Positions 1-64,000 of a DNA stretch of 64,000 nucleotides are shown here, piece after piece (the first letter of the stretch is position 1; every line of letters begins with the position of its first letter). The notes beneath the pieces are model-generated. The model was not told the origin of the DNA. It was given only the letters and a program-made list of their open reading frames with translations, and did no database searches. The position numbers and the translations under genes are program-made. Origin of the DNA: Nostoc sp. RI_552 (GTDB lineage Bacteria; Cyanobacteriota; Cyanobacteriia; Cyanobacteriales; Nostocaceae); assembly GCA_016124525.1 (NCBI GenBank), contig WGNO01000007.1, positions 62,001 through 126,000 of the forward strand, written 5' to 3'.

Positions 1-379
1 ACCGAAACAACAGTATGTGTCTATTGTGGAACAAGATGCCCACAAAAAACATCATCATGAACATGAACATCATCACCATCACTCAGACCACTTAGATAAT
101 GATGGCTTTGTTTCGATTTCCTTCCAAAGCGATCGCCCGTTTGATGTCCGTAAGTTTGAAACGTTCCTTACTGAAGAAATGCCAGCGGGTGTATTTCGCG
201 CTAAAGGCATACTTTGGTTCAATGATAGTGAATTGCGCCATATTTTCCAACTGAGCGGACCGCGTTATAATTTATACGCTGATGAATGGTATTGTCAACC
301 AAAAAATCAGCTAGTTTTTATCGGCAGAAATTTGGACAGCAATGAAATCAAATGGCAGTTAAAGAAATGTTTGGTATGA
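1..379 (+). CDS. CobW/COG0523-family GTPase, C-terminal part (5' end outside window)
   Basis: The reading frame is open from the first base of the window, so the N-terminal GTPase domain lies upstream. What is visible is a His-rich stretch (HHHEHEHHHHH, about residues 12-22 from the GTG at 17) followed by a CobW C-terminal domain with the typical LWFND and YADEW motifs. COG0523 proteins are GTP-driven metallochaperones, and the His-rich loop is the usual metal-binding element. folE, which makes a zinc enzyme, starts 114 bases downstream on the same strand, so a zinc-delivery role is plausible. That is inference: nickel- and cobalt-related members of the family look alike in this region. Confidence 0.85.
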   Translation, partial: PKQQYVSIVEQDAHKKHHHEHEHHHHHSDHLDNDGFVSISFQSDRPFDVRKFETFLTEEMPAGVFRAKGILWFNDSELRHIFQLSGPRYNLYADEWYCQPKNQLVFIGRNLDSNEIKWQLKKCLV

Positions 380-493
380 TGAGAACGTGTAAAGTTATGT
401 TACACTTTTTTAGTCAGAGGTAGTCAAAGCTTAATCATGACGCAAATCTGACAATCGACTAATTCATCAAAACATTCATACAAAACTCAAAAA

Positions 494-1144
494 ATGACTC
501 TATCGATTCGTCCCGATCTAACTTCTGCCGATCAGGTACTATCGTCTTTCGTTGCTCAAAAGCGGCCAAAAGTAACAGAAGCAGAAATGATGCAGGCTGT
601 GCGGACTTTATTGATTGGACTAGGTGAAGATCCAGACCGCGAAGGACTAAAAGATACTCCTAAAAGGGTAATGAAAGCCTTGCAGTTTCTCACAAAGGGA
701 TACACTGAATCCTTGGACGAACTGCTGAATGGAGCAGTCTTTACAGAAAATGCCAATGAAATGGTGTTAGTTCGGGACATCGATATTTTCAGTTCTTGTG
801 AGCATCATATCCTGCCAATAATTGGCCGCGCTCATGTTGCCTATATACCTAACGGTAAAGTAATCGGTTTATCTAAAATTGCCCGTATTTGTGAAATGTA
901 CGCCCGACGTTTACAAGTACAAGAACGTCTCACCACCCAAATTGCTGATGCATTGCAAGGATTGCTCAAACCCCAAGGTGTTGCAGTAGTGGTGGAAGCT
1001 ACCCACATGTGTATGGTAATGCGCGGTGTGCAAAAACCCGGTTCTTGGACTGTTAGTAGCGCTATGCGCGGAGTTTTTGCAGAAGATTATCGAACTCGTG
1101 AAGAATTTATGAATTTAATTCGGCATAATGCTAACTTTCATTAA
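494..1144 (+). CDS. folE: GTP cyclohydrolase I FolE
   Basis: A 216-residue type I GTP cyclohydrolase, which converts GTP to 7,8-dihydroneopterin triphosphate, the first step of folate and pterin synthesis in the cytoplasm. The zinc ligands are visible: Cys102 with the following His in SSCEHH, and Cys173 in HMCMV. The family signatures GLSKIARI and [12 protein letters not shown] are intact and the length is normal. The ATG at 494 is the first start after the upstream stop. The gene follows a His-rich CobW-type GTPase on the same strand and may be cotranscribed with it, which suggests metal supply to this enzyme. Confidence 0.97.
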
Positions 1145-1157
1145 ATCATTATCATAG

Positions 1158-1225
1158 AGCTAAATCTATTAGCTTGTGCTGTGACTGAACTACCCTCCCC
1201 GGGATTCATCCCTGGGGTAGTTCAG
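1158..1225. repeat. Two hairpins in the folE-1474 intergenic region
   Basis: The 329-base gap after folE contains a small perfect hairpin (AGCTAA / TTAGCT, 1158-1174) and a larger one at 1185-1225 whose 11-base arms CTGAACTACCC / GGGTAGTTCAG are perfect and enclose CCCCGGG / CCTGGGG. No T-run follows, so it is a poor intrinsic terminator. The larger palindrome resembles the terminal hairpins of IS200/IS605-type elements or a MITE, but no transposase is next to it. The rest of the gap (1226-1473) shows nothing recognisable. Confidence 0.6.
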
Positions 1226-1473
1226 CCCACAACGGCCACTAGCAAGTTAATTGATGAGGAAATTTGAACTTGAATGCAGCAAGGACAAATAGCTCTTAAA
1301 GGCCAGAATTTCGCTGCAAACGATGGTATTTATGATTAATTACGGTAAATCGGCATTTTTGAATTGACGAATCCGATGATTAAACTGATTTAAATTCCTG
1401 ATGGACATTTACTTGAATCGTAAGTTTTAATCGGATAATCTGGGCAATCAGGATTGTTTTGAAAGGTAACCTA

Positions 1474-1836
1474 ATGAATAAAAAAACTATACTTAGTTTG
1501 CTTTCCACTCCCATGCTAGTTAGTTCAATACTGGCTATGGGAACAATGGTAAATCAAGCACAGGCGGCTGAACTAGAAAAAGAAAACACAAACAATAAGT
1601 TCACCTGTATCCGCAATGAACACATAAGGCGTCCGGTGTGCGCTAGAGCTTCTGCATTAGCTCAAATCCCTGAATACCAACCTGGTATCGAGTTTTCTGC
1701 TACTGAAAATGAAGTTCCTTTACTAGCCTTTAATATTGAAGAAAGTGATATGGCAGTCAAGTTATTTAACTGTGATTGTCCAGCTTGTATAAATACTTTA
1801 CGCCAGATGCGTGGCATAACTCCCTTAGTTTATTAG
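1474..1836 (+). CDS. Small secreted cysteine-containing protein of unknown function
   Basis: A 120-residue protein with a clear Sec signal peptide: MNKKT, a hydrophobic stretch, then cleavage probably after AQA near residue 31. The ATG at 1474 is preferred over an in-frame TTG at 1459 because it sits just after GAAAGG. The mature part carries Cys in FTCIRN and PVCAR and a C-terminal CDCPAC cluster, so disulfides or metal binding in the periplasm are possible. I do not recognise a family. A strong terminator lies about 60 bases after the stop, so the gene is probably monocistronic. Confidence 0.7.
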   Translation: MNKKTILSLLSTPMLVSSILAMGTMVNQAQAAELEKENTNNKFTCIRNEHIRRPVCARASALAQIPEYQPGIEFSATENEVPLLAFNIEESDMAVKLFNCDCPACINTLRQMRGITPLVY

Positions 1837-1894
1837 GATATGTAAATAGGGATACCACAAAGTTTGTTTCCCTGGTGGGTTTTCTGGTTCTGAG

Positions 1895-1930
1895 AATCCC
1901 GGTATGTTTAGCCTACCGGGATTTTACTTT
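1895..1930 (+). terminator. Rho-independent terminator
   Basis: A perfect 10-bp stem (AATCCCGGTA / TACCGGGATT) with a 9-base loop, followed by a T-rich tract. It ends the transcript of the small secreted protein at 1474-1836 and faces the convergent pentapeptide-repeat gene. Confidence 0.85.
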
Positions 1931-1934
1931 GGAC

Positions 1935-2501
1935 TCAGGAAATAAGCACTTGAGTATAAATACTAGCCCAAGTTACCCATTTATGAGATAGTCCCATATG
2001 CAATACTTCTCCTTCTTGCTCTTGGTCAGTGATGATTGCTCCTGTTAAGTCTGCACCATCGAGTTCTGCTTCATTGATATTGCAAGCAGTTAAATTTGCC
2101 TTCCTGAGATTAGCGTTTCTTAAATTTGCCCCACTCATTTCTGCTTGACTGAGGTTTGCACCTACTAGGTTGGCAATTTCTAAATTTGCACTTCGTAAAT
2201 CTGCGCCACTTAAGTTGCACTTTTCTGAGTTGACCCTAATCAAGTCAGCGCCAATCAAGTTGACCTCACTTAAATTTGCACCTTTTAATTGTGCTCCACT
2301 CAGGTCAGCATCAGTGAGATTTGCTCGGCTAAAGTTACATCCACTGAAATTAGCTTGAGTCAGATTAGCTCCACTGAAGTCAGCTTCAGTAAAATTAGCA
2401 CCACTTAAATTAGCACCAGAAAGATTGACTTGATGTAAATTCACTTTATTAAATGTGCGTTCTCCTGCTGCATAAAGATTGAGAATTTTTTGACTATCCA
2501 T
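1935..2501 (-). CDS. Pentapeptide-repeat protein
   Basis: About 188 residues made mostly of tandem A(N/D)LXX pentapeptides (LSGANLSGANFTEADF and so on), which fold into a right-handed quadrilateral beta helix. The repeats run from about residue 22 to 160 and are followed by a short unique tail. The ATG at 2501 is chosen because GGAGGT lies a few bases upstream; a TTG at 2516 would place that Shine-Dalgarno inside the gene. The protein has no signal peptide or membrane segment. Pentapeptide proteins are abundant in cyanobacteria and their molecular roles are mostly unknown. Confidence 0.88.
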   Translation of the reverse strand: MDSQKILNLYAAGERTFNKVNLHQVNLSGANLSGANFTEADFSGANLTQANFSGCNFSRANLTDADLSGAQLKGANLSEVNLIGADLIRVNSEKCNLSGADLRSANLEIANLVGANLSQAEMSGANLRNANLRKANLTACNINEAELDGADLTGAIITDQEQEGEVLHMGLSHKWVTWASIYTQVLIS

Positions 2502-2685
2502 GTTGTCACCTCCCAATGTCTACAGGTCACTAAGTTGAGTTATAAATTACACTCTACCCAAACCACACCAAAGACAATTTTTTGAGTTGCCAGCAACTGA
2601 ATTTTTGGGCAAACTTGTTACTTAATTGTGCTATAATTAGAGGCTATTTTAAAAAAACCTTAATAGAAATATACTTATTAACTCA

Positions 2686-3279
2686 ATGGCTGATTTCACA
2701 TCTACCCTATCTGAAGCAGCGGCTGCATATTGCCGAAAAGGGGGGGTACTTCCCACTGGTGAAACAATGGTAAATGCCTTGTTACAAGCCGAAAAAGCTT
2801 CCCAGCAGCAAGGGCTGAGTTATCCATTGGAATCACTGGTGGGTAAATGGCAACTTTGCTTTGCAACTGGGACTAAAAAAGCGAGGAAACGAGCTGGAAC
2901 TCTGTTGGGGAAGGGTTTGTATCTGCCAAAATTTCTAGCTGTCCATATTTCTTTTAGTGGGACTTTAGAGCAGGATTCAGGTAAAGGTGAGATCGGGAAT
3001 CAGGTACAATTGGGGCCAGTTTTGTTGCAGCTGACGGGGCCAGCAAAATATTTAGGTAAGAAAAATTTATTGGCGTTTGACTTTAACTACATGGTTTTGC
3101 GCCTGTTTGGTTCTATGGTTTACAACAAGTCGATTCGCTCTGGTGAAGGTCAAACTCACAATTTCTATGACGAGCCCATAGCTAAATTACCTTTCTTTGT
3201 TTTCTTTTTAGTGACGGAAGATTTAATTGCGGCTCGTGGTCGTGGGGGTGGGTTAGCACTTTGGATTCGTGAGCAGTAA
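2686..3279 (+). CDS. Fibrillin/PAP-like protein (tentative)
   Basis: A 197-residue soluble protein without signal peptide. The pattern LVGKWQLCFATGTKK followed by beta-strand-rich sequence and a C-terminal FLVTEDLIAARGRGGGLALW resembles the lipocalin-like plastid-lipid-associated (fibrillin) family, which in cyanobacteria associates with thylakoid membranes under stress. The assignment rests on pattern recognition only. The gene stands alone, with non-coding AT-rich DNA on both sides. Confidence 0.6.
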   Translation: MADFTSTLSEAAAAYCRKGGVLPTGETMVNALLQAEKASQQQGLSYPLESLVGKWQLCFATGTKKARKRAGTLLGKGLYLPKFLAVHISFSGTLEQDSGKGEIGNQVQLGPVLLQLTGPAKYLGKKNLLAFDFNYMVLRLFGSMVYNKSIRSGEGQTHNFYDEPIAKLPFFVFFLVTEDLIAARGRGGGLALWIREQ

Positions 3280-3532
3280 GGAACTACAGTTGAACATGGA
3301 TAAACACACATAAATAGCAATAAGTCGGTATTTACGCTTTTTTTGTTGGTTAAATCAGTTTTGAGATTCAACCCCCACTCTTGTATCTATAGATGTATTT
3401 TTTTGTTTCAATTCTATTTACTTTTTATCTCTAAAGAGAGAAAATAACGATTAACTCAATTTTGGGAAACCTCCAAAGGGTTGATTCCCAAAGATAACTT
3501 GCCAATTCATCGCAGAGTTTAACCGGGGTCAG

Positions 3533-4555
3533 ATGACGCAAGCTTTTAATCAAGTCCAAGAGTGGGAACAAAGGCGTGAGGAAGCCAGCCGCTACTACAA
3601 GCAGGGCCAGTTTCAAAAATATCTGAATTTTGCTAGTGAGAATTTGCATTTAGCTAGAGCAATTCCAGATCGAGCTAGGGAAGGCCATACATTGAATGAT
3701 ATTGGTTTAGCTCATCTGAGTTGTGGCCAACCTTTACAAGCATTAGAGTGTTTTCAGCAAGCTCGTTTGGTAGCTATGGAACTTGGTAACAGGCGATCTG
3801 AGGCCATCGCTCTGAGCAATCTGGGTTCTACCTACAGTCGTCTGGGGCGATTGTTACGGTCGCTGGAGTATTTTGATCAAGCATTACGAATTTTCAGAGA
3901 TTTGCAAGATACTCAAGGAGAAGTTTCTAGTCTTAATGATGTAGCAATAATTTATACAAAGTTGGGGCAACCAAAGCGATCGCTGTTGCTACAGTACCAA
4001 ATTTTGGCCATCCGTCGAGCACTAGGAGATTTTTCTGGTGAAGCAACTACCCTCAACGGTATTGGTTATGCTTATAGTATTTTAGGTCAGTATGAGCAAG
4101 CTTTAGAATTTTTGCAAGCAGCGCTGCCGATTCAACGCGCTGTCAAGAATATCATGGCTGAAGCAACTACTTTAAATAATATTGCTTCTGTGTATGGTGA
4201 TTTAGGACAACCTAAAAAAGCATTGTTACTTTACTATCAAGTTTTATTGACACGTCGCGCAATAAATGATCGCGCTGGTGAAGGAACAACTTTACATAAT
4301 ATTGGTTTTACCTACAATCTGCTGGGGAATCACCGTCAGGCTTTGAAACACTACCAGGAAGCGATCACGATTTATCAAGAAATTGGTGATTCTATGGGAG
4401 AAGTTTCCACGCTGCTGAATATGGGTAATATTTACGCTAGGGGTAAACGGAAAAAGTTAGCCCTATCCTACTACCACGATGCGCGAGTTTTAGCTAAAGC
4501 TATTGAGTCTCAGCCACTCTTGAAGAAGATACAGCAATGTATGGATGCTCTGTAA
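3533..4555 (+). CDS. Tetratricopeptide-repeat protein
   Basis: A 340-residue protein composed of about seven 40-residue TPR units of the TPR_12 kind (for example TLNDIGLAHLSCGQPLQALE and TLHNIGFTYNLLGNHRQALK). There is no signal peptide, no membrane segment and no attached enzymatic domain, so it is probably a cytoplasmic scaffold for protein-protein contacts. The ATG at 3533 gives a short helical lead-in before the first repeat. The 253-base gap upstream shows only AT-rich sequence. Confidence 0.88.
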   Translation: MTQAFNQVQEWEQRREEASRYYKQGQFQKYLNFASENLHLARAIPDRAREGHTLNDIGLAHLSCGQPLQALECFQQARLVAMELGNRRSEAIALSNLGSTYSRLGRLLRSLEYFDQALRIFRDLQDTQGEVSSLNDVAIIYTKLGQPKRSLLLQYQILAIRRALGDFSGEATTLNGIGYAYSILGQYEQALEFLQAALPIQRAVKNIMAEATTLNNIASVYGDLGQPKKALLLYYQVLLTRRAINDRAGEGTTLHNIGFTYNLLGNHRQALKHYQEAITIYQEIGDSMGEVSTLLNMGNIYARGKRKKLALSYYHDARVLAKAIESQPLLKKIQQCMDAL

Positions 4556-4663
4556 AAAGCTTAGGTGGTTATAGAAGCCTTGTGGAGAGGTTCCACTGAA
4601 CCCCTCTTCTACATTCTTTACCACCAGGTATTTATTGCACTATTTGAGGCCTTTACTGCGCCA

Positions 4664-4741
4664 GTAGGGTGCGTCATGGATTGATTCCTGGCCTACCGAA
4701 AATAAGGATGTTGCCTTGGGAAACCCCACAACACACCCTAC
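4664..4741. repeat. Imperfect inverted repeat of the GTAGGGTGCGTCA type
   Basis: GTAGGGTGCGTCA at 4664-4676 faces CAACACACCCTAC at 4729-4741, an inverted pair matching at most positions. Such GTAGGGTGCGT-ended units are common intergenic repeats in filamentous cyanobacteria and are probably non-autonomous mobile elements. It lies between convergent genes (TPR protein and SGNH hydrolase). Confidence 0.65.
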
Positions 4742-4788
4742 AAAACAGGATTTGGAGTAATTTAATGATTTGTATGTACACTGTGGCT

Positions 4789-5751
4789 TTAGTTAGGAGA
4801 GGGATTGGAGGGGAGGTTTTGTAAAAGCCATTGCTTGATAACTTGAGTGACAAACTGATTACCTTCCAAGTTGAGGTGTATGTGATCTTGATACAAGGTT
4901 TTTGGTTGGGGGTGTGCGTTGAGTAATGGTAAACAATCTATATAAGTAATTTGCTGGGTTTTGGTAAAATCAATCAATCTTTGACGGGTTTTAATTTCAT
5001 AGTTCCGGGGTCCTGGTTCACCAATTTCTCGCAATAAGGGAGTCATCACTAGCAAAAATTGGCTGTTGTTTTCATGACTCAATGCTTGGATTTGGCTAAT
5101 GGCTTCTAGATTAATTCCCACCATGTCCCCTCTTTCTTTCTGTACGGCTTTGATTTCCGGGATAGTCCGTAGTTTGATAATATACCGTTGCCATACTTCG
5201 GCTAATGCTAGGACAGGTTTTTTATCTGGGTAATTGCCATGGCGTCCTACTGGTAAAGAAGTGGGTGCAGTGCCAAATAAATCATCTGTATTAATTAGTA
5301 ATATGACAATTTGGGCTTTAAAGTTACCATATTTTTGTAAATACGCTAATTCGTTTCTGGGACTCCAAGAGTTGGCTGAAGCATTTAATACTTCTATTTC
5401 TGAGTAATTACTAATATTTAATAATTTTAAAGAACGGGTCATGAGACTGGATATTGTATTCTCTTGGTCTGTCCACCAGCCACCATTAGCAATAGAATCT
5501 CCGATAATCAGCACTCGCAGGGTAGAAGGTGGGGGTATTGTTTGGATGGGGCCACTTCGCATAGAATATTGATTGATTTCAATGCGATTACCAAACCGTC
5601 GGGTGCGCTGGTTAGGGGCCAATAAGTAACCAATCTGCTGGTCGGCAATATAAATGAGTGGATTACCAAAACCAAAGAGCGATCGCAATGTCACTTCAAC
5701 TATTACACATAACCCTAGGGTTGCCAAAATTATGATTAGTGCTAATTTCAC
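4789..5751 (-). CDS. Membrane-anchored SGNH/GDSL-type hydrolase
   Basis: A 320-residue protein with one N-terminal hydrophobic helix (about residues 3-25) that probably acts as a signal anchor. The SGNH blocks are present: LIIGDSIANGG (block I, nucleophile Ser), an Asn-containing NASANSWSP, and a C-terminal DHIHLNLEGN with the catalytic Asp and His. Family members are esterases, lipases or O-acyl modifying enzymes of polysaccharides. The substrate cannot be read from the sequence. Translation starts at a GTG (5751-5749). There is no clear operon partner. Confidence 0.82.
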   Translation of the reverse strand: MKLALIIILATLGLCVIVEVTLRSLFGFGNPLIYIADQQIGYLLAPNQRTRRFGNRIEINQYSMRSGPIQTIPPPSTLRVLIIGDSIANGGWWTDQENTISSLMTRSLKLLNISNYSEIEVLNASANSWSPRNELAYLQKYGNFKAQIVILLINTDDLFGTAPTSLPVGRHGNYPDKKPVLALAEVWQRYIIKLRTIPEIKAVQKERGDMVGINLEAISQIQALSHENNSQFLLVMTPLLREIGEPGPRNYEIKTRQRLIDFTKTQQITYIDCLPLLNAHPQPKTLYQDHIHLNLEGNQFVTQVIKQWLLQNLPSNPSPN

Positions 5752-6007
5752 CTGTCAACGCCCTCTGAGCCAACTTGTATTCAGAACCAATTGACTAACA
5801 TAGTCTAAAGGCTTATGGAAATTAAATATTATCATCTAGCACTTATTAGCTTTTTGCATCGGATGAGGAAAAGGTATGTATATTCATTAATATATTTGTT
5901 GCAAAGCTTAAAAAAAATATTATATGTAATTTAGAGTAATCAGCAAATAGAAGGACTACAATCGAAACGGACATATTAGCACTGTAACAAAGGAGGATTA
6001 CAAAGCT

Positions 6008-6148
6008 ATGTCCGATTTAAATCGAGGAATTATGAAATTTAAAGGTGCAGATTCCCCCAGAGCAGTCACTATCTCTACTGTGCTGCTATTGGGATCGATT
6101 GCTGCCCTCATTGTTTGGGCGCTCCAAGCTGCCTATGCGTTAAACTAA
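6008..6148 (+). CDS. 46-residue single-span membrane protein
   Basis: The product starts MSDLNRGIMKFKGADSP and continues with one hydrophobic helix (about residues 22-44) ending AAYALN. AGGAGG is located at 5991-5996, 11 bases before the ATG, so translation is well supported. The pattern looks like a conserved cyanobacterial small thylakoid protein; a photosystem II accessory protein such as Psb35 is one possibility, but I cannot confirm this. It lacks the ExxNGR motif of high-light-inducible proteins. A 9-bp stem-loop follows the stop. Confidence 0.75.
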   Translation: MSDLNRGIMKFKGADSPRAVTISTVLLLGSIAALIVWALQAAYALN

Positions 6149-6166
6149 GTAATTAGGAACCAAGGA

Positions 6167-6206
6167 GGACACTTGTAACAACGGTTTCCGCTGGGGCCAA
6201 GTGTCC
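6167..6206 (+). terminator. Stem-loop after the 46-residue membrane protein gene
   Basis: GGACACTTG (6167-6175) pairs perfectly with CAAGTGTCC (6198-6206) around a 22-base loop. No T-run follows immediately, so it could be an mRNA 3'-end stabiliser rather than a classical terminator. Confidence 0.5.
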
Positions 6207-6304
6207 ATCAACTACGTCAAGTACGTCAAAAAATTTCCGAAAAACTTGATAATTTTAGATTTGCGGTTTTAGATAAAAAATAAATCTAAAATCAAAAACC
6301 CATA

Positions 6305-9196
6305 ATGATAGAAATTTGGGGCGCCTTGGTTATTTTAATTGCTTGTCCCGTTTTGGGCGGGTTACCAATTATTGCTTGGATTACCTACTTCCTTAAAGGC
6401 AGGCAATTATCACAAATTGGCACTAAGAACATCAGCGTTTCAGCCGCTTTTTATCATGGCGGCACATGGGTGGGAATTCTGGCTGTTGTATCAGAAGCCT
6501 GGAAGGGAATCGGGGCAGTGTTGCTGTCTCGTGTTTTTTTTCCACCAGGATCACCTTGGGAATTAATTGCCCTCATTGCCTTAGTATTAGGTAGATATGG
6601 CCTAGGCAGAGGAGCAGGTACAACCAACGTCGTTTGGGGGTTCTTGGTACATGACCCTTTGGTGGCAGTATTTACAGGTTTACTGGCAATTATCAGTTTT
6701 ACACTTCTACAATCTAGGCAACTGGTAAAGTTTGGGGTTTTATTTGTGTTTCCTTTGTTTGTGATACTTCTGAATGTTGAAAATTTTCCCAAAATAATGG
6801 CGGCTATTGTGCTGGCTGGATTGTTGGCCTGGATTTACACAAAAATTCCCGATGATTTGAATTTACCAGCCCAAGAAGTAGATACAGATTCACAAGGAAC
6901 TTTTGCATATTTACGAGGGTATCGCCCGATTCTTTCTTTAGATGATGAGTTAGATGCGGCTGTAGTCGGACAAAAAGCTGCAACTTTATCTCAAGTTAAG
7001 CGCTGGGGCTATCCAGTGCCGAAAGGATGGGTAATTTCTGCGGTTGATGATCCCGAACAGTTGATTGCTGTGCTTCAGCCTTCTGATTTATCTCCCTTAG
7101 TAGTCCGTTCCTCGGCTATTGGGGAAGACTCTGAAAAAGCTTCGGCTGCGGGACAGTACACAACAATTTTGAATGTTACTAGCCCAACAGAATTACAAGC
7201 AGCCATTGCTCAAGTCCAAGCTTCTTACAATCATCCATCGGCTGTACAATATCGTCGCGATCGCGGGTTACCAGATACAGCAATGGCCGTGCTGGTACAA
7301 CAACAAATTCAAAGTGTGTATTCTGGTGTTGCTTTCAGTCGTGATCCTATTACTCAGCAAGGCGATGCAATTTTAATTGAAGCTTTACCAGGAAGCCCGA
7401 TTCAAGTTGTTTCTGGCAAAGTCACACCAGAACAATATCGCGCTTTTGTCATGGAAACAGATAATATTTCCTCTGTGCAAGTAGAAGGAAAAGGACAAGT
7501 ACCACAAGCATTAATCAAACAAGTAGCATACTTAGTCAGGCGACTGGAAAAACAGTATCACGGCATACCCCAAGATATGGAGTGGACTTATGATAGTCAG
7601 AATCTTTGGGTTTTGCAGTCTCGACCCATTACTACCCTATTACCTATCTGGACAAGGAAAATAGCTGCAGAAGTGATTCCTGGGGTGATTCACCCGTTAA
7701 CTTGGTCAATTAATCGCCCCTTAACTTGTGGAGTGTGGGGAGATATTTTTACTTTGGTTTTGGGGGATCGGGCTGTGGGGTTGGATTTTACTGAAACTGC
7801 AACTCTGCATTATTCTAGGGCTTATTTTAACGCCTCATTGTTAGGAGAGATTTTTCTGCGCATGGGCTTACCACGGGAAAGTCTGGAATTTTTAACCAGG
7901 GGTGCGAAAATGAGCAAACCGCCTTTAAAATCTACCTTGGCCAATTTGCCTGGATTAATACGGCTGCTGAAGCAGGAACTCAATTTAGAAAAAGACTTTA
8001 AACGGGATTATGGTCGAGTTTTTGTTCCCGCTTTGTCACAATTAACAGATGAATTTCCAGAAGCACTCCCAGGGTCACAGCTGTTGGAAAGAGTAGATTT
8101 TATTCTGGAATTGCTTCGCAGTGCAACTTATTACAGCATTTTAGCGCCGTTGAGTGTAGCCCTGAGACAGGCAATTTTTCGGGTGAAAGATGGGGAAATT
8201 GATAACAGTATTACCCCAGAAGTATCAGCATTGCGATGGCTAAGTGCTTTAGCTACAGATGCAAAAGAAATATTAGGTGAGTGTGAACCGGATCAAGTAT
8301 TTGAGCAATTAGCACAAACTCCAGAGGGAAATAAAATTGTTCATGAATTTAACGAATTATTGCAAGATTACGGTTACTTAAGTGATGTGGGGACAAATAT
8401 TGCTGTTCCTACCTGGAAAGAAAAACCTGAACCCATCAGGGAGTTGTTTGTGCAGTTATTGCACAACCGATCTGAAACAGAAGGTGTAGATTCTATCAAT
8501 CGGGTTCCATCAGCAAAGCGCAAACGAGGGATGGTGCAGCGTCGGGTAGATATTAAAGGACGAGTTACAGAATTGTATTCTCGTTTATTGGCTGAATTGC
8601 GGTGGCGATTTGTAGCTTTAGAGCAAATTTGCCTAAAATCAGGCTTGCTCCAACAAACTGGAGATATCTTTTTTCTGGAATTAGATGAAGTAAGGCGTTT
8701 AGTAGTTGGTGATGATTTTGAACTGAGGGCACATTTGTCTGAGATAGTGCAATTGAGGCGATCACAATTCGATGAAGATAGTCAGTTCAATCAAATTCCT
8801 CTGCTAGTTTACGGCAATACACCACCCCATCCTTTATCACCCTCGTCTGTTTACTCAGATCAGGTATTACAGGGTATTCCCGCTAGTCACGGTCAAGCCG
8901 AAGGAAGAATCAAAGTGCTAAGAAATTTACAAGATTTACCAGAAATCAACCGCGAGACAATTTTGGTTGTACCTTACACAGATTCCGGGTGGGCTCCTCT
9001 GTTAGTTAGGGCTGGCGGCTTAATTGCTGAAGCTGGTGGACGACTTTCTCACGGTGCTATAGTGGCTCGTGAGTACGGTATTCCTGCCATTATGGATGTT
9101 CAAAATGCAACTTGGATATTACAGGATGGCCAAAGAGTACGGATGGATGGATCTAGGGGAATTGTGGAATTATGTAATGACTTAAGACCGGATTAA
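6305..9196 (+). CDS. PlsY-like membrane domain fused to a PEP-synthase-like phosphotransferase
   Basis: A 963-residue protein with two parts. Residues 1 to about 185 form several membrane helices with glycerol-3-phosphate acyltransferase (PlsY)-like features, such as GTKNISVSAAFYHGG in the place of the usual GSGNIGATN. From about residue 213 an ATP-grasp nucleotide-binding domain of the PPDK/PEP-synthase type follows (VGQKAATLSQVKRWG, VRSSAIGEDSEKASAAGQ, QSRPITTL at its end). A long middle region of unknown function comes next, then a swivelling phosphohistidine domain with His916 in GGRLSHGAIVAREYG. The C-terminal PEP-binding TIM barrel of true PEP synthase is missing, so the order resembles rifampicin-phosphotransferase-type dikinases. 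The substrate is unknown. Confidence 0.85.
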   Translation: MIEIWGALVILIACPVLGGLPIIAWITYFLKGRQLSQIGTKNISVSAAFYHGGTWVGILAVVSEAWKGIGAVLLSRVFFPPGSPWELIALIALVLGRYGLGRGAGTTNVVWGFLVHDPLVAVFTGLLAIISFTLLQSRQLVKFGVLFVFPLFVILLNVENFPKIMAAIVLAGLLAWIYTKIPDDLNLPAQEVDTDSQGTFAYLRGYRPILSLDDELDAAVVGQKAATLSQVKRWGYPVPKGWVISAVDDPEQLIAVLQPSDLSPLVVRSSAIGEDSEKASAAGQYTTILNVTSPTELQAAIAQVQASYNHPSAVQYRRDRGLPDTAMAVLVQQQIQSVYSGVAFSRDPITQQGDAILIEALPGSPIQVVSGKVTPEQYRAFVMETDNISSVQVEGKGQVPQALIKQVAYLVRRLEKQYHGIPQDMEWTYDSQNLWVLQSRPITTLLPIWTRKIAAEVIPGVIHPLTWSINRPLTCGVWGDIFTLVLGDRAVGLDFTETATLHYSRAYFNASLLGEIFLRMGLPRESLEFLTRGAKMSKPPLKSTLANLPGLIRLLKQELNLEKDFKRDYGRVFVPALSQLTDEFPEALPGSQLLERVDFILELLRSATYYSILAPLSVALRQAIFRVKDGEIDNSITPEVSALRWLSALATDAKEILGECEPDQVFEQLAQTPEGNKIVHEFNELLQDYGYLSDVGTNIAVPTWKEKPEPIRELFVQLLHNRSETEGVDSINRVPSAKRKRGMVQRRVDIKGRVTELYSRLLAELRWRFVALEQICLKSGLLQQTGDIFFLELDEVRRLVVGDDFELRAHLSEIVQLRRSQFDEDSQFNQIPLLVYGNTPPHPLSPSSVYSDQVLQGIPASHGQAEGRIKVLRNLQDLPEINRETILVVPYTDSGWAPLLVRAGGLIAEAGGRLSHGAIVAREYGIPAIMDVQNATWILQDGQRVRMDGSRGIVELCNDLRPD

Positions 9197-9200
9197 TTTT

Positions 9201-9240
9201 CCACTATGAACCAGGGAATAAATTCCCTGGCTCATAGTGG
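9201..9240. terminator. Long, nearly perfect hairpin between convergent genes
   Basis: A 19-bp stem with a single mismatch (CCACTATGA, CCAGGGAAT and their complements) and a two-base loop, beginning four bases after the stop of the 963-residue fusion gene. No T-run follows on the + strand. It probably ends transcripts from both convergent genes or protects their 3' ends. Confidence 0.65.
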
Positions 9241-9302
9241 AAGTCCGTTAAAGAGCTATTTTCATAAAGCTAAAGTTTTGCATGAGTTAAAAAAGCAAGA
9301 AA

Positions 9303-9878
9303 TTAATACTGATCTAGCTGCCAATGAGGATTAATTAAACTTGTGAGAATATGATCTTCCCATTTGCCATTAATTAATAAATAATCTCTAGCATATCCTT
9401 CCACAACAAAACCAACTCTTTTTAAGACATTAGCACTGCGGCGATTATGGGGCATATAGTTAGCCATGATACGATGAAAATTTAATTCTTGAAATACATA
9501 ATCTGTTGCAGCTTTTAAGGCTTCTGTCATATACCCTTTCCCCTGCTCCCATTCCGCGAGACTATATCCCACATAGCAAAAATGGGCTGATCCTCGAATA
9601 AAGTTGGTAAAATTTATAGTTCCAATAATTTTAGTTGAGTTTTTCTGCGGAAAAATAAACATTTTTAATGATTGATCATGGATGAATTCCAACACATTAT
9701 TTTCGATTTGATATTGCCAATATTCTTCTGTAAACAAATGCTCAAATAAAACAGGGTAAAAGGGAGTAAAATAATTTTTGTTTTCATTGAAATATTTCAG
9801 TATTTGTGGAATATCTTTTTTAATAGCAATTCTTAATGTCAGGCGATGGCTGTTGATGAGTGGTAGTTCTGAGTTCAT
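9303..9878 (-). CDS. GNAT acetyltransferase of the RimJ/RimL type
   Basis: A 191-residue protein covering a complete GNAT fold. The acetyl-CoA loop is seen in EWEQGKGYMTEALKAATDY and the family-typical continuation in NFHRIMANYMPHNRRSANVL followed by GFVVEGYARDYLLINGKWEDH. This subfamily N-acetylates ribosomal-protein N-termini or small amines; the real substrate cannot be told. The following 357 bases (9879-10235), between this gene and the divergently transcribed bioB, hold only AT-rich sequence without a recognised motif. Confidence 0.88.
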   Translation of the reverse strand: MNSELPLINSHRLTLRIAIKKDIPQILKYFNENKNYFTPFYPVLFEHLFTEEYWQYQIENNVLEFIHDQSLKMFIFPQKNSTKIIGTINFTNFIRGSAHFCYVGYSLAEWEQGKGYMTEALKAATDYVFQELNFHRIMANYMPHNRRSANVLKRVGFVVEGYARDYLLINGKWEDHILTSLINPHWQLDQY

Positions 9879-10235
9879 AAAACCCTTGATTAACTTAACG
9901 TTTTTATTTGTAGGTTTACAATTTTTAACTTTTATAATGGCTAATTTATGATGCTGATTTTTCTCAAAAGATCATAAATTGAATCATTCTTGCTGTATCA
10001 TCGTAATACTTGAAAAAGCTCAGATGATTAATAGGTGAGGTCAAGTCATTAGTTGCAAATATTATTGTGATTATTTTGACAATTAATCTGCCAGATACCC
10101 AAAATCTTGGTAAGCTGATTTTTAATATTTACAGCATTAAGATTGAAATTCTTCAATCCCAAAGCTGTATTTTGCGAGATCCAACAGAAAATCGCTCAAG
10201 GGCGATGCAGTCTATTAAGAAGGATAGTGATGTAG

Positions 10236-11240
10236 GTGGGAATACGCTACGATTGGCAAAAAGCAGAGATTCAGGCGATATACAACACGCCATTCCTAGA
10301 GCTGATTTATCAAGCTGCTAACGTGCATCGCCAATATCATGACCCAAGAAAAATACAAGTTTGTAAGCTGATCTCAATTAAAACAGGTGGTTGTCCAGAA
10401 GATTGTAGTTACTGCGCCCAATCTTCCCGCTACAAAACCGAGGTAAAGCCCCAAGGACTTCTAGAAAAGGAAACAGTCCTTGATATAGCCGAGAAAGCCA
10501 AAGCATCGGGAGTAAGTCGGGTTTGCATGGGTGCAGCTTGGCGGGAGGTGCGGGACAATTATCAATTTGAGACGGTTCTGGAAATGGTCAAAGAAGTGAC
10601 GGAGATGGGTTTAGAAGTTTGCTGTACTCTGGGGATGTTGACAACGGACCAAGCGAAACGCCTAGAAGCAGCTGGACTATATGCTTATAACCATAACTTG
10701 GATACATCCCAGGAGTACTATAATACCATTATTACTACGAGAACTTATGGCCATCGACTGAAGACAATTGATCATGTCCGCCAGACTAATGTAACTGTCT
10801 GTTCTGGGGGTATTCTGGGATTAGGCGAAAGTTTGGATGACCGTGTAGGAATGTTACAGACTCTGGCGAATTTACATCCTCATCCAGAGTCAGTACCAAT
10901 TAACATTCTATCCCAAGTTGCCGGTACACCCCTAGAAAATCAACCAGATGTGCCCATTTGGGATGTAGTACGCATGATAGCCACAGCCAGAATTATTATG
11001 CCTAGTTCTGATGTGCGTCTTAGTGCTGGTAGGGCGAGACTTTCTCAAGTAGAACAAGCGTTATGCTTTATGGCTGGGGCAAATTCGATCTTTTCCAGCG
11101 ACGACAATAAAATGCTCACAGTTACTACTCCCTGTCCAGATTACGACGCTGATAGAGAAATGCTAAATTTACTGGGTTTAGAAATGCGTCCTCCTCACCA
11201 AAGACCAGAAAAAGCCGCCACTCCGGCCGTCGTTGGTTAA
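10236..11240 (+). CDS. bioB: Biotin synthase BioB
   Basis: A 334-residue radical-SAM enzyme that inserts sulfur into dethiobiotin in the last step of biotin synthesis. The SAM-cluster cysteines are Cys53, Cys57 and Cys60 in [22 protein letters not shown] and LSAGRARLS, typical of BioB and holding ligands of the second cluster, are intact. The start is taken as GTG at 10236, with AAGGA about 12 bases upstream, because it gives the usual cyanobacterial N-terminus. The gene stands alone; no other bio gene is in the window. A hairpin follows at 11257-11278. Confidence 0.96.
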
Positions 11241-11256
11241 AGAACTCTACCCCCAA

Positions 11257-11278
11257 GGCCTCCCCTTTGAGGGAGGCC
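11257..11278 (+). terminator. Hairpin after bioB
   Basis: A perfect 8-bp stem GGCCTCCC / GGGAGGCC with a six-base loop, 16 bases after the bioB stop. No clear T-run follows. The remaining DNA up to the Pho-box-like repeat (11279-11680) holds a weak CCTTGG / CCAAGG hairpin near 11330 but nothing else that I can support. Confidence 0.55.
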
Positions 11279-11680
11279 ACGTTGACACTCCTCATGACAT
11301 CAAACAGGGTTGCTTAAGAAAACAACGCCTTGGGTAACACCAAGGATGAGGAGAGGTAAACACCACAGTTAGTATGATGCAAAGTCAAAGTCCCCCTCAT
11401 GGGCTTGTTCAGCAGTGATTTGTTACTTGTGGAGTGGTGCATTATTTAGCGCATTATTTTAGGCTTGCTAATTTGCTACAAAGCATGATCAAATGTCCTA
11501 TATTTAAGCTTTTGCGCGCTAATTCCCTGCTGACTTTATTCAAGTTAAGTATGAAATTCCTTGGGAGAATAAGTATTTTTTCGTTATATAATTGGGTTAC
11601 TTACTTATCTACCCTACTGGGCTTAAATTTTATTTAAAAAAAATATTTAAATTGACAAACTTACTAAAAATAAATATAGT

Positions 11681-11710
11681 TTTTTACGTTTGTTAACCTT
11701 TTGTTTACCT
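11681..11710 (+). promoter_or_regulatory. Pho-box-like direct repeats upstream of pstS
   Basis: Three octamers spaced by three bases: TTTTTACG (11681), GTTAACCT (11692) and GTTTACCT (11703), giving an 11-bp period. This matches the cyanobacterial Pho box, which is built from TTAACCT-like octamers with 3-base spacers and bound by the PhoB/SphR response regulator. It lies 67 bases before the pstS start. The regulatory role is inferred. Confidence 0.7.
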
Positions 11711-11777
11711 TGAGATCCATTTCTTAGAGGTATCCTGGTATCGCTTATTTGCATAAATTAACTAAAGATTCACAGCA

Positions 11778-12947
11778 ATGCTATCACGTCTAAACGTAAT
11801 CAATAACAGTCGCATAGCCGCCACAGTTTCAATGTTAGCACTGACATTGACCTTGGGGGCTTGTGGCGGACAGCAAACCTCAGAAACTCCCAGTGATACT
11901 CCTGCTACAGATGCTACAGCTACAACTCCTGTTAAATTAGACTTGGGTGGAGACGTGGCATTAACTGGTGCGGGTGCTTCTTTTCCAGCACCTTTGTTTC
12001 AAAGTTGGTTTGCGGATATCAACAAAAAGTATCCTAACTTACGAGTTAACTATCAGTCAGTAGGTAGTGGTGCTGGCGTTGAGCAATTTACCAAGGGTAC
12101 TGTAGACTTTGGTGCCAGTGATGTAGCTATGAAGGATGAAGAAATTCAGCAGGTACCACAAGACAAGGGCGTAATTATGCTGCCGGTGACAGCAGGTGGA
12201 GTGGTACTGGCTTACAATTTGCCTGATGTCCCAGAACTAAAGCTACCAAGAGACTTGTACGTAGACATTATTTTGGGTAAAGTGAAGAAATGGAACGATG
12301 CCAGGATTGTTGCAGCCAACCCGGATGCCAAGCTTCCTGACCAGTCAATTACATGGGTACATCGTTCTGATGGTAGTGGTACTACAGGTGTGTTTACCAA
12401 ACACTTGGCTGCTATTAGTCAAGAGTGGAAAGATCAAGTTGGCGAAGGTAAAACTGTAGACTGGCCAGTAGGAGTGGGTGGCAAAGGTAATGAAGGCGTG
12501 ACTGCCCAAGTTCAACAAACTCAGGGTTCCATTGGTTACATTGAGTATGGCTACGCCAAGCAAAATAACATCAACTTTGCTACCTTGGAAAACAAGGCAG
12601 GCAAATTTGTTAAATACAATGACGAATCAGCATCTAAAACTTTAGCGGCGATAGAATTGCCAGAAAATCTCCGTGCCTTTGTACCAGATCCGGATGGGGA
12701 GAATTCCTATCCCATTGTGAGTTTTAGTTGGATTCTTGCTTACGAAAATTATCCTGATGCCAACAAGGCAAAAGCAATGGAAGCAGTAATTGAGTACGTT
12801 TTAACTGAAGGACAAAAAGTATCTGGTGAATTAGGGTATATTCCTATCCCCCAACCTGTGGCAGAAAAAGTCGCAGCTGCGGCAGATAAAATTAGTCCTG
12901 ATTATCAAATATCCGTAACTGGCAGTGGTAGTAGTGCTAGCAACTAG
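11778..12947 (+). CDS. pstS: Phosphate ABC transporter substrate-binding lipoprotein PstS
   Basis: A 389-residue PstS. The lipobox TLGAC puts the lipidated Cys at residue 29, followed by a Thr/Ala-rich linker. Phosphate-binding signatures are intact: LTGAGASFPAPLFQSW, VGSGAGVEQF, FGASDVAMK and HRSDGSGTTGVFT. It captures phosphate in the periplasm for PstCAB, which follow on the same strand. A Pho-box-like repeat lies upstream and a nested stem-loop separates it from pstC, consistent with higher PstS than permease levels. Confidence 0.96.
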   Translation: MLSRLNVINNSRIAATVSMLALTLTLGACGGQQTSETPSDTPATDATATTPVKLDLGGDVALTGAGASFPAPLFQSWFADINKKYPNLRVNYQSVGSGAGVEQFTKGTVDFGASDVAMKDEEIQQVPQDKGVIMLPVTAGGVVLAYNLPDVPELKLPRDLYVDIILGKVKKWNDARIVAANPDAKLPDQSITWVHRSDGSGTTGVFTKHLAAISQEWKDQVGEGKTVDWPVGVGGKGNEGVTAQVQQTQGSIGYIEYGYAKQNNINFATLENKAGKFVKYNDESASKTLAAIELPENLRAFVPDPDGENSYPIVSFSWILAYENYPDANKAKAMEAVIEYVLTEGQKVSGELGYIPIPQPVAEKVAAAADKISPDYQISVTGSGSSASN

Positions 12948-13025
12948 TGCTCAGAAATTGCCAACAGCAGCAATTGAAAAGGTGGATTAGCTGAAATCAA
13001 AGGTTAATGAGCAGTTAAATAGAGT

Positions 13026-13101
13026 GTCGCTTTACTAACATTTGCAACTGGCAATTCTGACATCTAAGCCTATGTCAAACTTGCAAAGTTGATAAAGCGA
13101 C
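13026..13101 (+). repeat. Three-tier nested stem-loop between pstS and pstC
   Basis: Three nested inverted pairs are perfect: GTCGCTTTA (13026) with TAAAGCGAC (13093), TTTGCAA (13041) with TTGCAAA (13081), and GACAT (13059) with ATGTC (13072). The likely role is partial termination or mRNA protection that raises PstS over PstCAB. This is inference from position and structure. Confidence 0.65.
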
Positions 13102-13163
13102 AACTTTATTAACCTGTTTCGCTACCACATTTTTATCCCATTTAATTGTTACATTTAGTAGTC

Positions 13164-14117
13164 ATGACTACAAATTCTCCAACTCTGCAATCGGCAGATA
13201 TCAAAGGTCGCTCTCAACTGAGAAATTCTCTGGACCGAAGCTTTATTTGGCTGACTCGAACTTTTGCCTTAGCTGTAGCCGGTACTTTATTATGGATTGC
13301 TGTACAGGTTACTTTAGAAGCCTGGCCAGCCATTCAAAAATATGGTGTAGCCTTTTTATTTAAAAGTGCTTGGAATCCAGTTATCGATGATTATGGGGTG
13401 CTGCCGCAAATTTATGGAACTTTGTTAAGTTCTTTTATTGGTTTGTTCATAGCTGTGCCTATTGGTGTCGGAACTGCTGTGTTATTGAGCGAAAATTTTC
13501 TCCCTATTCAAGTGCGCACTGTAACAGTATTTTTAGTAGAACTGCTGGCTGCTATTCCCAGTGTTGTTTACGGAATATGGGGTATTTTCGTTTTAATTCC
13601 GATTTTGAATCAAGTAGGGAAATGGATTCATACTTATTTTGGCTGGATACCATTTTTTAGCACTCCACCCACAGGTCCATCCATGTTTCCTGCGGGGGTC
13701 ATTTTGGCGATTATGATTGTGCCAATCATTACAGCTATATCTCGTGATGCACTAATTTCTGTACCTTCCGCCCTGCGTCAAGCATCCATGGGACTAGGTG
13801 CTACTCGTTGGGAAACTATTTTCATGGTAATTATTCCATCTGCCTTTTCGGGGATTGTCAGTGCTGTGATGCTGGCACTTGGTCGGGCGATGGGAGAAAC
13901 AATGGCCGTAACAATGTTGATTGGTAACGCCAACAATATTAACATCTCAATTTTTGCTCCAGCTAATACCATAGCTTCTCTGCTGGCAAATCAATTTGCG
14001 GAAGCTGGTGGTTTGCAAGTTGCGGCTTTAATGTACGCAGGCTTGGTTTTGTTTTTTATTACACTTTTTGTCAACGTCATGGCAGAGTGGATTGTTTTGC
14101 GAGTGAAGCGAATCTAG
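13164..14117 (+). CDS. pstC: Phosphate ABC transporter permease PstC
   Basis: About 317 residues with six membrane helices and the BPD_transp_1 fold. The EAA-type cytoplasmic loop reads SVPSALRQASMGLGATRWETI. The large periplasmic loop after AAIPSVVYGIWGIFV is typical of PstC. The ATG at 13164 is preferred to an in-frame TTG at 13146 because it starts the usual MTTNSP N-terminus. Part of pstSCAB; pstA starts 19 bases after its stop. Confidence 0.95.
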   Translation: MTTNSPTLQSADIKGRSQLRNSLDRSFIWLTRTFALAVAGTLLWIAVQVTLEAWPAIQKYGVAFLFKSAWNPVIDDYGVLPQIYGTLLSSFIGLFIAVPIGVGTAVLLSENFLPIQVRTVTVFLVELLAAIPSVVYGIWGIFVLIPILNQVGKWIHTYFGWIPFFSTPPTGPSMFPAGVILAIMIVPIITAISRDALISVPSALRQASMGLGATRWETIFMVIIPSAFSGIVSAVMLALGRAMGETMAVTMLIGNANNINISIFAPANTIASLLANQFAEAGGLQVAALMYAGLVLFFITLFVNVMAEWIVLRVKRI

Positions 14118-14136
14118 GGTGGTTTTAGATTTAATT

Positions 14137-15018
14137 ATGACATCGAAATTTCCTCAACGCAGTTTAACGCGTTCTCCTCAATCTCCCCGGACTCTGTTTA
14201 ATTCAGTGATGACCGTGGTAGCATTTATCTGTGGGGGACTAGTGTTAGTGCCTTTAGTGGCAGTAATTACTTACATCGTGATTAAGGGCTTTAGTAGTCT
14301 GGAACTTCGTGTGTTTACTGAACTACCACCCCCACCCATGAGACAGGGAGGAGGTTTTGGTAACGCCATTGTAGGAACCATAATCATGGTCAGCATTGCT
14401 GCATTGATTAGCATTCCCTTCGGTGTTTTAGCTGCAATTTACTTAACAGAATTCAGCACTGGTAAGCTGGCGAGATGGATACGATTTGCTACTAACGTTC
14501 TCAGTGGAGTTCCCTCAATTATTGCTGGAGTATTTGCCTACGGAATTGTGGTTTTGGGGTTAGTCAAGTTGAACTTGGGCTCATACTCAGCTATTGGTGG
14601 TGGGTTCGCTTTGTCAATTTTGATGTTGCCAATTATTGTAAAAACCACAGATGAAGCGTTACAGTTAGTATCCCAAGACTTGCGCCAAGCATCTGTGGGT
14701 TTAGGAGCTACTAACTTTCAAACAGTAACACAAGTTGTGTTGCCAGCTGCGCTACCAGCAATTGTCACTGGTTCAAGCTTGGCCATCGCTCGTGCTTCAG
14801 GGGAAACTGCTCCTTTATTGTTTACGGCTTTATTCTCCCAATTTTGGCCTGATGGCTTATTGGAGCCTACTCCTTCTTTGGCTGTTTTAGTTTACAACTT
14901 CGCAATTTCTCCTTTTGCAAATTGGCAATCACTAGCTTGGGCAGGCTCTTTGGTATTGGTATTGATGGTTTTGATTACGAGCATTTTCGCTCGTTGGGCA
15001 ACTAGTCGAAAAGCTTAG
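14137..15018 (+). CDS. pstA: Phosphate ABC transporter permease PstA
   Basis: About 293 residues, the second membrane subunit of the phosphate transporter. Six hydrophobic helices are visible, with VLSGVPSIIAGVFAYG and the EAA loop DLRQASVGLGATNFQTVTQV. I take the ATG at 14137, since the upstream GTG at 14119 lies only two bases after the pstC stop and gives a poor N-terminus. It is followed by pstB 61 bases later. Confidence 0.95.
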   Translation: MTSKFPQRSLTRSPQSPRTLFNSVMTVVAFICGGLVLVPLVAVITYIVIKGFSSLELRVFTELPPPPMRQGGGFGNAIVGTIIMVSIAALISIPFGVLAAIYLTEFSTGKLARWIRFATNVLSGVPSIIAGVFAYGIVVLGLVKLNLGSYSAIGGGFALSILMLPIIVKTTDEALQLVSQDLRQASVGLGATNFQTVTQVVLPAALPAIVTGSSLAIARASGETAPLLFTALFSQFWPDGLLEPTPSLAVLVYNFAISPFANWQSLAWAGSLVLVLMVLITSIFARWATSRKA

Positions 15019-15079
15019 TGAAACCGTAGCTCAATTGCGTTTCTCTATCGCTAAAATTTACATTACATTACAATAGATT

Positions 15080-15883
15080 ATGTCTACTAACACTAGTACG
15101 GTGAATAACACTGAAACCGTTTTACGGACAGAAAATCTGAACGTTTACTACGGAAAGTTTTTAGCTTTGCAGAGTATTTGGCTGGATATCCCGAAAAATA
15201 AGGTGACATCCTTTATTGGCCCTTCTGGCTGCGGTAAAAGTACATTGCTGCGATGCTATAACCGTCTGAATGATCTGATTGATTCGTTCCGAGCCGAAGG
15301 TAAAATTTATTTTTACAATGATAATCTGTATGCACCAAATATTGATCCTGTAGAGGTGCGCCGGAGAATTGGGATGGTATTTCAAAGACCAAACCCGTTT
15401 CCTAAATCGATCTATGACAATATCACTTTTGGAGCAAAAATCAATGGGTATAAAGGTAATTTTGATGAATTAGTAGAAAGAAGTCTGCGACAAGCAGCTT
15501 TGTGGGATGAAGTCAAAGATAAACTGCGGCAAAGTGGAGCATCTTTATCTGGAGGACAACAACAACGGTTGTGTATTGCCAGAGCGATCGCGGTACAACC
15601 GGAAATTATTCTCATGGATGAACCTTGTTCAGCCCTAGACCCTGTTTCTACTCTGCGGGTTGAAGAACTAATTCATCAACTGAAACAAAATTATACTATT
15701 GTCATCGTAACTCACAATATGCAACAAGCGGCGCGAGTTTCCGATTATACAGCATTTTTCAATGTGAAAGTTTCAGAAGGTGGTCGCAGTGGTTATTTAG
15801 TTGAATACAACTCTACACAAGCCATTTTTAATGACCCGCAGCAAGAAGATACGCGAAATTATGTCAGTGGTAGATTTGGTTAA
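15080..15883 (+). CDS. pstB: Phosphate ABC transporter ATPase PstB
   Basis: A 267-residue ABC ATPase energising phosphate import. Walker A is GPSGCGKST, the Q-loop region [15 protein letters not shown] is diagnostic of PstB, the signature is LSGGQQQR, Walker B is [12 protein letters not shown], and the switch His is in VTHNMQQA. The length is normal. It ends the pstSCAB cluster; no phoU follows. About 200 bases of non-coding DNA separate it from a decayed transposase. Confidence 0.96.
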
Positions 15884-16099
15884 ATTATTAGATAGTTAAC
15901 AGTTATCAGTTTCACCAACTCGTAAAATTGATAATTGTTAAACAGTTTAATTAATACCAGAGACCCAGTAATTTTGAAAGTTATCGGAACCATTGGTGTC
16001 ACTGCTAAAACCAAGAGCAGGCTCACCAGTTTTTTTTATAAAAGCCCTGATAACTTTTGTGTCGATATAGATTTTACTGGAGTTTAGACTAAATCAGAG

Positions 16100-16633
16100 T
16101 TGTCTTTATCACCAGTATTTAGACACAAGTGGCCAAGTATATATGAGGCGCTACAAGATAGCAGACCACAGCGACATCTGTGTTGGAAGTGAATGACCCA
16201 AAATTAAGACTTGTGCGTGTGAGCTTGTGGAAAGATTTACACTTCCGCCAACCTGCCATACGCCCAAAGCCATCAAGGGGTGTCTAAACTTTTATGGTTG
16301 CCTTGGACTGTACCAAACTTTGGTACTTTTAAGCAATGTGAGAGATAGAGTGACCTCATGCCTTTAATGACTTGGGAATTGTGGTTAGCCCATGATATGG
16401 TCACTGACAATCCTCTACCTTGGCAGAGGTCTCAGGATAATTTGACCCCTGGAAGAATTGCTCAAGCTATGGGTAGAGTTTTTGTCGCCATTGGTACTCC
16501 CACCTCTACACCCAAACCTCGCGGAAAGTCCCCTGGTTGGCAACCAGGAAAAAAGCGTCACCGTCAAAACCCCTGTCCTATTGTTAAAAAAACAGTATCA
16601 CGTCCACCTAAAAAACCATCAGTTACTGTTTAA
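16100..16633 (+). pseudogene. Decayed IS transposase with internal deletions
   Basis: Three segments of one transposase type follow each other with the parts between them lost. The first (about 16100-16175) reads WPSIYEALQDSRPQRH; the second (about 16178-16275) reads LEVNDPKLRLVRVSLWKDL; the third (about 16284-16633) holds PNFGTFKQCER, a stop codon where Trp is expected (16347 region), then MPLMTWELWLAHDM and the basic tail RGKSPGWQPGKKR. The order matches a DDE transposase common in filamentous cyanobacteria, as I remember that family. An open frame from 16358 to 16633 covers only the C-terminus. It is certainly not functional. The flanks 15884-16099 and 16634-16889 show no gene. Confidence 0.8.
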
Positions 16634-16889
16634 TATTCCAGATCATTCATAGTTTTGCTAAGTCTCTCATTAACTCAGCCCTGCTGGGTCATTTTCCATG
16701 GTCTACTCTAAACTCCAATTGAAAGACCCTGCCGTGATACTCCAGACACAGCACAGCTAATCATCGTTGCTATGAATGACTTACTGGTAGTATATGTAGC
16801 GTAAAAACTGCGATTTTTCCCATCATCAATCAGTTTTTTATCACTTAATTTTCCGTAATTATTTTGTTAATTATTAATTACAACTCAAA

Positions 16890-18323
16890 TTAACTTTCTT
16901 TAAACGCCAAAAATTGCTCTTGGGTAATTCTACCAGCTTGATAAAGCGTTTCTGTAATTTCGGAAAGAGTGAAAACAGAATGACCTCGATAACCATAATC
17001 TCGCAGTCTGTCCTTGACACCTTGTTCATGGTCAATTAACACCACAATATCTTCAACATGCAACCCCGCTGATTTTAACTTTTCTGCACCTTCCATCACA
17101 CTTTTGCCAGTTATAAGAATATCATCCACCACCGCCACAGTTTCACCAGGATAAAAATCACCTTCAATCAACTTCCGAGTTCCGTGTGCTTTTACTTCTT
17201 TACGGGGAAAAATCATAGGACAATGGAGACGCAAAGCTAAACCAGTAGCAGTAGGTAAAGAACCGTAGGGAATACCTGCTAACCTAGCGAAATTGAGATG
17301 CTTTAAAATTTCCTCATAACCACTGAGAACTTGATTAAAAACTTGAGGATTAGAAATAATTTTCCGTAAATCGATGTAATAAGGAAAAGTAGCTCCTGAA
17401 GCTTGAACAAAGTCACCAAACATAATACAACCAAGATCATATAGTTGTAAAATCAAGTCTTGCTGGGGATGCTGATTTAAAACACAAACATCAGGTAACC
17501 ACAAAGTACAGCTAGAATTACCATGGACAATTTGAGTTTTCCTTTGATTAATTTCTGCACATAAAGCGTCAATATTTTCAGCCAACTTGGGCTTATTCAA
17601 CATATCTTGAGGTACAGGGATTAATAATCCATCATCCTTAGCAGTCAAGCCAGCTGCTAAAATTCGATTGAGATCACTACCTTCCGCCCAAACACTGCGT
17701 GCCATAATAACACGTTCAGGTGCCACTTGCCGAACCAAAGCTAAAATTTCAGGATTTGTAGTACCTACTTCTAACCCTAATTGTTCTGGAGTGCCCCAAT
17801 TTTTTGACTCTTTAACTACTTGTAAATAAAGTGGTGATTCATTTGTCGGATATTGTTGTAAGGCTTCCGCCCCTGGATTAGAACTACAACATAAAATAAA
17901 TACTGCCTTATCAGGGTAAACTAAAAACGGTGCCACATGATCTTGTCCCGTATAGGGACTGAGAGTAATAGCATCTACATTCCAGTCCCTAAATACTTTA
18001 CGAGCAAAAACAGTACTAGTATTTAAATCACCATGTTTCGCATCTAAAATAACAGGTATATGGCTAGGAATAGCCGCTAAAACTTGTTCCAGCAATTCTA
18101 TACCTGGAACTCCCAAAGCTTGATAAAATCCTAGCGTTGGCTTATAAGCACAGACTAAATCAGTCGTTTCCCTAATAATGAATTGTAACCAATCATGCAA
18201 ACCAGAAATCACATCCTCAGATTGATAATTTAAAGGCATCATCTCTGGATTTGGATCAAGACCTACAAATAGTAAGCTTTGATTTTGCAATATGCTAGCC
18301 TGTAACTTGTCAAAAAAAATCAT
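16890..18323 (-). CDS. pyrF: Bifunctional OMP decarboxylase / orotate phosphoribosyltransferase (PyrF-PyrE fusion)
   Basis: A 477-residue fusion of the last two enzymes of UMP synthesis. Residues 1 to about 275 form a group 2 OMP decarboxylase (LLFVGLDPNPEMM, VILDAKHGDLNTST with the catalytic Lys and Asp residues, TLSPYTGQD). Residues 290-477 form orotate phosphoribosyltransferase, with the PRPP-binding motif VAVVDDILITGKSV. The order is the reverse of animal UMP synthase and is known from cyanobacteria. It lies downstream of the cytochrome b and molybdopterin genes on the same strand with a 68-base gap, so readthrough is possible, without functional link. Confidence 0.93.
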   Translation of the reverse strand: MIFFDKLQASILQNQSLLFVGLDPNPEMMPLNYQSEDVISGLHDWLQFIIRETTDLVCAYKPTLGFYQALGVPGIELLEQVLAAIPSHIPVILDAKHGDLNTSTVFARKVFRDWNVDAITLSPYTGQDHVAPFLVYPDKAVFILCCSSNPGAEALQQYPTNESPLYLQVVKESKNWGTPEQLGLEVGTTNPEILALVRQVAPERVIMARSVWAEGSDLNRILAAGLTAKDDGLLIPVPQDMLNKPKLAENIDALCAEINQRKTQIVHGNSSCTLWLPDVCVLNQHPQQDLILQLYDLGCIMFGDFVQASGATFPYYIDLRKIISNPQVFNQVLSGYEEILKHLNFARLAGIPYGSLPTATGLALRLHCPMIFPRKEVKAHGTRKLIEGDFYPGETVAVVDDILITGKSVMEGAEKLKSAGLHVEDIVVLIDHEQGVKDRLRDYGYRGHSVFTLSEITETLYQAGRITQEQFLAFKES

Positions 18324-18391
18324 GGTGGTAATTAATTATAGATATTATCGCAAGCACCCCTCAAACATCATTCTTTACTCTTTGTCAACTG

Positions 18392-19099
18392 CTAAATTCC
18401 CGCAAACCAATCATAACCTTGATCTTCCCAGTAGCCTTTAAAAGTTGATAAACTATTCACCAGTGAAATTTTAGTTACCCACTTACTTTGCTTATAACCA
18501 AGTTTAACAGGTGAAGCTAAACGTAAAGGCGCACCATTGTCAACTGGCAAAGGTTGGCCATTTTTCTCATCAGCCAACAAAGTTTGAGGATGTAAAGCTG
18601 AAGCTATATCCCAACTTTCATAGTAACCATCAGCAGACTTAAAATAAGCAAACCGTACATTGGCTTTAGGCTCCGCAAGAGCAATCACCTCCCGTAGACG
18701 TATGCCACCCCATTGCACGATTGCTGCCCAACCTTCCACGCAAACATGACGAATAATCATAGAACTTCGAGGTAAGGTTTGAACTTCAGCTAAAGTAAGG
18801 CTCAGAGGTTTGTTCACTTCCCCATCAATAATTAAGCGATATTTATCTAAATCAATAACTGGTGTATGTCTGAAACTATTAACTATTAATTCCTGTGGTT
18901 GAATTTGACTAACTGTAAATTCTGGTACAGGCTTGAGAGAGTTAAATATTAATTCTCCCACTTTGCGATTAAGTGGTTCAGTAAGTGTCCCTACCATATC
19001 TTCAAACAAAGGTGTACCACAACCACCTAGCAGTAAACTTATGCTAGATAATCCAGAAATTTTAAGAAACTGACGACGCTGTATGTGATAAAAATTCAT
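18392..19099 (-). CDS. Molybdopterin-dependent oxidoreductase (sulfite oxidase/MsrP fold)
   Basis: A 235-residue exported protein. The N-terminus has twin arginines (RRQFLK, residues 8-13) and a lipobox-like LLLGGC with Cys27, suggesting Tat export and lipidation. The rest is an Oxidoreductase_molyb domain: RHVCVEGWAAIVQWGG contains the Cys that ligates molybdenum, followed by SADGYYESWD and PLRLASPVKLGYKQSKW. A membrane cytochrome b gene lies 77 bases upstream in the same direction, the same pairing as MsrP-MsrQ. Repair of periplasmic methionine sulfoxide or reduction of a small oxide are possible roles; neither is proven. Confidence 0.88.
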   Translation of the reverse strand: MNFYHIQRRQFLKISGLSSISLLLGGCGTPLFEDMVGTLTEPLNRKVGELIFNSLKPVPEFTVSQIQPQELIVNSFRHTPVIDLDKYRLIIDGEVNKPLSLTLAEVQTLPRSSMIIRHVCVEGWAAIVQWGGIRLREVIALAEPKANVRFAYFKSADGYYESWDIASALHPQTLLADEKNGQPLPVDNGAPLRLASPVKLGYKQSKWVTKISLVNSLSTFKGYWEDQGYDWFAGI

Positions 19100-19176
19100 T
19101 TTTTCTCCAGAAAATCACAATAGACCAATCATTAATGAATAAACGTAAATTTATCCCGGATGTTAATCAAGTCAAA

Positions 19177-19776
19177 TTACCAAAACATAGATTCCGTCAG
19201 TTGAGAACCTCCAGCTTTTTGTCCTAAAAATCCATGAATTACTGTAAATATAATTACTATTGGTACAGTTAAAAAATGAACAATCCGTAATCCTTGCCAA
19301 CTACCAAACATATCTACAATCCAAGGAAATTGAGCAGGTTTATACATACCTAAACCCGTAAGTAATGCTAAAAGTAAAACAGGGATAATTGCAGTGTAAA
19401 TTATGCGATGCCAAGCATAACTTAAACGTTGAGAATTTTGAGTTTTTTGTAATGCTTTGAAATCATTGACTCCAACAAATCTATGCCGCCAGCGTCGCGT
19501 CACAAAAACATAAATTCCATAGCACAGCAGATTTAATGAAAACAACCACATGGAGGCAAAGTGCCAGTGTCTACCACCTGCTAACCAACCTCCTAACGTC
19601 AATATAGGGGGAATGTGTAAACCAGCACGTCCACCAAATACTGGGTTGGCATTGTAAATTTGTAGCCCACTGGTGATCATGATCAACAAGCTGATGATAT
19701 TAATAGAATGGAAAATCTTAGCCCCTAGGGCTTGATGATGTAATTTGCGTTGCAAAGAAGGAAGATTTGAACTCAT
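19177..19776 (-). CDS. Membrane cytochrome b (cytochrome b561/thiosulfate-reductase type)
   Basis: About 199 residues with four membrane helices and His residues placed as haem ligands (KIFHSINIISLL, GRHWHFASMW, YAWHRIIYTA, RIVHFLTVP, FTVIHGFLG). The ATG at 19776 (MSSNLPSLQRK) is chosen; an upstream TTG at 19833 would add an unconvincing polar extension. It is the likely electron donor to the molybdopterin enzyme encoded next, bringing electrons from the quinone pool across the membrane. Confidence 0.85.
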   Translation of the reverse strand: MSSNLPSLQRKLHHQALGAKIFHSINIISLLIMITSGLQIYNANPVFGGRAGLHIPPILTLGGWLAGGRHWHFASMWLFSLNLLCYGIYVFVTRRWRHRFVGVNDFKALQKTQNSQRLSYAWHRIIYTAIIPVLLLALLTGLGMYKPAQFPWIVDMFGSWQGLRIVHFLTVPIVIIFTVIHGFLGQKAGGSQLTESMFW

Positions 19777-19974
19777 GGATGAATGATAAAATTTACCTAC
19801 TTTAATCTTCTCATCCCCTGCCACCCTCAACACAATGGAAACTTATTAGAGCCATTGCAAAATCGCCTTGGTAGCAGGTGAGCTAAGACTCCCCTTTTGT
19901 TTGAGCATTTTTCCTTAAAGAACAATAATTAACTACTAAAAACACTCATCACAACTCAAGAGGTTAAAACATCC

Positions 19975-20538
19975 TTGGCAAAATTATCAAGATTATTAAC
20001 AATAGCCAGATTTATTGATGCATGCACCGAACGCATTGGCAAATTGACCATTTGGCTAGTACTACTCATGGTCACACTTGGTGTATGGAATGTTGCAGGA
20101 CGATATCTAGGGCGGCTTGTTGGCATTAATGTAACTTCTAACGCTTACATAGAAGCCCAATGGTATATTTTTGATTTAATTTTTTTGTTGGGTGCAGGGT
20201 ATACTTTAAAAGCTAACGAACACGTCCGCGTGGATGTGTTCTACAGCAATTGGCCACCTAAGGGCAAAGCATTGGCAGACTTAGTAGGAACAGTATTATT
20301 TCTAATTCCATTTTCTATTATGGTCATATTTTTTTCTTGGGATAGCATTGTCGCTTCCTGGCAAATTTGGGAAACATCCCCAGACCCTGATGGTTTACCC
20401 CGCTACCCGATTAAAACCATGATTATCATCTGTTTTGTCTTGTTGATTTTCCAGGGAATTTCTCAAATCATTAAAAACTGGGCAATTCTTCAAAGCAAAC
20501 CAGAAACCCAGGAGGAAAAACATGACACTGGATTATGA
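19975..20538 (+). CDS. TRAP transporter small permease (DctQ type)
   Basis: A 187-residue protein with four membrane helices and the DctQ pattern: ERIGKLTIWLVLLMVTLGVW, then EAQWYIFDLIFLLGAGYTLK and HVRVDVFYSNW. It starts at a TTG (19975). Its end overlaps the large-permease gene by 17 bases, a sign of translational coupling. With the large subunit and the binding protein encoded convergently at 21913-23013, it forms a secondary transporter matching the Anabaena alr3026-alr3027-all3028 system described for pyruvate and other monocarboxylate 2-oxoacids. Confidence 0.92.
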   Translation: MAKLSRLLTIARFIDACTERIGKLTIWLVLLMVTLGVWNVAGRYLGRLVGINVTSNAYIEAQWYIFDLIFLLGAGYTLKANEHVRVDVFYSNWPPKGKALADLVGTVLFLIPFSIMVIFFSWDSIVASWQIWETSPDPDGLPRYPIKTMIIICFVLLIFQGISQIIKNWAILQSKPETQEEKHDTGL

Positions 20539-21859
20539 ATGGCTCGGACCAGGGATGTTCGCTGGGGCACTAGTACTGCTATCGTTAGGATATCCCGTAG
20601 CATTTTCCCTGGGTGGAGTAGCAATTCTATTTAGCATAGTGGGAATTGTACTTGGTGTATTTGACCCCGTGTTCCTCACTGCTATGCCACAGCGAATTTT
20701 TGGCATCATGGCCAATTACACCCTCCTAGCTATCCCTTACTTTATTTTTATGGGGTCCATGCTAGAAAAATCCGGCATAGCTGAAAATTTGTTAGAAACA
20801 ATGGGCATTGTCTTGGGACGCTTACGTGGCGGACTAGCTTTAGCCGTAGTCATAGTGGGCACCCTCCTAGCTGCAACTACTGGTGTGGTGGCTGCAACCG
20901 TGGTGGCTATGGGTTTAATTTCTCTACCCATAATGTTGCGCTACGGATACAACAAGGAACTAGCAACAGGCGTAATTGCCGCATCTGGTACTCTCGGGCA
21001 AATTATCCCGCCAAGTGTTGTTTTGGTAGTAATAGGTGATCAGTTAGGGGTCTCAGTTGGTGATTTATTTATCGGTTCAGTGATTCCCGGTTTAATGATG
21101 TCCGGTGCCTTCGCCCTACACATCCTGATTGTAGCATTTCTCAAGCCAGATTTAGCTCCAGCCTTGCCCGCCGAAGTGAGGAATATTAGTAGTGAAGCTT
21201 TGGGAAAACGGGTAATTCAGGTAATGCTACCCCCGCTCATTTTGATTTTATTAGTACTGGGAAGTATATTTTTTGGCTTTGCTACCCCCACAGAAGCAGG
21301 TGCGGTGGGTTGTGCAGGTGCCATGGCTTTAGCAGCGGCCAACCGCAAATTTACCATAGCATCCCTGGGTCAGGTTTGTGATACCACTTTAAAAATTACC
21401 ACCATAGTACTGTTTATTTTGTTAGGTTCCACCGCCTTTAGCTTAGTATTCAGGGGACTCAATGGCGATCAATTTATGTTTGATGTTCTGGCTAATCTTC
21501 CCGGCGGCAACATCGGCTTTTTGTTTGTCAGCATGGTAACAGTATTTATTCTGGGCTTTTTTATTGATTTTTTTGAAATTGCCTTTATTGTTATTCCTTT
21601 GTTTGTGCCAGTAGCCCAGCAATTAGGAATTGACCTGGTTTGGTATGGTGTAATTTTGGGTGCAAATTTACAAACTTCGTTTCTCACACCCCCCTTTGGC
21701 TTTGCCTTATTTTACCTACGTGGTGTAGCACCGCCAGAAGTCACCACATCCGACATCTATCGCGGTGCTATCCCGTTTATTTTGCTACAAGTCCTCGTTT
21801 TGCTATTGATTATTACTTTTCCTGGTATAGTGAGTTATTTGCCCAATTTGGGTAAATAA
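20522..21859 (+). CDS. TRAP transporter large permease (DctM type)
   Basis: A 445-residue, about 12-helix protein of the DctM family. Family signatures include YPVAFSLGGVAILF, LAIPYFIFMGSMLEKSGIA, ASGTLGQIIPPSVVLVVIGD and GFATPTEAGAVGC. AGGAGG at 20510-20515 precedes the ATG at 20522, so the start is firm. It moves substrate using the ion gradient. A bidirectional terminator follows at 21865-21899. Confidence 0.95.
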   Translation: MTLDYEWLGPGMFAGALVLLSLGYPVAFSLGGVAILFSIVGIVLGVFDPVFLTAMPQRIFGIMANYTLLAIPYFIFMGSMLEKSGIAENLLETMGIVLGRLRGGLALAVVIVGTLLAATTGVVAATVVAMGLISLPIMLRYGYNKELATGVIAASGTLGQIIPPSVVLVVIGDQLGVSVGDLFIGSVIPGLMMSGAFALHILIVAFLKPDLAPALPAEVRNISSEALGKRVIQVMLPPLILILLVLGSIFFGFATPTEAGAVGCAGAMALAAANRKFTIASLGQVCDTTLKITTIVLFILLGSTAFSLVFRGLNGDQFMFDVLANLPGGNIGFLFVSMVTVFILGFFIDFFEIAFIVIPLFVPVAQQLGIDLVWYGVILGANLQTSFLTPPFGFALFYLRGVAPPEVTTSDIYRGAIPFILLQVLVLLLIITFPGIVSYLPNLGK

Positions 21860-21864
21860 GCCCT

Positions 21865-21899
21865 GGGGACAATTGACTGTTAACTCAGTTTTTGTCCCC
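21865..21899. terminator. Bidirectional terminator between TRAP permease and binding-protein genes
   Basis: GGGGACAA (21865-21872) pairs with TTGTCCCC (21892-21899), with an inner CTGTTAACTCAG segment and a T-run in the descending arm. It lies between two convergent genes. Confidence 0.7.
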
Positions 21900-21912
21900 C
21901 GCTTCCCACGAC

Positions 21913-23013
21913 CTAACCCTTGGACATGGCAAAATTGGCATAACTCAATTCATTGACCCGATTCCAGTCAAAAACTTGTTTACGAAAGCTTTTCCACTGT
22001 TCGTAAACTTGTTTGAAGGTTGCGTCTTTACCAGCATTTTCTTCTAAAAACTCAACAGAAGCTTTTTGAGCCGCTTCCATAATTTCTGGACTAAACGAAA
22101 CTAGTTTAGTACCATCGGCAATTAATCTCGAAAGTGCTTGACCGTTCAAAGCATCATATTCAGTCAGCATATTCATGTTGGCTTCATGAGTCGCTGTTTT
22201 AAAAATTTCTTGGTATTCCTTTGGTAATTTGTCCCAAGCACCACGGTTAACTAATACCTCCAATGTCGGACCTGGTTCCCACCAACCAGGATAATAGTAA
22301 AATTCAGCAGCTTTATGTAACCCTAGTTTTTCATCATCGTAAGGACCCACCCACTCAGCCGCATCAATTGCACCGCGATCTAATGCCAAAAAAATTTCCC
22401 CTCCAGGTAACACTTGCACATTTACACCCATTCGAGATACCACTTGTCCTCCCATACCGGGGATACGCATCTTTAAACCTTGGAGGTCAGCAACAGTGTT
22501 GACTTGTTTTTTAAACCATCCTCCCATTTGCGCCCCAGTGTTACCAGCTGGAAAGTTAATAATGTTAAAGTCACCATATATCTTCTGCATGACTTCTAAC
22601 CCTCCACCGTGATACAACCAAGCATTCTGCTGTTGCGCGTTTAATCCAAAAGGTACAGAGGTAGCAAAAGCTAAAGCTAAATTTTTACCGACGTAATAAT
22701 AACCCGCAGTATGTCCACATTGCACTGTACCCCCCTGTACAGCATCCATGACTTGCAACCCCGGAACCACTTCTCCAGCCGCAAAAGGTGTAATAGTGAA
22801 ACGTCCGTTAGTCATTTCTTTCACTCGCTTGGCAATTACATCTGCACCACTAAAAATCCCTAGAGATTTAGGCCAGCTAGTTGCCATTCGCCACCGCACA
22901 TTAGGCAATCCAGTTTGCACATTAGCCGCAGTTTGGTTACGGGCACAGGAACCTAAGGTCACAGCAGTTGCAGTGGCAATGGCAGCTGTATTAATAATTT
23001 TTCGACGTTTCAT
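21913..23013 (-). CDS. TRAP transporter solute-binding protein (2-oxoacid, TakP type)
   Basis: A 366-residue DctP-family protein. The N-terminus MKRRKII with lipobox TLGSC (Cys23) indicates an exported lipoprotein. The TakP-like stretches [35 protein letters not shown] and [17 protein letters not shown] are present; the Arg in the second and the Trp/Glu in the third correspond to the carboxylate- and cation-binding area of TakP. It is convergent with the two permease genes, the same unusual layout reported for Anabaena all3028. Pyruvate or related 2-oxoacids are the expected ligands. Confidence 0.93.
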
Positions 23014-23301
23014 AGTATGCTACGTACTGAATTTTTTGGTGATAAAGTAATTTACCAGTTTTTTGCATACCCTACCCTACCTCTGTATCCATTACTGCAC
23101 CAGTCAGAAAGTGTCATAAAATTACCCCCTACCTCTCCCCCCCTTCCTTGCTCAATTTCAACCCTTAACAGGGGAAATTGCACCTATATTGTTCGGTTCT
23201 ACCACTGTTGCCACCAAACAAAACAATATAATCTCATAGGTAGTAGTGTAATGCCTAATTGAAAGGCCACTAATCGCTCTTCAGTCAAGGGGTGAAAACC
23301 T

Positions 23302-24741
23302 GTGTATCAATGGATATTGCCAAGCCTCAGTGAAATTTTAGCCCAAAACCAACCAAATATGGCTGAATGCTCACCAACAAAAGCAGAGCAACAGTGGCGC
23401 ATGAGTTTAGCAGCTACGCAACAACTGCTAATCAACACATTAGCAGATGCTACACCTCACACCACCCAAGGATTAGTTTTAGCAGCACCAGCACCTCTAT
23501 TTACTCAGCCAACATTAACTCAAAATTTGCCAACTGTTACTTTTACGGCAAAGCCATTTAACCCCTTGGCACTCATGCCATTTTATCTGCCAACCATTAT
23601 TCCCGGAACAAATACACAAACAGTTCCCCAAGAATCTATATTACCTTTACTACCGGCCGATCCACTGGCAACAGAACGCTTTTGCCTAGTTTTTACAGAC
23701 AAATTTAGACTAGTTCTGGTTTTAAAAGAACAAGAAAACGGTGACAAAGCTTTTTCATTTTCCTTTCAGCCAGAAGTAGTACAACAAGCTTGGCGATCGC
23801 TTGGTGCTAGGGTAATGTTAACTAATCCAGAATTTTTCCGCGAACTCGATACATTAGTACAAAAATACTCTCCAGTAGCACCAGATTACCAAGTCATAAT
23901 TCACTTCAGCCAGTTGTTACTCCAAGAATTAACAGACCCAGAAAGCAATAAAGAACCATCAGAAAACCCTCCATACAGCACTCACAAAACAGAACCCACA
24001 ACCCCATCCCCAACCCCCGATATAGAACTGCTCCAGGCTTTTGCTCACGAAGTACGCACACCGTTAACAACAATTCGTACCCTGACTCGCCTACTACTCA
24101 AACAGCGAGACCTACCCCCCAACGTCACCAGTCGGCTAGAAATTATTGATCATGAATGTACTGATCAAATTGACCGGATGGAATTGCTGTTCACAGCAGC
24201 AGAATTAGAAAACTCTCCCCCCGTAAAATCTCCTAGCACCGAACTGACACCCACGTGTTTAGATCAAGTCTTGCGCCAGAGTGTTCCCCGTTGGCAACAA
24301 GCAGCCCATCGGCGAAATTTGACCCTAGATGTCGTCTTACCCCAACAACTACCAACAGTAGTCAGCAACCCCAACATCTTAGATCAAGTACTCACCGGCT
24401 TAATGGAAAACTTTACCCGCAGCTTACCCCCAGGGGGTCATATTCAAGTCCAGGTAATTCCAGCCGGTGATCAACTCAAGTTACAACTATCCCCCCAATT
24501 CCATTGCCAAGGCACAAACCCAGCCACAGAAACCATCACACCACCAATTCGCAAGGCCCTTGGTCAACTCCTCATGTTTCAACCAGAAACAGGCACTATT
24601 AGCTTAAATATTGCCGCAACCAAGCATCTATTTCAGGCCATTGGCGGCAAACTCATTGTACGCCAACGCCAACACTATGGAGAAGTCTTAACTATTTTCT
24701 TGCCTCTGGATGTTAGGAATAAGCAAAAGTTAAAACTTTAA
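23302..24741 (+). CDS. Sensor histidine kinase with divergent ATPase domain
   Basis: A 479-residue protein starting at GTG 23302. Residues 1 to about 220 are a novel sensory region without membrane helix. A Pro/Thr-rich linker leads to a HisKA domain with the phospho-acceptor His249 in FAHEVRTPLTTIRTL. The ATPase domain has a recognisable N-box position (LDQVLTGLMENFTRSLPPGG) but no DxGxG G1 motif: LKLQLSPQF stands there instead. The final strand GGKLIVRQRQHYGEVLTIFLPL is typical of the fold. It may be a weak kinase or a phosphatase-type regulator. No response regulator is adjacent. Confidence 0.85.
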   Translation: MYQWILPSLSEILAQNQPNMAECSPTKAEQQWRMSLAATQQLLINTLADATPHTTQGLVLAAPAPLFTQPTLTQNLPTVTFTAKPFNPLALMPFYLPTIIPGTNTQTVPQESILPLLPADPLATERFCLVFTDKFRLVLVLKEQENGDKAFSFSFQPEVVQQAWRSLGARVMLTNPEFFRELDTLVQKYSPVAPDYQVIIHFSQLLLQELTDPESNKEPSENPPYSTHKTEPTTPSPTPDIELLQAFAHEVRTPLTTIRTLTRLLLKQRDLPPNVTSRLEIIDHECTDQIDRMELLFTAAELENSPPVKSPSTELTPTCLDQVLRQSVPRWQQAAHRRNLTLDVVLPQQLPTVVSNPNILDQVLTGLMENFTRSLPPGGHIQVQVIPAGDQLKLQLSPQFHCQGTNPATETITPPIRKALGQLLMFQPETGTISLNIAATKHLFQAIGGKLIVRQRQHYGEVLTIFLPLDVRNKQKLKL

Positions 24742-24895
24742 GACCACTCCTAACCCCCAAAATTTAATCACCTACCCAAGACAACAATAAACTTCCCTGG
24801 GGCTACCCCGCCGCAGTTAATTTTGTATGTATACCCCACCCTGGCTAAATAGTGGCAGAAGTGTTACCAATAATCAAACCCAGCGGCAACTAACT

Positions 24896-26380
24896 TTAGA
24901 GCTTGAATTTTTCCTCTAAAGCCTCTCGTGCTTGTTCTCGGTCGTCAAAATGAATTTTTTCAGTGCCCAGAATTTGGTAATCTTCATGACCTTTACCAGC
25001 TAGTAACACCCCATCACCAGGTTGTGCCTGTAAAATTGCACTACGAATAGCACTGGCGCGATCGCATATCACCACTGGTTCAACTGAATCAGGAATTCCC
25101 GCCAAAATATCTTGTAAAATCCTTTCCGGGTCTTCAGTACGCGGATTGTCAGAAGTCACCACTGCTACATCAGCTAACTCAGCAGCTATTTTACCCATTT
25201 TTGGGCGCTTAGTACGATCGCGATCGCCTCCACAGCCAAACACACAAATCATCTTACCCGGAATAAACGGCCGTGCAGCCTTGAGCAAATTCTCCAAACT
25301 ATCAGGAGTATGAGCATAATCGACAATCACACTGATATCTTGCTCATAACTAATTTGTACCCGTTCCATCCGTCCAGGAACCCCAGGAAACTCAGGTATT
25401 ACCCCAGCAACCAACTGCAAATCTAGCCCCAAATGTAAAACTGCACCTACAGCCGCCAAAAGATTCCCTAAATTGTACTGCCCAACTAAAGGAGAGCGAA
25501 AAGCCACATCACCTTTTGGCGTATGTAACATACCGCTAACACCATTCGGCTGATAATTTAAATCACTCATCCACAAATCAGCACTGTGATCATTAACGCT
25601 GTAACTCCAAACAAGTTCTGAATTTAAAGATGCAATTAAACGTCTACCATAGAAATCATCAGTATTAATAATTGCCCGTTCCTTGAGATAATCAGCACTA
25701 AACAACAATGCTTTAGCCGCAAAATAATCTTCCATATTGCGGTGAAAGTCCAGATGGTCTTGAGTGAGATTAGTAAACACCCCCACCTCAAATTCACACC
25801 CCAAAACTCGACCTTGAGCTAGAGCATGGGAACTCACTTCCATACAGCCGAACTCACAGCCAGCACTTACCGCCTCAGCCAGTTGCCGTTGTAATTCCAC
25901 AGCAAAAGGAGTAGTGTGGATAGCGGTTTGCTCAAAACCAGGCCAACGAGTATACAAAGTTCCCATCAAAGCCGTAGATAAATTCCCTCTACTCAACAGA
26001 AATTCTATCAGATGAGTAGTTGTCGTTTTACCATTAGTACCAGTTACACCCACTAGCTTGAGTTTTTGTCCTGGATAACCGTAAAAAGCAGCCGCTAACT
26101 GAGCGCAGACCTCAGTCATATCCACCGCACTCATAACAACCCCCTCATTTGTAGGAGGATTTTTTTGCCATGCTTGCCGTGAAATAATTGCCGCCACGGC
26201 TCCTGACGTTATCGCACTAGGCCAAAAATCCCCACCATCTACCCGCGTTCCAGGCATACCAATAAACAAATCACCCACACCGCAAGCATGAGAATTCGTC
26301 TTCAAACCCTTAACTTCCACATCGGGTACCGCCGAATAATCAATACCATCTATCGCCGCCAATAATTCCCGTAATTTCAT
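24896..26380 (-). CDS. murE: UDP-MurNAc-tripeptide synthetase MurE (meso-diaminopimelate adding)
   Basis: A 494-residue Mur ligase that adds meso-diaminopimelate to UDP-MurNAc-L-Ala-D-Glu. The ATP-binding motif GVTGTNGKTTT is near residue 115, and the substrate-selecting DNPR motif in TSDNPRTEDP indicates meso-DAP rather than Lys. DYAHTPDSLEN and GKGHEDYQ are also intact. The ATG at 26380 is preferred to an upstream start at 26401 since MKLRELL is the usual N-terminus. The downstream neighbour on the other strand is the sensor kinase, in convergent orientation. Confidence 0.96.
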   Translation of the reverse strand: MKLRELLAAIDGIDYSAVPDVEVKGLKTNSHACGVGDLFIGMPGTRVDGGDFWPSAITSGAVAAIISRQAWQKNPPTNEGVVMSAVDMTEVCAQLAAAFYGYPGQKLKLVGVTGTNGKTTTTHLIEFLLSRGNLSTALMGTLYTRWPGFEQTAIHTTPFAVELQRQLAEAVSAGCEFGCMEVSSHALAQGRVLGCEFEVGVFTNLTQDHLDFHRNMEDYFAAKALLFSADYLKERAIINTDDFYGRRLIASLNSELVWSYSVNDHSADLWMSDLNYQPNGVSGMLHTPKGDVAFRSPLVGQYNLGNLLAAVGAVLHLGLDLQLVAGVIPEFPGVPGRMERVQISYEQDISVIVDYAHTPDSLENLLKAARPFIPGKMICVFGCGGDRDRTKRPKMGKIAAELADVAVVTSDNPRTEDPERILQDILAGIPDSVEPVVICDRASAIRSAILQAQPGDGVLLAGKGHEDYQILGTEKIHFDDREQAREALEEKFKL

Positions 26381-26432
26381 TTGGTAAACCTCGCCACACA
26401 ATTGTCTTGGGATTATTCTGCAATATTTTTTC

Positions 26433-26720
26433 CTACATAGATAAGTACTTACTCAACATTTGCTCTAATTGCTGCACACTAGCACGAGGAGAAAGACGTG
26501 GCAAACGCTCCTCCACTGTTTCCCCTTTTTTGTCCTCCGGGATTCTGTAGCTCAATAAACAAAGAACGGGAACTTCGTACTGATAAGCTAAAAACCAATC
26601 CTCACGGGTGTTGATATCCCTAACTTCCAACTCAAAACAGAAATTTCTGACTTTTTGTAATTTCTCCTGTAAACCCTCACACAAATGACACCCCGGTTTG
26701 CTGTATAAAATTAATCGCAT
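26433..26720 (-). CDS. Glutaredoxin-like thioredoxin-fold protein
   Basis: A 95-residue protein with a thioredoxin fold starting MRLILYSKPGCHLC: the redox motif CHLC uses Cys11 and Cys14, followed by the cis-Pro segment YEVPVLCLL. It belongs to the DUF836/glutaredoxin-like group. It reads into murE on the same strand with a 52-base gap, so they may share a transcript. Its partner is unknown. Confidence 0.85.
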   Translation of the reverse strand: MRLILYSKPGCHLCEGLQEKLQKVRNFCFELEVRDINTREDWFLAYQYEVPVLCLLSYRIPEDKKGETVEERLPRLSPRASVQQLEQMLSKYLSM

Positions 26721-27146
26721 TTTCTCAATAAATTAATCACATACTCAAAAATATTTTTACCCCACCCCACTTTTAACTTCCCCAAGGCTTAATTCAACTT
26801 TAGCTTAAACCCCAAGAAGCCCCTCACCAAACCACACATAAAAAGAACTTAAAAGTCAAACACCACCAGTTATCTAGAAAAAAAGGTTTTAATCATTCTA
26901 TTAAAGCCAGAAAAAAAGTTCCCAGAGTTCACAGAAAAATAACTAACTGCCGTGAAGATTTTCTGCACAAACTACTGGCTAGGATAGTCAACGAAAACCA
27001 AGTTTTGTCCTCACAATATTAATATTAAAACCATGATACAAAATCATAAACTAGCTAAACCCATTCCTCAACTTAGATAGAGAATATTTTGCACCATCTT
27101 GAAATATAAAGCACAAACACAAGGAAAGACTTATCAAAGTGACATT

Positions 27147-27329
27147 CTTTCAGTCCCCTTGCGGGGATTAGGTGAGCAGAAAGCCAATAGCACTGATATT
27201 GAAAATGAACTTGCTGAATTAAGTTTCAGTCCCCTTGAGAGGATTAGATTAGGGAAAACCCACCCCGCTGCAATTAAGCTTAGTAGCATTATATTTCAGT
27301 CCCCTTGCGAGGATTAGATGGGCAGAAAA
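27147..27329 (+). CRISPR. Decayed three-repeat CRISPR remnant, no cas genes nearby
   Basis: Three 37-base units at 27147-27183, 27223-27259 and 27293-27329 share TTTCAGTCCCCTTG, GGATTAG and a GAAA-containing end, separated by unrelated segments of 39 and 33 bases. The best unit, the second, starts GTTTC and ends GAAAAC, as cyanobacterial CRISPR repeats do. The units have diverged from each other and no cas gene is in the window. The flanks, 26721-27146 and 27330-27733, show no gene; one short hairpin near 27580 (GGCTAAAGCC core) may be a remnant of an IS200/IS605-type end. Confidence 0.7.
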
Positions 27330-27733
27330 ACCCCTAACCGAAACATATCCTGCAAGCCAAGTCTAGAGGTGGTTTTGGCAAACCTGACGAAGAAACTCAA
27401 TTTCAGACTTTGAAAAGTTGCCAACTCAAACCGATGAAACCCTATAAGTATTGACTTGTCAAGGTTCTGGGCATTTGCTAAGACCCCATGATTTTTGACC
27501 CCACCACAGATCTGGCAAAAACTTTAATCATTACCAAATCCTACAATAATTGTTTGCTTTTGTCTAGATACCTCAGAGCATTGACACCCTCGGGGCTAAA
27601 GCCAGGGAGGTTCTAAATTCTACCTCAGAATTTCCTCTAGCAGGTTTTCACCAACTAGAGTAATAAAAAGAAGCAGTATGTATTATAATTCCTAGTAATT
27701 TATACTAAAAACAAATCTTCAAGGAGATTTACA

Positions 27734-27826
27734 GATCCTTGCAATAATCCGAAATACAGATATAAACGATAAAAGTTTTGTCTGGTGGGCATCTTGCCCG
27801 CTCTTGTGCCTACTCAAATCAAATGT
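27734..27826 (+). repeat. Dispersed intergenic repeat, copy 1
   Basis: One of four related elements of about 80-100 bases. Shared landmarks are CTTGCA, ATACAGATA, GATAAAA, a GGTGGGCAT-TTTGCCCGC hairpin core and a final TCAAATCAAA. This copy ends 22 bases before the start codon at 27849, so it forms the leader of that gene. Confidence 0.65.
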
Positions 27827-27848
27827 ATTGTTAAATTGGTGTAAAATT

Positions 27849-28058
27849 ATGCATTCTCAAGAGTACAACTGTGTTGATAAAGTCAATGAATTGTTAAGAA
27901 AACTCAGGATAAGAGAAACCCAATTAAAACTGGCTAAAATACATAACATGAGTTACACATCTCAAATATTGGAAAATCAAATATCAGAATTACAACACCA
28001 ACTATCAGAAGCAAAAGACCCGGAAATTCACGCCTTGATGAGTTTATTAGACGATTAA
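27849..28058 (+). CDS. Small coiled-coil protein of unknown function
   Basis: A 69-residue acidic, helical protein (MHSQEYNCVDKVNELL, then leucine-rich heptads through ISELQHQLSEAKD). The ATG at 27849 is preferred to an upstream start at 27804 lying inside a dispersed repeat. It ends 10 bases before the start of a TPR-like gene and is likely cotranscribed with it. I do not recognise a family. Confidence 0.55.
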   Translation: MHSQEYNCVDKVNELLRKLRIRETQLKLAKIHNMSYTSQILENQISELQHQLSEAKDPEIHALMSLLDD

Positions 28059-28068
28059 ATTGAAAATA

Positions 28069-28692
28069 ATGAACTCAACAAACCTCCTAGAACAAAAGCT
28101 TGCCCGCTGGCAAGAAATTATCTCGAACAATCCCCATGACCCCAAAGCTTATGTGCAAAGGGGTATGGTTCATTTTCAGCTAGCAAATATTCATGCTTCC
28201 ATTGCTGATTTTGACAATGCAGAAAAACTTGAACCCCGGTTAACACCATATTTGTGGCAACGGGGGCTATCTTATTACTATGCTGGTAGATTTGCTGAAG
28301 GCGCTGGACAGTTTGAGGTAGATTTAACTGTCAACTATCAAGACATGGAAGAAACTCTCTGGCGCTACCTTTGCGTTGCTCAAACCAATGGTGTTACCCT
28401 AGCACGCCAATGTTTATTAGAAGTAAAAAATGATCCTCGATTAGTTATGCGCCGCCTATATGATTTGTATGCAGGTGGCTGTTCCCCAGATGATTTACTC
28501 AAACTAACTATTAATCAAGATAAACGCACTAAATTTTACAGTCATCTTTATGTTGGATTGTATTTTGAAGCAGAAAACCAAATAGAACTATCACAGCAAC
28601 ATATTGGGCAAGCGGTTCAGGAAAAAATTGATGATTATATGTGGTACCTGGCTTGCGTACACCAAAAATTGCGATCGCCACTTTTTTCCTAA
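28069..28692 (+). CDS. TPR-like protein
   Basis: About 207 residues. Residues 10-80 hold two TPR-like units (NPHDPKAYVQRGMVHFQLAN and YLWQRGLSYYYAGRFAEGAG); the rest is helical with LYVGLYFEAENQIELSQQHI. The ATG at 28069 is used. The pattern matches plant and cyanobacterial short TPR proteins of unknown role. No signal peptide or membrane helix. It follows the 69-residue coiled-coil protein and precedes sbcD by 42 bases, all on one strand. Confidence 0.8.
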   Translation: MNSTNLLEQKLARWQEIISNNPHDPKAYVQRGMVHFQLANIHASIADFDNAEKLEPRLTPYLWQRGLSYYYAGRFAEGAGQFEVDLTVNYQDMEETLWRYLCVAQTNGVTLARQCLLEVKNDPRLVMRRLYDLYAGGCSPDDLLKLTINQDKRTKFYSHLYVGLYFEAENQIELSQQHIGQAVQEKIDDYMWYLACVHQKLRSPLFS

Positions 28693-28734
28693 AATTAAAA
28701 CATTAATTACAGTACCCCATCACACCTGACAAAA

Positions 28735-29991
28735 ATGATTAAAATCCTGCATCTCTCCGACATTCACATGGGAAGCGGTTTCTGTCACGGACGCATCAAT
28801 GCAGCCACAGGATTAAATACACGATTAGAAGATTTTGTCAAGACATTGTCTCGATGTATTGACCGAGCCATAGAAGATCCAGTAGACTTAGTTTTGTTTG
28901 GTGGTGATGCCTTCCCAGATGCCACCCCGCCGCCATACGTGCAAGAAGCCTTTGCAGTTCAGTTTCGCCGACTTGTGGATGCAGATATTCCCACAGTACT
29001 GTTAGTAGGAAACCACGACCAACATTCCCAAGGAACCGGAGGAGCAAGCTTAAATATTTACCGCACCTTGGGGGTGCCAGGGTTTGTGGTAGGTGACAGT
29101 TTAACCACTCACAACATTAATACCCCCAGGGGCAAAATACAAGTCATTACTCTACCTTGGCTGACTCGTTCTACCTTAATGACCCGCCAAGAAACCAAAA
29201 ACGCGTCTTTAGCCGAAGTCAATGAACTGTTAACACAACGCCTACAAGTAGTTTTAGAAGGAGAAATTCGCCGTCTTGACCCCCATGTGCCCACAGTACT
29301 TTTAGCTCACTTGATGGCAGACAATGCCACATTAGGAGCAGAACGCTTGTTAGCAGTAGGTAAAGGCTTTACCTTACCTCTATCTTTACTCACCCGGCCT
29401 TGTTTTGATTACGTAGCATTAGGACACGTTCATTGCCACCAAAATTTGCATAAATCTAACAACCCACCAGTAATTTATCCAGGAAGTATTGAAAGAGTAG
29501 ATTTTAGCGAAGAAAAAGAAGATAAAGGCTATGTCATCATAGAATTAGAGCGCGGTAGAGCTGACTGGGAATTTTGCCCTTTACCGGTTCGGACTTTCCG
29601 CACCATAGAAGTAGATATATCCAAAGCCGATGATCCCCAAAGAGCTCTAATGAAAGCAATAGCTAAAAATCATATAGAAGATGCTGTAGTGAGGTTAATT
29701 TATAAACTCCGTTCTGAACAGATAGAGCTCATTGATAATAACGCCATTCATGAAGCGTTAACTCTAGCTCACAACTATACAATTCAGGCAGAATTAGTCA
29801 GTCAATTAGCTCGACCCAGAATACCAGAATTAAGCGCCAGCAGCAGTATTGACCCTAAATCAGCTTTGCAAACTTACTTAAATAATCGCGAAGACTTAAA
29901 AGATATTGCTGCTTCTATGTTAGAAGCAGCAGAAAAATTACTCGCAGATGATGCAGACATTTGGTTAGAAGCCGCAACAATTGATCTGTAG
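28735..29991 (+). CDS. sbcD: DNA repair exonuclease SbcD (Mre11-type nuclease)
   Basis: A 418-residue metallophosphoesterase nuclease acting with SbcC on DNA hairpins and blocked double-strand ends. All phosphoesterase motifs are visible: LSDIHMG, FGGDAF, LVGNHDQH, LLAHLM and GHVHCHQ. The capping region after about residue 270 is shorter than its E. coli counterpart in places but ordered. No sbcC is in the window, so the partner is encoded elsewhere. Confidence 0.93.
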   Translation: MIKILHLSDIHMGSGFCHGRINAATGLNTRLEDFVKTLSRCIDRAIEDPVDLVLFGGDAFPDATPPPYVQEAFAVQFRRLVDADIPTVLLVGNHDQHSQGTGGASLNIYRTLGVPGFVVGDSLTTHNINTPRGKIQVITLPWLTRSTLMTRQETKNASLAEVNELLTQRLQVVLEGEIRRLDPHVPTVLLAHLMADNATLGAERLLAVGKGFTLPLSLLTRPCFDYVALGHVHCHQNLHKSNNPPVIYPGSIERVDFSEEKEDKGYVIIELERGRADWEFCPLPVRTFRTIEVDISKADDPQRALMKAIAKNHIEDAVVRLIYKLRSEQIELIDNNAIHEALTLAHNYTIQAELVSQLARPRIPELSASSSIDPKSALQTYLNNREDLKDIAASMLEAAEKLLADDADIWLEAATIDL

Positions 29992-30128
29992 AGACCATCC
30001 CCACCCCTGAGTTTGTTCGCAACGATACAAGAGCTTTTTATCTGAACTTATCTGTTTCCCCTAGACGACAAATATCATCTGGAATATACTGATATTCAAT
30101 TCCATTAATCATGAATATTTTCTAACTT

Positions 30129-31757
30129 TCAACGGCTTTGGGAACTTTTAGTTACCCAAAATTGAAATCCAGATTCCTGACTCAACCTGTTAGCAAAACT
30201 CCAAGCAGCACTTTCTGAGGTAAAGCTTGCAGCCTGGGTTTCTTTCTTAGTGATGAATGCATCGCCACAGTAATTATTTTTTACTGCACTGAGAGCGTTA
30301 CTTGGCCCTTTTACAGCCCACCATTGAGCGCCGGGAATATAGGAATGACCACAAGTTGATTGCCATGTAGTAGAAGAACTAGAATTTCCTTGTACAGCTT
30401 CTGAGTTTATAGTATTGGAAATACCAACATCAGATGATGCCAAAGATTTTATACGTTTTCTCTCTGCTGCTAAACGTTGCCGTTCTTCTCTAGCTTGTCG
30501 AGCTACTGTAGCCAAACGTTGTTGCTCTTGCTGCACCGCTTTTTTCTCAGCTTCAAGACGTTTTTGTTCAGCTTCTCGCGTCTCCTGTTCTGCCTGAGCA
30601 GCTTTTTGTTCAGCTTCTCGCGTCTCCTGTTCTGCCTGAGCAGCTTTTTGTTCAGCTTCTTGCTTCTCCTGTTCTGCCTGAGCAGCTTTTTGTTGGGTTT
30701 TCATAATCTCTTGTGTTATGAAAAGTCCACTGACTAATCCTAAAGTAATTAGCAGAAGCGTAACTATAATTGGCTTTAAACTTAATTGGGAAAAATTTTT
30801 AATTTGATCAGCTGCTACTTGGCTATTTGCTACTTTTGTATTGACCAAGGTTTGTAAATCAGAACTATACTGCCTATTGCCATCAAACTTTGGTGAAATA
30901 ACAAATGTATTGGCTTGACTAGGAAGTGTTGACCTTACACTTTGTTTGCTATGATGTAAATCTTGATACATTGCTTCTGCTGTAGGATACCGACTACCTA
31001 AATCTACTTTAATAGACCTATCTAGTACTTCCGCTAATTTCGGTTCAAGTTTTGCTACATAACTTTGCCAATCCAGTTCACCTGTAAGAGGATTCATCGA
31101 CATTTCAATGGGTAATTTTCCCGTCATCCCAGAAATGATAGTCATTCCTAACGCATATAAGTCACTGCTAAACATTGTTCTTCCAGCACTTTGTTCTGGA
31201 GCCATAAAACCTCTAGTTCCCACTATCACTGAACTAACTGTAGAACCTGAACCTAAAGTCACGGCTCCCATAGTTTCCCTAACAGCGCCAAAGTCAATTA
31301 ATACAGGTAAGCGATCGCTATCTCGGAGGATAATATTTTCAGGTTTAATATCTCGATGAATAATATTTTTACTGTGAATGTATTTCAATGTGTTCAACAG
31401 GGAAGAAAGAATAATTGTGGCGTGTTCTGAGGTAATTTGACCAAACTGAGCCATATTTTTACCCTCAATATATTCTTGCACAAGATAAAACTCACCCCCA
31501 TCAGTAAAGTAGCTGTATAGTTGCGGAATTTGACCACAATGATTTCCCAGTTCTTCTAGTACTACCGCTTCTTTTTGAAAAAGTTGTTTAATTAATTGCA
31601 GAGAAGTATGAGCATTTTGGTTATTGGGTTTAAGACGTTTAACCACCACCAGACGTTGGGAAGGCATTTGAGTGTCATGAGCTAACAAGGTTTCACCGAA
31701 ACCTCCAAAACCCAGAGCAGAAACAATTTTATAACGGTTAACCAGAAGTTTATCCAT
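30129..31757 (-). CDS. Membrane Ser/Thr protein kinase with coiled-coil and C-terminal unknown domain
   Basis: A 542-residue Hanks-type kinase. The kinase domain covers about residues 8-270: GFGGFGET (P-loop), VVVKRL (Lys), IIHRDIKPENIIL (catalytic loop), IDFGAV, and MAPEQ. One membrane helix lies near residue 330 (PIIVTLLLITLGLVSGLFI), followed by a charged coiled coil with 14-residue repeats, then a roughly 90-residue extracytoplasmic domain with two Cys (STCGHSY, NNYCGD). The deacetylase gene is 7 bases upstream on the same strand, pointing to a cell-wall or polysaccharide role. Confidence 0.92.
   Translation of the reverse strand: MDKLLVNRYKIVSALGFGGFGETLLAHDTQMPSQRLVVVKRLKPNNQNAHTSLQLIKQLFQKEAVVLEELGNHCGQIPQLYSYFTDGGEFYLVQEYIEGKNMAQFGQITSEHATIILSSLLNTLKYIHSKNIIHRDIKPENIILRDSDRLPVLIDFGAVRETMGAVTLGSGSTVSSVIVGTRGFMAPEQSAGRTMFSSDLYALGMTIISGMTGKLPIEMSMNPLTGELDWQSYVAKLEPKLAEVLDRSIKVDLGSRYPTAEAMYQDLHHSKQSVRSTLPSQANTFVISPKFDGNRQYSSDLQTLVNTKVANSQVAADQIKNFSQLSLKPIIVTLLLITLGLVSGLFITQEIMKTQQKAAQAEQEKQEAEQKAAQAEQETREAEQKAAQAEQETREAEQKRLEAEKKAVQQEQQRLATVARQAREERQRLAAERKRIKSLASSDVGISNTINSEAVQGNSSSSTTWQSTCGHSYIPGAQWWAVKGPSNALSAVKNNYCGDAFITKKETQAASFTSESAAWSFANRLSQESGFQFWVTKSSQSR
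30569..30694. repeat. Three tandem 42-bp repeats inside the kinase gene
   Basis: Units at 30569-30610, 30611-30652 and 30653-30694; the first two are identical and the third differs at a few positions. They encode the 14-residue unit QKAAQAEQETREAE in the coiled coil. The near-identity suggests recent slippage or recombination, so length may vary between strains. Confidence 0.9.
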
Positions 31758-31764
31758 ATGTATA

Positions 31765-32937
31765 TTAATTAATGGCTTTACTTAGGATGACAAATTGGAA
31801 TCCTCGACTTTTCAATTGAGCGATAATCGGTTCTAGAGCTTGAACTGTATTTTGACGGCTCTGACTTTCTTCGGAATGTATGAATGTAAGATTAGTATAA
31901 AAACCATCATGCATTAATACAACACCGGGGGTACTGGCACTGCCAACAGCTTTAGTAATAGAAGCAACTGAACTGTTTTTTCGCCAATCATTGGTATCAA
32001 CTATCCATTGAGCGCTACTAAGACCCAATTGATGAACTGCTGCCAATACTTGTGCATTTTGCCTACCGTAAGGAGCACGAAACCATCGAGTTGGATAATG
32101 GTCCCCCAGACATTGGTTAATACTTTCTTGAGCTTTAATAATTTCTTGACGTTGCTGTATTGGGCTAAGTTTAGTAAATACAGGATGAGTATCGCTATGA
32201 TTACCAATTTCATGGCCTGACTGATAAATCATTTTTAAAATTTCACAGTTTTCTCTCACGCGCTTACCAACAACAAAGAAAGTAGCTTTAACTTGATTTT
32301 TTTGGAGAATATTCAGAATTTGAGGAGTATATTCCTTGGTTGGTCCATCATCAAAAGTTAAGGCTACAGATTGGCGTTTCATCGCTGCCAAAAAAGTAGA
32401 TTTATTTTGTAAAGATAAATCAACAAATACAGGTTTCAGGGATACTGGCAAAGATTCAATTCTCTGCTGCTGTTCAAGGCGATTCAGGAAAAAATCTTGC
32501 CATGCATTTGCCACCCGTCGATATTCTTCAGTATATTTTAAATACTCACGAGACCTCAAATAGTTACTACTATTTGAGGGAATTGATTGCATTAAATTTT
32601 GGGATATTCCTAAATCGTTAATTACCTGATTAACAATCTTTAACCCTTGCTTTGGCTCTGGAATTCTATAAAGGTGATTTAATTCCTTTACAACACTCTG
32701 TAAATTTTGTTTTCCCTTAAAAAAATTAATGTCTGAAGAAGTAACTTTGTCCAAGGAACTATTAGGAATCAGGACTTGATCAGATGGTGAATTGACACGA
32801 GGAACTTGTTTTTGTTCCACAGGGCTATCTGTAGTAAGATTCGAGGTATTATTTTTCGTAGACTGGTGATTAACCAAAAAATACACAATAATTGCGCTGA
32901 TGACATTAGCAATTAATACTATTCTCAGTAAATACAT
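31765..32937 (-). CDS. Polysaccharide deacetylase (NodB domain), membrane-anchored
   Basis: A 390-residue protein with an N-terminal hydrophobic helix (about residues 3-22), a spacer of about 170 residues, and a NodB-type deacetylase domain: LTFDDGPTKEYTP (catalytic Asp pair), SGHEIGNHSDTHP (metal His), RWFRAPYGRQN, and VVLMHDG near the end. It removes acetyl groups from peptidoglycan or an exopolysaccharide outside the membrane. The Ser/Thr kinase gene starts 7 bases after its stop, so the two form an operon. Confidence 0.92.
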   Translation of the reverse strand: MYLLRIVLIANVISAIIVYFLVNHQSTKNNTSNLTTDSPVEQKQVPRVNSPSDQVLIPNSSLDKVTSSDINFFKGKQNLQSVVKELNHLYRIPEPKQGLKIVNQVINDLGISQNLMQSIPSNSSNYLRSREYLKYTEEYRRVANAWQDFFLNRLEQQQRIESLPVSLKPVFVDLSLQNKSTFLAAMKRQSVALTFDDGPTKEYTPQILNILQKNQVKATFFVVGKRVRENCEILKMIYQSGHEIGNHSDTHPVFTKLSPIQQRQEIIKAQESINQCLGDHYPTRWFRAPYGRQNAQVLAAVHQLGLSSAQWIVDTNDWRKNSSVASITKAVGSASTPGVVLMHDGFYTNLTFIHSEESQSRQNTVQALEPIIAQLKSRGFQFVILSKAIN

Positions 32938-33191
32938 GGATCTGGGTATATGGTAAAAATATTTGCCAACAAAATTTTGATTAACAATGAAAGTATTATA
33001 CAGGGATATTAGAAGAAGCCATTTCTAATCAAGCAGTTATCATCATTGAAATTCATCCTCATGGAAATTTTCCAGGGGCGGTCTGTGTATATCCTTAATA
33101 ACCAAGGTAGATTAGTTTAAGTCCAGAAAAAATGTTATTAGAATAACTTAAGTAAAAACTTTTCAAAGCAATACTGACAAATGAGATATTA

Positions 33192-35348
33192 ATGGTTGAA
33201 CAAGCTTTCCCAAAACCCACTAATTTCAACAAGCCTTTACCCAACCAACGCTGGGAAATTTATCCCCAGCAACCACAACTTGCCGAAAACCTGGGACAAG
33301 TCACCAATCTTCTGCCCATTATTAGCCAGTTATTAATTAATCGTGGCATTAAAACACCAGAAGCAGCAAAAGCTTTTTTAGATCCAGAGTCTATAGTATT
33401 ACCTTCACCCCTAGATGAATTTCCCGATTTAGAAGAGAGTGTAGAGTTGTTGCAACAGGCCATAGCTTCCCAGGGTAAAATAGCAATCTGTGGTGACTAT
33501 GATGCCGATGGCATGACTAGCACAGCGTTGCTATTGCGTAGTCTCCGCAGTTTGGGCGCTCAAATCAATTACGCTATCCCCAGTCGAATGCACGATGGTT
33601 ATGGTATTAACAATCGCATTGTTGAAGAGTTTCACCGTGAAAATGTCAAACTAATTCTCACTGTAGATAATGGCATCTCTGCTTATGAACCCATTGCCAG
33701 AGCTAGACAACTCGGTTTAAATGTAATCGTCACCGACCACCACGACCTCCCACTACAACTCCCCCCAGCTAACGCTATCCTCAACCCCAAACTCATCCCC
33801 GAATCCTCACCTTATCGCAGTCTGGCTGGTGTTGGTGTCGCCTACATCTTAGCCATATCTCTAGCCCAAAAGTTAAAACAAGTCAAAGGCTTAGTAGAGC
33901 CAATGTTAGCGTTATTTACTTTAGGAACAATTGCAGATTTAGCTCCCTTAACAGGTGTGAACCGTCGCTGGGTGAAACGCGGTTTAAAAATTTTACCCAA
34001 ATCTAATCTACCTGGTATAAAAGCATTAATTCAAGTCGCCGGATTACAGGCAATACAAGACGGACAAAAAGAATTAACACCAAAAACTCCTCTTTCATCT
34101 TCCTCTAATTCTAAATCTTTAAAACCAGAAGATATTGGTTTTCGTTTAGGACCACGTATTAATGCTGTTGGTCGCATTGGTGATCCTCAAATAGTGATTG
34201 AATTATTAACTACAGATGATACAGAGGTAGCACTAGCACGAGCTTTAGAGTGCGAATCAACAAACACCCGCCGTCAGGAAATGTGCGAAGAAATTGAGCG
34301 AGAAGCTATTCTTTATGTGGAATCAGAATTTGTGTCTTCTCTTTCACAAGACCGGGTATTGGTAATTGTTCAACCTCATTGGCATCACGGAGTCATTGGC
34401 ATTGTCGCCTCTCGCCTAGTGGAACGGTACGGTGTGCCTGTATTCATTGGCACTTACGAAAATAATGAAAAAATTCGTGGTTCGGCTCGTGGTATTCCTG
34501 AGTTTAATGTGTTTGCGGCTTTACAATATTGTCACAACTTACTTGGTAAATTTGGTGGACACAAAGCCGCAGGTGGTTTTTCTTTACCAGCCCAGAACTT
34601 GCCAATGTTGCGATGCCGATTATCCGAATTTGCTCATCAATGTCTAGAATTGCAACATCTCCAACCACTGATTAAAATTGACACTCAAGTTGACTTTAAT
34701 CAAATCAATCAGCAGCTTTACCAACACATCAATTATCTTCATCCCTGCGGTATGGAGAATCCCGACCCTTTGTTTTGGACATTTAACGTCGCAATTGTTG
34801 AGCAAAAAATCATTGGTAAGGGTCACATTAAATTAACTTTCAGCCAAACTATTCATAGTCAACAATATAAAATTCAAGCCATAGCCTGGCGTTGGCAACA
34901 ATACTTCCCTCTACCCCCCCAAGTAGATATTGCTTACAGACTGCGAGAAAATCACTTTAATGGTAACACCACCATACAATTAGAACTAGTCGGTATAAGA
35001 CTTCCCCATCAGCACCAAGCCATTAACTACCAACAACCACCCTCATCTCACCTATTTTCTCATTCCCCACCTAGTCCATTAACCACTAACTTTGAGCACG
35101 ACCAGGGACATTACACTTGTGGTATTTATCACAACCATCTTCCACCGGAATTAAGAATTAAAAATCCTGAAGGCAATATCTTAGTCATTCAACCAGGGCG
35201 TACCATTGGCTTATTAGGGAAAAACCGTCAAGAATGTGTACAAGTTGACATATGTCAACCACAGTACAACAAAATTATCAAAGCTGCTCTTAAAGCATTA
35301 TCATCTCTGAGTCCTGAGTCAATTTTCAATTTTAAACAAATGTCTTGA
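33192..35348 (+). CDS. recJ: Single-stranded-DNA exonuclease RecJ
   Basis: A 718-residue 5'-3' exonuclease for recombination and mismatch repair. The DHH motifs are intact: CGDYDADGMTSTALLL, LTVDNGISA, VIVTDHHDL, and later HHGVIGIVASRLVERYGVP; the DHHA1 domain shows GSARGIPEFNVF and GGHKAAGGF. A low-complexity Ser/Lys insert lies around residue 300, and an OB-fold plus cyanobacterial C-terminal extension completes the protein. Convergent with psb30. Confidence 0.95.
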   Translation: MVEQAFPKPTNFNKPLPNQRWEIYPQQPQLAENLGQVTNLLPIISQLLINRGIKTPEAAKAFLDPESIVLPSPLDEFPDLEESVELLQQAIASQGKIAICGDYDADGMTSTALLLRSLRSLGAQINYAIPSRMHDGYGINNRIVEEFHRENVKLILTVDNGISAYEPIARARQLGLNVIVTDHHDLPLQLPPANAILNPKLIPESSPYRSLAGVGVAYILAISLAQKLKQVKGLVEPMLALFTLGTIADLAPLTGVNRRWVKRGLKILPKSNLPGIKALIQVAGLQAIQDGQKELTPKTPLSSSSNSKSLKPEDIGFRLGPRINAVGRIGDPQIVIELLTTDDTEVALARALECESTNTRRQEMCEEIEREAILYVESEFVSSLSQDRVLVIVQPHWHHGVIGIVASRLVERYGVPVFIGTYENNEKIRGSARGIPEFNVFAALQYCHNLLGKFGGHKAAGGFSLPAQNLPMLRCRLSEFAHQCLELQHLQPLIKIDTQVDFNQINQQLYQHINYLHPCGMENPDPLFWTFNVAIVEQKIIGKGHIKLTFSQTIHSQQYKIQAIAWRWQQYFPLPPQVDIAYRLRENHFNGNTTIQLELVGIRLPHQHQAINYQQPPSSHLFSHSPPSPLTTNFEHDQGHYTCGIYHNHLPPELRIKNPEGNILVIQPGRTIGLLGKNRQECVQVDICQPQYNKIIKAALKALSSLSPESIFNFKQMS

Positions 35349-35373
35349 ACTCAGCACTCAGAGTATCGCACCA

Positions 35374-35496
35374 TTACAGATTGCCGTTGCGAAATGCTAG
35401 TAAAAATATTACTGCTGGTCCAGCAATAACGATTAATCCAATGGAAGCTAGCTGAAAAATGACTTCCCAATTGAGATTGCTTAAAGTGTCAAACAT
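35374..35496 (-). CDS. psb30: Photosystem II protein Psb30 (Ycf12)
   Basis: A 40-residue single-helix photosystem II subunit. The sequence starts [16 protein letters not shown] and has the diagnostic end [15 protein letters not shown], close to the GPxxIxLLAxRxGNL pattern of Ycf12. It sits at the periphery of the PSII core near cytochrome b559 and stabilises it. The ATG at 35496 is preceded on its strand by AGGATAAGGG. It is encoded between recJ and the YkgJ gene. Confidence 0.9.
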
Positions 35497-35620
35497 TTTT
35501 TCCCTTATCCTCTTATTTGCCTTGAAAAATACAGTAACTCAAACAACTCGCCATTAATCATATCTGGCCATGAGCTGTTACATTTAATTTACTTAACAAA
35601 ATTATAGGAAAATCAATAAA

Positions 35621-35971
35621 ATGGCAAATTGGCAATGTGTTAAACAATGTGGCGCTTGCTGTAATCTAAACCCAGACGAGCGTCCAGACCTGGAAGAATA
35701 CCTCACACCACGAGAGTTAGAACTATACCTGAGCATGGTAGGCGAACATGGATGGTGCATTAATTTCGACCATACCAGCCGAGAATGCCGCATTTATGCC
35801 AATCGTCCCCGTTTTTGCCGTGTGGAACCAGAGATATTTCACGATATGTATGGGATTGAACCAGAAGAACTCAATGATTTTGCTATTGACTGCTGTCGCG
35901 AGCACATAGAAGGGGTTTATGGCCATCGCAGTTTGGAAATCCTCCGCTTTAACAAAACCATTGGTTTCTAG
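35621..35971 (+). CDS. YkgJ-family cysteine-cluster protein
   Basis: A 116-residue protein with the cluster CVKQCGACCNLNP near the N-terminus, further Cys in GWCINFD, SRECRIYANRPRFCRVEP and DCCREH. This is the zinc- or iron-cluster-binding YkgJ (UPF0153) pattern. The function of the family is unknown. The ATG at 35621 gives the normal start. A 116-base gap separates it from the manganese-exporter-like pair. Confidence 0.9.
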   Translation: MANWQCVKQCGACCNLNPDERPDLEEYLTPRELELYLSMVGEHGWCINFDHTSRECRIYANRPRFCRVEPEIFHDMYGIEPEELNDFAIDCCREHIEGVYGHRSLEILRFNKTIGF

Positions 35972-36087
35972 CAATTTTTGAAGACACCATTGACTAACAA
36001 AGGAGAACCAAGCCCCTGTTAGACAACAAGGCATTTTTGGTAGTGGGGTTGAAATTTATGACAAAAATCTGAGAAAATGAGAACAAT

Positions 36088-36552
36088 ATGAAAGCAATCA
36101 CGCAACTACAACTACTGCCTGTGAAACTTGACTCAGTAACTGCAAGTTTTTCTGTTACATCTGAAACAGAAAACCAGCCAGAAACAAACCACTGCAATGA
36201 ATCTAACTTAACCGCTACAATCATCGAGCCACCTCACCCCATAGTTACTGATAGTCAAAAAAACCACGAATCAGTAGCGGCAATTTTCGGTAGCACTTTC
36301 CTGACTATATTTCTCGCAGAAATTGGAGATAAAACTCAGCTATCTACCTTACTAATGAGTGCAGAATCTCATGCACCTTGGATAGTCTTTCTAGGCTCTG
36401 CAATGGCACTCATTACCACTAGTTTGTTAGGAGTGCTTTTAGGTGCTTGGATGGCCAATCGTCTCAGTCCAAAAGCTGTAGAAAAATCAGCAGGTATGAT
36501 GTTATTATTTATTTCCGTCATGCTGTTTTGGGATGTAATTCGTAATTCCTAA
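36088..36552 (+). CDS. Half-size GDT1/UPF0016 cation exporter subunit (Hmx1-like)
   Basis: A 154-residue protein: a soluble N-terminus of about 65 residues, then three membrane helices with one copy of the GDT1 motif, FLAEIGDKTQLSTLLM. Full GDT1/TMEM165/Mnx proteins have two such halves. The second half is encoded separately 47 bases downstream, so the transporter is probably a heterodimer, as described for the Hmx1/Hmx2 pair in Anabaena. Expected activity is manganese (or calcium) export. Confidence 0.88.
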   Translation: MKAITQLQLLPVKLDSVTASFSVTSETENQPETNHCNESNLTATIIEPPHPIVTDSQKNHESVAAIFGSTFLTIFLAEIGDKTQLSTLLMSAESHAPWIVFLGSAMALITTSLLGVLLGAWMANRLSPKAVEKSAGMMLLFISVMLFWDVIRNS

Positions 36553-36599
36553 TTGACAGTCTTAACCGCTCTCTACTACCTACAGATATACATCGACAT

Positions 36600-36893
36600 A
36601 TGGATTGGCATCTATTAGGACTCAGCTTCGTTACAGTTTTTCTCTCAGAATTAGGTGACAAAAGCCAATTAGCCGCCATCGCACTTTCTGGCCGTTCTCA
36701 GTCTCGGCGAGCAGTGTTTTTCGGTACTGCTGGCGCACTATTGCTTACCAGCTTTGTGGGAGCATTAGCAGGTGGTGCTGTGGCAGAATTATTGCCTACT
36801 CGCCTGTTGAAAGCAATAGCCGCTGTAGGTTTTGCCATCCTAGCCGCACGGCTGCTATTGTTTAACAATGAAGCACCAGCCGATGCTGAATAA
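36600..36893 (+). CDS. Half-size GDT1/UPF0016 cation exporter subunit (Hmx2-like)
   Basis: A 97-residue protein with three membrane helices and the second copy of the motif, FLSELGDKSQLAAIAL. It lacks the soluble N-terminus of its partner encoded upstream. Each protein contributes one acidic E-x-G-D motif, so only the pair makes a complete cation site. They are cotranscribed with a 47-base gap. Confidence 0.88.
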   Translation: MDWHLLGLSFVTVFLSELGDKSQLAAIALSGRSQSRRAVFFGTAGALLLTSFVGALAGGAVAELLPTRLLKAIAAVGFAILAARLLLFNNEAPADAE

Positions 36894-36914
36894 CACAGCG
36901 CCCTACAAAAACCC

Positions 36915-37409
36915 TCACTTGAGTTGTTCTCGCCAGCACCAGTTTAAAAGCATTCCACCTGCCAATACTTTGACTACTTCTAGTAGAAAATAACTACTAT
37001 GTAGCAAACTCATTTCTGTTGGCATTGTAAACGCTGTTTCAAACACATTCAAACGACTACCAATAGCACACATTTGTGGAGTGAGAAAATAGGTATCCAG
37101 CAAAGTAATTCCCAGCAACATTACTGAAAAAACAATACTTTTACTACTCCAGCAAGATTTGGTTTTGCCCCAAGCAAGCACACCAGTGAAAACTAAAGCC
37201 GCAGATAACAATTCCAGGCGATTAAAATTCCAAAAAATCACATAGCCTACTGTAGCAAAATCCGTCCGACTCATCATCCCAGAAAAGTAAAGACTAGGCA
37301 TAATTACCCAGTCTAAAACCAGGCTCCCACTCAACCAAAAACCCAAGGCAAAAATAGTAGCTGTTTGCCAAGTTGGTCGCTTGAATTCAAATGTAGAGGT
37401 AGCATTCAT
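36915..37409 (-). CDS. Four-helix membrane protein (DUF4149-like)
   Basis: A 164-residue integral membrane protein with four predicted helices (around residues 18-38, 62-80, 88-105 and 140-158). WLSGSLVLDWVIMPSLYFSGMM and the general layout resemble DUF4149 proteins. Function is unknown. Convergent with the Hmx-like pair: its stop lies 21 bases after the end of hmx2-like. Confidence 0.7.
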   Translation of the reverse strand: MNATSTFEFKRPTWQTATIFALGFWLSGSLVLDWVIMPSLYFSGMMSRTDFATVGYVIFWNFNRLELLSAALVFTGVLAWGKTKSCWSSKSIVFSVMLLGITLLDTYFLTPQMCAIGSRLNVFETAFTMPTEMSLLHSSYFLLEVVKVLAGGMLLNWCWREQLK

Positions 37410-37680
37410 AAAAACAATAATGGCTTGTGTTCTATGTTTCGAGTTTAGCGGAAAGAATTGTTCTTACAGCACATATATATTCTTTTTTACAAATAGACTT
37501 ATAACTTCAAAAAGTCATAATTGTTATTTTGACGTTGCTCAAACCAAGTATGTGTTTCCTCTAAAAACCTTCCTAGTTACCTTTATACCAAGGTTTTCAC
37601 AACTGGACTTAACAAGTCAAATCACCAACAGCATTATTTTTTTATATTGATAAAATATTAACTTTATTTACAAATATTCA

Positions 37681-37780
37681 TGTGCCTTTCATCTCAGTTA
37701 GGCACAAAACAGCAGGGAAAATGCTCACCCCGCAAAAATTTTATCATTATCCATACCTCAAATTCCTGCAAGGTGCTGTA
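37681..37780 (-). repeat. Dispersed intergenic repeat, copy 2
   Basis: Reverse-oriented copy of the element seen at 27734-27826, and closest to copy 3 at 42440-42539. It begins 17 bases after the stop of the cyclase gene. The rest of this 388-base gap (37410-37680) is AT-rich without recognised features. Confidence 0.7.
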
Positions 37781-37797
37781 GTTCAGTCTTTAGTAGT

Positions 37798-40380
37798 TTA
37801 CTTTTCTTCAAAAGTCCAAGCTCCTTGATCCCATTCAAAATCTGTTGGCGGTGATTGCAACCAATGTTGACAACGTAAAAGATGCAACATAGCAGCTTTA
37901 TCTTGGTTATCAACTCCTAAAACTTTGGCAAACTCACCTCTAGCATATTTAAACTGGCGATTGAGGTAATACTCCCGTCCTTTGTGATAATACTCAATTA
38001 ATTGTAATTTTTCCCTAGTAATGGGATCGGAACGCAAACCCACCAATTCGTAAATAGCTACTGGCTTACTTCTGCCTTTGACACGAATGTAATCTAATTC
38101 TCGCGTCCAAATACGTTCTTGGCAAGGTTTAAAAGTATTCTTACTCAGAATAATGTCACAACCGTATTGCTTAGTGATACTTTCTAATCTTGAACCAAGA
38201 TTAACACCATCACCAATGGCAGTAAACTCCATCCGCTTACTAGAGCCAATATTACCACTAATCACAGTATCAGAATTGATGCCAATGCCAATTTTAATTC
38301 TTGACTTACCAGCAGCATGGCGGCGTTGATTAAACTCCTGTAAGCGATGGCGCATTTCTAATGATGTTTGCACAGCCATCCAAGCGTGATCTTTCAAAGG
38401 TAAAGGCGAACCAAATACAGCCATGATCGCATCCCCGATATACTTATCCAAAGTGCCTTTATGTTTAAAAATCGCCTCTACCATTGATTCAAAATACTCA
38501 TTCAGCAAACTCACCACCTCTTCAGCTTCTAAATTTTCTGTCAAAGTAGTGTAACCGCGAATATCAGAAAATAAAATTGAAACTTCTTTGCGATCGCCCC
38601 CTAATTTAGCATCATCCAATTTCAGCAATTCTTCTGCTAATTCTTGAGTCATGTAGCGATACATCGTACTTTTGAGACGCTTTTCATCACTGATATCTTC
38701 CATGACAACCACTGCACCCCGGACTTGCTCTTGATCCGTAGCATCAGCAATTGTATTGATAGACAAGTTAATACTATGTTGGTCTACACCATGACTCACA
38801 AGTGTACGATCAGGGAAATATTTCTGAGAAATCTTTACATCATTGCGTTGTATGGCTTGTTGATACCACTTACTAAAGTCACCTTCTTGAATCGCGATAG
38901 CCTCAGTAATTAATTTACCCTCCAAACGATCTTCAGGCTGTAATCCCAATAAGTGTTTAGCACTTGCATTAGCACTAATAATTAACCCAGCTTTATTAGT
39001 GGAAATCACCCCATTAGATAAACTACGCAAAATATCCTGTTGCATTTGTTCTTGTTGCTTGATTGTGGCAAACAACTTAGCATTTTGCAATGCAACACCA
39101 GCTTGAATATTAAACGCCTCCATAAATTCTTCATCATGGTGGTCAAAACTAGCTTGGAAGCATTCAGGGGCTTTCGGCCACATAGCCGGATCATATGGTG
39201 GAAAATCCCCTGATTTTTTTTTATTCACCAATTGAGTCACCCCAATCAATTCCTGATCGGTATTAAATACCGGCATACATAATAAACTACAGGTACGATA
39301 GCTATTTTCCCGATCCATTTCTTTGGCTGTATCTGCGTCAGGATGGTCATACAAGTCAAAAGGAATATTCAGCTTTTGTCGAGATGCAGCTACCATACCA
39401 GCAAAGCCCTTACCTATTGGTATCCGTAACTCCCTAGTACAACCATTATCATGGGTGATTTTACTCCACAATTCATTAGTATCACCATCTATCAACCACA
39501 ACGTACTGTGATCCGCATTCATCAGCTCCTTAGCCTCATCCATCACCCGATGCAGAGTATCCTCTAAATCCAGACTACTTTGACTCAAAGACTTAATTGC
39601 CTTCATCAACCCTGCTAACGCTTTTTGTTTTTGCGTCACCACATAAAACGAGCGTGACGACTCTAACATCAATCGAATTGAAGGAGCAAACTCTTGAAAT
39701 AATTGTTCGTCCGCCTTGGTAAACCCTTCAGTATCAATACGCTCTGATATTGGATCATCTGGATTATTTGAAGATTTTAATTTATTTAGTAATTGCACTA
39801 CCGCTACTAATTTTCCTTGTTCATTCAATAGCGGCAACGCTAACATTGTATAAGTACGATACCCGTTTCTTTTATCTTGCTGTTTAGCAAAACCTGAACG
39901 CGGATCTTCATAAAAATCAAAAGGAATATTTATTACTTGCTTCAAAGTAGCAACTTCACCTGCAATTCCTTTATCTGCTGGAATCCGAATTTCTAGAGAA
40001 GCTTCTCCTTCCCCCTCAGCTAAAATTGACCACAGTTCCTTTTTCTCTTCATCCAATAAAAATATCGTCGTCCGTTCTGCTCCCAGCAATTCTCCTGTTT
40101 TGAAAGTAATCGAATGTAGCATTTCTTGCAGAATTGTTTCAAACCCCTGAGAATTTAACATTGATAAGGTTTGATGCACAATCTGTAATTTTTGCTCAAC
40201 TTCTGTAACCACTTGTTTAAAAGTATCCTGAGTTAAAGGAGCGAGAAATTTTGAAATAGTCCCTTTTTGTCTCGCCAAATGATTTACAGCAGAACCTGCT
40301 TGCAAATATCGATGTTCTTGGTTGCTAATACCAATAATTAAGTCTGCATTCTCCCCAAAACTATTTTCATGGACTGACAT
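37798..40380 (-). CDS. cyaB: Adenylate cyclase, GAF-GAF-PAS-cyclase (CyaB1/CyaB2 type)
   Basis: An 860-residue class III cyclase with the Anabaena CyaB1/CyaB2 architecture: GAF-A (about 80-230), GAF-B (about 270-450), PAS (about 460-580), the cyclase domain (about 600-780) and a TPR-like tail. Both GAF domains carry the NKFDE motif (NK in LLNKLK and VNKKKSG, F-x3-DE in FTKADE and FDHHDE), so cAMP binding and feedback activation are likely. Catalytic residues are in LFSDIRGYT and YIGDAIMAVFG (metal Asp), KRMEFTAIGD and GVNLGSRLE. It makes cAMP in the cytoplasm. Whether it is CyaB1 or CyaB2 is not decided. Confidence 0.92.
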   Translation of the reverse strand: MSVHENSFGENADLIIGISNQEHRYLQAGSAVNHLARQKGTISKFLAPLTQDTFKQVVTEVEQKLQIVHQTLSMLNSQGFETILQEMLHSITFKTGELLGAERTTIFLLDEEKKELWSILAEGEGEASLEIRIPADKGIAGEVATLKQVINIPFDFYEDPRSGFAKQQDKRNGYRTYTMLALPLLNEQGKLVAVVQLLNKLKSSNNPDDPISERIDTEGFTKADEQLFQEFAPSIRLMLESSRSFYVVTQKQKALAGLMKAIKSLSQSSLDLEDTLHRVMDEAKELMNADHSTLWLIDGDTNELWSKITHDNGCTRELRIPIGKGFAGMVAASRQKLNIPFDLYDHPDADTAKEMDRENSYRTCSLLCMPVFNTDQELIGVTQLVNKKKSGDFPPYDPAMWPKAPECFQASFDHHDEEFMEAFNIQAGVALQNAKLFATIKQQEQMQQDILRSLSNGVISTNKAGLIISANASAKHLLGLQPEDRLEGKLITEAIAIQEGDFSKWYQQAIQRNDVKISQKYFPDRTLVSHGVDQHSINLSINTIADATDQEQVRGAVVVMEDISDEKRLKSTMYRYMTQELAEELLKLDDAKLGGDRKEVSILFSDIRGYTTLTENLEAEEVVSLLNEYFESMVEAIFKHKGTLDKYIGDAIMAVFGSPLPLKDHAWMAVQTSLEMRHRLQEFNQRRHAAGKSRIKIGIGINSDTVISGNIGSSKRMEFTAIGDGVNLGSRLESITKQYGCDIILSKNTFKPCQERIWTRELDYIRVKGRSKPVAIYELVGLRSDPITREKLQLIEYYHKGREYYLNRQFKYARGEFAKVLGVDNQDKAAMLHLLRCQHWLQSPPTDFEWDQGAWTFEEK

Positions 40381-40515
40381 AAATAATTTTTGATATAAAC
40401 CTTAGATTTTAGCAATCACCAACAGCAAAGACCTTACCTAACTATTCAGCCATTAGTTACATCTTACACCAAGCTTAAACTAATATAACTTCAACCCTAG
40501 TTGATAGGAGAGAAA

Positions 40516-40647
40516 ATGCCCAAAAGCTTACAGTTGTTAGTGAAAGAACACCCCCATAATAACTTGGCTGTACAAACCAAGTTTTCAGGTAAGGAAACAG
40601 AAAAATTAAGGTTTTGTAGCCTTGGTGGCTATTCTTTGTTTGGGTAG
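40516..40647 (+). CDS. Possible 43-residue small protein
   Basis: An ORF starting MPKSLQLLVKEHPHN and ending GGYSLFG, preceded by a good Shine-Dalgarno (TAGGAG, five bases before ATG). It has no membrane helix or known motif. It lies in the 507-base gap between the divergent ends of cyaB and the HAD gene; nothing else is recognisable there. Coding status is uncertain. Confidence 0.3.
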   Translation: MPKSLQLLVKEHPHNNLAVQTKFSGKETEKLRFCSLGGYSLFG

Positions 40648-40887
40648 ATGCAAATTTGCTCATAAGTTACAAGATATGGAATTAGCTACCTAACAGACGA
40701 TTATTTTAAATATATAGTTCCCCAAAAACTGGCTAAATTAGTGCTTTTCCGTAAATATATCCTTAATTACTCTTTTTTGGCAACTATTTAACCATCTCAT
40801 CTTTGTTAACTACAAAACTTAGAAATTGATTCCTTTAGTGAAACCGAGAAAATTTACAACTGCTGAGGGATGACCGATGAAGATTAA

Positions 40888-41706
40888 TTAAATTTTTGGC
40901 TGTATTTCCACACTTTGCAAAATATAATCACATAACTCACAAAATCCTTCTCCTTCAGCAGCAGTAGTCATATAAGTAGGTTGATGTTCCAACTGATTTA
41001 CATATTTACGTACATTTGCTACACCTACAGAAACAGAAAAATACTCAGGATCAAATAAACTTTCATCATTGGGACTATCCCCAACAGTAAGCACTTGTTC
41101 CAGAGAAAATTCCGGCAAGTATCCGCGCAACACTTCCAATAATCCTACAGCCTTATTTTGTTCTTGGGGTTTAATGTGACATTGCACATTACTATAAGTA
41201 AATCCCCAACCCATTTCTTGACAAAGATTATTCAATATTTTTAATTCATCTAAACTCAAACCCGCCACATCAAATGTCCAATCGGTAACACGGAAACGAT
41301 TGTCGGCTGATTCCTGGATTTGAGGAAATTTCTGTTTTAATTCTGCAAAGGCCAGACCTAAACTCCGACGATGGGCCTCTAGGTCAGGAATAGGTGTTAA
41401 AGTTACTGGTTGATCATACCCAGAAGGATAGAACAGACCCCCATTCTCAGCGATCGCACCTATAATTGGCATTAAGTGACTTAATGCACTCATCCAACCC
41501 GCAGACCGCCCAGTGACAATCAATACTTTTATCCCTCCAGCCGCTAAATTTTCTAAAGCTTGCAGCAATCTCCCAGAAAATTTGTTTCTTGTCGTGAGTG
41601 TACCATCCATATCTGTAGCAACTACACGAATATTATTGAATGAAGCCTCAGACAGTTGTCTCAGAGTTGATTGATGTTCCAAAGAAAAATTTGGGTAACT
41701 GTACAT
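40888..41706 (-). CDS. HAD-superfamily (subclass IIB) phosphatase
   Basis: A 272-residue hydrolase of the Cof/sucrose-phosphate-phosphatase group. Motif I is ATDMDGTLTT, motif II is VLIVTGRSAG, the Lys of motif III is in KPQEQNKAVG, and motif IV is VGDSPNDESLF. Substrates of this class include sugar phosphates. The start codon is only 6 bases after the devA stop, so it is the last gene of the devBCA transcript and may act on a sugar precursor linked to the exported glycolipid. The exact substrate is unknown. Confidence 0.88.
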   Translation of the reverse strand: MYSYPNFSLEHQSTLRQLSEASFNNIRVVATDMDGTLTTRNKFSGRLLQALENLAAGGIKVLIVTGRSAGWMSALSHLMPIIGAIAENGGLFYPSGYDQPVTLTPIPDLEAHRRSLGLAFAELKQKFPQIQESADNRFRVTDWTFDVAGLSLDELKILNNLCQEMGWGFTYSNVQCHIKPQEQNKAVGLLEVLRGYLPEFSLEQVLTVGDSPNDESLFDPEYFSVSVGVANVRKYVNQLEHQPTYMTTAAEGEGFCELCDYILQSVEIQPKI

Positions 41707-41712
41707 ATAGAT

Positions 41713-42432
41713 TTATGAATTACGCTTGTCGGCGATGATTACAGTTTGGGAATCACGGGCTAAAACACCATCTTCCATTTCTACAATCCGATCAGCTATA
41801 TCTAAAATGCGGTTATCATGAGTTACCAGTAAAATCGAAGTTCCCTGTTCTTTCGCCAGCCCCTGCATGATTTCTACTACATCCCGTCCTGACTGTTTGT
41901 CCAAAGCCGCTGTTGGTTCATCCGCTAACACCAATGGAGGATTATTGACTAAAGCCCGAGCGATAGCCACTCTTTGTTTTTGTCCTCCAGATAGGCTGTC
42001 CGGGTAGTAAGTAACTTTCTCTCCTAAACCAACAGATGCAAGCATAGCTTGTGACCTAGAAATTGCTTCATGAGCACTAAGGTTATCATTGAGTTCCACC
42101 GCCATCTGCACATTTTGTGTAGCACTTAAAAAACCCAACAAATTGTGAGCCTGAAAAATATAACCAATATTACGCCTAATTTGTACTAATCTACTCTGAC
42201 TAGCACCAAATGTTTCTACACCCAAAAATTTGAGACTTCCCTCTTGTACAGACCGCAAACCACCAATCAAGCTCAATAATGTTGTTTTACCTGAACCAGA
42301 AGGTCCGGTCATAATTACGATTTCCCCAGGATAAATTTCTAGGTTAATGTCAAATAAAATTTGTTTTTTTAGTGTGCCTTTGCCATAGTAATGATTGAGA
42401 TTTTTTATGGCAATTACAGGTTCTTGTCTCAT
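41713..42432 (-). CDS. devA: DevA-type ABC exporter ATPase
   Basis: A 239-residue ABC ATPase of the MacB/DevA group: Walker A GPSGSGKTT, signature LSGGQKQRVAIARAL, Walker B LVLADEPTAALD, and H-loop LVTHDNRI. It powers the DevBC exporter, which in heterocysts moves envelope glycolipids outward. The ATG at 42432 (MRQEPVIAIKNL) is chosen; an upstream ATG at 42450 lies at the edge of a dispersed repeat. Confidence 0.9.
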   Translation of the reverse strand: MRQEPVIAIKNLNHYYGKGTLKKQILFDINLEIYPGEIVIMTGPSGSGKTTLLSLIGGLRSVQEGSLKFLGVETFGASQSRLVQIRRNIGYIFQAHNLLGFLSATQNVQMAVELNDNLSAHEAISRSQAMLASVGLGEKVTYYPDSLSGGQKQRVAIARALVNNPPLVLADEPTAALDKQSGRDVVEIMQGLAKEQGTSILLVTHDNRILDIADRIVEMEDGVLARDSQTVIIADKRNS

Positions 42433-42439
42433 ATTTACA

Positions 42440-42539
42440 GTGCCTTTCATCTGACTTAGGTACAAAAGGGCGGACAAAATGCCCACCCCACAAAGGTTTT
42501 ATCATTATCTGTACCTCAGATTCCTGCAAGATGCCGTTA
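42440..42539 (-). repeat. Dispersed intergenic repeat, copy 3
   Basis: Same family as copies at 27734, 37681 and 45881, reverse orientation, about 80% identical by eye to copy 2. It lies in the 249-base devC-devA gap and ends about 8 bases before the devA start, so it forms the devA leader. Confidence 0.7.
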
Positions 42540-42681
42540 GTGGGTAATTAGATCTTGTGGTACTGAGTTATAAATGCAGTTTTTAACTCAAAAGTAATTA
42601 TATATCATTCAACAATTATAAATGAGTTTTTTTAACAAACATGAGTAATTTACATTTAATTCGTAATTTATCATTGATAAC

Positions 42682-43836
42682 TTAAAAAATATCTGCGGGG
42701 TCGGCAGAACGTAATTTACGTACAGCGATCGCCCCAGAGATAAAACACATAGTTATAGTCAAAATTAACACAGTTATTGCCCGCTCATAACTCATCAACA
42801 CTGGCAGTAATGTGGCTTCTCTGGCTTTGGAATACATAAACATAGAAAAAAGCCATCCTGGAATATATCCGAAGCAAGCCAATAGAAAAGCCTCTTGAAG
42901 TATGACCATTAATAAGTATTGATGTGTATAACCAATAGCCTTTAATGTCGCATACTCTGATAAGTGATCAGAAACTTCTGTATAAAGGATTTGATAAACA
43001 ATTACAGTACCTACAATAAAACCCATAATTGTACCTAAACTAAAAATAAATCCAATTGCCGTACTACTAGCCCAGTAATTACGCTCAAAATCTATAAATT
43101 CTTGTTTAGTTAAAATATTAACATCTTCAGGTAAATAATTCCGCAATTGTTCAGCAACAACATTACTGTTTTCTCCCGGCTGTAATCGAATCAGACCAAT
43201 ATCAATTAAACCGCGTTGACGGTTAGCAAATATCCTCAGAAAATTAACATCGCTAGTAATCAAATTACCATCTGCTCCAAAAGATGTACCTAAGGTAAAT
43301 AATCCATCTACTTTCACCCGTCTTCTTTGTACTTCTGCGGTTAAAGTATTTCCTCGCTCCAATTCCGCCGCCACCGGGCCATATTCTTCTCGAGAGGAAC
43401 CATCAAATAACACTACATCAGGTAGTTTCAGCTTATCTAAGTTCTCCTTCACACCAGGTAAATCAAACACATGAGATTCTGGATTCATACCAAATATAAG
43501 AATGCTCCGGGGACGACCTGTAAATGGATTTCTCCAAATCGTATAATCCAAATATATTGCATGTACAGATTCTACCCCTTGTAACTCTAAAGCTTTATAC
43601 AACCTGCGCTGAGAAAAAGGTTGCATTGCTAATAAAGCATTAGATTGTTTATTAATCAAAACAATGTCGGCTTTTAAGCTACTATGCAACCGAACATTAC
43701 TATAATAAAGTGCATCCCGAAAACCAATTTGCATAAACATCAGAATATCCGCAAAGGCAATACCTGCTAGCGCCACAACGAGGCGACTTTTTTCTCTAGT
43801 CAGTTGTAGCCAAGACAGAGGAATTTTAGGAGCCAT
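42682..43836 (-). CDS. devC: DevC-type ABC exporter permease
   Basis: A 384-residue FtsX/MacB-type permease, four helices: one N-terminal (after MAPKIPLSWLQLTREKSR), then a large periplasmic domain (about 60-260), and three C-terminal helices (AIGFIFSLGTIMGFIVGTVI onward). The ATG at 43836 gives the length expected for DevC; an upstream start at 43914 is not needed. Middle gene of devBCA. Confidence 0.9.
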   Translation of the reverse strand: MAPKIPLSWLQLTREKSRLVVALAGIAFADILMFMQIGFRDALYYSNVRLHSSLKADIVLINKQSNALLAMQPFSQRRLYKALELQGVESVHAIYLDYTIWRNPFTGRPRSILIFGMNPESHVFDLPGVKENLDKLKLPDVVLFDGSSREEYGPVAAELERGNTLTAEVQRRRVKVDGLFTLGTSFGADGNLITSDVNFLRIFANRQRGLIDIGLIRLQPGENSNVVAEQLRNYLPEDVNILTKQEFIDFERNYWASSTAIGFIFSLGTIMGFIVGTVIVYQILYTEVSDHLSEYATLKAIGYTHQYLLMVILQEAFLLACFGYIPGWLFSMFMYSKAREATLLPVLMSYERAITVLILTITMCFISGAIAVRKLRSADPADIF

Positions 43837-43919
43837 TATGTTTAATTCGTAATTAATGCAATTTTGACAGTAATATTTGAGCCAAAGCTGAAATTGATAA
43901 TAATTACAATTCAATCAGA

Positions 43920-45359
43920 TCAATCAGAATTTGTTTGTTTGTTAATTTGGGCAACTACCTTAGCATTAGTAAAACCAGAAACTCGCTGACTGTCTTCGGG
44001 AAGCAAAGCAATTTTTACTTCCACAACTCTAGCGTCTACATCTGCAACTGGATCCGTACTTAAAACATCTTTTTTACCAATTTTTCTGCCAACCTGAATA
44101 ACAGTACCTTTTAATTCCCCGCTAAATGCTCCATTTTCACTGATGACAGTAGCACTTTGACCTATACGCACTTCACCAATAGTATCTTCAGGAACTTCTG
44201 CAACAACAGTCATTTGATTGGTGTCTCCCATCTCAGCAATACCATTCGTACTAATAGCTTCTCCAGATTTAGTGTGAACTGCTAAAATTTCTCCCGTAAT
44301 TGGGGCTTGAACATAACTTAATTTCAGTTCTGCTTCCGCTTTTTTAACATTAGCGATAGCATTACTTACTTGAGCTTGTCCTTTCTGAATATCAGTAGGA
44401 CTAAATTCTCTAATTCGGTTAAGTCTTGATTGTTCTTCGTTAATTTGACTTTGCAAAGTCATCATAGTTTTATCACGGTTTACTTTAGCTTCAATCAGTT
44501 GTTGTTGCAAGGTTGCTAAAGTTTGTACTTGATTGGCTCTCGCCTCAGCTAGTTGTTGTCTTAAAGTCCCCTGAGCTTGTCTTAGAGTAGCTTGGGCTTC
44601 TATAAGTTGTTGATTAGCAGTTACCGCACTTAGTCTTCTTCTATCCCGTTCTTGCTGAGAAATAGCCCCTTCTCGGTACAACATCTCATATCTTTCTGCA
44701 TCAACTTGAGCATTGCGCTGTTCAGCTTGAATGCGGGTAATAGTTGCTCTTAAATTCTCTTGTTGTCCTCTGAGTTCAGCTTCTAAGCGATTAATACCTG
44801 CTTGTTGAGCTAATTTTTCTCCACTCAATTGAGCAGCTATCCGAGCAATTACTGCTTGTTGAGCATCCCTTTCTCCCATAAACTGGGCTTGTAAGCGAGC
44901 AATTACTGCTGTTTGAGTTTCAATATCTCTAGGGGAAGCAACTCTTACCTGAGCTAAATTAGCCCGGGCCTCTTGCAGTCTGGCTTTTGCCTCTTCTACA
45001 GCTGCTAATTGGGTATCGTGGTTATCTAAAATTGCCAGTACTTGACCTTTCCTGACTCGCTCACCTTCTTGAACGAAGATTTGCTTAACTCGTGAAGAAG
45101 ATTGTAAACCAGCAGCTGGTGCAGAAACTTTCACAACTTCTCCTCTTGGTTCTAAACGTCCCACGGCGCTAATACTGTTAGCCAGTGGTTTTACAGGGAC
45201 AGGTAAATTGACTTTTTTCAACTGCTCAACTTTAGCTGTAGTTAGTAATCCAGCAGCGATAACAATTGGTAAGGCCACGGCGATACCCCACCAAATCTTA
45301 GGTTGTTCCGGATCAAGTAGCAGTTCTTTTGAGCTTTGCTTCTCAGTCACCCTTGACAT
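43920..45359 (-). CDS. devB: DevB-type membrane fusion protein
   Basis: A 479-residue HlyD-family adaptor. One N-terminal helix (about residues 24-44) anchors it; a lipoyl half-motif SAPAAGLQSSSRVKQIFVQEGERVRKGQVL precedes a long coiled-coil hairpin with Gln/Ala/Arg heptads (about 130-330), and the second lipoyl half is in VQAPITGEILAVHTKSGEAI. It links the DevCA pump to a TolC-like outer membrane channel. First gene of the devBCA-HAD operon; heterocystous genomes have several such operons, so I cannot say that this is the one essential for heterocysts. Confidence 0.9.
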   Translation of the reverse strand: MSRVTEKQSSKELLLDPEQPKIWWGIAVALPIVIAAGLLTTAKVEQLKKVNLPVPVKPLANSISAVGRLEPRGEVVKVSAPAAGLQSSSRVKQIFVQEGERVRKGQVLAILDNHDTQLAAVEEAKARLQEARANLAQVRVASPRDIETQTAVIARLQAQFMGERDAQQAVIARIAAQLSGEKLAQQAGINRLEAELRGQQENLRATITRIQAEQRNAQVDAERYEMLYREGAISQQERDRRRLSAVTANQQLIEAQATLRQAQGTLRQQLAEARANQVQTLATLQQQLIEAKVNRDKTMMTLQSQINEEQSRLNRIREFSPTDIQKGQAQVSNAIANVKKAEAELKLSYVQAPITGEILAVHTKSGEAISTNGIAEMGDTNQMTVVAEVPEDTIGEVRIGQSATVISENGAFSGELKGTVIQVGRKIGKKDVLSTDPVADVDARVVEVKIALLPEDSQRVSGFTNAKVVAQINKQTNSD

Positions 45360-45703
45360 GGTTGTTGCTCGTTTGTTGAATAGTGCTTATGGAAATAAAA
45401 AAAGTAATTCGGAGGTAGCTATACCAATTCCTAATTAAGAAGCATTAGTTTTGTATCTATTGCACTCTTTTTTGCAATTGGCATTAAATTTAGTCAACCA
45501 GTTTTTAGTAATTAGCACACTGATAACAACAAACACAAACAACAATTGTTAAAACTTGGTAAGTGCTGACAATTTACTGTCAGATGTATACTCAACTCTA
45601 CAGTCTTTTACAATGGTGCTTGCTAAACAGTCTTTTTAGTATTAAAAACTACACCAACGGTGGCAAAAAAACCTTTTTCTTTAACTTTTTCATCAACCAA
45701 TTA

Positions 45704-45717
45704 GTAAGTTTGCTTAC
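45704..45717 (-). promoter_or_regulatory. NtcA-type site GTAN8TAC upstream of devB
   Basis: GTAAGTTTGCTTAC is a full-consensus NtcA palindrome, about 345 bases upstream of the devB start. Long leaders with an NtcA site are known for Anabaena devBCA. On the devB strand the following -10-like TAAAGA lies about 20 bases beyond, which is not ideal. The remaining devB-pcyA gap (45360-45880) shows nothing else. Confidence 0.55.
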
Positions 45718-45880
45718 CTAGTCTTTTATGTTGGGATACTGTCAACTAATATCCCTAAACTTGATTGCAGACTTTATTATTGTTGTTTCACTCCGTTAAA
45801 ATGTCTGTGAATGAATTCTACATTCATTAATTATCAAAAAAGGTAACATAATGTACAGATAAAAAAGTTTTTCCGTAGAT

Positions 45881-45959
45881 AAATTACAGAAATAAATGGT
45901 AAAACTCTTGTGGGGTCAGCATTTTGCCCACCCCAGTGTACTTCACAAAAATCAAATAT
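45881..45959 (+). repeat. Dispersed intergenic repeat, copy 4
   Basis: The most diverged copy of the four-member family, with the landmarks TTACAG, GGTAAAA, TTGTGGGGT, CATTTTGCCCACCCC and ATCAAAT. It ends 9 bases before the pcyA stop, in opposite orientation to that gene. Confidence 0.55.
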
Positions 45960-45967
45960 GCTGGATC

Positions 45968-46723
45968 TCAAAAAGCAAGCTTTTTTGAGTCTGGTAAATC
46001 AAATAATACCGTAGTCATGTAATTTTCTGCCCAGTCTTTACCAAAGGCTTTTTCTAATACTCGACGGGTTTTGTCATTTTGTTGCTGTTGTGTACAATAG
46101 TTGCGTTGCCCGGCTAAGATTTGCAAAGATTTTTCTGGGTCAACTGGACTGGAAGCCATGGCTTGAGTGCAATGTATCTCTAAAAATTCTTGCACACGGT
46201 TAACAAACCTTGTCTCTTCTTCCGGGGAACTAGGACGGACAAAAATACAAAATTCTGAGAATATATGACCCCATTCCGGTAAATCCCGGGGTTGGGCAAA
46301 GTTCAACCCCACCAATGCTGAGAGTTTGCCATAATATGAGGATGGTAACTTGCCTTCCAAGTCTACAGGAGATAAGTCAGCGATAGCCGCACTAATTTGA
46401 CCTCTACCGCCTACCACGTCACAACCAAACATAGGTAAATCATATTCTGGACGCGGAAACATGACACAATGCAAGATATCTAGCATATTTCCCACTTTCG
46501 CCAATTCTAAGTGCATTTTGCGGAATTGTAGTGTTTGATAGCAGCGATTTTCTATCACTAGTTTTTCGCCTTCTAGTCTTCCCTCCACATACCCCAATTC
46601 TGAAGGTAGAATGTAAGGAGACAGATCTAGGTGGTTATGCCAAACTTCTTCAATACAATTAGCTAATTCCTCAATTAAAGGATGTTGTTGTTTTCGCAGC
46701 GAGGTAGTGGGAATAATTGACAT
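45968..46723 (-). CDS. pcyA: Phycocyanobilin:ferredoxin oxidoreductase PcyA
   Basis: A 251-residue bilin reductase that makes phycocyanobilin from biliverdin with four electrons from ferredoxin, for phycobilisomes and phytochromes. The active-site stretch [20 protein letters not shown] with following DVVGG contains the catalytic His and Asp. Length is normal and the C-terminus is intact. Single-gene unit. The 407 bases upstream (46724-47130) are AT-rich and hold no supported gene. Confidence 0.96.
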
Positions 46724-47130
46724 CTTTTTCTTACAAATACTATGTATTTGTCAGTCTACCTTCTGCTGTACCCCTTCGTTTTAATTGGCAACATAAGAAA
46801 ATATTTTTTTTGACCAGGCCGCAAAAACCCAAAGAAGAGCTCAGTTACAGACAACTGGTAAAAAATTCAACAATATATTCCCCACTTTTCCAAGAAGTCG
46901 AGGATATAAAATTTAATATCAATAAAAAATTGACACCCTAATCAAAATATTTTTTATTATAACTATATTTCAAATATTTTAAATTTTAAAAAGCTTCAAG
47001 GATATTTCTGTTAACCCCTTAAATTCACATGCCTAAATTGTTTATTTCCTCAGGACTTTCTAAATATCCTATCAGAATTTAAAATTTGGCTTTTTCAAAA
47101 TTCAATGATTTTCCGTATAGGAGATTTTAA

Positions 47131-47763
47131 ATGGTACTCGATTCATTTAATAGATGGTTAATTCCACTGGTTGTAACTACAGTCAGTCTTTACTCAAACC
47201 CGGCGAAAGCATTAGCACAAACTGTATATCCATTTAGTGGTGAATATGAAACCACAATTATCATCGAACCTATCTCAGACAATCTTGCACAAGTATCTGA
47301 GAGAGCTGTAAGTGATAATGCCCCCTATAATTTAGGACTATATGAAGGTCTGACATATTCTTTCACCGATGAAAACGGAAACGTAGCATTTAATATAGAC
47401 CCCACAGTGTTTGGTATGGAAGGATATCCATTGGGCTACATCTCATTTGGCAATGGTGCTAATACAATATTTGGAAATGCTGATGCTAATGCTTCAATTG
47501 ATTTTGAGAATTTAACAGCTAAAGGTTCCGGTATTTTGAACATTACTGGGGGTACAGGTATGTTTAAAAATGCTACAGGTACACTAACTTTTGTTCAAGA
47601 AGACACCGTAAATTTAGGCCCAACTACCATTTTAAATGGTGTGGCTTTAGTCAACGGTTATATTACAGTTCCTCAATCAGTTCCAGAACCAACAAATATT
47701 ACACCACTCATCGGTCTAGCTTTAACAGGAGTCGGTTTTTTCCGATACCTTTTCCCTAACTAA
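47131..47763 (+). CDS. Secreted protein with PEP-CTERM-like sorting signal
   Basis: A 210-residue exported protein. A signal peptide covers about residues 1-28 (cleavage near ALAQ). The mature part is acidic and strand-rich (SFTDENGNVAFNIDP, GSGILNITGGTGMFKNATG), like cyanobacterial surface proteins. The C-terminus has the tripartite PEP-CTERM pattern: VPEP, a hydrophobic helix (ITPLIGLALTGVGFF) and basic Arg. An exosortase elsewhere would process it. A clear Shine-Dalgarno (TAGGAGA) precedes the ATG. Confidence 0.75.
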   Translation: MVLDSFNRWLIPLVVTTVSLYSNPAKALAQTVYPFSGEYETTIIIEPISDNLAQVSERAVSDNAPYNLGLYEGLTYSFTDENGNVAFNIDPTVFGMEGYPLGYISFGNGANTIFGNADANASIDFENLTAKGSGILNITGGTGMFKNATGTLTFVQEDTVNLGPTTILNGVALVNGYITVPQSVPEPTNITPLIGLALTGVGFFRYLFPN

Positions 47764-47929
47764 TGTTAACAAATACATAATTTGAGATTCTTTCTCAACT
47801 AGTTTAATACACCTGCGTCAACCTCAATATTTGAATTAGAGATTCAAAAGCAGACGGTGCAAGCATTTGCCACATTAAAATCCACTTTGTTTCTCAAACA
47901 CCCACTGGTTGACGCAATATTAACTAATG

Positions 47930-48523
47930 CTAATGCCAGAAATCAGTAACATCGTATCCCAAATCTTCTAACATATGTCGCAGCAGAGGTAAACTCAATC
48001 CAATCACATTGCTATGACAACCTGCGATTTTTTCTACAAATAAACTACCAAAACCCTCAAGAGCAAAACCACCAGCACACTTGAGGGGTTCCCCTGTGGC
48101 AACATAGGCTTTGATGGTGCGATCGCTCATTTTGGCAAAATGCACCCGTGTTACTTGACATCTGACTAAAGTCCGGTTTTGACATAAGTCTATTAACACA
48201 TGACCCGTATACAAATCCCCAAATTTACCTTGCATGAACTGCCAACGAGCAATGGCTTCTGTAGCATCAGCTGGCTTGCCATAAATCCTATCATTGATAG
48301 CCAACACGGAATCACAACCCATAATCAAAGCCGATTCAAACTGTGGAGCTACAGTTTCCGCTTTACGTTGTGCGAGAATTTGTACCAATTGTGCTGGTTC
48401 ATTGACTTGAATTTGCGACTCATCAAAATCACTAGGTTTAACTATGACTTCCATCCCAACACTTTGCAGCAAGCGGTGTCGGGCCAAAGAAGCTGAAGCC
48501 AGTACAAATAAAGGTGTTTTCAT
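47930..48523 (-). CDS. maf: Maf-family nucleotide pyrophosphatase
   Basis: A 197-residue Maf protein, a house-cleaning nucleoside triphosphate pyrophosphatase. The N-terminal motif [17 protein letters not shown] and the later [18 protein letters not shown] and GKPADATEA segments are characteristic. The C-terminus [14 protein letters not shown] is intact. The psbP gene lies 74 bases upstream on the same strand. Confidence 0.92.
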
Positions 48524-48597
48524 GAGACTTGAGCTAAAAGTGGAAATTGTTATCTACCCATGGGAAAGCAATCTGCCTTCCTTTATCTCTATTCTCA

Positions 48598-49143
48598 TTA
48601 ATACACCGAAAAAGAACTTACCACATCTTCCATCAGCCTTTGAACTCTCGGCCAACGCCTTTCAGGAATAGAAGCGTTGAAAGTGAACAGCTTCCCACGG
48701 CTAATTGCCACACTAGCTACATTATGTCTATCTTCCCGATTAGGAAGTTTCACCTTATACTCTAATATATAGTATGTTTTGCCCTTGGATTCGCTTTCAA
48801 AAGCGTTGACTAACTCTGCTGAACGACCGGAATCGGGAGGCGCAAGAGCCGCTTTTCCTAATTTATATCCTACTTCTGTGGGTGTTCCCAATTCTGTCAA
48901 AGTTTTGCCCTCGGGCACAGGGCTAATTACTACAGAGACATTTTCTGATATTTCAATCAAATCATGAAATACCACATCGGGGCCGTTGGTAACCTTAACT
49001 TGTAACCAGCCATTAGGGTATGAAAACTGATAACCATCATAGGAATCTACAAAGCTGTTCAATCCAGCCGCAGCAGCCACACCAGCATTACTCAGGCTCA
49101 TGCTGAAGACTAATAACAAAATAAATACAATTCTTTTCCACAT
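48598..49143 (-). CDS. psbP: Photosystem II oxygen-evolving-complex protein PsbP (CyanoP)
   Basis: A 181-residue PsbP-family protein. A signal peptide ends near AGVAAAAGLNSF; no lipobox Cys is visible. The PsbP core is clear: DSYDGYQFSYPNGWLQVKV, DVVFHDLIEISENVSVVISP, LGTPTEVGYKL and the final VQRLMEDVVSSFSVY. It assists assembly of the luminal side of photosystem II. Confidence 0.92.
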   Translation of the reverse strand: MWKRIVFILLLVFSMSLSNAGVAAAAGLNSFVDSYDGYQFSYPNGWLQVKVTNGPDVVFHDLIEISENVSVVISPVPEGKTLTELGTPTEVGYKLGKAALAPPDSGRSAELVNAFESESKGKTYYILEYKVKLPNREDRHNVASVAISRGKLFTFNASIPERRWPRVQRLMEDVVSSFSVY

Positions 49144-49357
49144 TTCTCAAAATTCCTTTGGCCTGGGAACAAAATCAGACAAGTGTCATTTCTCGTTTTC
49201 ATTCTCCCATCAACCGGGTCACTTCGCATCACTCAGTACATCAGAAATGAGAAATCTTTCTAAATCTAGCAAAATAGTCAAGCGCAAACCATAAATTATG
49301 TGATGATTATTTATAATCGCAATTCTAAACTTAAAAGCAAATAGCTGATAGATCAAA

Positions 49358-49981
49358 ATGGATCTTCAAAATTGCTACCGTTTGTTGGGTTTAAGGTCAG
49401 GAGCCTCTTTTGCTGACATCAAAGCGTCTTACAGACGATTAGCGCAACAATATCATCCCGACGTTAACCCAAATGACATCACAGCTAAAGATAAGTTTAT
49501 TGCTTTAACAGAGGCTTACAAACTCCTTCTCACAAAAGTACCTTCCCAGGAGACCGCCCAAGGGTCGAGACATTCTTCTATGTCTGCAGGTGACAACAGC
49601 AAATCCACCCATGCACAAACAACACCCACAACCACAGTAACAGCTGAAAAAAACCCCAGACCAAAACCGCCCCATGTTGTAGAAATAGAAGAAAGGCTCA
49701 AGTGGAAGACTTATGAACAATTGCAACGTTTTTTAAAAGAAAGAAGATTTTCCCAAGCCATCGCTTTGGCGGAAGCTTTAGCAGCACGTTTACCCACAGA
49801 TACAGAAGTGCGCCAATGGCAAGCAGTTGCCTATCAAATCTGGGGACAAGCTTTAATTCCCGAAAATCAACTTTTAAAAGCCAAAATCTATCTCAAAAAA
49901 GCCCTGAAGACAGATCCTAATAATCAAGCTCTGTTTCTAGAGGTAAAGCGAGACTTGCAAAAATTAGAGCAGCTTTTTTAA
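49358..49981 (+). CDS. J-domain protein (DnaJ-type cochaperone)
   Basis: A 207-residue protein with an N-terminal J domain (residues 4-65: LLGLRSGASFADIKASYRRL, HPD in YHPDVNP). A Thr/Pro-rich linker follows, then a helical TPR-like region (RRFSQAIALAEALAARLPTD, KAKIYLKKALKTDPNNQALF). It lacks the G/F and Zn-finger domains of DnaJ, so it probably targets a DnaK to specific clients. On the other strand at 49964-50077 there is a 37-residue ORF of uncertain meaning. Confidence 0.88.
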   Translation: MDLQNCYRLLGLRSGASFADIKASYRRLAQQYHPDVNPNDITAKDKFIALTEAYKLLLTKVPSQETAQGSRHSSMSAGDNSKSTHAQTTPTTTVTAEKNPRPKPPHVVEIEERLKWKTYEQLQRFLKERRFSQAIALAEALAARLPTDTEVRQWQAVAYQIWGQALIPENQLLKAKIYLKKALKTDPNNQALFLEVKRDLQKLEQLF

Positions 49982-50247
49982 CCACTCTAACCACAAGTTA
50001 CCCATCCCTTCCTCAAGCAAGTAAACACCCCACTGTCCCGTAGCGTAAATATCAGCTACAGCCAAGGCTTGTTTCATGCCAATGTCAAAAAAATATCACT
50101 TGAGCCAAAAGTTAAATCAGCGCCAATAGGACTTTTTGGGCGATTAATGCAATTCAGCTATTCCACTAGATAAGAATTTATGTTATTTAATTTTATAGCT
50201 ACTTGAAATAAATTATCAACTTCGTTAAGACAAACGTCACATGGTGA

Positions 50248-51279
50248 ATGATTAAATCAACTTCCTCCTTAGACAGAGGATTTGTACAGTCCCTAACTTG
50301 GCCGATTGGCGGTTTAGTTTTAGGATTACTAATTCTCTTAACATGTCTGATTTTCAGTGTTACTCTGGGCGCAGCAGATATCCCCTTAGATAGCGTTTAT
50401 GCGGCCTTGACTAGCTTTGATGATTCTAAAGACCATTTAATTATTCGTACCGTCAGATTACCGCGATCGCTGTTAGCTATCATTGTAGGTGCTGCAATTT
50501 CCGTATCTGGTGCTTTGATGCAAGGTATAACCCGCAACCCATTAGCCGAACCTGGGATTTTGGGAATTAATGCGGGTGCCTCTTTAGCTGTTGTCATCGC
50601 CATTTTTATTTTTGGAACACCTGCATTAAATATTTATATTTGGTATGCTTTCGCAGGTGCGGGAATTACTGCTGTCAGTGTTTATTTTTTAGCTTCCCTT
50701 GGTCGCGGCGGGATAACGCCTCTAAATCTCACTATTGCCGGTGCAGCTATTAGCGCCTTACTTACTTCACTAATCACCACAATTTTAATAGTCAGTCAAC
50801 GGACACTAGAAGAAATTCGCTTTTGGTTAGCGGGTTCCTTAGCTGCTGCCGATGCAAGTATTATTACTCAAGTATTGCCTTACATTTGCATTGGCTTGAT
50901 TTTAGCATTTCTCTTATCAAGACAAATCACAATTTTAAGCCTGGGAGAAGATATTGCCCAAGGATTAGGTCAACAAACTTTATGGATAAAAATTGCTGCG
51001 GCTCTAAGCGTTTTTCTCTTACAAGGTAGTGCAATTGCAGTTACTGGAGGAATTGGATTTATTGGTTTAATCGTTCCCCATCTAGTGCGCTTTTTAGTTG
51101 GAATAGATTATCGATGGATCTTACCTTATAGTGCCATTTTTGGCTCAATCTTACTTTTAATTTCAGATATATTTGCCAGGTTAGTAATTCGACCCCAAGA
51201 AATTCCCGTAGGAATTATGACTGCTTTAGTGGGTGCGCCATTCTTCATTTATTTAGCCAAAAGTAATCTCAAAAAATAA
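50248..51279 (+). CDS. Iron-siderophore-type ABC permease (FecCD family), first subunit
   Basis: A 343-residue protein with about ten membrane helices of the BtuC/FecCD family: RLPRSLLAIIVGAAISVSG, MQGITRNPLAEPGILGINAG and GFIGLIVPHLVR are family motifs. Together with the next permease and an ATPase it forms an importer for iron-siderophore, haem or cobalamin-like compounds. No binding protein gene lies beside it. Confidence 0.92.
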   Translation: MIKSTSSLDRGFVQSLTWPIGGLVLGLLILLTCLIFSVTLGAADIPLDSVYAALTSFDDSKDHLIIRTVRLPRSLLAIIVGAAISVSGALMQGITRNPLAEPGILGINAGASLAVVIAIFIFGTPALNIYIWYAFAGAGITAVSVYFLASLGRGGITPLNLTIAGAAISALLTSLITTILIVSQRTLEEIRFWLAGSLAAADASIITQVLPYICIGLILAFLLSRQITILSLGEDIAQGLGQQTLWIKIAAALSVFLLQGSAIAVTGGIGFIGLIVPHLVRFLVGIDYRWILPYSAIFGSILLLISDIFARLVIRPQEIPVGIMTALVGAPFFIYLAKSNLKK

Positions 51280-51292
51280 TCAATCTCCAAAA

Positions 51293-52339
51293 ATGAAGAA
51301 TCATAGCTTAATTGTCCGCTCAAAAACATTTCCCATTTCTTTCCGCCTCCACAAACGCGTCCCCATTGTTTTACTTATTTTAATAATTATCACTTTAGTA
51401 ACAATGGTGGTTAGCACTGCTGTCGGTGAATATCCTACACCTCCTTTAACTGTAATTAAAACAGTTTTACGTATAGATACAGGAAATCCTGACCATGCTT
51501 TTGTAATTAATACCCTACGACTACCAAGAACTTTAACAGCTGCACTGGTGGGCATAGCTTTGGCAATTTCCGGTACAATTATGCAAGGGATCACAAAAAA
51601 TCCTTTAGCAGACCCGGGTATTATTGGCATTAATGCTGGTGCTGGTTTAGCAGCTGTAGCTTTGATTGTCCTGTTTCCCAATTTACCGGCGGGAAGTTTG
51701 CCCTTAGCTGCTTTTGTTGGTGCTTTAGCTACTTCTGTAGCTATTTATTTAATAGCATGGGATAGGGGTACTCATCCTATTCGTTTGATTTTAATTGGTG
51801 TGGGAATTTCTGCTCTTACTGGTGCTTGTACCAGCCTATTGGTGACATTTGGTGAAATTTACAGCGTTAGTCAAGCTTTAGTTTGGTTAGCTGGTAGCGT
51901 TTATGGGCGCAGTTGGGAACAGATGAGAGCTTTACTACCTTGGTTGATAGTATTTATTCCCTTAGCTTTAGCCAGCGCACCACAATTAAATGCTTTGGCT
52001 TTAGGAGATGAAATAGCTATAGGTTTAGGTAGTCGAGTAGAATGGCAACGCAGTTTTTTAATATTAATTAGTGCTGCACTTTCTGGTGCAGCCGTGGCTA
52101 CTGCTGGAACTATTGGTTTTGTAGGATTAATTTCTCCCCATATTGCCCGTCAGTTAGTGGGTGCAAATCATGAAGGGTTAATTGCGGTATCTGCTGTCTG
52201 GGGTGGAATGATTTTAGTTATTGCTGATTTATTGGGTAGAATTATCTTTGCTCCTGTAGAAATTCCTTGTGGCATTGTTACTGCTGTAATTGGTGCTCCT
52301 TATTTCATATATTTATTAGTCAAAAACCAGAAAAAATGA
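51293..52339 (+). CDS. Iron-siderophore-type ABC permease (FecCD family), second subunit
   Basis: A 348-residue paralogue of the preceding permease, 13 bases downstream. Motifs: [39 protein letters not shown] and [16 protein letters not shown]. Its stop overlaps the start of the ATPase gene (ATGA), so the two are translationally coupled. Confidence 0.92.
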
Positions 52340-53142
52340 AATCACCAAGTTCTATGTATCATCAACTATCAACCAATAACTTAAGTTTAGGTTACGATGG
52401 GGTAACTATAGTAAAAAATTTCGATTTAACTATCCCCCAAGGAAAAATTACTATCTTAGTTGGTGGTAATGGTTGCGGTAAATCTACACTATTGCGGGGG
52501 TTGGCAAGATTACTGAAACCAAAAAAAGGTACAGTTTATTTAGATGCAGCAGATTTGTTTAAATTATCAACTAAAAATGTTGCTAAAAAATTAGGCATTC
52601 TCACTCAAGGTCCAGTTGCACCAGAAGGTTTAACGGTTAGAGATTTAGTAGCTTGTGGACGATTTCCCTATCAAAATTGGATGCAGCAGTGGACTAAAGA
52701 AGATGAACGCTTTGTGGAGATAGCACTAGAAACCACAAGAATGAAAGAACTAGCTGAACGTGAGTTAGATACTCTTTCTGGTGGGCAGCGTCAACGTGCT
52801 TGGATTGCAATGGTATTAGCTCAGGATACAAATATTTTACTCCTAGATGAACCAACAACTTTTTTAGATTTGGCACATCAAATAGAAGTGTTAGATTTAC
52901 TCTGGGAGTTAAACCGCAATCGTAACATTACTTTAGTTATGGTGCTCCATGATTTAAATCAAGCCTGTCGTTATGCAGATTATTTGGTAGCCGTGAAACA
53001 TGGTAGTATTTATGCCCATGGCACACCAGAACAAATCATGACTGAAATTACCGTGCAAGAAGTTTTTGGCTTAGATTGCCAAATTATCACAGACCCGGTT
53101 GTTGGTACACCAATGTGTATCCCTATTAGTCGGATACGATGA
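52336..53142 (+). CDS. Iron-siderophore-type ABC transporter ATPase
   Basis: A 268-residue ATPase: Walker [31 protein letters not shown] (typical of FepC/FecE), signature [13 protein letters not shown], Walker [13 protein letters not shown], and H-loop [13 protein letters not shown]. The ATG at 52336 overlaps the previous stop. Completes a CCE-type importer lacking a local solute-binding protein. Confidence 0.93.
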
Positions 53143-53170
53143 TTTTAACTTTTTTCTAAAATGATTCTAT

Positions 53171-53431
53171 ATGTCTCAGTCTACAATTACTGTTAAAGTC
53201 AAGTTATTTGCAGCTTATCAAGAAGCCTATGGTTTGCCAGAATTAATACTAGATTTTCCTGATGGTACAACAGTTAGCGCAGTATGCGATCGCCTAATTT
53301 CTGAACACCCAGAACTGACTCAATGGCGCGACTTGACGCGTTTTGGTATTAATTTTACATTGGTGGATCCCGATACCCTACTACAAAATAACGATGAGGT
53401 TGTACTAATTCCCCCTGTGAGTGGCGGCTAA
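53171..53431 (+). CDS. moaD: MoaD-like small subunit of molybdopterin synthase
   Basis: An 86-residue ubiquitin-fold protein with the functional C-terminus VLIPPVSGG; the terminal Gly-Gly is thiocarboxylated and donates sulfur to molybdopterin. KVKLFAAYQEAYG and NNDEVVLIPP fit MoaD. It follows the ABC cluster with 28 bases and may be cotranscribed. A molybdoenzyme is encoded at 18392-19099. A thiamine-type ThiS is less likely given the PPVSGG end. Confidence 0.85.
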   Translation: MSQSTITVKVKLFAAYQEAYGLPELILDFPDGTTVSAVCDRLISEHPELTQWRDLTRFGINFTLVDPDTLLQNNDEVVLIPPVSGG

Positions 53432-53482
53432 AAGGATGGGGAAAAAATCCTATCAGTACAGCAGCCCAAAGGTGTAGTGGCT

Positions 53483-54130
53483 TTAGGTAGTTAAGCTATT
53501 ATGTTCAATTTGTGGTGTAGCCTTAGCCATCATCATTCCCCAGACAAAATTAAAATGAAATTTAGTTGCAGAATCTATATCAAACTGTGCACATCTAAGT
53601 AAATTATGAAACTCTTTTTGGGTATAACACCCTTTGTAAGCAGGGTCAACAAACTTCAAGATAAAATCACATACCTGACACCATAAATAATCTTTACACC
53701 AATCCAAAATAAATACTTTACCTTCTGGCTTTAAAACACGTCTTATTTCCATTAATGCACCACGAGGGTCATCAAAATAATGAAATGCACTTGCAGATAC
53801 AATTACATCAAAACTTTTATTGGTAAATGGCAAATTTGACACACTGGCATTTTGAAACGAAACATGAGGATAAGTACAAAATTTTTGTTGAGCTACGAAA
53901 AGCATTTTTTCGGAAATATCTACCCCAGTAATCACTTGCTGTGGATTTTCCGTGAGTAATAATTGCTCAAATTCTCCTGTTCCGCAGCCAATATCAAGCA
54001 CTGTTGCTGTTGGTGCAATCTCGGCCCAATTTTTCAAAGCACATAGGGTTTTGGTAATATATGTATGCCAACGCTGGTCATAGAAATTTGCCATGTGGTC
54101 ATATTGTTGGCGAATTACTGTTTCATTCAT
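53483..54130 (-). CDS. Class I SAM-dependent methyltransferase
   Basis: A 215-residue Methyltransf_11/25 protein. Motif I is TVLDIGCGTGEFEQLL, the acidic end of strand 2 is GVDISEKM, and VSASAFHYFDDPRGALMEIRRVLKPEGK follows as in ubiquinone/menaquinone-like methyltransferases. The substrate is not known. The gene lies downstream of ptxD on the same strand, with a 146-base AT-rich gap, so joint transcription is uncertain. Confidence 0.88.
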   Translation of the reverse strand: MNETVIRQQYDHMANFYDQRWHTYITKTLCALKNWAEIAPTATVLDIGCGTGEFEQLLLTENPQQVITGVDISEKMLFVAQQKFCTYPHVSFQNASVSNLPFTNKSFDVIVSASAFHYFDDPRGALMEIRRVLKPEGKVFILDWCKDYLWCQVCDFILKFVDPAYKGCYTQKEFHNLLRCAQFDIDSATKFHFNFVWGMMMAKATPQIEHNSLTT

Positions 54131-54276
54131 AGCTATTCTTTTAGTTATTTTTATTTTATTATGTAAATTAAATGTTGAGATTCAAACTAAAATAGATAGT
54201 TTGTTCCTATATTTTAATTCTTCTGTCTTAATAAAATCTATTCCTCAGAAATTTTGAATTTTCAATTAATGTGTTT

Positions 54277-55272
54277 TTAAGTCCAAAGACAATTAACCGC
54301 TCCCTGTGGCTTTTCACCTTGCAGAGCTTGGAGAATATTTTGAGCAGCTTCTAGGGCAATGTTGCGCCGCAAATCATCAACAGCAGATCCAATATGGGGA
54401 GTGAAAAAGGTTTGATTGGTGTTTTCTAATAACAACTGGGGGATTTTGTAGGGGCGGTCACTACGATACCAATCTTCCATTTCAAAAACATCAGCAGCGT
54501 AGCCTGCTAAGTGTCCAGATTCTAAGGCTTGACACACCGCTTGCTCATCAACTACCGAACCACGACAGGGGTTGATTAAAAAGCTCCCTCGTTTCATCGT
54601 GCCTAAGGTATTAGCATTGATTAAATGAAAAGTTTCTGGTTGCAGAGGCACCGCCAACACAATAAAATCACTGGACTGAATTAAAATATCGAAAGGTACC
54701 CGTGTTAATTGCCCAGCTGCCTCTTGTTGTGGAGTTAAAGCCACGGGATCGCTGTAAAGTAACTGCATTTCAAAGCCTACCAGACGTTGAGCGATGGCCT
54801 TGCCTAATGCACCCATACCGACAATTCCCAAGGTGCGATTTGCTAGCCCTAAGCTGTAAAATTGAGGCCGCCAACCTGCAAATTTACCTGTGCGAATAAA
54901 ACGATCGCTTACTAACATTTGTCGTGCTAACCCAATTAATAACCCAATGGTAATTTCGGCAGTGGGTGCAGACAACAAAGAAGGCACGATTGTAAACCAC
55001 ACACCGTAACGGGTACAAGCATCAACATCAAAATTATCGTAGCCTTTGAGAGCAGATGCAACTACTTTTAGCTGGGGGCACTGCTGCAAGAAACTTTCAT
55101 CAATGGTGTCTGGCATAAACACCATCAACGCCTGAGCATTTTTAGCTCGTTGCAGAATTTCCTCACGAGATAAAGACTCTTGGTTGGCGTTAGCAATGAC
55201 CTCACAATGAGGTTCAAGGAATTCAATCACTTCTGGATGTACCCAGTTAGTAATTACAACCGTTGGCTTCAT
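54277..55272 (-). CDS. ptxD: Phosphite dehydrogenase PtxD
   Basis: A 331-residue NAD-dependent phosphite dehydrogenase oxidising phosphite to phosphate in the cytoplasm. Compared with Pseudomonas stutzeri PtxD from memory, the active-site residues Met53, Lys76 (SALKGYDN), Arg237 ([10 protein letters not shown]), Glu266 (DVFEMEDW) and His293 (TPHIGSA; 292 there) are all present, and the DVFEMED block is specific to PtxD among D-hydroxyacid dehydrogenases. The nucleotide motif is GIVGMGALG; Asp175 after it suggests NAD over NADP. It begins 9 bases after ptxC, the end of a ptxABCD operon. Confidence 0.94.
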
Positions 55273-55281
55273 GGTGTTTAC

Positions 55282-56085
55282 TCAAGCTAAACGTCTGCGT
55301 AAATAGCCACTGAAACTATCTACTAATATTACCATCATCAAAATTACCAGTAGTATTGCTAACACTTCTTTATACCTGATAACACGTAAAGAACCAATTA
55401 ATTCAAAGCCAATACCCCCTGCCCCCACTGCACCCATGACCGTAGAAGCACGAAAGTTATATTCCCAACGATACAAAGTTACATCTATCATTTGCGGAAA
55501 AACTTGCGGTAAGATGCTGTGATAAATTACCTGAATTTTATTCGCCCCGGCAGCCTGTGCTGCTTCCATTGGTGCAGGATGCACGTGTTCGATGTACTCA
55601 GCAAAAAACTTACCTACCATACCAATAGAATGAAACCCCACTGCCAAGGCTCCCGGTAATGCACCAAACCCAACCGCAGCCACTAAAATAATGCCCATAA
55701 TCAGTTCTGGTACAGCCCGTAAACCATTGAGAATCAGACGCGCCAGGTGAAACACAACTGGATGAGGTGTAGTATTACTAGCTGCTAGTAATGACAATGG
55801 CAGAGAAAAAGAAACAGCGATAGCAGTTCCTGCAACACTCATAGCCAAGGTGTCAAACAGTGGCTTAATCCAATTAATAGCCGAGCTAAAATCAGGCGGG
55901 AGCATTTGGCTAATTAAATTTATACCACTAGGTACACCCTTAACCAATCTTTCCCAATCAAACAGACCAACTAATAAAAAAGACACCATCACAACTACTA
56001 CAACAATAGCTAATTGCGACACATCCCTGTATCTCCGACGTCTTTGTTGTTTTAACAGGGGTTCAAATTTTTGGTAAGCAGACAT
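55282..56085 (-). CDS. ptxC: Phosphite/phosphonate ABC permease PtxC (PhnE family)
   Basis: A 267-residue PhnE-family permease with about six helices: VVVVMVSFLLVGLFDWERL, SLLAASNTTPH, RAVPELIMGIILVAAVGFG and the EAA loop with EAAQAAGANKIQVIYHSILP. Adjacent to ptxD (9 bases) and 119 bases after ptxB. It imports the ligand bound by PtxB. Confidence 0.92.
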   Translation of the reverse strand: MSAYQKFEPLLKQQRRRRYRDVSQLAIVVVVVMVSFLLVGLFDWERLVKGVPSGINLISQMLPPDFSSAINWIKPLFDTLAMSVAGTAIAVSFSLPLSLLAASNTTPHPVVFHLARLILNGLRAVPELIMGIILVAAVGFGALPGALAVGFHSIGMVGKFFAEYIEHVHPAPMEAAQAAGANKIQVIYHSILPQVFPQMIDVTLYRWEYNFRASTVMGAVGAGGIGFELIGSLRVIRYKEVLAILLVILMMVILVDSFSGYLRRRLA

Positions 56086-56204
56086 AAAAGTTAATTAAAT
56101 AGGCAAATGCAAAAAACAAAAAAAGGCACAGGTTGTAGTAAAATCACCTCCTTAAAACAAGAATTTTTTTCTATTTTAATGGTAGAACTTTCTCGATTAC
56201 CCGA

Positions 56205-58038
<1,834 letters not shown>

Positions 58039-58082
58039 CCTAGGAAAACTCTCCTACTTCATGGAATTTACCGACACTACAT

Positions 58083-58105
58083 TCATTCCACCAACAGTGG
58101 AATGA
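58083..58105 (-). repeat. Leader hairpin upstream of ptxA
   Basis: A perfect 9-bp stem (TCATTCCAC / GTGGAATGA) with a five-base loop, 45 bases before the ptxA start and just downstream of the Pho-box-like repeat on the ptxA strand. It could shape mRNA stability or be an operator. Confidence 0.6.
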
Positions 58106-58123
58106 CAATAAGTTCTCACCTTT

Positions 58124-58164
58124 ATTTAAAGAAGAGGTTAACAATTGAGTTTTTCTAGGTTAAA
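58124..58164 (-). promoter_or_regulatory. Pho-box-like repeats upstream of ptxABCD
   Basis: Read on the ptxA strand, TTTAACCT, AAAACTCA, GTTAACCT and CTTTAAAT follow each other with three-base spacers, so the two TTAACCT cores are exactly 22 bases apart (two 11-bp turns). The same period is present before pstS. PhoB/SphR control under phosphate starvation is inferred. Confidence 0.65.
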
Positions 58165-58361
58165 AACAAAAATAGAACAAAAAGGTTTCACTGTGTACTG
58201 AGTCTTATTCAAGAATCAAAAACGAATTTGTGTAGCACTCAGTATCACTTGTTCATCTATCCCACTCACCAACCAAAAAGCCATTGATATTGCCAAGGTC
58301 ATGTCCCCACCTAACATTTCCATAGGTGGGGACTTACGCCGATATTGTTAAATCTGCATTC

Positions 58362-58739
58362 CTAAGCTGCTTCAATTAAAGCACTCCAATCAGCAGGTAG
58401 GCGGGAGGTAAATTGGTTCATTTTGTCTTTTACTGCTTCCTTGGTAATTCGCAGAGTTTGTTGGATCAGCTGACTTGCTTGAATATCATCTAATTTGAAT
58501 TGTTCGCGAATCACGGCAATATATTCCTCCGCAGAAATAGGTAGCTTTCTGATTTGGTGAGAGTGCAGTCTTTCATAGTTGAGAGGTTCAGGTAGACCCT
58601 CACTTAGCTCAAGGGCTTGCCGATCATCTAGTTTGCTAGCTAAAATTCCGAGTACCGCTTTCACAGCAGCATCAGCTGTTTCTCTATCTGAGATAAAAGC
58701 TAGCTCACAAGCAGCATCCAGAAATCTTTCGTACTCCAT
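58362..58739 (-). CDS. DUF2267 protein
   Basis: A 125-residue soluble helical protein with the DUF2267 pattern (ETADAAVKAVLGILASKLDD, ALELSEGLPEPL, EYIAVIREQFKLDD, MNQFTSRLPADW). Function unknown. Downstream of a second DUF2267 gene on the same strand, separated by 130 bases; probably an operon of paralogues. Confidence 0.85.
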   Translation of the reverse strand: MEYERFLDAACELAFISDRETADAAVKAVLGILASKLDDRQALELSEGLPEPLNYERLHSHQIRKLPISAEEYIAVIREQFKLDDIQASQLIQQTLRITKEAVKDKMNQFTSRLPADWSALIEAA

Positions 58740-58869
58740 CTGTGTTCCTCACTGAATTTATATAAGTCCTTTCCAAGTAAATTAGACACTGGGTGAATTT
58801 TTTCCCAACCGTGGCAGAAATTTTTTGATAGTCCCCTGATGTATTTAAATTGTTTAATGGATAAGTCTA

Positions 58870-59313
58870 TTAAGCACGGACTTCTTCAGGCCACAGTTCT
58901 CGCAAAGCTGGCGGCATCATATTGATTACATCTTCAATTTCACCCCTAGTAATGCGTTCAGACAGTAGTTGGAACACTGCACGCACCACACCCTCCGCAT
59001 CAATTTCACGGTCGGTGTTGCGGAAGTAATCACGGATATGCTGTAAAAATGCTTCTTGATTGCGTTCTTTGGTGGGAGTAGCACCGGGTCGCCAGTTTTC
59101 GTAATAAAACCCCCCAAGAAGAATCGGTAATTGCGCTCCTAAATGTGCCGCTTCCTCTACTGTCAAGCGATCGCGCAGGGCGTGTAATGTGGCACGCAAG
59201 GCTTGAAAAACTTGATGCTTGCTTTCCCAGCCTAGCTTATTACGCAAATCATTTACCCAAGGAATTGTTGTTTGAACTGTTGTATCAAAGATATCCAGTC
59301 CTGTCGTTGTCAT
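58870..59313 (-). CDS. DUF2267 protein
   Basis: A 147-residue DUF2267 protein: QVFQALRATLHALRDRLTVE, AAHLGAQLPILLGGFYYENW, and IEDVINMMPPALRELWP. The AQLP-x-LLxGxYYExW signature is typical. These genes are often linked to stress or carotenoid-binding photoprotection neighbourhoods in bacteria, but nothing here settles a role. Divergent from thrC. Confidence 0.88.
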   Translation of the reverse strand: MTTTGLDIFDTTVQTTIPWVNDLRNKLGWESKHQVFQALRATLHALRDRLTVEEAAHLGAQLPILLGGFYYENWRPGATPTKERNQEAFLQHIRDYFRNTDREIDAEGVVRAVFQLLSERITRGEIEDVINMMPPALRELWPEEVRA

Positions 59314-59509
59314 AATAATAACTCCTGTTAATTGCCTTGACTGAGCAAGTCTCCACTCTTAATGTTTCAAGGCTTTTCATCTCCTTCAATCCATCGTAAT
59401 TAGTCAGAAGTAGCTTCTCCTCTGACTAACGATGTGTGATGCTCGATGTATTCCTCTATCTAAAGCATTTTCTGAATGTTAAACCTAGGTGTGACATCAA
59501 TCACATAAC

Positions 59510-59536
59510 CATACCCGACAAAAAAAGTCGGGTATG
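59510..59536 (+). promoter_or_regulatory. Perfect hairpin in the thrC leader
   Basis: CATACCCGAC and GTCGGGTATG form a 10-bp perfect stem with a seven-A loop, 71 bases before the thrC start, in the 293-base gap between divergent genes. It could be an attenuator or operator for thrC; no leader peptide is visible, and no T-tract follows beyond TTTG. Confidence 0.55.
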
Positions 59537-59606
59537 TTTGACGAGCATTTTGACTCGTGTTACTATCAGGCGAAAGTTGACTGACAAAATAGGGAAGGCT
59601 TCATTT

Positions 59607-60911
59607 ATGACTCAGGCAATCACCAAAGATACCCAAGCAACAACTTCGACTTTAAAGGCTTTAAAGTGTAAAGAATGTGGCACAGAATACGAACTGAAAG
59701 CCAGTCATGTTTGCGAGTTTTGTTTTGGTCCACTAGAAGTCAAGTATGACTACAGTGAATTAAGTCTGAGTGTAACCCGGGAAAAAATTGCAGCTGGGCC
59801 AAATTCAATTTGGCGCTATCGTCCCTTTTTGCCAGTGGCAACTGACAACGTAATAGACGTGGGAACAGGTATGACTCCCTTGTTACGTTCCCATCGATTG
59901 GCTCGTCGCTTGGGTTTAAATAAGCTTTATATCAAAAATGATGCTGTAAACATGCCCACCCTCAGCTTTAAAGATCGGGTGGTGTCAGTGGCCCTCAGCC
60001 GGGCGCGGGAATTAGGTTTTAGTACTGTTTCTTGTGCTAGTACAGGTAACTTAGCCAATTCCACAGCTGCCATTGCTGCTTATGCCGGTTTAGATTGTTG
60101 CGTATTCATCCCCGCAGACTTGGAAGCTGGTAAAGTCCTGGGTAGCTTAATCTACAGTCCTACTCTAATGGCAGTGAAAGGCAACTATGATCAGGTAAAT
60201 CGTCTCTGCTCGGAAGTTGCCAATACACACGGTTGGGGTTTTGTCAATATCAATTTGCGTCCTTATTATTCTGAAGGTTCCAAGACTTTAGGTTTTGAAG
60301 TTGCAGAACAACTGGGTTGGCAACTACCAGATCACGTTGTTGCGCCTTTAGCCTCTGGTTCGCTATTTACAAAAATTTATAAAGGTTTCCAAGAATTTGT
60401 GCAAGTTGGTTTAGTCGCTGGTAAAGATGTGCGTTTCAGTGGCGCTCAACCAGAAGGTTGTTCACCCATCGCCCAAGCATTTAAAGAAGGTCGCGACTTT
60501 ATTAAACCAGTAAAACCGAATACAATTGCTAAGTCACTGGCCATTGGCAATCCTGCCGACGGTGTTTATGCTCTTGAACTGGCCCAGAAAACTGGCGGTA
60601 ATATTGAATCAGTCAATGATGCCGAAATTATTGAAGGAATCAAGCTACTAGCAGAAACAGAAGGCATTTTCACAGAAACAGCTGGTGGTACAACCATTGC
60701 TGTGCTGAAAAAATTAGTGGAAGCCGGCAAAATTGATCCAGATGAAACTACTGTGGTCTACATCACTGGCAATGGTTTGAAAACTCAAGAAGCAGTACAA
60801 GGCTACATCGGCGAACCGTTGACAATTGAAGCTAAACTCGATAGTTTTGAACGTGCATTAGAGCGCTCTCGTACACTTGACCGCTTGGAATGGCAACAAG
60901 TCCTAGTTTAG
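59607..60911 (+). CDS. thrC: Threonine synthase
   Basis: A 434-residue PLP enzyme converting O-phosphohomoserine to threonine. An N-terminal zinc-ribbon-like segment (CKECGTEYELKASHVCEFC) precedes the fold; the PLP Lys is in PTLSFKDRVV, and the phosphate loop is ASTGNLANSTAAIAA. The ATG at 59607, after GGGAAGG, is preferred to an upstream frame starting at 59436 that would run through the hairpin. A CysO-like carrier gene follows 91 bases later. Confidence 0.95.
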   Translation: MTQAITKDTQATTSTLKALKCKECGTEYELKASHVCEFCFGPLEVKYDYSELSLSVTREKIAAGPNSIWRYRPFLPVATDNVIDVGTGMTPLLRSHRLARRLGLNKLYIKNDAVNMPTLSFKDRVVSVALSRARELGFSTVSCASTGNLANSTAAIAAYAGLDCCVFIPADLEAGKVLGSLIYSPTLMAVKGNYDQVNRLCSEVANTHGWGFVNINLRPYYSEGSKTLGFEVAEQLGWQLPDHVVAPLASGSLFTKIYKGFQEFVQVGLVAGKDVRFSGAQPEGCSPIAQAFKEGRDFIKPVKPNTIAKSLAIGNPADGVYALELAQKTGGNIESVNDAEIIEGIKLLAETEGIFTETAGGTTIAVLKKLVEAGKIDPDETTVVYITGNGLKTQEAVQGYIGEPLTIEAKLDSFERALERSRTLDRLEWQQVLV

Positions 60912-60920
60912 TTAGAAGTT

Positions 60921-60982
60921 ATGAGTTAAGAGTTTTATATCTAACTTTCAACTCCTAACTAAACTCTTAACTCTCATTTTTC
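60921..60982 (+). terminator. Stem-loop between thrC and the CysO-like gene
   Basis: ATGAGTTAAGAGTTT (60921-60935) pairs with AAACTCTTAACTCTCAT (60961-60977), with a two-base bulge, followed by TTTTT. It is a likely intrinsic terminator; some readthrough would reach the CysO-like gene. Confidence 0.6.
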
Positions 60983-61002
60983 ACTCCTAAATTGCTACTT
61001 TT

Positions 61003-61278
61003 ATGGCTGTTAAAGTTTTAGTTCCCACTGTCCTGCAACCATTGACCGGAAACCAAGCTACACTGATTTGTAATGGTAACAACGTAGCCGAGCTTTTTGA
61101 TTCTCTAGAAGAAAGCTACCCTGGAATCAAATCGCGGTTGTTTGACGAAAAAGGACAGGCAAGACGCTTTTTAAATTTCTATGTTAATAGCGAAGACATT
61201 CGCCATTTGAACGGGATAGATACACCCCTCAAAGATGGTGATGAAGTCAGTATTGTCCCGGCTGTAGCTGGTGGTTGA
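61003..61278 (+). CDS. CysO-like sulfur-carrier protein (ubiquitin fold)
   Basis: A 91-residue ThiS/MoaD-fold protein ending AVAGG. The start [16 protein letters not shown], central LEESYPGI, and [17 protein letters not shown] align with Mycobacterium CysO as I remember it, more closely than with MoaD or ThiS. CysO carries sulfur as a thiocarboxylate for cysteine synthesis. The neighbouring thrC makes a PLP enzyme of the same fold type as cysteine synthase. Whether this protein serves a cysteine synthase here is inferred. Confidence 0.85.
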
Positions 61279-61399
61279 TACAGACGACAATGGTATCAGT
61301 AAATCCTACTGCAAAGAATCTATAATTTCCCTAGTCTTGAGGTAAATCACTCTCTTGGGTCAAGAGAGAAACTAGCTTTGGATGGCTAATTGACACTAC

Positions 61400-61475
61400 G
61401 TTGACCTAAGTCGGAAGGACGCCCTTCCGACTCGGTTTCAAAACCGGACGTGAGAGTTTCCCCTCATCCATTTCC
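61400..61475 (-). mobile_element. Group II intron 3'-end remnant (domains V-VI)
   Basis: On the minus strand the segment GATGAGGGGAAACTCTCAC with following GTCCGG has the tetraloop hairpin of cyanobacterial group II intron domain V, and GTCGGAAGGGCGTCCTTCCG then GAC is the domain VI stem. The 5' strand of the basal domain V helix is replaced by GGAAATG, so the AGC triad is lost and splicing is not possible. No reverse transcriptase ORF lies around it. The rest of the 61279-61703 gap has a CTCTCTTGGGTCAAGAGAG palindrome near 61351 and nothing else recognised. Confidence 0.65.
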
Positions 61476-61703
61476 TCTCTTGACCCTTGGTATGGGTAGT
61501 AATTTGCCATGACGGCAGCCAAATTTTCTTTCCTTGCAACGCTCCAGTACTTTATCTCGATGGTTTTGGCTCCCTCGATTTTCTTATAAAAGTGAAATAG
61601 TACGACTGGCTCTAGCCAGGCTCTGCTGTGTCAAAATGAAGATAACTTACTACTCAAAGGTGAGCGAACGCTCTGAAAGCTAGACAAAGGATTGACCTGA
61701 GCA

Positions 61704-62321
61704 ATGGCAGAAAAAAAAAATCATAATGAAGCGGGAGAAGTGGCTCCCAGCACTGTTGATAAACAGGCTCCCACCGTCGCTGAAGAAAATGCTCCCAGCA
61801 CTGACGAACCAGTAGCAACAACAATCCCTACTGCCAATACGCCAGACCCCAAAGCAGCGAACCCAAAAGTTAATCCCAACGCCGCTACAGCAGAAACTGC
61901 ACCTCCCAAGGAAAAAAAACCCCCAGCCGCTAAAAAGGAGAAACCCCCAGCTGTTGAAGATAAGCCGTTTGTGGAATTCATGCAGCAAGACTACTTACCA
62001 TCTTTGCAAACAGCGATCGCACAGCAAGGTGTACCAGATTTGCAATTGTCTTTCGCTAAACAGAAAGTTCCCATTGTGGGTTTTCACTCAGCTGAAGAAT
62101 GCTGGCAAGTAATTGGTAGTTGGCAAAATGGTCAGCGCCAATTTAACTTGTATTTTCCAGACGAAAATATCACCGGCAGAAAGGGCTTTTCTTGTAACGA
62201 AGGTAGAAAACCTAGCACACTGGAATCATTCTTAATTGATGAACGGAAAATTACACTAGACCTTTTAGTGTTTGGTTTAGTGCAACGTTTGAACAGTCAA
62301 AAGTGGCTAGGTAGAAATTAA
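61704..62321 (+). CDS. DUF2996-type protein with Ala/Pro/Lys-rich N-terminus
   Basis: A 205-residue protein. Residues 1-85 are a low-complexity Ala/Pro/Glu/Lys region (KEKKPPAAKKEKPPAVEDK); from about residue 88 a globular domain follows (FVEFMQQDYLPSLQTAIAQQ, RQFNLYFPDENI, SFLIDERKITLDLLVFGLVQ) fitting DUF2996, which I recall to be related to the plant photosystem II assembly factor LPA3. Its stop overlaps the stop of the convergent TM2 gene. Confidence 0.72.
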   Translation: MAEKKNHNEAGEVAPSTVDKQAPTVAEENAPSTDEPVATTIPTANTPDPKAANPKVNPNAATAETAPPKEKKPPAAKKEKPPAVEDKPFVEFMQQDYLPSLQTAIAQQGVPDLQLSFAKQKVPIVGFHSAEECWQVIGSWQNGQRQFNLYFPDENITGRKGFSCNEGRKPSTLESFLIDERKITLDLLVFGLVQRLNSQKWLGRN

Positions 62322-62814
62322 ATCAATTCATCAAAGTAATAGGTAACGGCTCCTGTGTTCGGGTCGTTATCTATCCTCACATAACCTGACTTCAACATTT
62401 CCTTAAATGTAGCTTCCACTTCTGCAAATGCTACACCAGTTGCACCCACACCTTGAGTAACAGTCAAACGACCACCTTTTTTTCTGCGGCTTTAATCAAT
62501 GCAATCATCAGTTGGTTACCAGTTGGGCGGTAGAGTTCAGAGGCGATGGGAGCTTGAGGGATGGGTACACCCAAGGAAGACAAACCTACTTTCGCTCTAA
62601 TTTTTTGTTCGTATTCATCCACCATATCAGGGATAAGCAACAAATCCACAAATTGCCCAATGCCAAACACACCGCCAGTCAACAGCCACAAAAGACCCGT
62701 GCCGATTTTGCCATTGTATAAACGATGCAGCCCTCCTATGCCAAAAAACAAAGCTGCACTTAATATATAAGAGACAAAAACACGGTCTTTATGCTGATTG
62801 TTGTCAGGATTCAT
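62318..62814 (-). pseudogene. TM2-domain membrane protein, frameshifted at an A7 run
   Basis: The first frame (62814-62464, 116 residues) encodes a TM2 domain: [46 protein letters not shown]. After [14 protein letters not shown], near 62479, the frame changes at a run of seven A; the other frame continues [20 protein letters not shown] to a stop at 62318-62320, matching what TM2 homologues carry. One extra A would restore a protein of about 165 residues. It is either a recent mutation, a sequencing error or slippage. The short frame may itself be translated. Confidence 0.75.
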
Positions 62815-63419
62815 CTTATTTTCAACCCTTTGGATTTTTTCTTGTAGTTTAGGTTGGATTGTTTATGCCCTAGTCTTCAGTAGTAATCCTATTCATGGAA
62901 TATTTATTTCAAGTCAGAAACTTTGAAAAAATTGCTTAGTTTTTTTGTATTAAGAGCTACAAGAAACTTATAAAAAACACAAGTGTTCGATCCATAATTA
63001 TTCGTGTGCACTACTTCAATCAAAGTCTAACAAATTTATTCACAGGCATAGTCAACTATATTGATATGACAAAGAAACGAATTCGGCAACAGAATGCCAC
63101 AGATACAATTATGGGGAAACCAAAATCGAGTCTGAGTTTGTGAATCACGAATGACGAATTGGTATCACCTCTCTGGTGTTGTAAATATTTATTAAATGAA
63201 TACCCAGATATACCCATTAATGGTACATCTTACTTAAGAAAGGAATTTCCAGAATTAACAAAAACTACCTTCTTTGTGTACACCAACTTAATTTTTTACA
63301 AGCAGATAGGTGAATTGTGCTGGCGTTACAAAAATCTTTACAAATTACGTAGCTACTTAGTCAGGAAATCATTGTTAGTATCCCTCATGCCCGTTTTATA
63401 GAGCAATTCAAATTCCTTT
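62815..63419. other. Gene-free stretch before a TnpB remnant
   Basis: AT-rich DNA. A frame of 80 codons at 63159-63401 has no recognisable family and no good start context, so I do not call it. The region probably contains eroded parts of the insertion element whose tail is at 63420-63644. Confidence 0.4.
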
Positions 63420-63644
63420 TTGGACTTAGACCTTATTACTGTATTCAAAAAACCAGAACCATGCAGTTTTAGTGGTAAGGCTATTCAACGCCCTTGGTAC
63501 AAATCTCAAGATGGTAGACTGATTCATGCGAATGTTAATGCTAGGCTAAATATAGCCATAAAAGTAGTCCCTGGGGCTTTTAGCTTAGGGATAGAGGGTA
63601 TTGCAGTTTACCCATTCCGGGTAACACCGGGAAAAGTACCTTGA
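63420..63644 (+). pseudogene. C-terminal remnant of an IS200/IS605-type TnpB
   Basis: The frame ends with SFSGKAIQRPWYKSQDGRLI, then HANVNARLNIAIKVVPGAF, which is the TnpB C-terminus (GRLIHADVNGAxNIxRKV in intact members, with the last catalytic Asp replaced by Asn in HANVN). RuvC I and II and the zinc finger are missing upstream. It lies 64 bases before acsF. Confidence 0.8.
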
Positions 63645-63708
63645 GGATATTTGTCCATAAAATTACTAACTGTAATCAAGATAATAAAGACAAAAGAGCA
63701 CTTAAAAA

Positions 63709-64000
63709 ATGGTAGATTCCCTCCAAAAACCAGGCTTTGAAGAAATGCGCCCAGGGGTGAAAGTCCCGGCAAAAGAAACCCTGTTAACACCAAGGTTTTA
63801 CACCACTGATTTTGATGAGATGGCGAGGATGGATATATCCGTCAACGAAGACGAATTACAAGCCATTCTTGAAGAATTCCGTGCCGACTACAACCGCCAT
63901 CACTTTGTTCGCGATGCAGAGTTTGAGCAATCCTGGGAGGACATTGAAGGCGAAACTCGTCAATTATTTGTAGAATTTCTCGAACGTTCATGCACGGCAG
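63709..64000 (+). CDS. acsF: Mg-protoporphyrin IX monomethyl ester oxidative cyclase AcsF (3' end outside window)
   Basis: The first 97 residues of the aerobic cyclase forming the fifth ring of chlorophyll. [40 protein letters not shown], and [14 protein letters not shown] are nearly invariant in cyanobacterial AcsF; the iron ligand Glu appears in [10 protein letters not shown]. The frame runs to the window end. A TnpB remnant sits just upstream and could separate it from its native promoter. Confidence 0.95.

Follow-up and report, generated by a model that had tools for sequence, protein, structure and literature searches.

What reaction would be carried out by a protein in which a membrane domain resembling PlsY, the acyl-phosphate:G3P acyltransferase, is joined to an RPH-type dikinase? 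This question is raised by one gene of the window, the whole 64,000-nucleotide stretch of Nostoc sp. RI_552 DNA analyzed here. The gene is encoded on the plus strand, starts with an ATG at 6305 and ends with the stop codon at 9194-9196 (Table 1).

Table 1. Features of the fused gene and its neighbour in the window (arrows: PlsY residue to residue of the fused protein).
Feature	Position	Strand	Basis or remark
GDSL-like lipase/acylhydrolase, divergently transcribed	4789..5751	-	Commonest neighbour; putative link only
Fused gene, PlsY-like membrane domain and RPH-type dikinase	6305..9196	+	963 aa; Pfam and conserved architecture
PlsY-fold membrane domain, residues 1-190	6305..6874	+	PF02660; fold match; hhalign
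PlsY motif 1 equivalent, residues 39-50 (GTKNISVSAAFY)	6419..6454	+	S35->T40, T41->S46, R45->Y50
PlsY motif 2 region, residues 96-112	6590..6640	+	H92->R97, K104->A104; Gly103 and Gly105 shared with Aquifex PlsY
ATP-grasp domain, residues 207-445	6923..7639	+	PF01326; 5hv6_A Z 21.4; K224, R268, E426, Q438, R440 conserved
Central acceptor-type domain with the fold of the RPH rifampin-binding domain, residues 446-845	7640..8839	+	5hv2 match
K751-G752 at the columns of RPH catalytic Arg666-Glu667	8555..8560	+	MAFFT alignment
C-terminal phosphohistidine swivel, residues 850-957	8852..9175	+	PF00391, 79.1 bits
His916, predicted phospho-carrier	9050..9052	+	Aligns to RPH histidine segment

Domain order and distribution of the fused protein

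Pfam assigned G3P_acyltransf (PF02660) to residues 14-176 of the fused protein (54.5 bits, cut-off 24.1), PPDK_N (PF01326) to residues 263-445 (155.9 bits) and PEP-utilizers (PF00391) to residues 882-952 (79.1 bits), with no PEP/pyruvate barrel among the domains of the 963 residues. In line with the sequence-only reading, no barrel of PEP synthase was found: in the model residues 446-849 fold as the central domain of RPH, and the His domain forms the C-terminal end. Since Pfam lists no barrel, a full PEP synthase was rejected; PEP synthase and PPDK have the ATP-grasp and phosphohistidine domains in common with the fused protein, which differs from them in the missing PEP/pyruvate barrel and the C-terminal place of its His domain. 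Elsewhere in the same genome, apart from the fused gene, an 820-aa frame also gives a strong PPDK_N match. In the full-length predicted model (pTM 0.46) the relative docking of the domains is not fixed.

Strong matches to the fused protein (best E of 1e-76 or better) were found across the phylum in 84 of 292 sampled genomes, a number tallied by hand from the genome rows and including three degenerate members and two genomes (G215, G074) in which the match is broken across two frames or contigs. This recurrence makes the fusion neither a chance event nor an assembly artefact, and with its architecture conserved across the phylum we consider it real and old. The fused proteins also form one clade in the tree. 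A short-pattern scan built from the query detects close relatives only. No description of a PlsY-like/dikinase fusion was found among the open-licence PMC papers listed.

Residues of the two parental active sites

The model of residues 1-190 superimposed on PlsY (5xj6) with Z 18.1 and an rmsd of 3.0 over 183 aligned residues, and pairwise hhalign matched the domain to PlsY with probability 97 and E 7.4e-11. Single-sequence phmmer of the same residues against the PDB returned nothing even at E 10, so that Pfam, hhalign and fold comparison are the grounds for relating the domain to PlsY. The fold match and the PF02660 score above its cut-off bear out the PlsY-like N-terminus proposed earlier.

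The catalytic residues, which the sequence-only reading had singled out for checking, present another picture. Compared with PlsY (5xj5-5xj9), the fused proteins share the fold and the positions of the two active-site loops, whereas none of the 125 alignment rows has Arg at 50 (PlsY R45), Lys at 104 (PlsY K104) or the HxxN motif (PlsY H177/N180) at the domain's C-terminal end. The S142 column holds Ser in 6/125 rows, and the position of H92 is occupied by an invariant Arg97 (125/125). The window protein itself has T40, Y50, A104 and K142 at the PlsY sites, with H177 and N180 unaligned, and hence does not retain the G3P clamp and 2-OH-binding set (S35, R45, K104, N180, S142, H177). All six of these residues are kept in 21/21 canonical cyanobacterial PlsYs used as control. 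G105 is a poor marker, because the canonical cyanobacterial PlsYs do not keep it either. According to the portion of PMC5700162 available, Ala mutants of the aaPlsY phosphate clamp lose >92% of activity. The designation 'acyltransferase-like' thus stands for the fold and falls for G3P acylation, as the PlsY catalytic residues are not conserved.

The 125 rows represent 122 distinct sequences, with the window's own protein present twice and some genomes drawn from two collections; because of this redundancy, constraint was compared within a set of 38 representatives (identity below 70%). Mean identity among them was 0.521 for the membrane domain, 0.541 for the ATP-grasp domain and 0.513 for the middle domain, which puts the membrane domain under constraint equal to that of the catalytic domains. 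Ten of 17 conserved polar membrane-domain residues surround the PlsY active-site loops, within a zone whose boundaries were chosen after the alignment was seen; with the published motif boundaries instead, 6/17 lie inside (Fisher p 0.005). The degenerate members L132-L134 and rows covering <=850 residues were left out of the conserved-residue and identity counts.

Turning to the dikinase part, the fused protein follows the RPH-type order of ATP-grasp, central RIF-BD-type domain and C-terminal His swivel. Its family profile matched RPH chain 5hv2 along 123-877 (306 bits), and phmmer aligned residues 773-957 to residues 689-866 of RPH chain 5fbs. The middle domain had been called unknown; modelled alone, residues 446-849 correspond to the rifampin-binding domain of RPH (5hv2, Z 20.7, rmsd 3.9, 340 aligned), the best unrelated chain reaching Z 5.8. 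The ATP-site residues and the carrier His are those of an RPH-type enzyme: K224 is present in 122/125 rows, R268, E426 and R440 in 125/125 each and H916 in 121/125. The RPH-like identity suggested earlier is therefore upheld by domain order and by the ATP-grasp and central folds, and judged from alignments and models the C-terminal part appears to be a complete RPH-type dikinase. Listeria RPH (5hv1, 5fbs) shares with it the domain order, the ATP-grasp and central folds, the swivel by sequence, the ATP-site residues and the carrier His; the fused protein differs in its additional PlsY-like domain, in Lys-Gly for Arg666-Glu667 and in its NCBIfam RIF_Ptrans_rph score, which at 223.6 bits stays far below the cut-off of 999. 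This low score led us to reject a rifampin resistance enzyme.

In the passages of PMC4844700 at hand, the Arg-Glu pair is needed for acceptor phosphorylation by RPH. This catalytic pair (block 9) is lacking in the fused protein, in a register that depends on the alignment: MAFFT, from which the Lys-Gly/Arg-Glu register was taken, pairs it with Lys-Gly in 23/30 fused tree rows, under HMMER the RPH motif falls into an insert, and the register inferred backwards from the phmmer alignment to RPH is off by one. In all three alignments the Glu faces no acid. An acid at the Glu column was seen among the fused rows only in L133 and L134, both devoid of the His, and among unfused relatives in 23/23 having a residue there. 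By these residue criteria the fused protein is predicted to be neither a working PlsY nor a working RPH.

A 601-aa paralogue (L119) has no middle domain and keeps the ATP-grasp domain and the His. Besides carrying Q438H and D893K, it has lost conserved residues of the membrane domain (N42T, S46P, N108S, G103S and, at Y50, a gap). This paralogue is possibly in decay and gives only weak support to the membrane-bound dikinase proposed below.

Genomic context and related dikinases

No conserved lipid operon or partner gene was found around the fused gene in 98 loci. A GDSL homologue lies nearby in 37 of them, 36 of Nostoc type and one in the diverse set, and this neighbour is therefore lineage-bound. 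The same genome encodes a separate canonical PlsY, and at least two PF02660 matches were present in 92/100 relatives (second matches seen among the matches listed), which led us to reject the fused protein as a replacement for canonical PlsY.

Among unfused relatives, a UbiA-like gene adjoins the dikinase in 9/24 loci, and 7 of these 9 also contain a DUF3419 (BtaA-like) gene. The 24 loci are what remains of 28 after removal of L177, L179 and L183 (no dikinase ORF called) and of L191 (identical to L136); 21 come from the window's phylum and three (L098-L100) from Deltaproteobacteria and Nitrospirae MAGs. Four of the nine UbiA-like neighbours were Pfam-checked and scored above the PF01040 cut-off, the rest being assigned by phmmer similarity, and a phytol-kinase-like neighbour stayed under its Pfam cut-off (18.8 vs 24 bits). 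No account of the UbiA/DUF3419/dikinase gene set was found among the open-licence PMC papers listed. These dikinases have the domain order of the fused protein and adjoin the gene of a membrane lipid-type enzyme; they differ in keeping Arg-Glu and in having UbiA as partner instead of the PlsY-like domain. Because they form a clade separate from the fused proteins, their context is only an analogy and would lend circumstantial support to a lipid-related substrate. Of the phenol-type dikinases, one of which (9goj) is among the structural matches of the model, HpeHI, CreHI and PpsAB share the RPH-type ATP-grasp and His-swivel chemistry; they consist of two separate proteins, with no membrane domain described in the part of PMC12167813 available.

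Candidate reactions and their meaning

As the sequence-only reading had suggested, we infer that the protein most likely carries out a membrane-coupled phosphorylation, with a substrate that may be lipid-related. The specific proposal that we favour, as quite possible if somewhat short of probable, is a membrane-bound RPH-type small-molecule dikinase phosphorylating a lipid-like acceptor that would sit in, or enter by way of, the PlsY-derived pocket. The ATP-grasp domain would charge His916 (ATP -> AMP + Pi), and the swivel domain would ferry the phosphate from His916 to an amphiphilic, probably lipid-like acceptor, bound in or delivered via the PlsY-derived membrane pocket, where the two active-site loops are in the same place with altered residues. 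The product would be a phosphorylated lipid-like compound, with no G3P acylation. Against this proposal count the result that no conserved lipid operon was found around the fused gene and the good conservation of the middle domain, which may still accept the phosphate through new residues (K751, R747). That the PlsY-derived pocket took over from the RPH central site as phosphate acceptor, with the phospho-His916 swivel docking there and phosphorylating the lipid, we consider unlikely; a fatty acid (giving an acyl phosphate without PlsX), a polyprenol or another lipid alcohol would be examples of such a lipid. Somewhat unlikely, too, is a small soluble or amphiphilic substrate phosphorylated in the middle domain, with the PlsY-derived part as mere anchor or entry route. 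The RPH acceptor fold and the many invariant residues of that domain speak for it, as does the use of rifampin and phenolics by known relatives, so far as the available text of PMC4844700 and PMC12167813 goes; however, a passive anchor would not be expected to retain polar residues in both PlsY loops, and the RPH Arg-Glu pair is lost.

Acyl phosphate is the donor of PlsY, and the dikinase could instead phosphorylate a fatty-acid carboxylate, the PlsY-derived domain binding the acyl phosphate and passing the acyl group to a non-G3P acceptor. Donor-site counterparts (T41->S46, H92->Arg97, Gly 103 and 105) together with the lost G3P clamp fit this scheme, which we nevertheless find distinctly unlikely: H92 and A40 are changed, the value of G105 as a marker is low, no residue predicts the acyl acceptor, and no dikinase-type fatty-acid kinase was found among the open-licence PMC papers listed. 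A bifunctional enzyme with retained G3P acylation is highly improbable given the absent counterparts of R45 and K104, the absent HxxN and the activity loss of the aaPlsY clamp mutants, despite the PlsY fold and the few rows with Ser at the S142 column. In its favour, canonical PlsY was not found in genome G051, which has both the fusion and PlsX. The gap is located at a synteny break, and the N-domain is identical (205/205) to that of the sister genome G233, which has canonical PlsY, making a local deletion or assembly gap likelier; moreover, G051 and G233 each contain three PF01553 acyltransferase matches. Finally, a pseudoenzyme or sensor, with phosphorylation of His916 as output and no small-molecule product, would explain why acceptor residues are gone at both candidate sites and why three members without K224 and H916 persist as long ORFs. 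We deem it very unlikely, as nearly all members keep the ATP-site residues and His916 and the large middle domain is conserved.

Overall, this enzyme, conserved in many cyanobacteria, combines two well-studied active sites, each with its fold retained and the acceptor residues exchanged. The domain-derived names "glycerol-3-phosphate acyltransferase" or "PEP synthase" would be misleading for it. If the pocket is the acceptor site, the protein would be a lipid kinase using dikinase chemistry (ATP -> AMP + Pi) on a converted acyltransferase fold. If a lipid is phosphorylated, cyanobacteria would activate lipids by a step that has not been described, powered by the dikinase conversion of ATP to AMP, and the fused protein would be a neofunctionalised paralogue of PlsY.

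Domain composition and predicted structure of the fused protein

The fusion of a membrane domain to a dikinase, proposed in the sequence-only reading, was confirmed by the open reading frame, by its Pfam domains (see table) and by recurrence across the phylum, and the Pfam search of the fused protein returned no PEP/pyruvate barrel, the absence of which that reading had also claimed. As the same genome encodes a canonical PlsY (contig C17, 183 bits) and, in another frame of 820 aa, a protein that matches PPDK_N strongly and has PEP-synthase order, the fused gene replaces neither.

Coordinates of the fused gene, its domains and associated loci (window positions unless a locus or residues are given)
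Feature	Position	Strand	Remark
Fused gene	6305-9196	+	963-residue protein
G3P_acyltransf domain	residues 14-176		Pfam, 54.5 bits
PPDK_N domain	residues 263-445		Pfam, 155.9 bits
PEP-utilizers mobile domain	residues 882-952		Pfam, 79.1 bits
GDSL-like lipase/acylhydrolase	4789-5751	-	divergent neighbour, recurrent in Nostoc-type loci
pstS-pstC-pstA-pstB-like genes	11778-15883		downstream of fused gene; presumably phosphate transport
L119 paralogue, 601 aa	L119:3959-5761	-	PlsY-like domain, ATP-grasp and swivel, without middle domain
UbiA-like + unfused dikinase set	L135:909-7346		
UbiA-like + unfused dikinase set	L191:3327-11245		
UbiA-like + unfused dikinase set	L138		
UbiA-like + unfused dikinase set	L140		
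UbiA-like + unfused dikinase set	L139:2722-7495		
UbiA-like + unfused dikinase set	L173:4401-9216		
UbiA-like + unfused dikinase set	L176:5615-9611		
UbiA-like + unfused dikinase set	L187:3257-8887		
UbiA-like + unfused dikinase set	L190:3960-10628		

A full-length AlphaFold2 model built from 41 sequences (mean pLDDT 74.7, pTM 0.46) is usable for single domains, not for their arrangement. Its N-terminal domain matched PlsY (5xj6; Z 18.1, rmsd 3.0, 183 aligned), bearing out the acyltransferase-like fold expected beforehand, and its ATP-grasp domain matched rifampin phosphotransferase (RPH; 5hv6_A, Z 21.4). Foldseek likewise ranked RPH first, with PlsY chains at E about 1e-4. The middle domain, earlier regarded as of unknown kind, corresponds to the RPH rifampin-binding domain, as residues 446-849 predicted alone (pLDDT 84.8, pTM 0.86) matched 5hv2 with Z 20.7 (rmsd 3.9, 340 aligned), the best unrelated chain reaching Z 5.8. 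In the full-length model the swivel region came out poorly (pLDDT <50 around 892-925), and its assignment rests on sequence. Together with a match of the fused-family profile to RPH chain 5hv2, 123-877 (306 bits), these results indicate that the fused protein is predicted to combine a PlsY fold with a complete RPH-type dikinase.

Distribution and divergent members

Among 292 genomes drawn across the phylum, 131 gave some match at 1e-10 or better. Strong matches (1e-76 or better, counted by hand) were found in 84, every one in the window's own class, including three degenerate members and two genomes with the match split over frames or contigs. A contig scan with short patterns from the window protein retrieved 66 loci, namely 63 whose titles are cyanobacterial (Nostocales, Leptolyngbya-type, Microcoleus, Coleofasciculaceae, Thermosynechococcus, Acaryochloridaceae and others) and three distant proteins, all unfused, in MAGs of Deltaproteobacteria and Nitrospirae. 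Of 100 relatives, 92 carried at least two PF02660 matches, the frames among the matches listed being ~210-330 aa (canonical) versus 955-1031 aa (fused). In a midpoint-rooted FastTree phylogeny of 56 rows, one clade held all 30 fused proteins and one short paralogue (31/31, support 0.987), which fits a single fusion event. No description of the fused protein was found in the open-licence PMC papers searched.

Genome G170 carries a full-length copy and the paralogue L119, in which K224, R268, E426, R440 and H916 are kept; L119 may be decaying, given Q438H, D893K and the loss of several conserved membrane-domain residues. Genome G051 (one contig, 99% complete) encodes the fusion and PlsX and gave no canonical PlsY match, so that the fusion could stand in for PlsY there. 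However, synteny with the sister genome G233, where a canonical PlsY is present, breaks at this gap (loci L150/L151, G233:C1/G051:C1), and the N-domains of the two fused proteins are identical over 205 residues, so that a gap in the assembly or a deletion confined to this locus is the likelier explanation. Each genome also has three PF01553 acyltransferase matches.

Both inherited acceptor sites

In Aquifex PlsY, S35, R45, K104 and N180 are reported to clamp the G3P phosphate, S142 and H177 to hold its 2-OH, H92 and the backbone amides of residues 104-107 to form the acyl-phosphate hole, and A40 and T41 to lie at the acyl-phosphate carbonyl; alanine mutants of clamp residues lost >92% of activity (PMC5700162). 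In the profile alignment, S35, R45, K104 and S142 correspond to T40, Y50, A104 and K142 of the fused protein, and H92 and T41 to R97 and S46; H177 and N180 fall outside it, where the fused family has a PDD motif. Across 125 fused rows, R97 is invariant and Ser142 occurs in six, while Arg at 50, Lys at 104 and, at the C-terminal end of the membrane domain, HxxN (the H177/N180 spacing) are each absent from all 125. By comparison, S35, R45, H92, K104, S142, H177 and N180 are kept in 21/21 canonical cyanobacterial PlsYs, including that of the window genome, and HxxN lies near the C-terminus in 22/22 canonical sequences, Aquifex included. The suggested check of PlsY catalytic residues thus came out negative for the G3P clamp, and on residue grounds a working PlsY was rejected as the identity of this domain.

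Judging by conservation, the membrane domain shows no decay, since its mean identity among 38 representatives (<70% identity) is 0.521, against 0.541, 0.513 and 0.605 for ATP-grasp, middle and swivel domains. Its conserved polar residues gather around both PlsY active-site loops: 10 of 17 lie in a surrounding zone drawn after the alignment was seen, and six within the published motifs plus H92 (21/190 positions; Fisher p 0.005). We therefore read the domain as a putative remodelled pocket rather than a mere anchor.

The ATP side of the dikinase is intact (K224 in 122/125 rows; R268, E426 and R440 in all), and H916 is kept in 121/125. H916Q is seen in four rows, L105 and L132-L134, of which L132-L134, divergent members kept as long ORFs, lack K224 and PlsY motif 1 as well and are probably dead as dikinases. 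In RPH, Arg666 and Glu667 are described as positioning the phosphate and carrier His, their Ala mutants as retaining ATP use and losing rifampin phosphorylation, and the Arg-Glu and Lys residues as still present in clade Q, which lies at the distal end of the authors' tree (PMC4844700). Whereas RPH has Arg-Glu, the fused family has Lys-Gly at the aligned columns (K751 in 121/125, G752 in 114/125); this register is alignment-dependent, and in none of three alignments was Glu matched by an acid. In the unfused relatives aligned with them, duplicate row L191 left out, an acid occupies the Glu column in 23/23 with a residue (18 RE, 3 RD, 1 DE, 1 AD; one gap), and the only fused rows with Glu there are L133 and L134, both without the histidine. 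RPH and PEP synthase were likewise rejected as identities; by the tested features, the fused protein is neither of these nor PlsY. Separately, proteins at L174, L175 and L180, in genomes of the window's phylum, carry the YREYPK motif of RPH and are possible rifamycin-type phosphotransferases.

Gene context and proposed mechanism

No conserved operon was seen among 98 loci of the fused gene; 37 of these have a GDSL-type lipase gene nearby, mostly divergent upstream, 36 of them Nostoc-type. The unfused RPH-like dikinases were more informative. Of 24 distinct loci examined for them, 21 in the window's phylum and three in others, nine have a UbiA-like gene directly adjoining the dikinase gene (Pfam-confirmed in all four tested). 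Seven of the nine include a gene of DUF3419, a Pfam family to which the betaine-lipid enzyme BtaA is reported to belong (PMC6642084), and some also encode an AMP-binding ligase, a GNAT protein and a protein weakly resembling phytol kinase, making the recurrent set a candidate lipid pathway. Within the phylum, the UbiA-like and dikinase set is not confined to the window's class. Since the UbiA-linked dikinases form a clade separate from the fused one, this context backs no more than the broad notion of dikinases of this type working with membrane lipid-type enzymes.

In dikinases of the RPH family, the carrier histidine is charged by ATP-grasp with release of AMP and Pi, and the phosphate then travels on the swivel domain. 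ATP-grasp of the fused protein would accordingly charge His916 (ATP to AMP + Pi), and the swivel domain would deliver the phosphate to an acceptor. Because both inherited acceptor sites lack their defining residues and the donor side is kept, we infer a new acceptor, probably lipid-like and membrane-borne in view of the attached pocket, which derives from PlsY and has conserved residues of its own. Handover would take place at one of two sites, the middle domain, where K751 and R747 are the remodelling residues, or the membrane pocket; the missing Arg-Glu pair inclines us to the pocket, and L119 does so weakly. A speculative but appealing variant would have a fatty acid converted to acyl phosphate, the donor that PlsY itself uses. 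The initial interpretation was partly supported: the PlsY fold, the RPH-like dikinase and the missing barrel stood, the acyltransferase likeness applies to the fold and not to G3P acylation, and the lipid-like acceptor is retained as probable. Overall, these results suggest that the fused protein would operate as RPH-type dikinases do while tethered to a converted acyltransferase fold.
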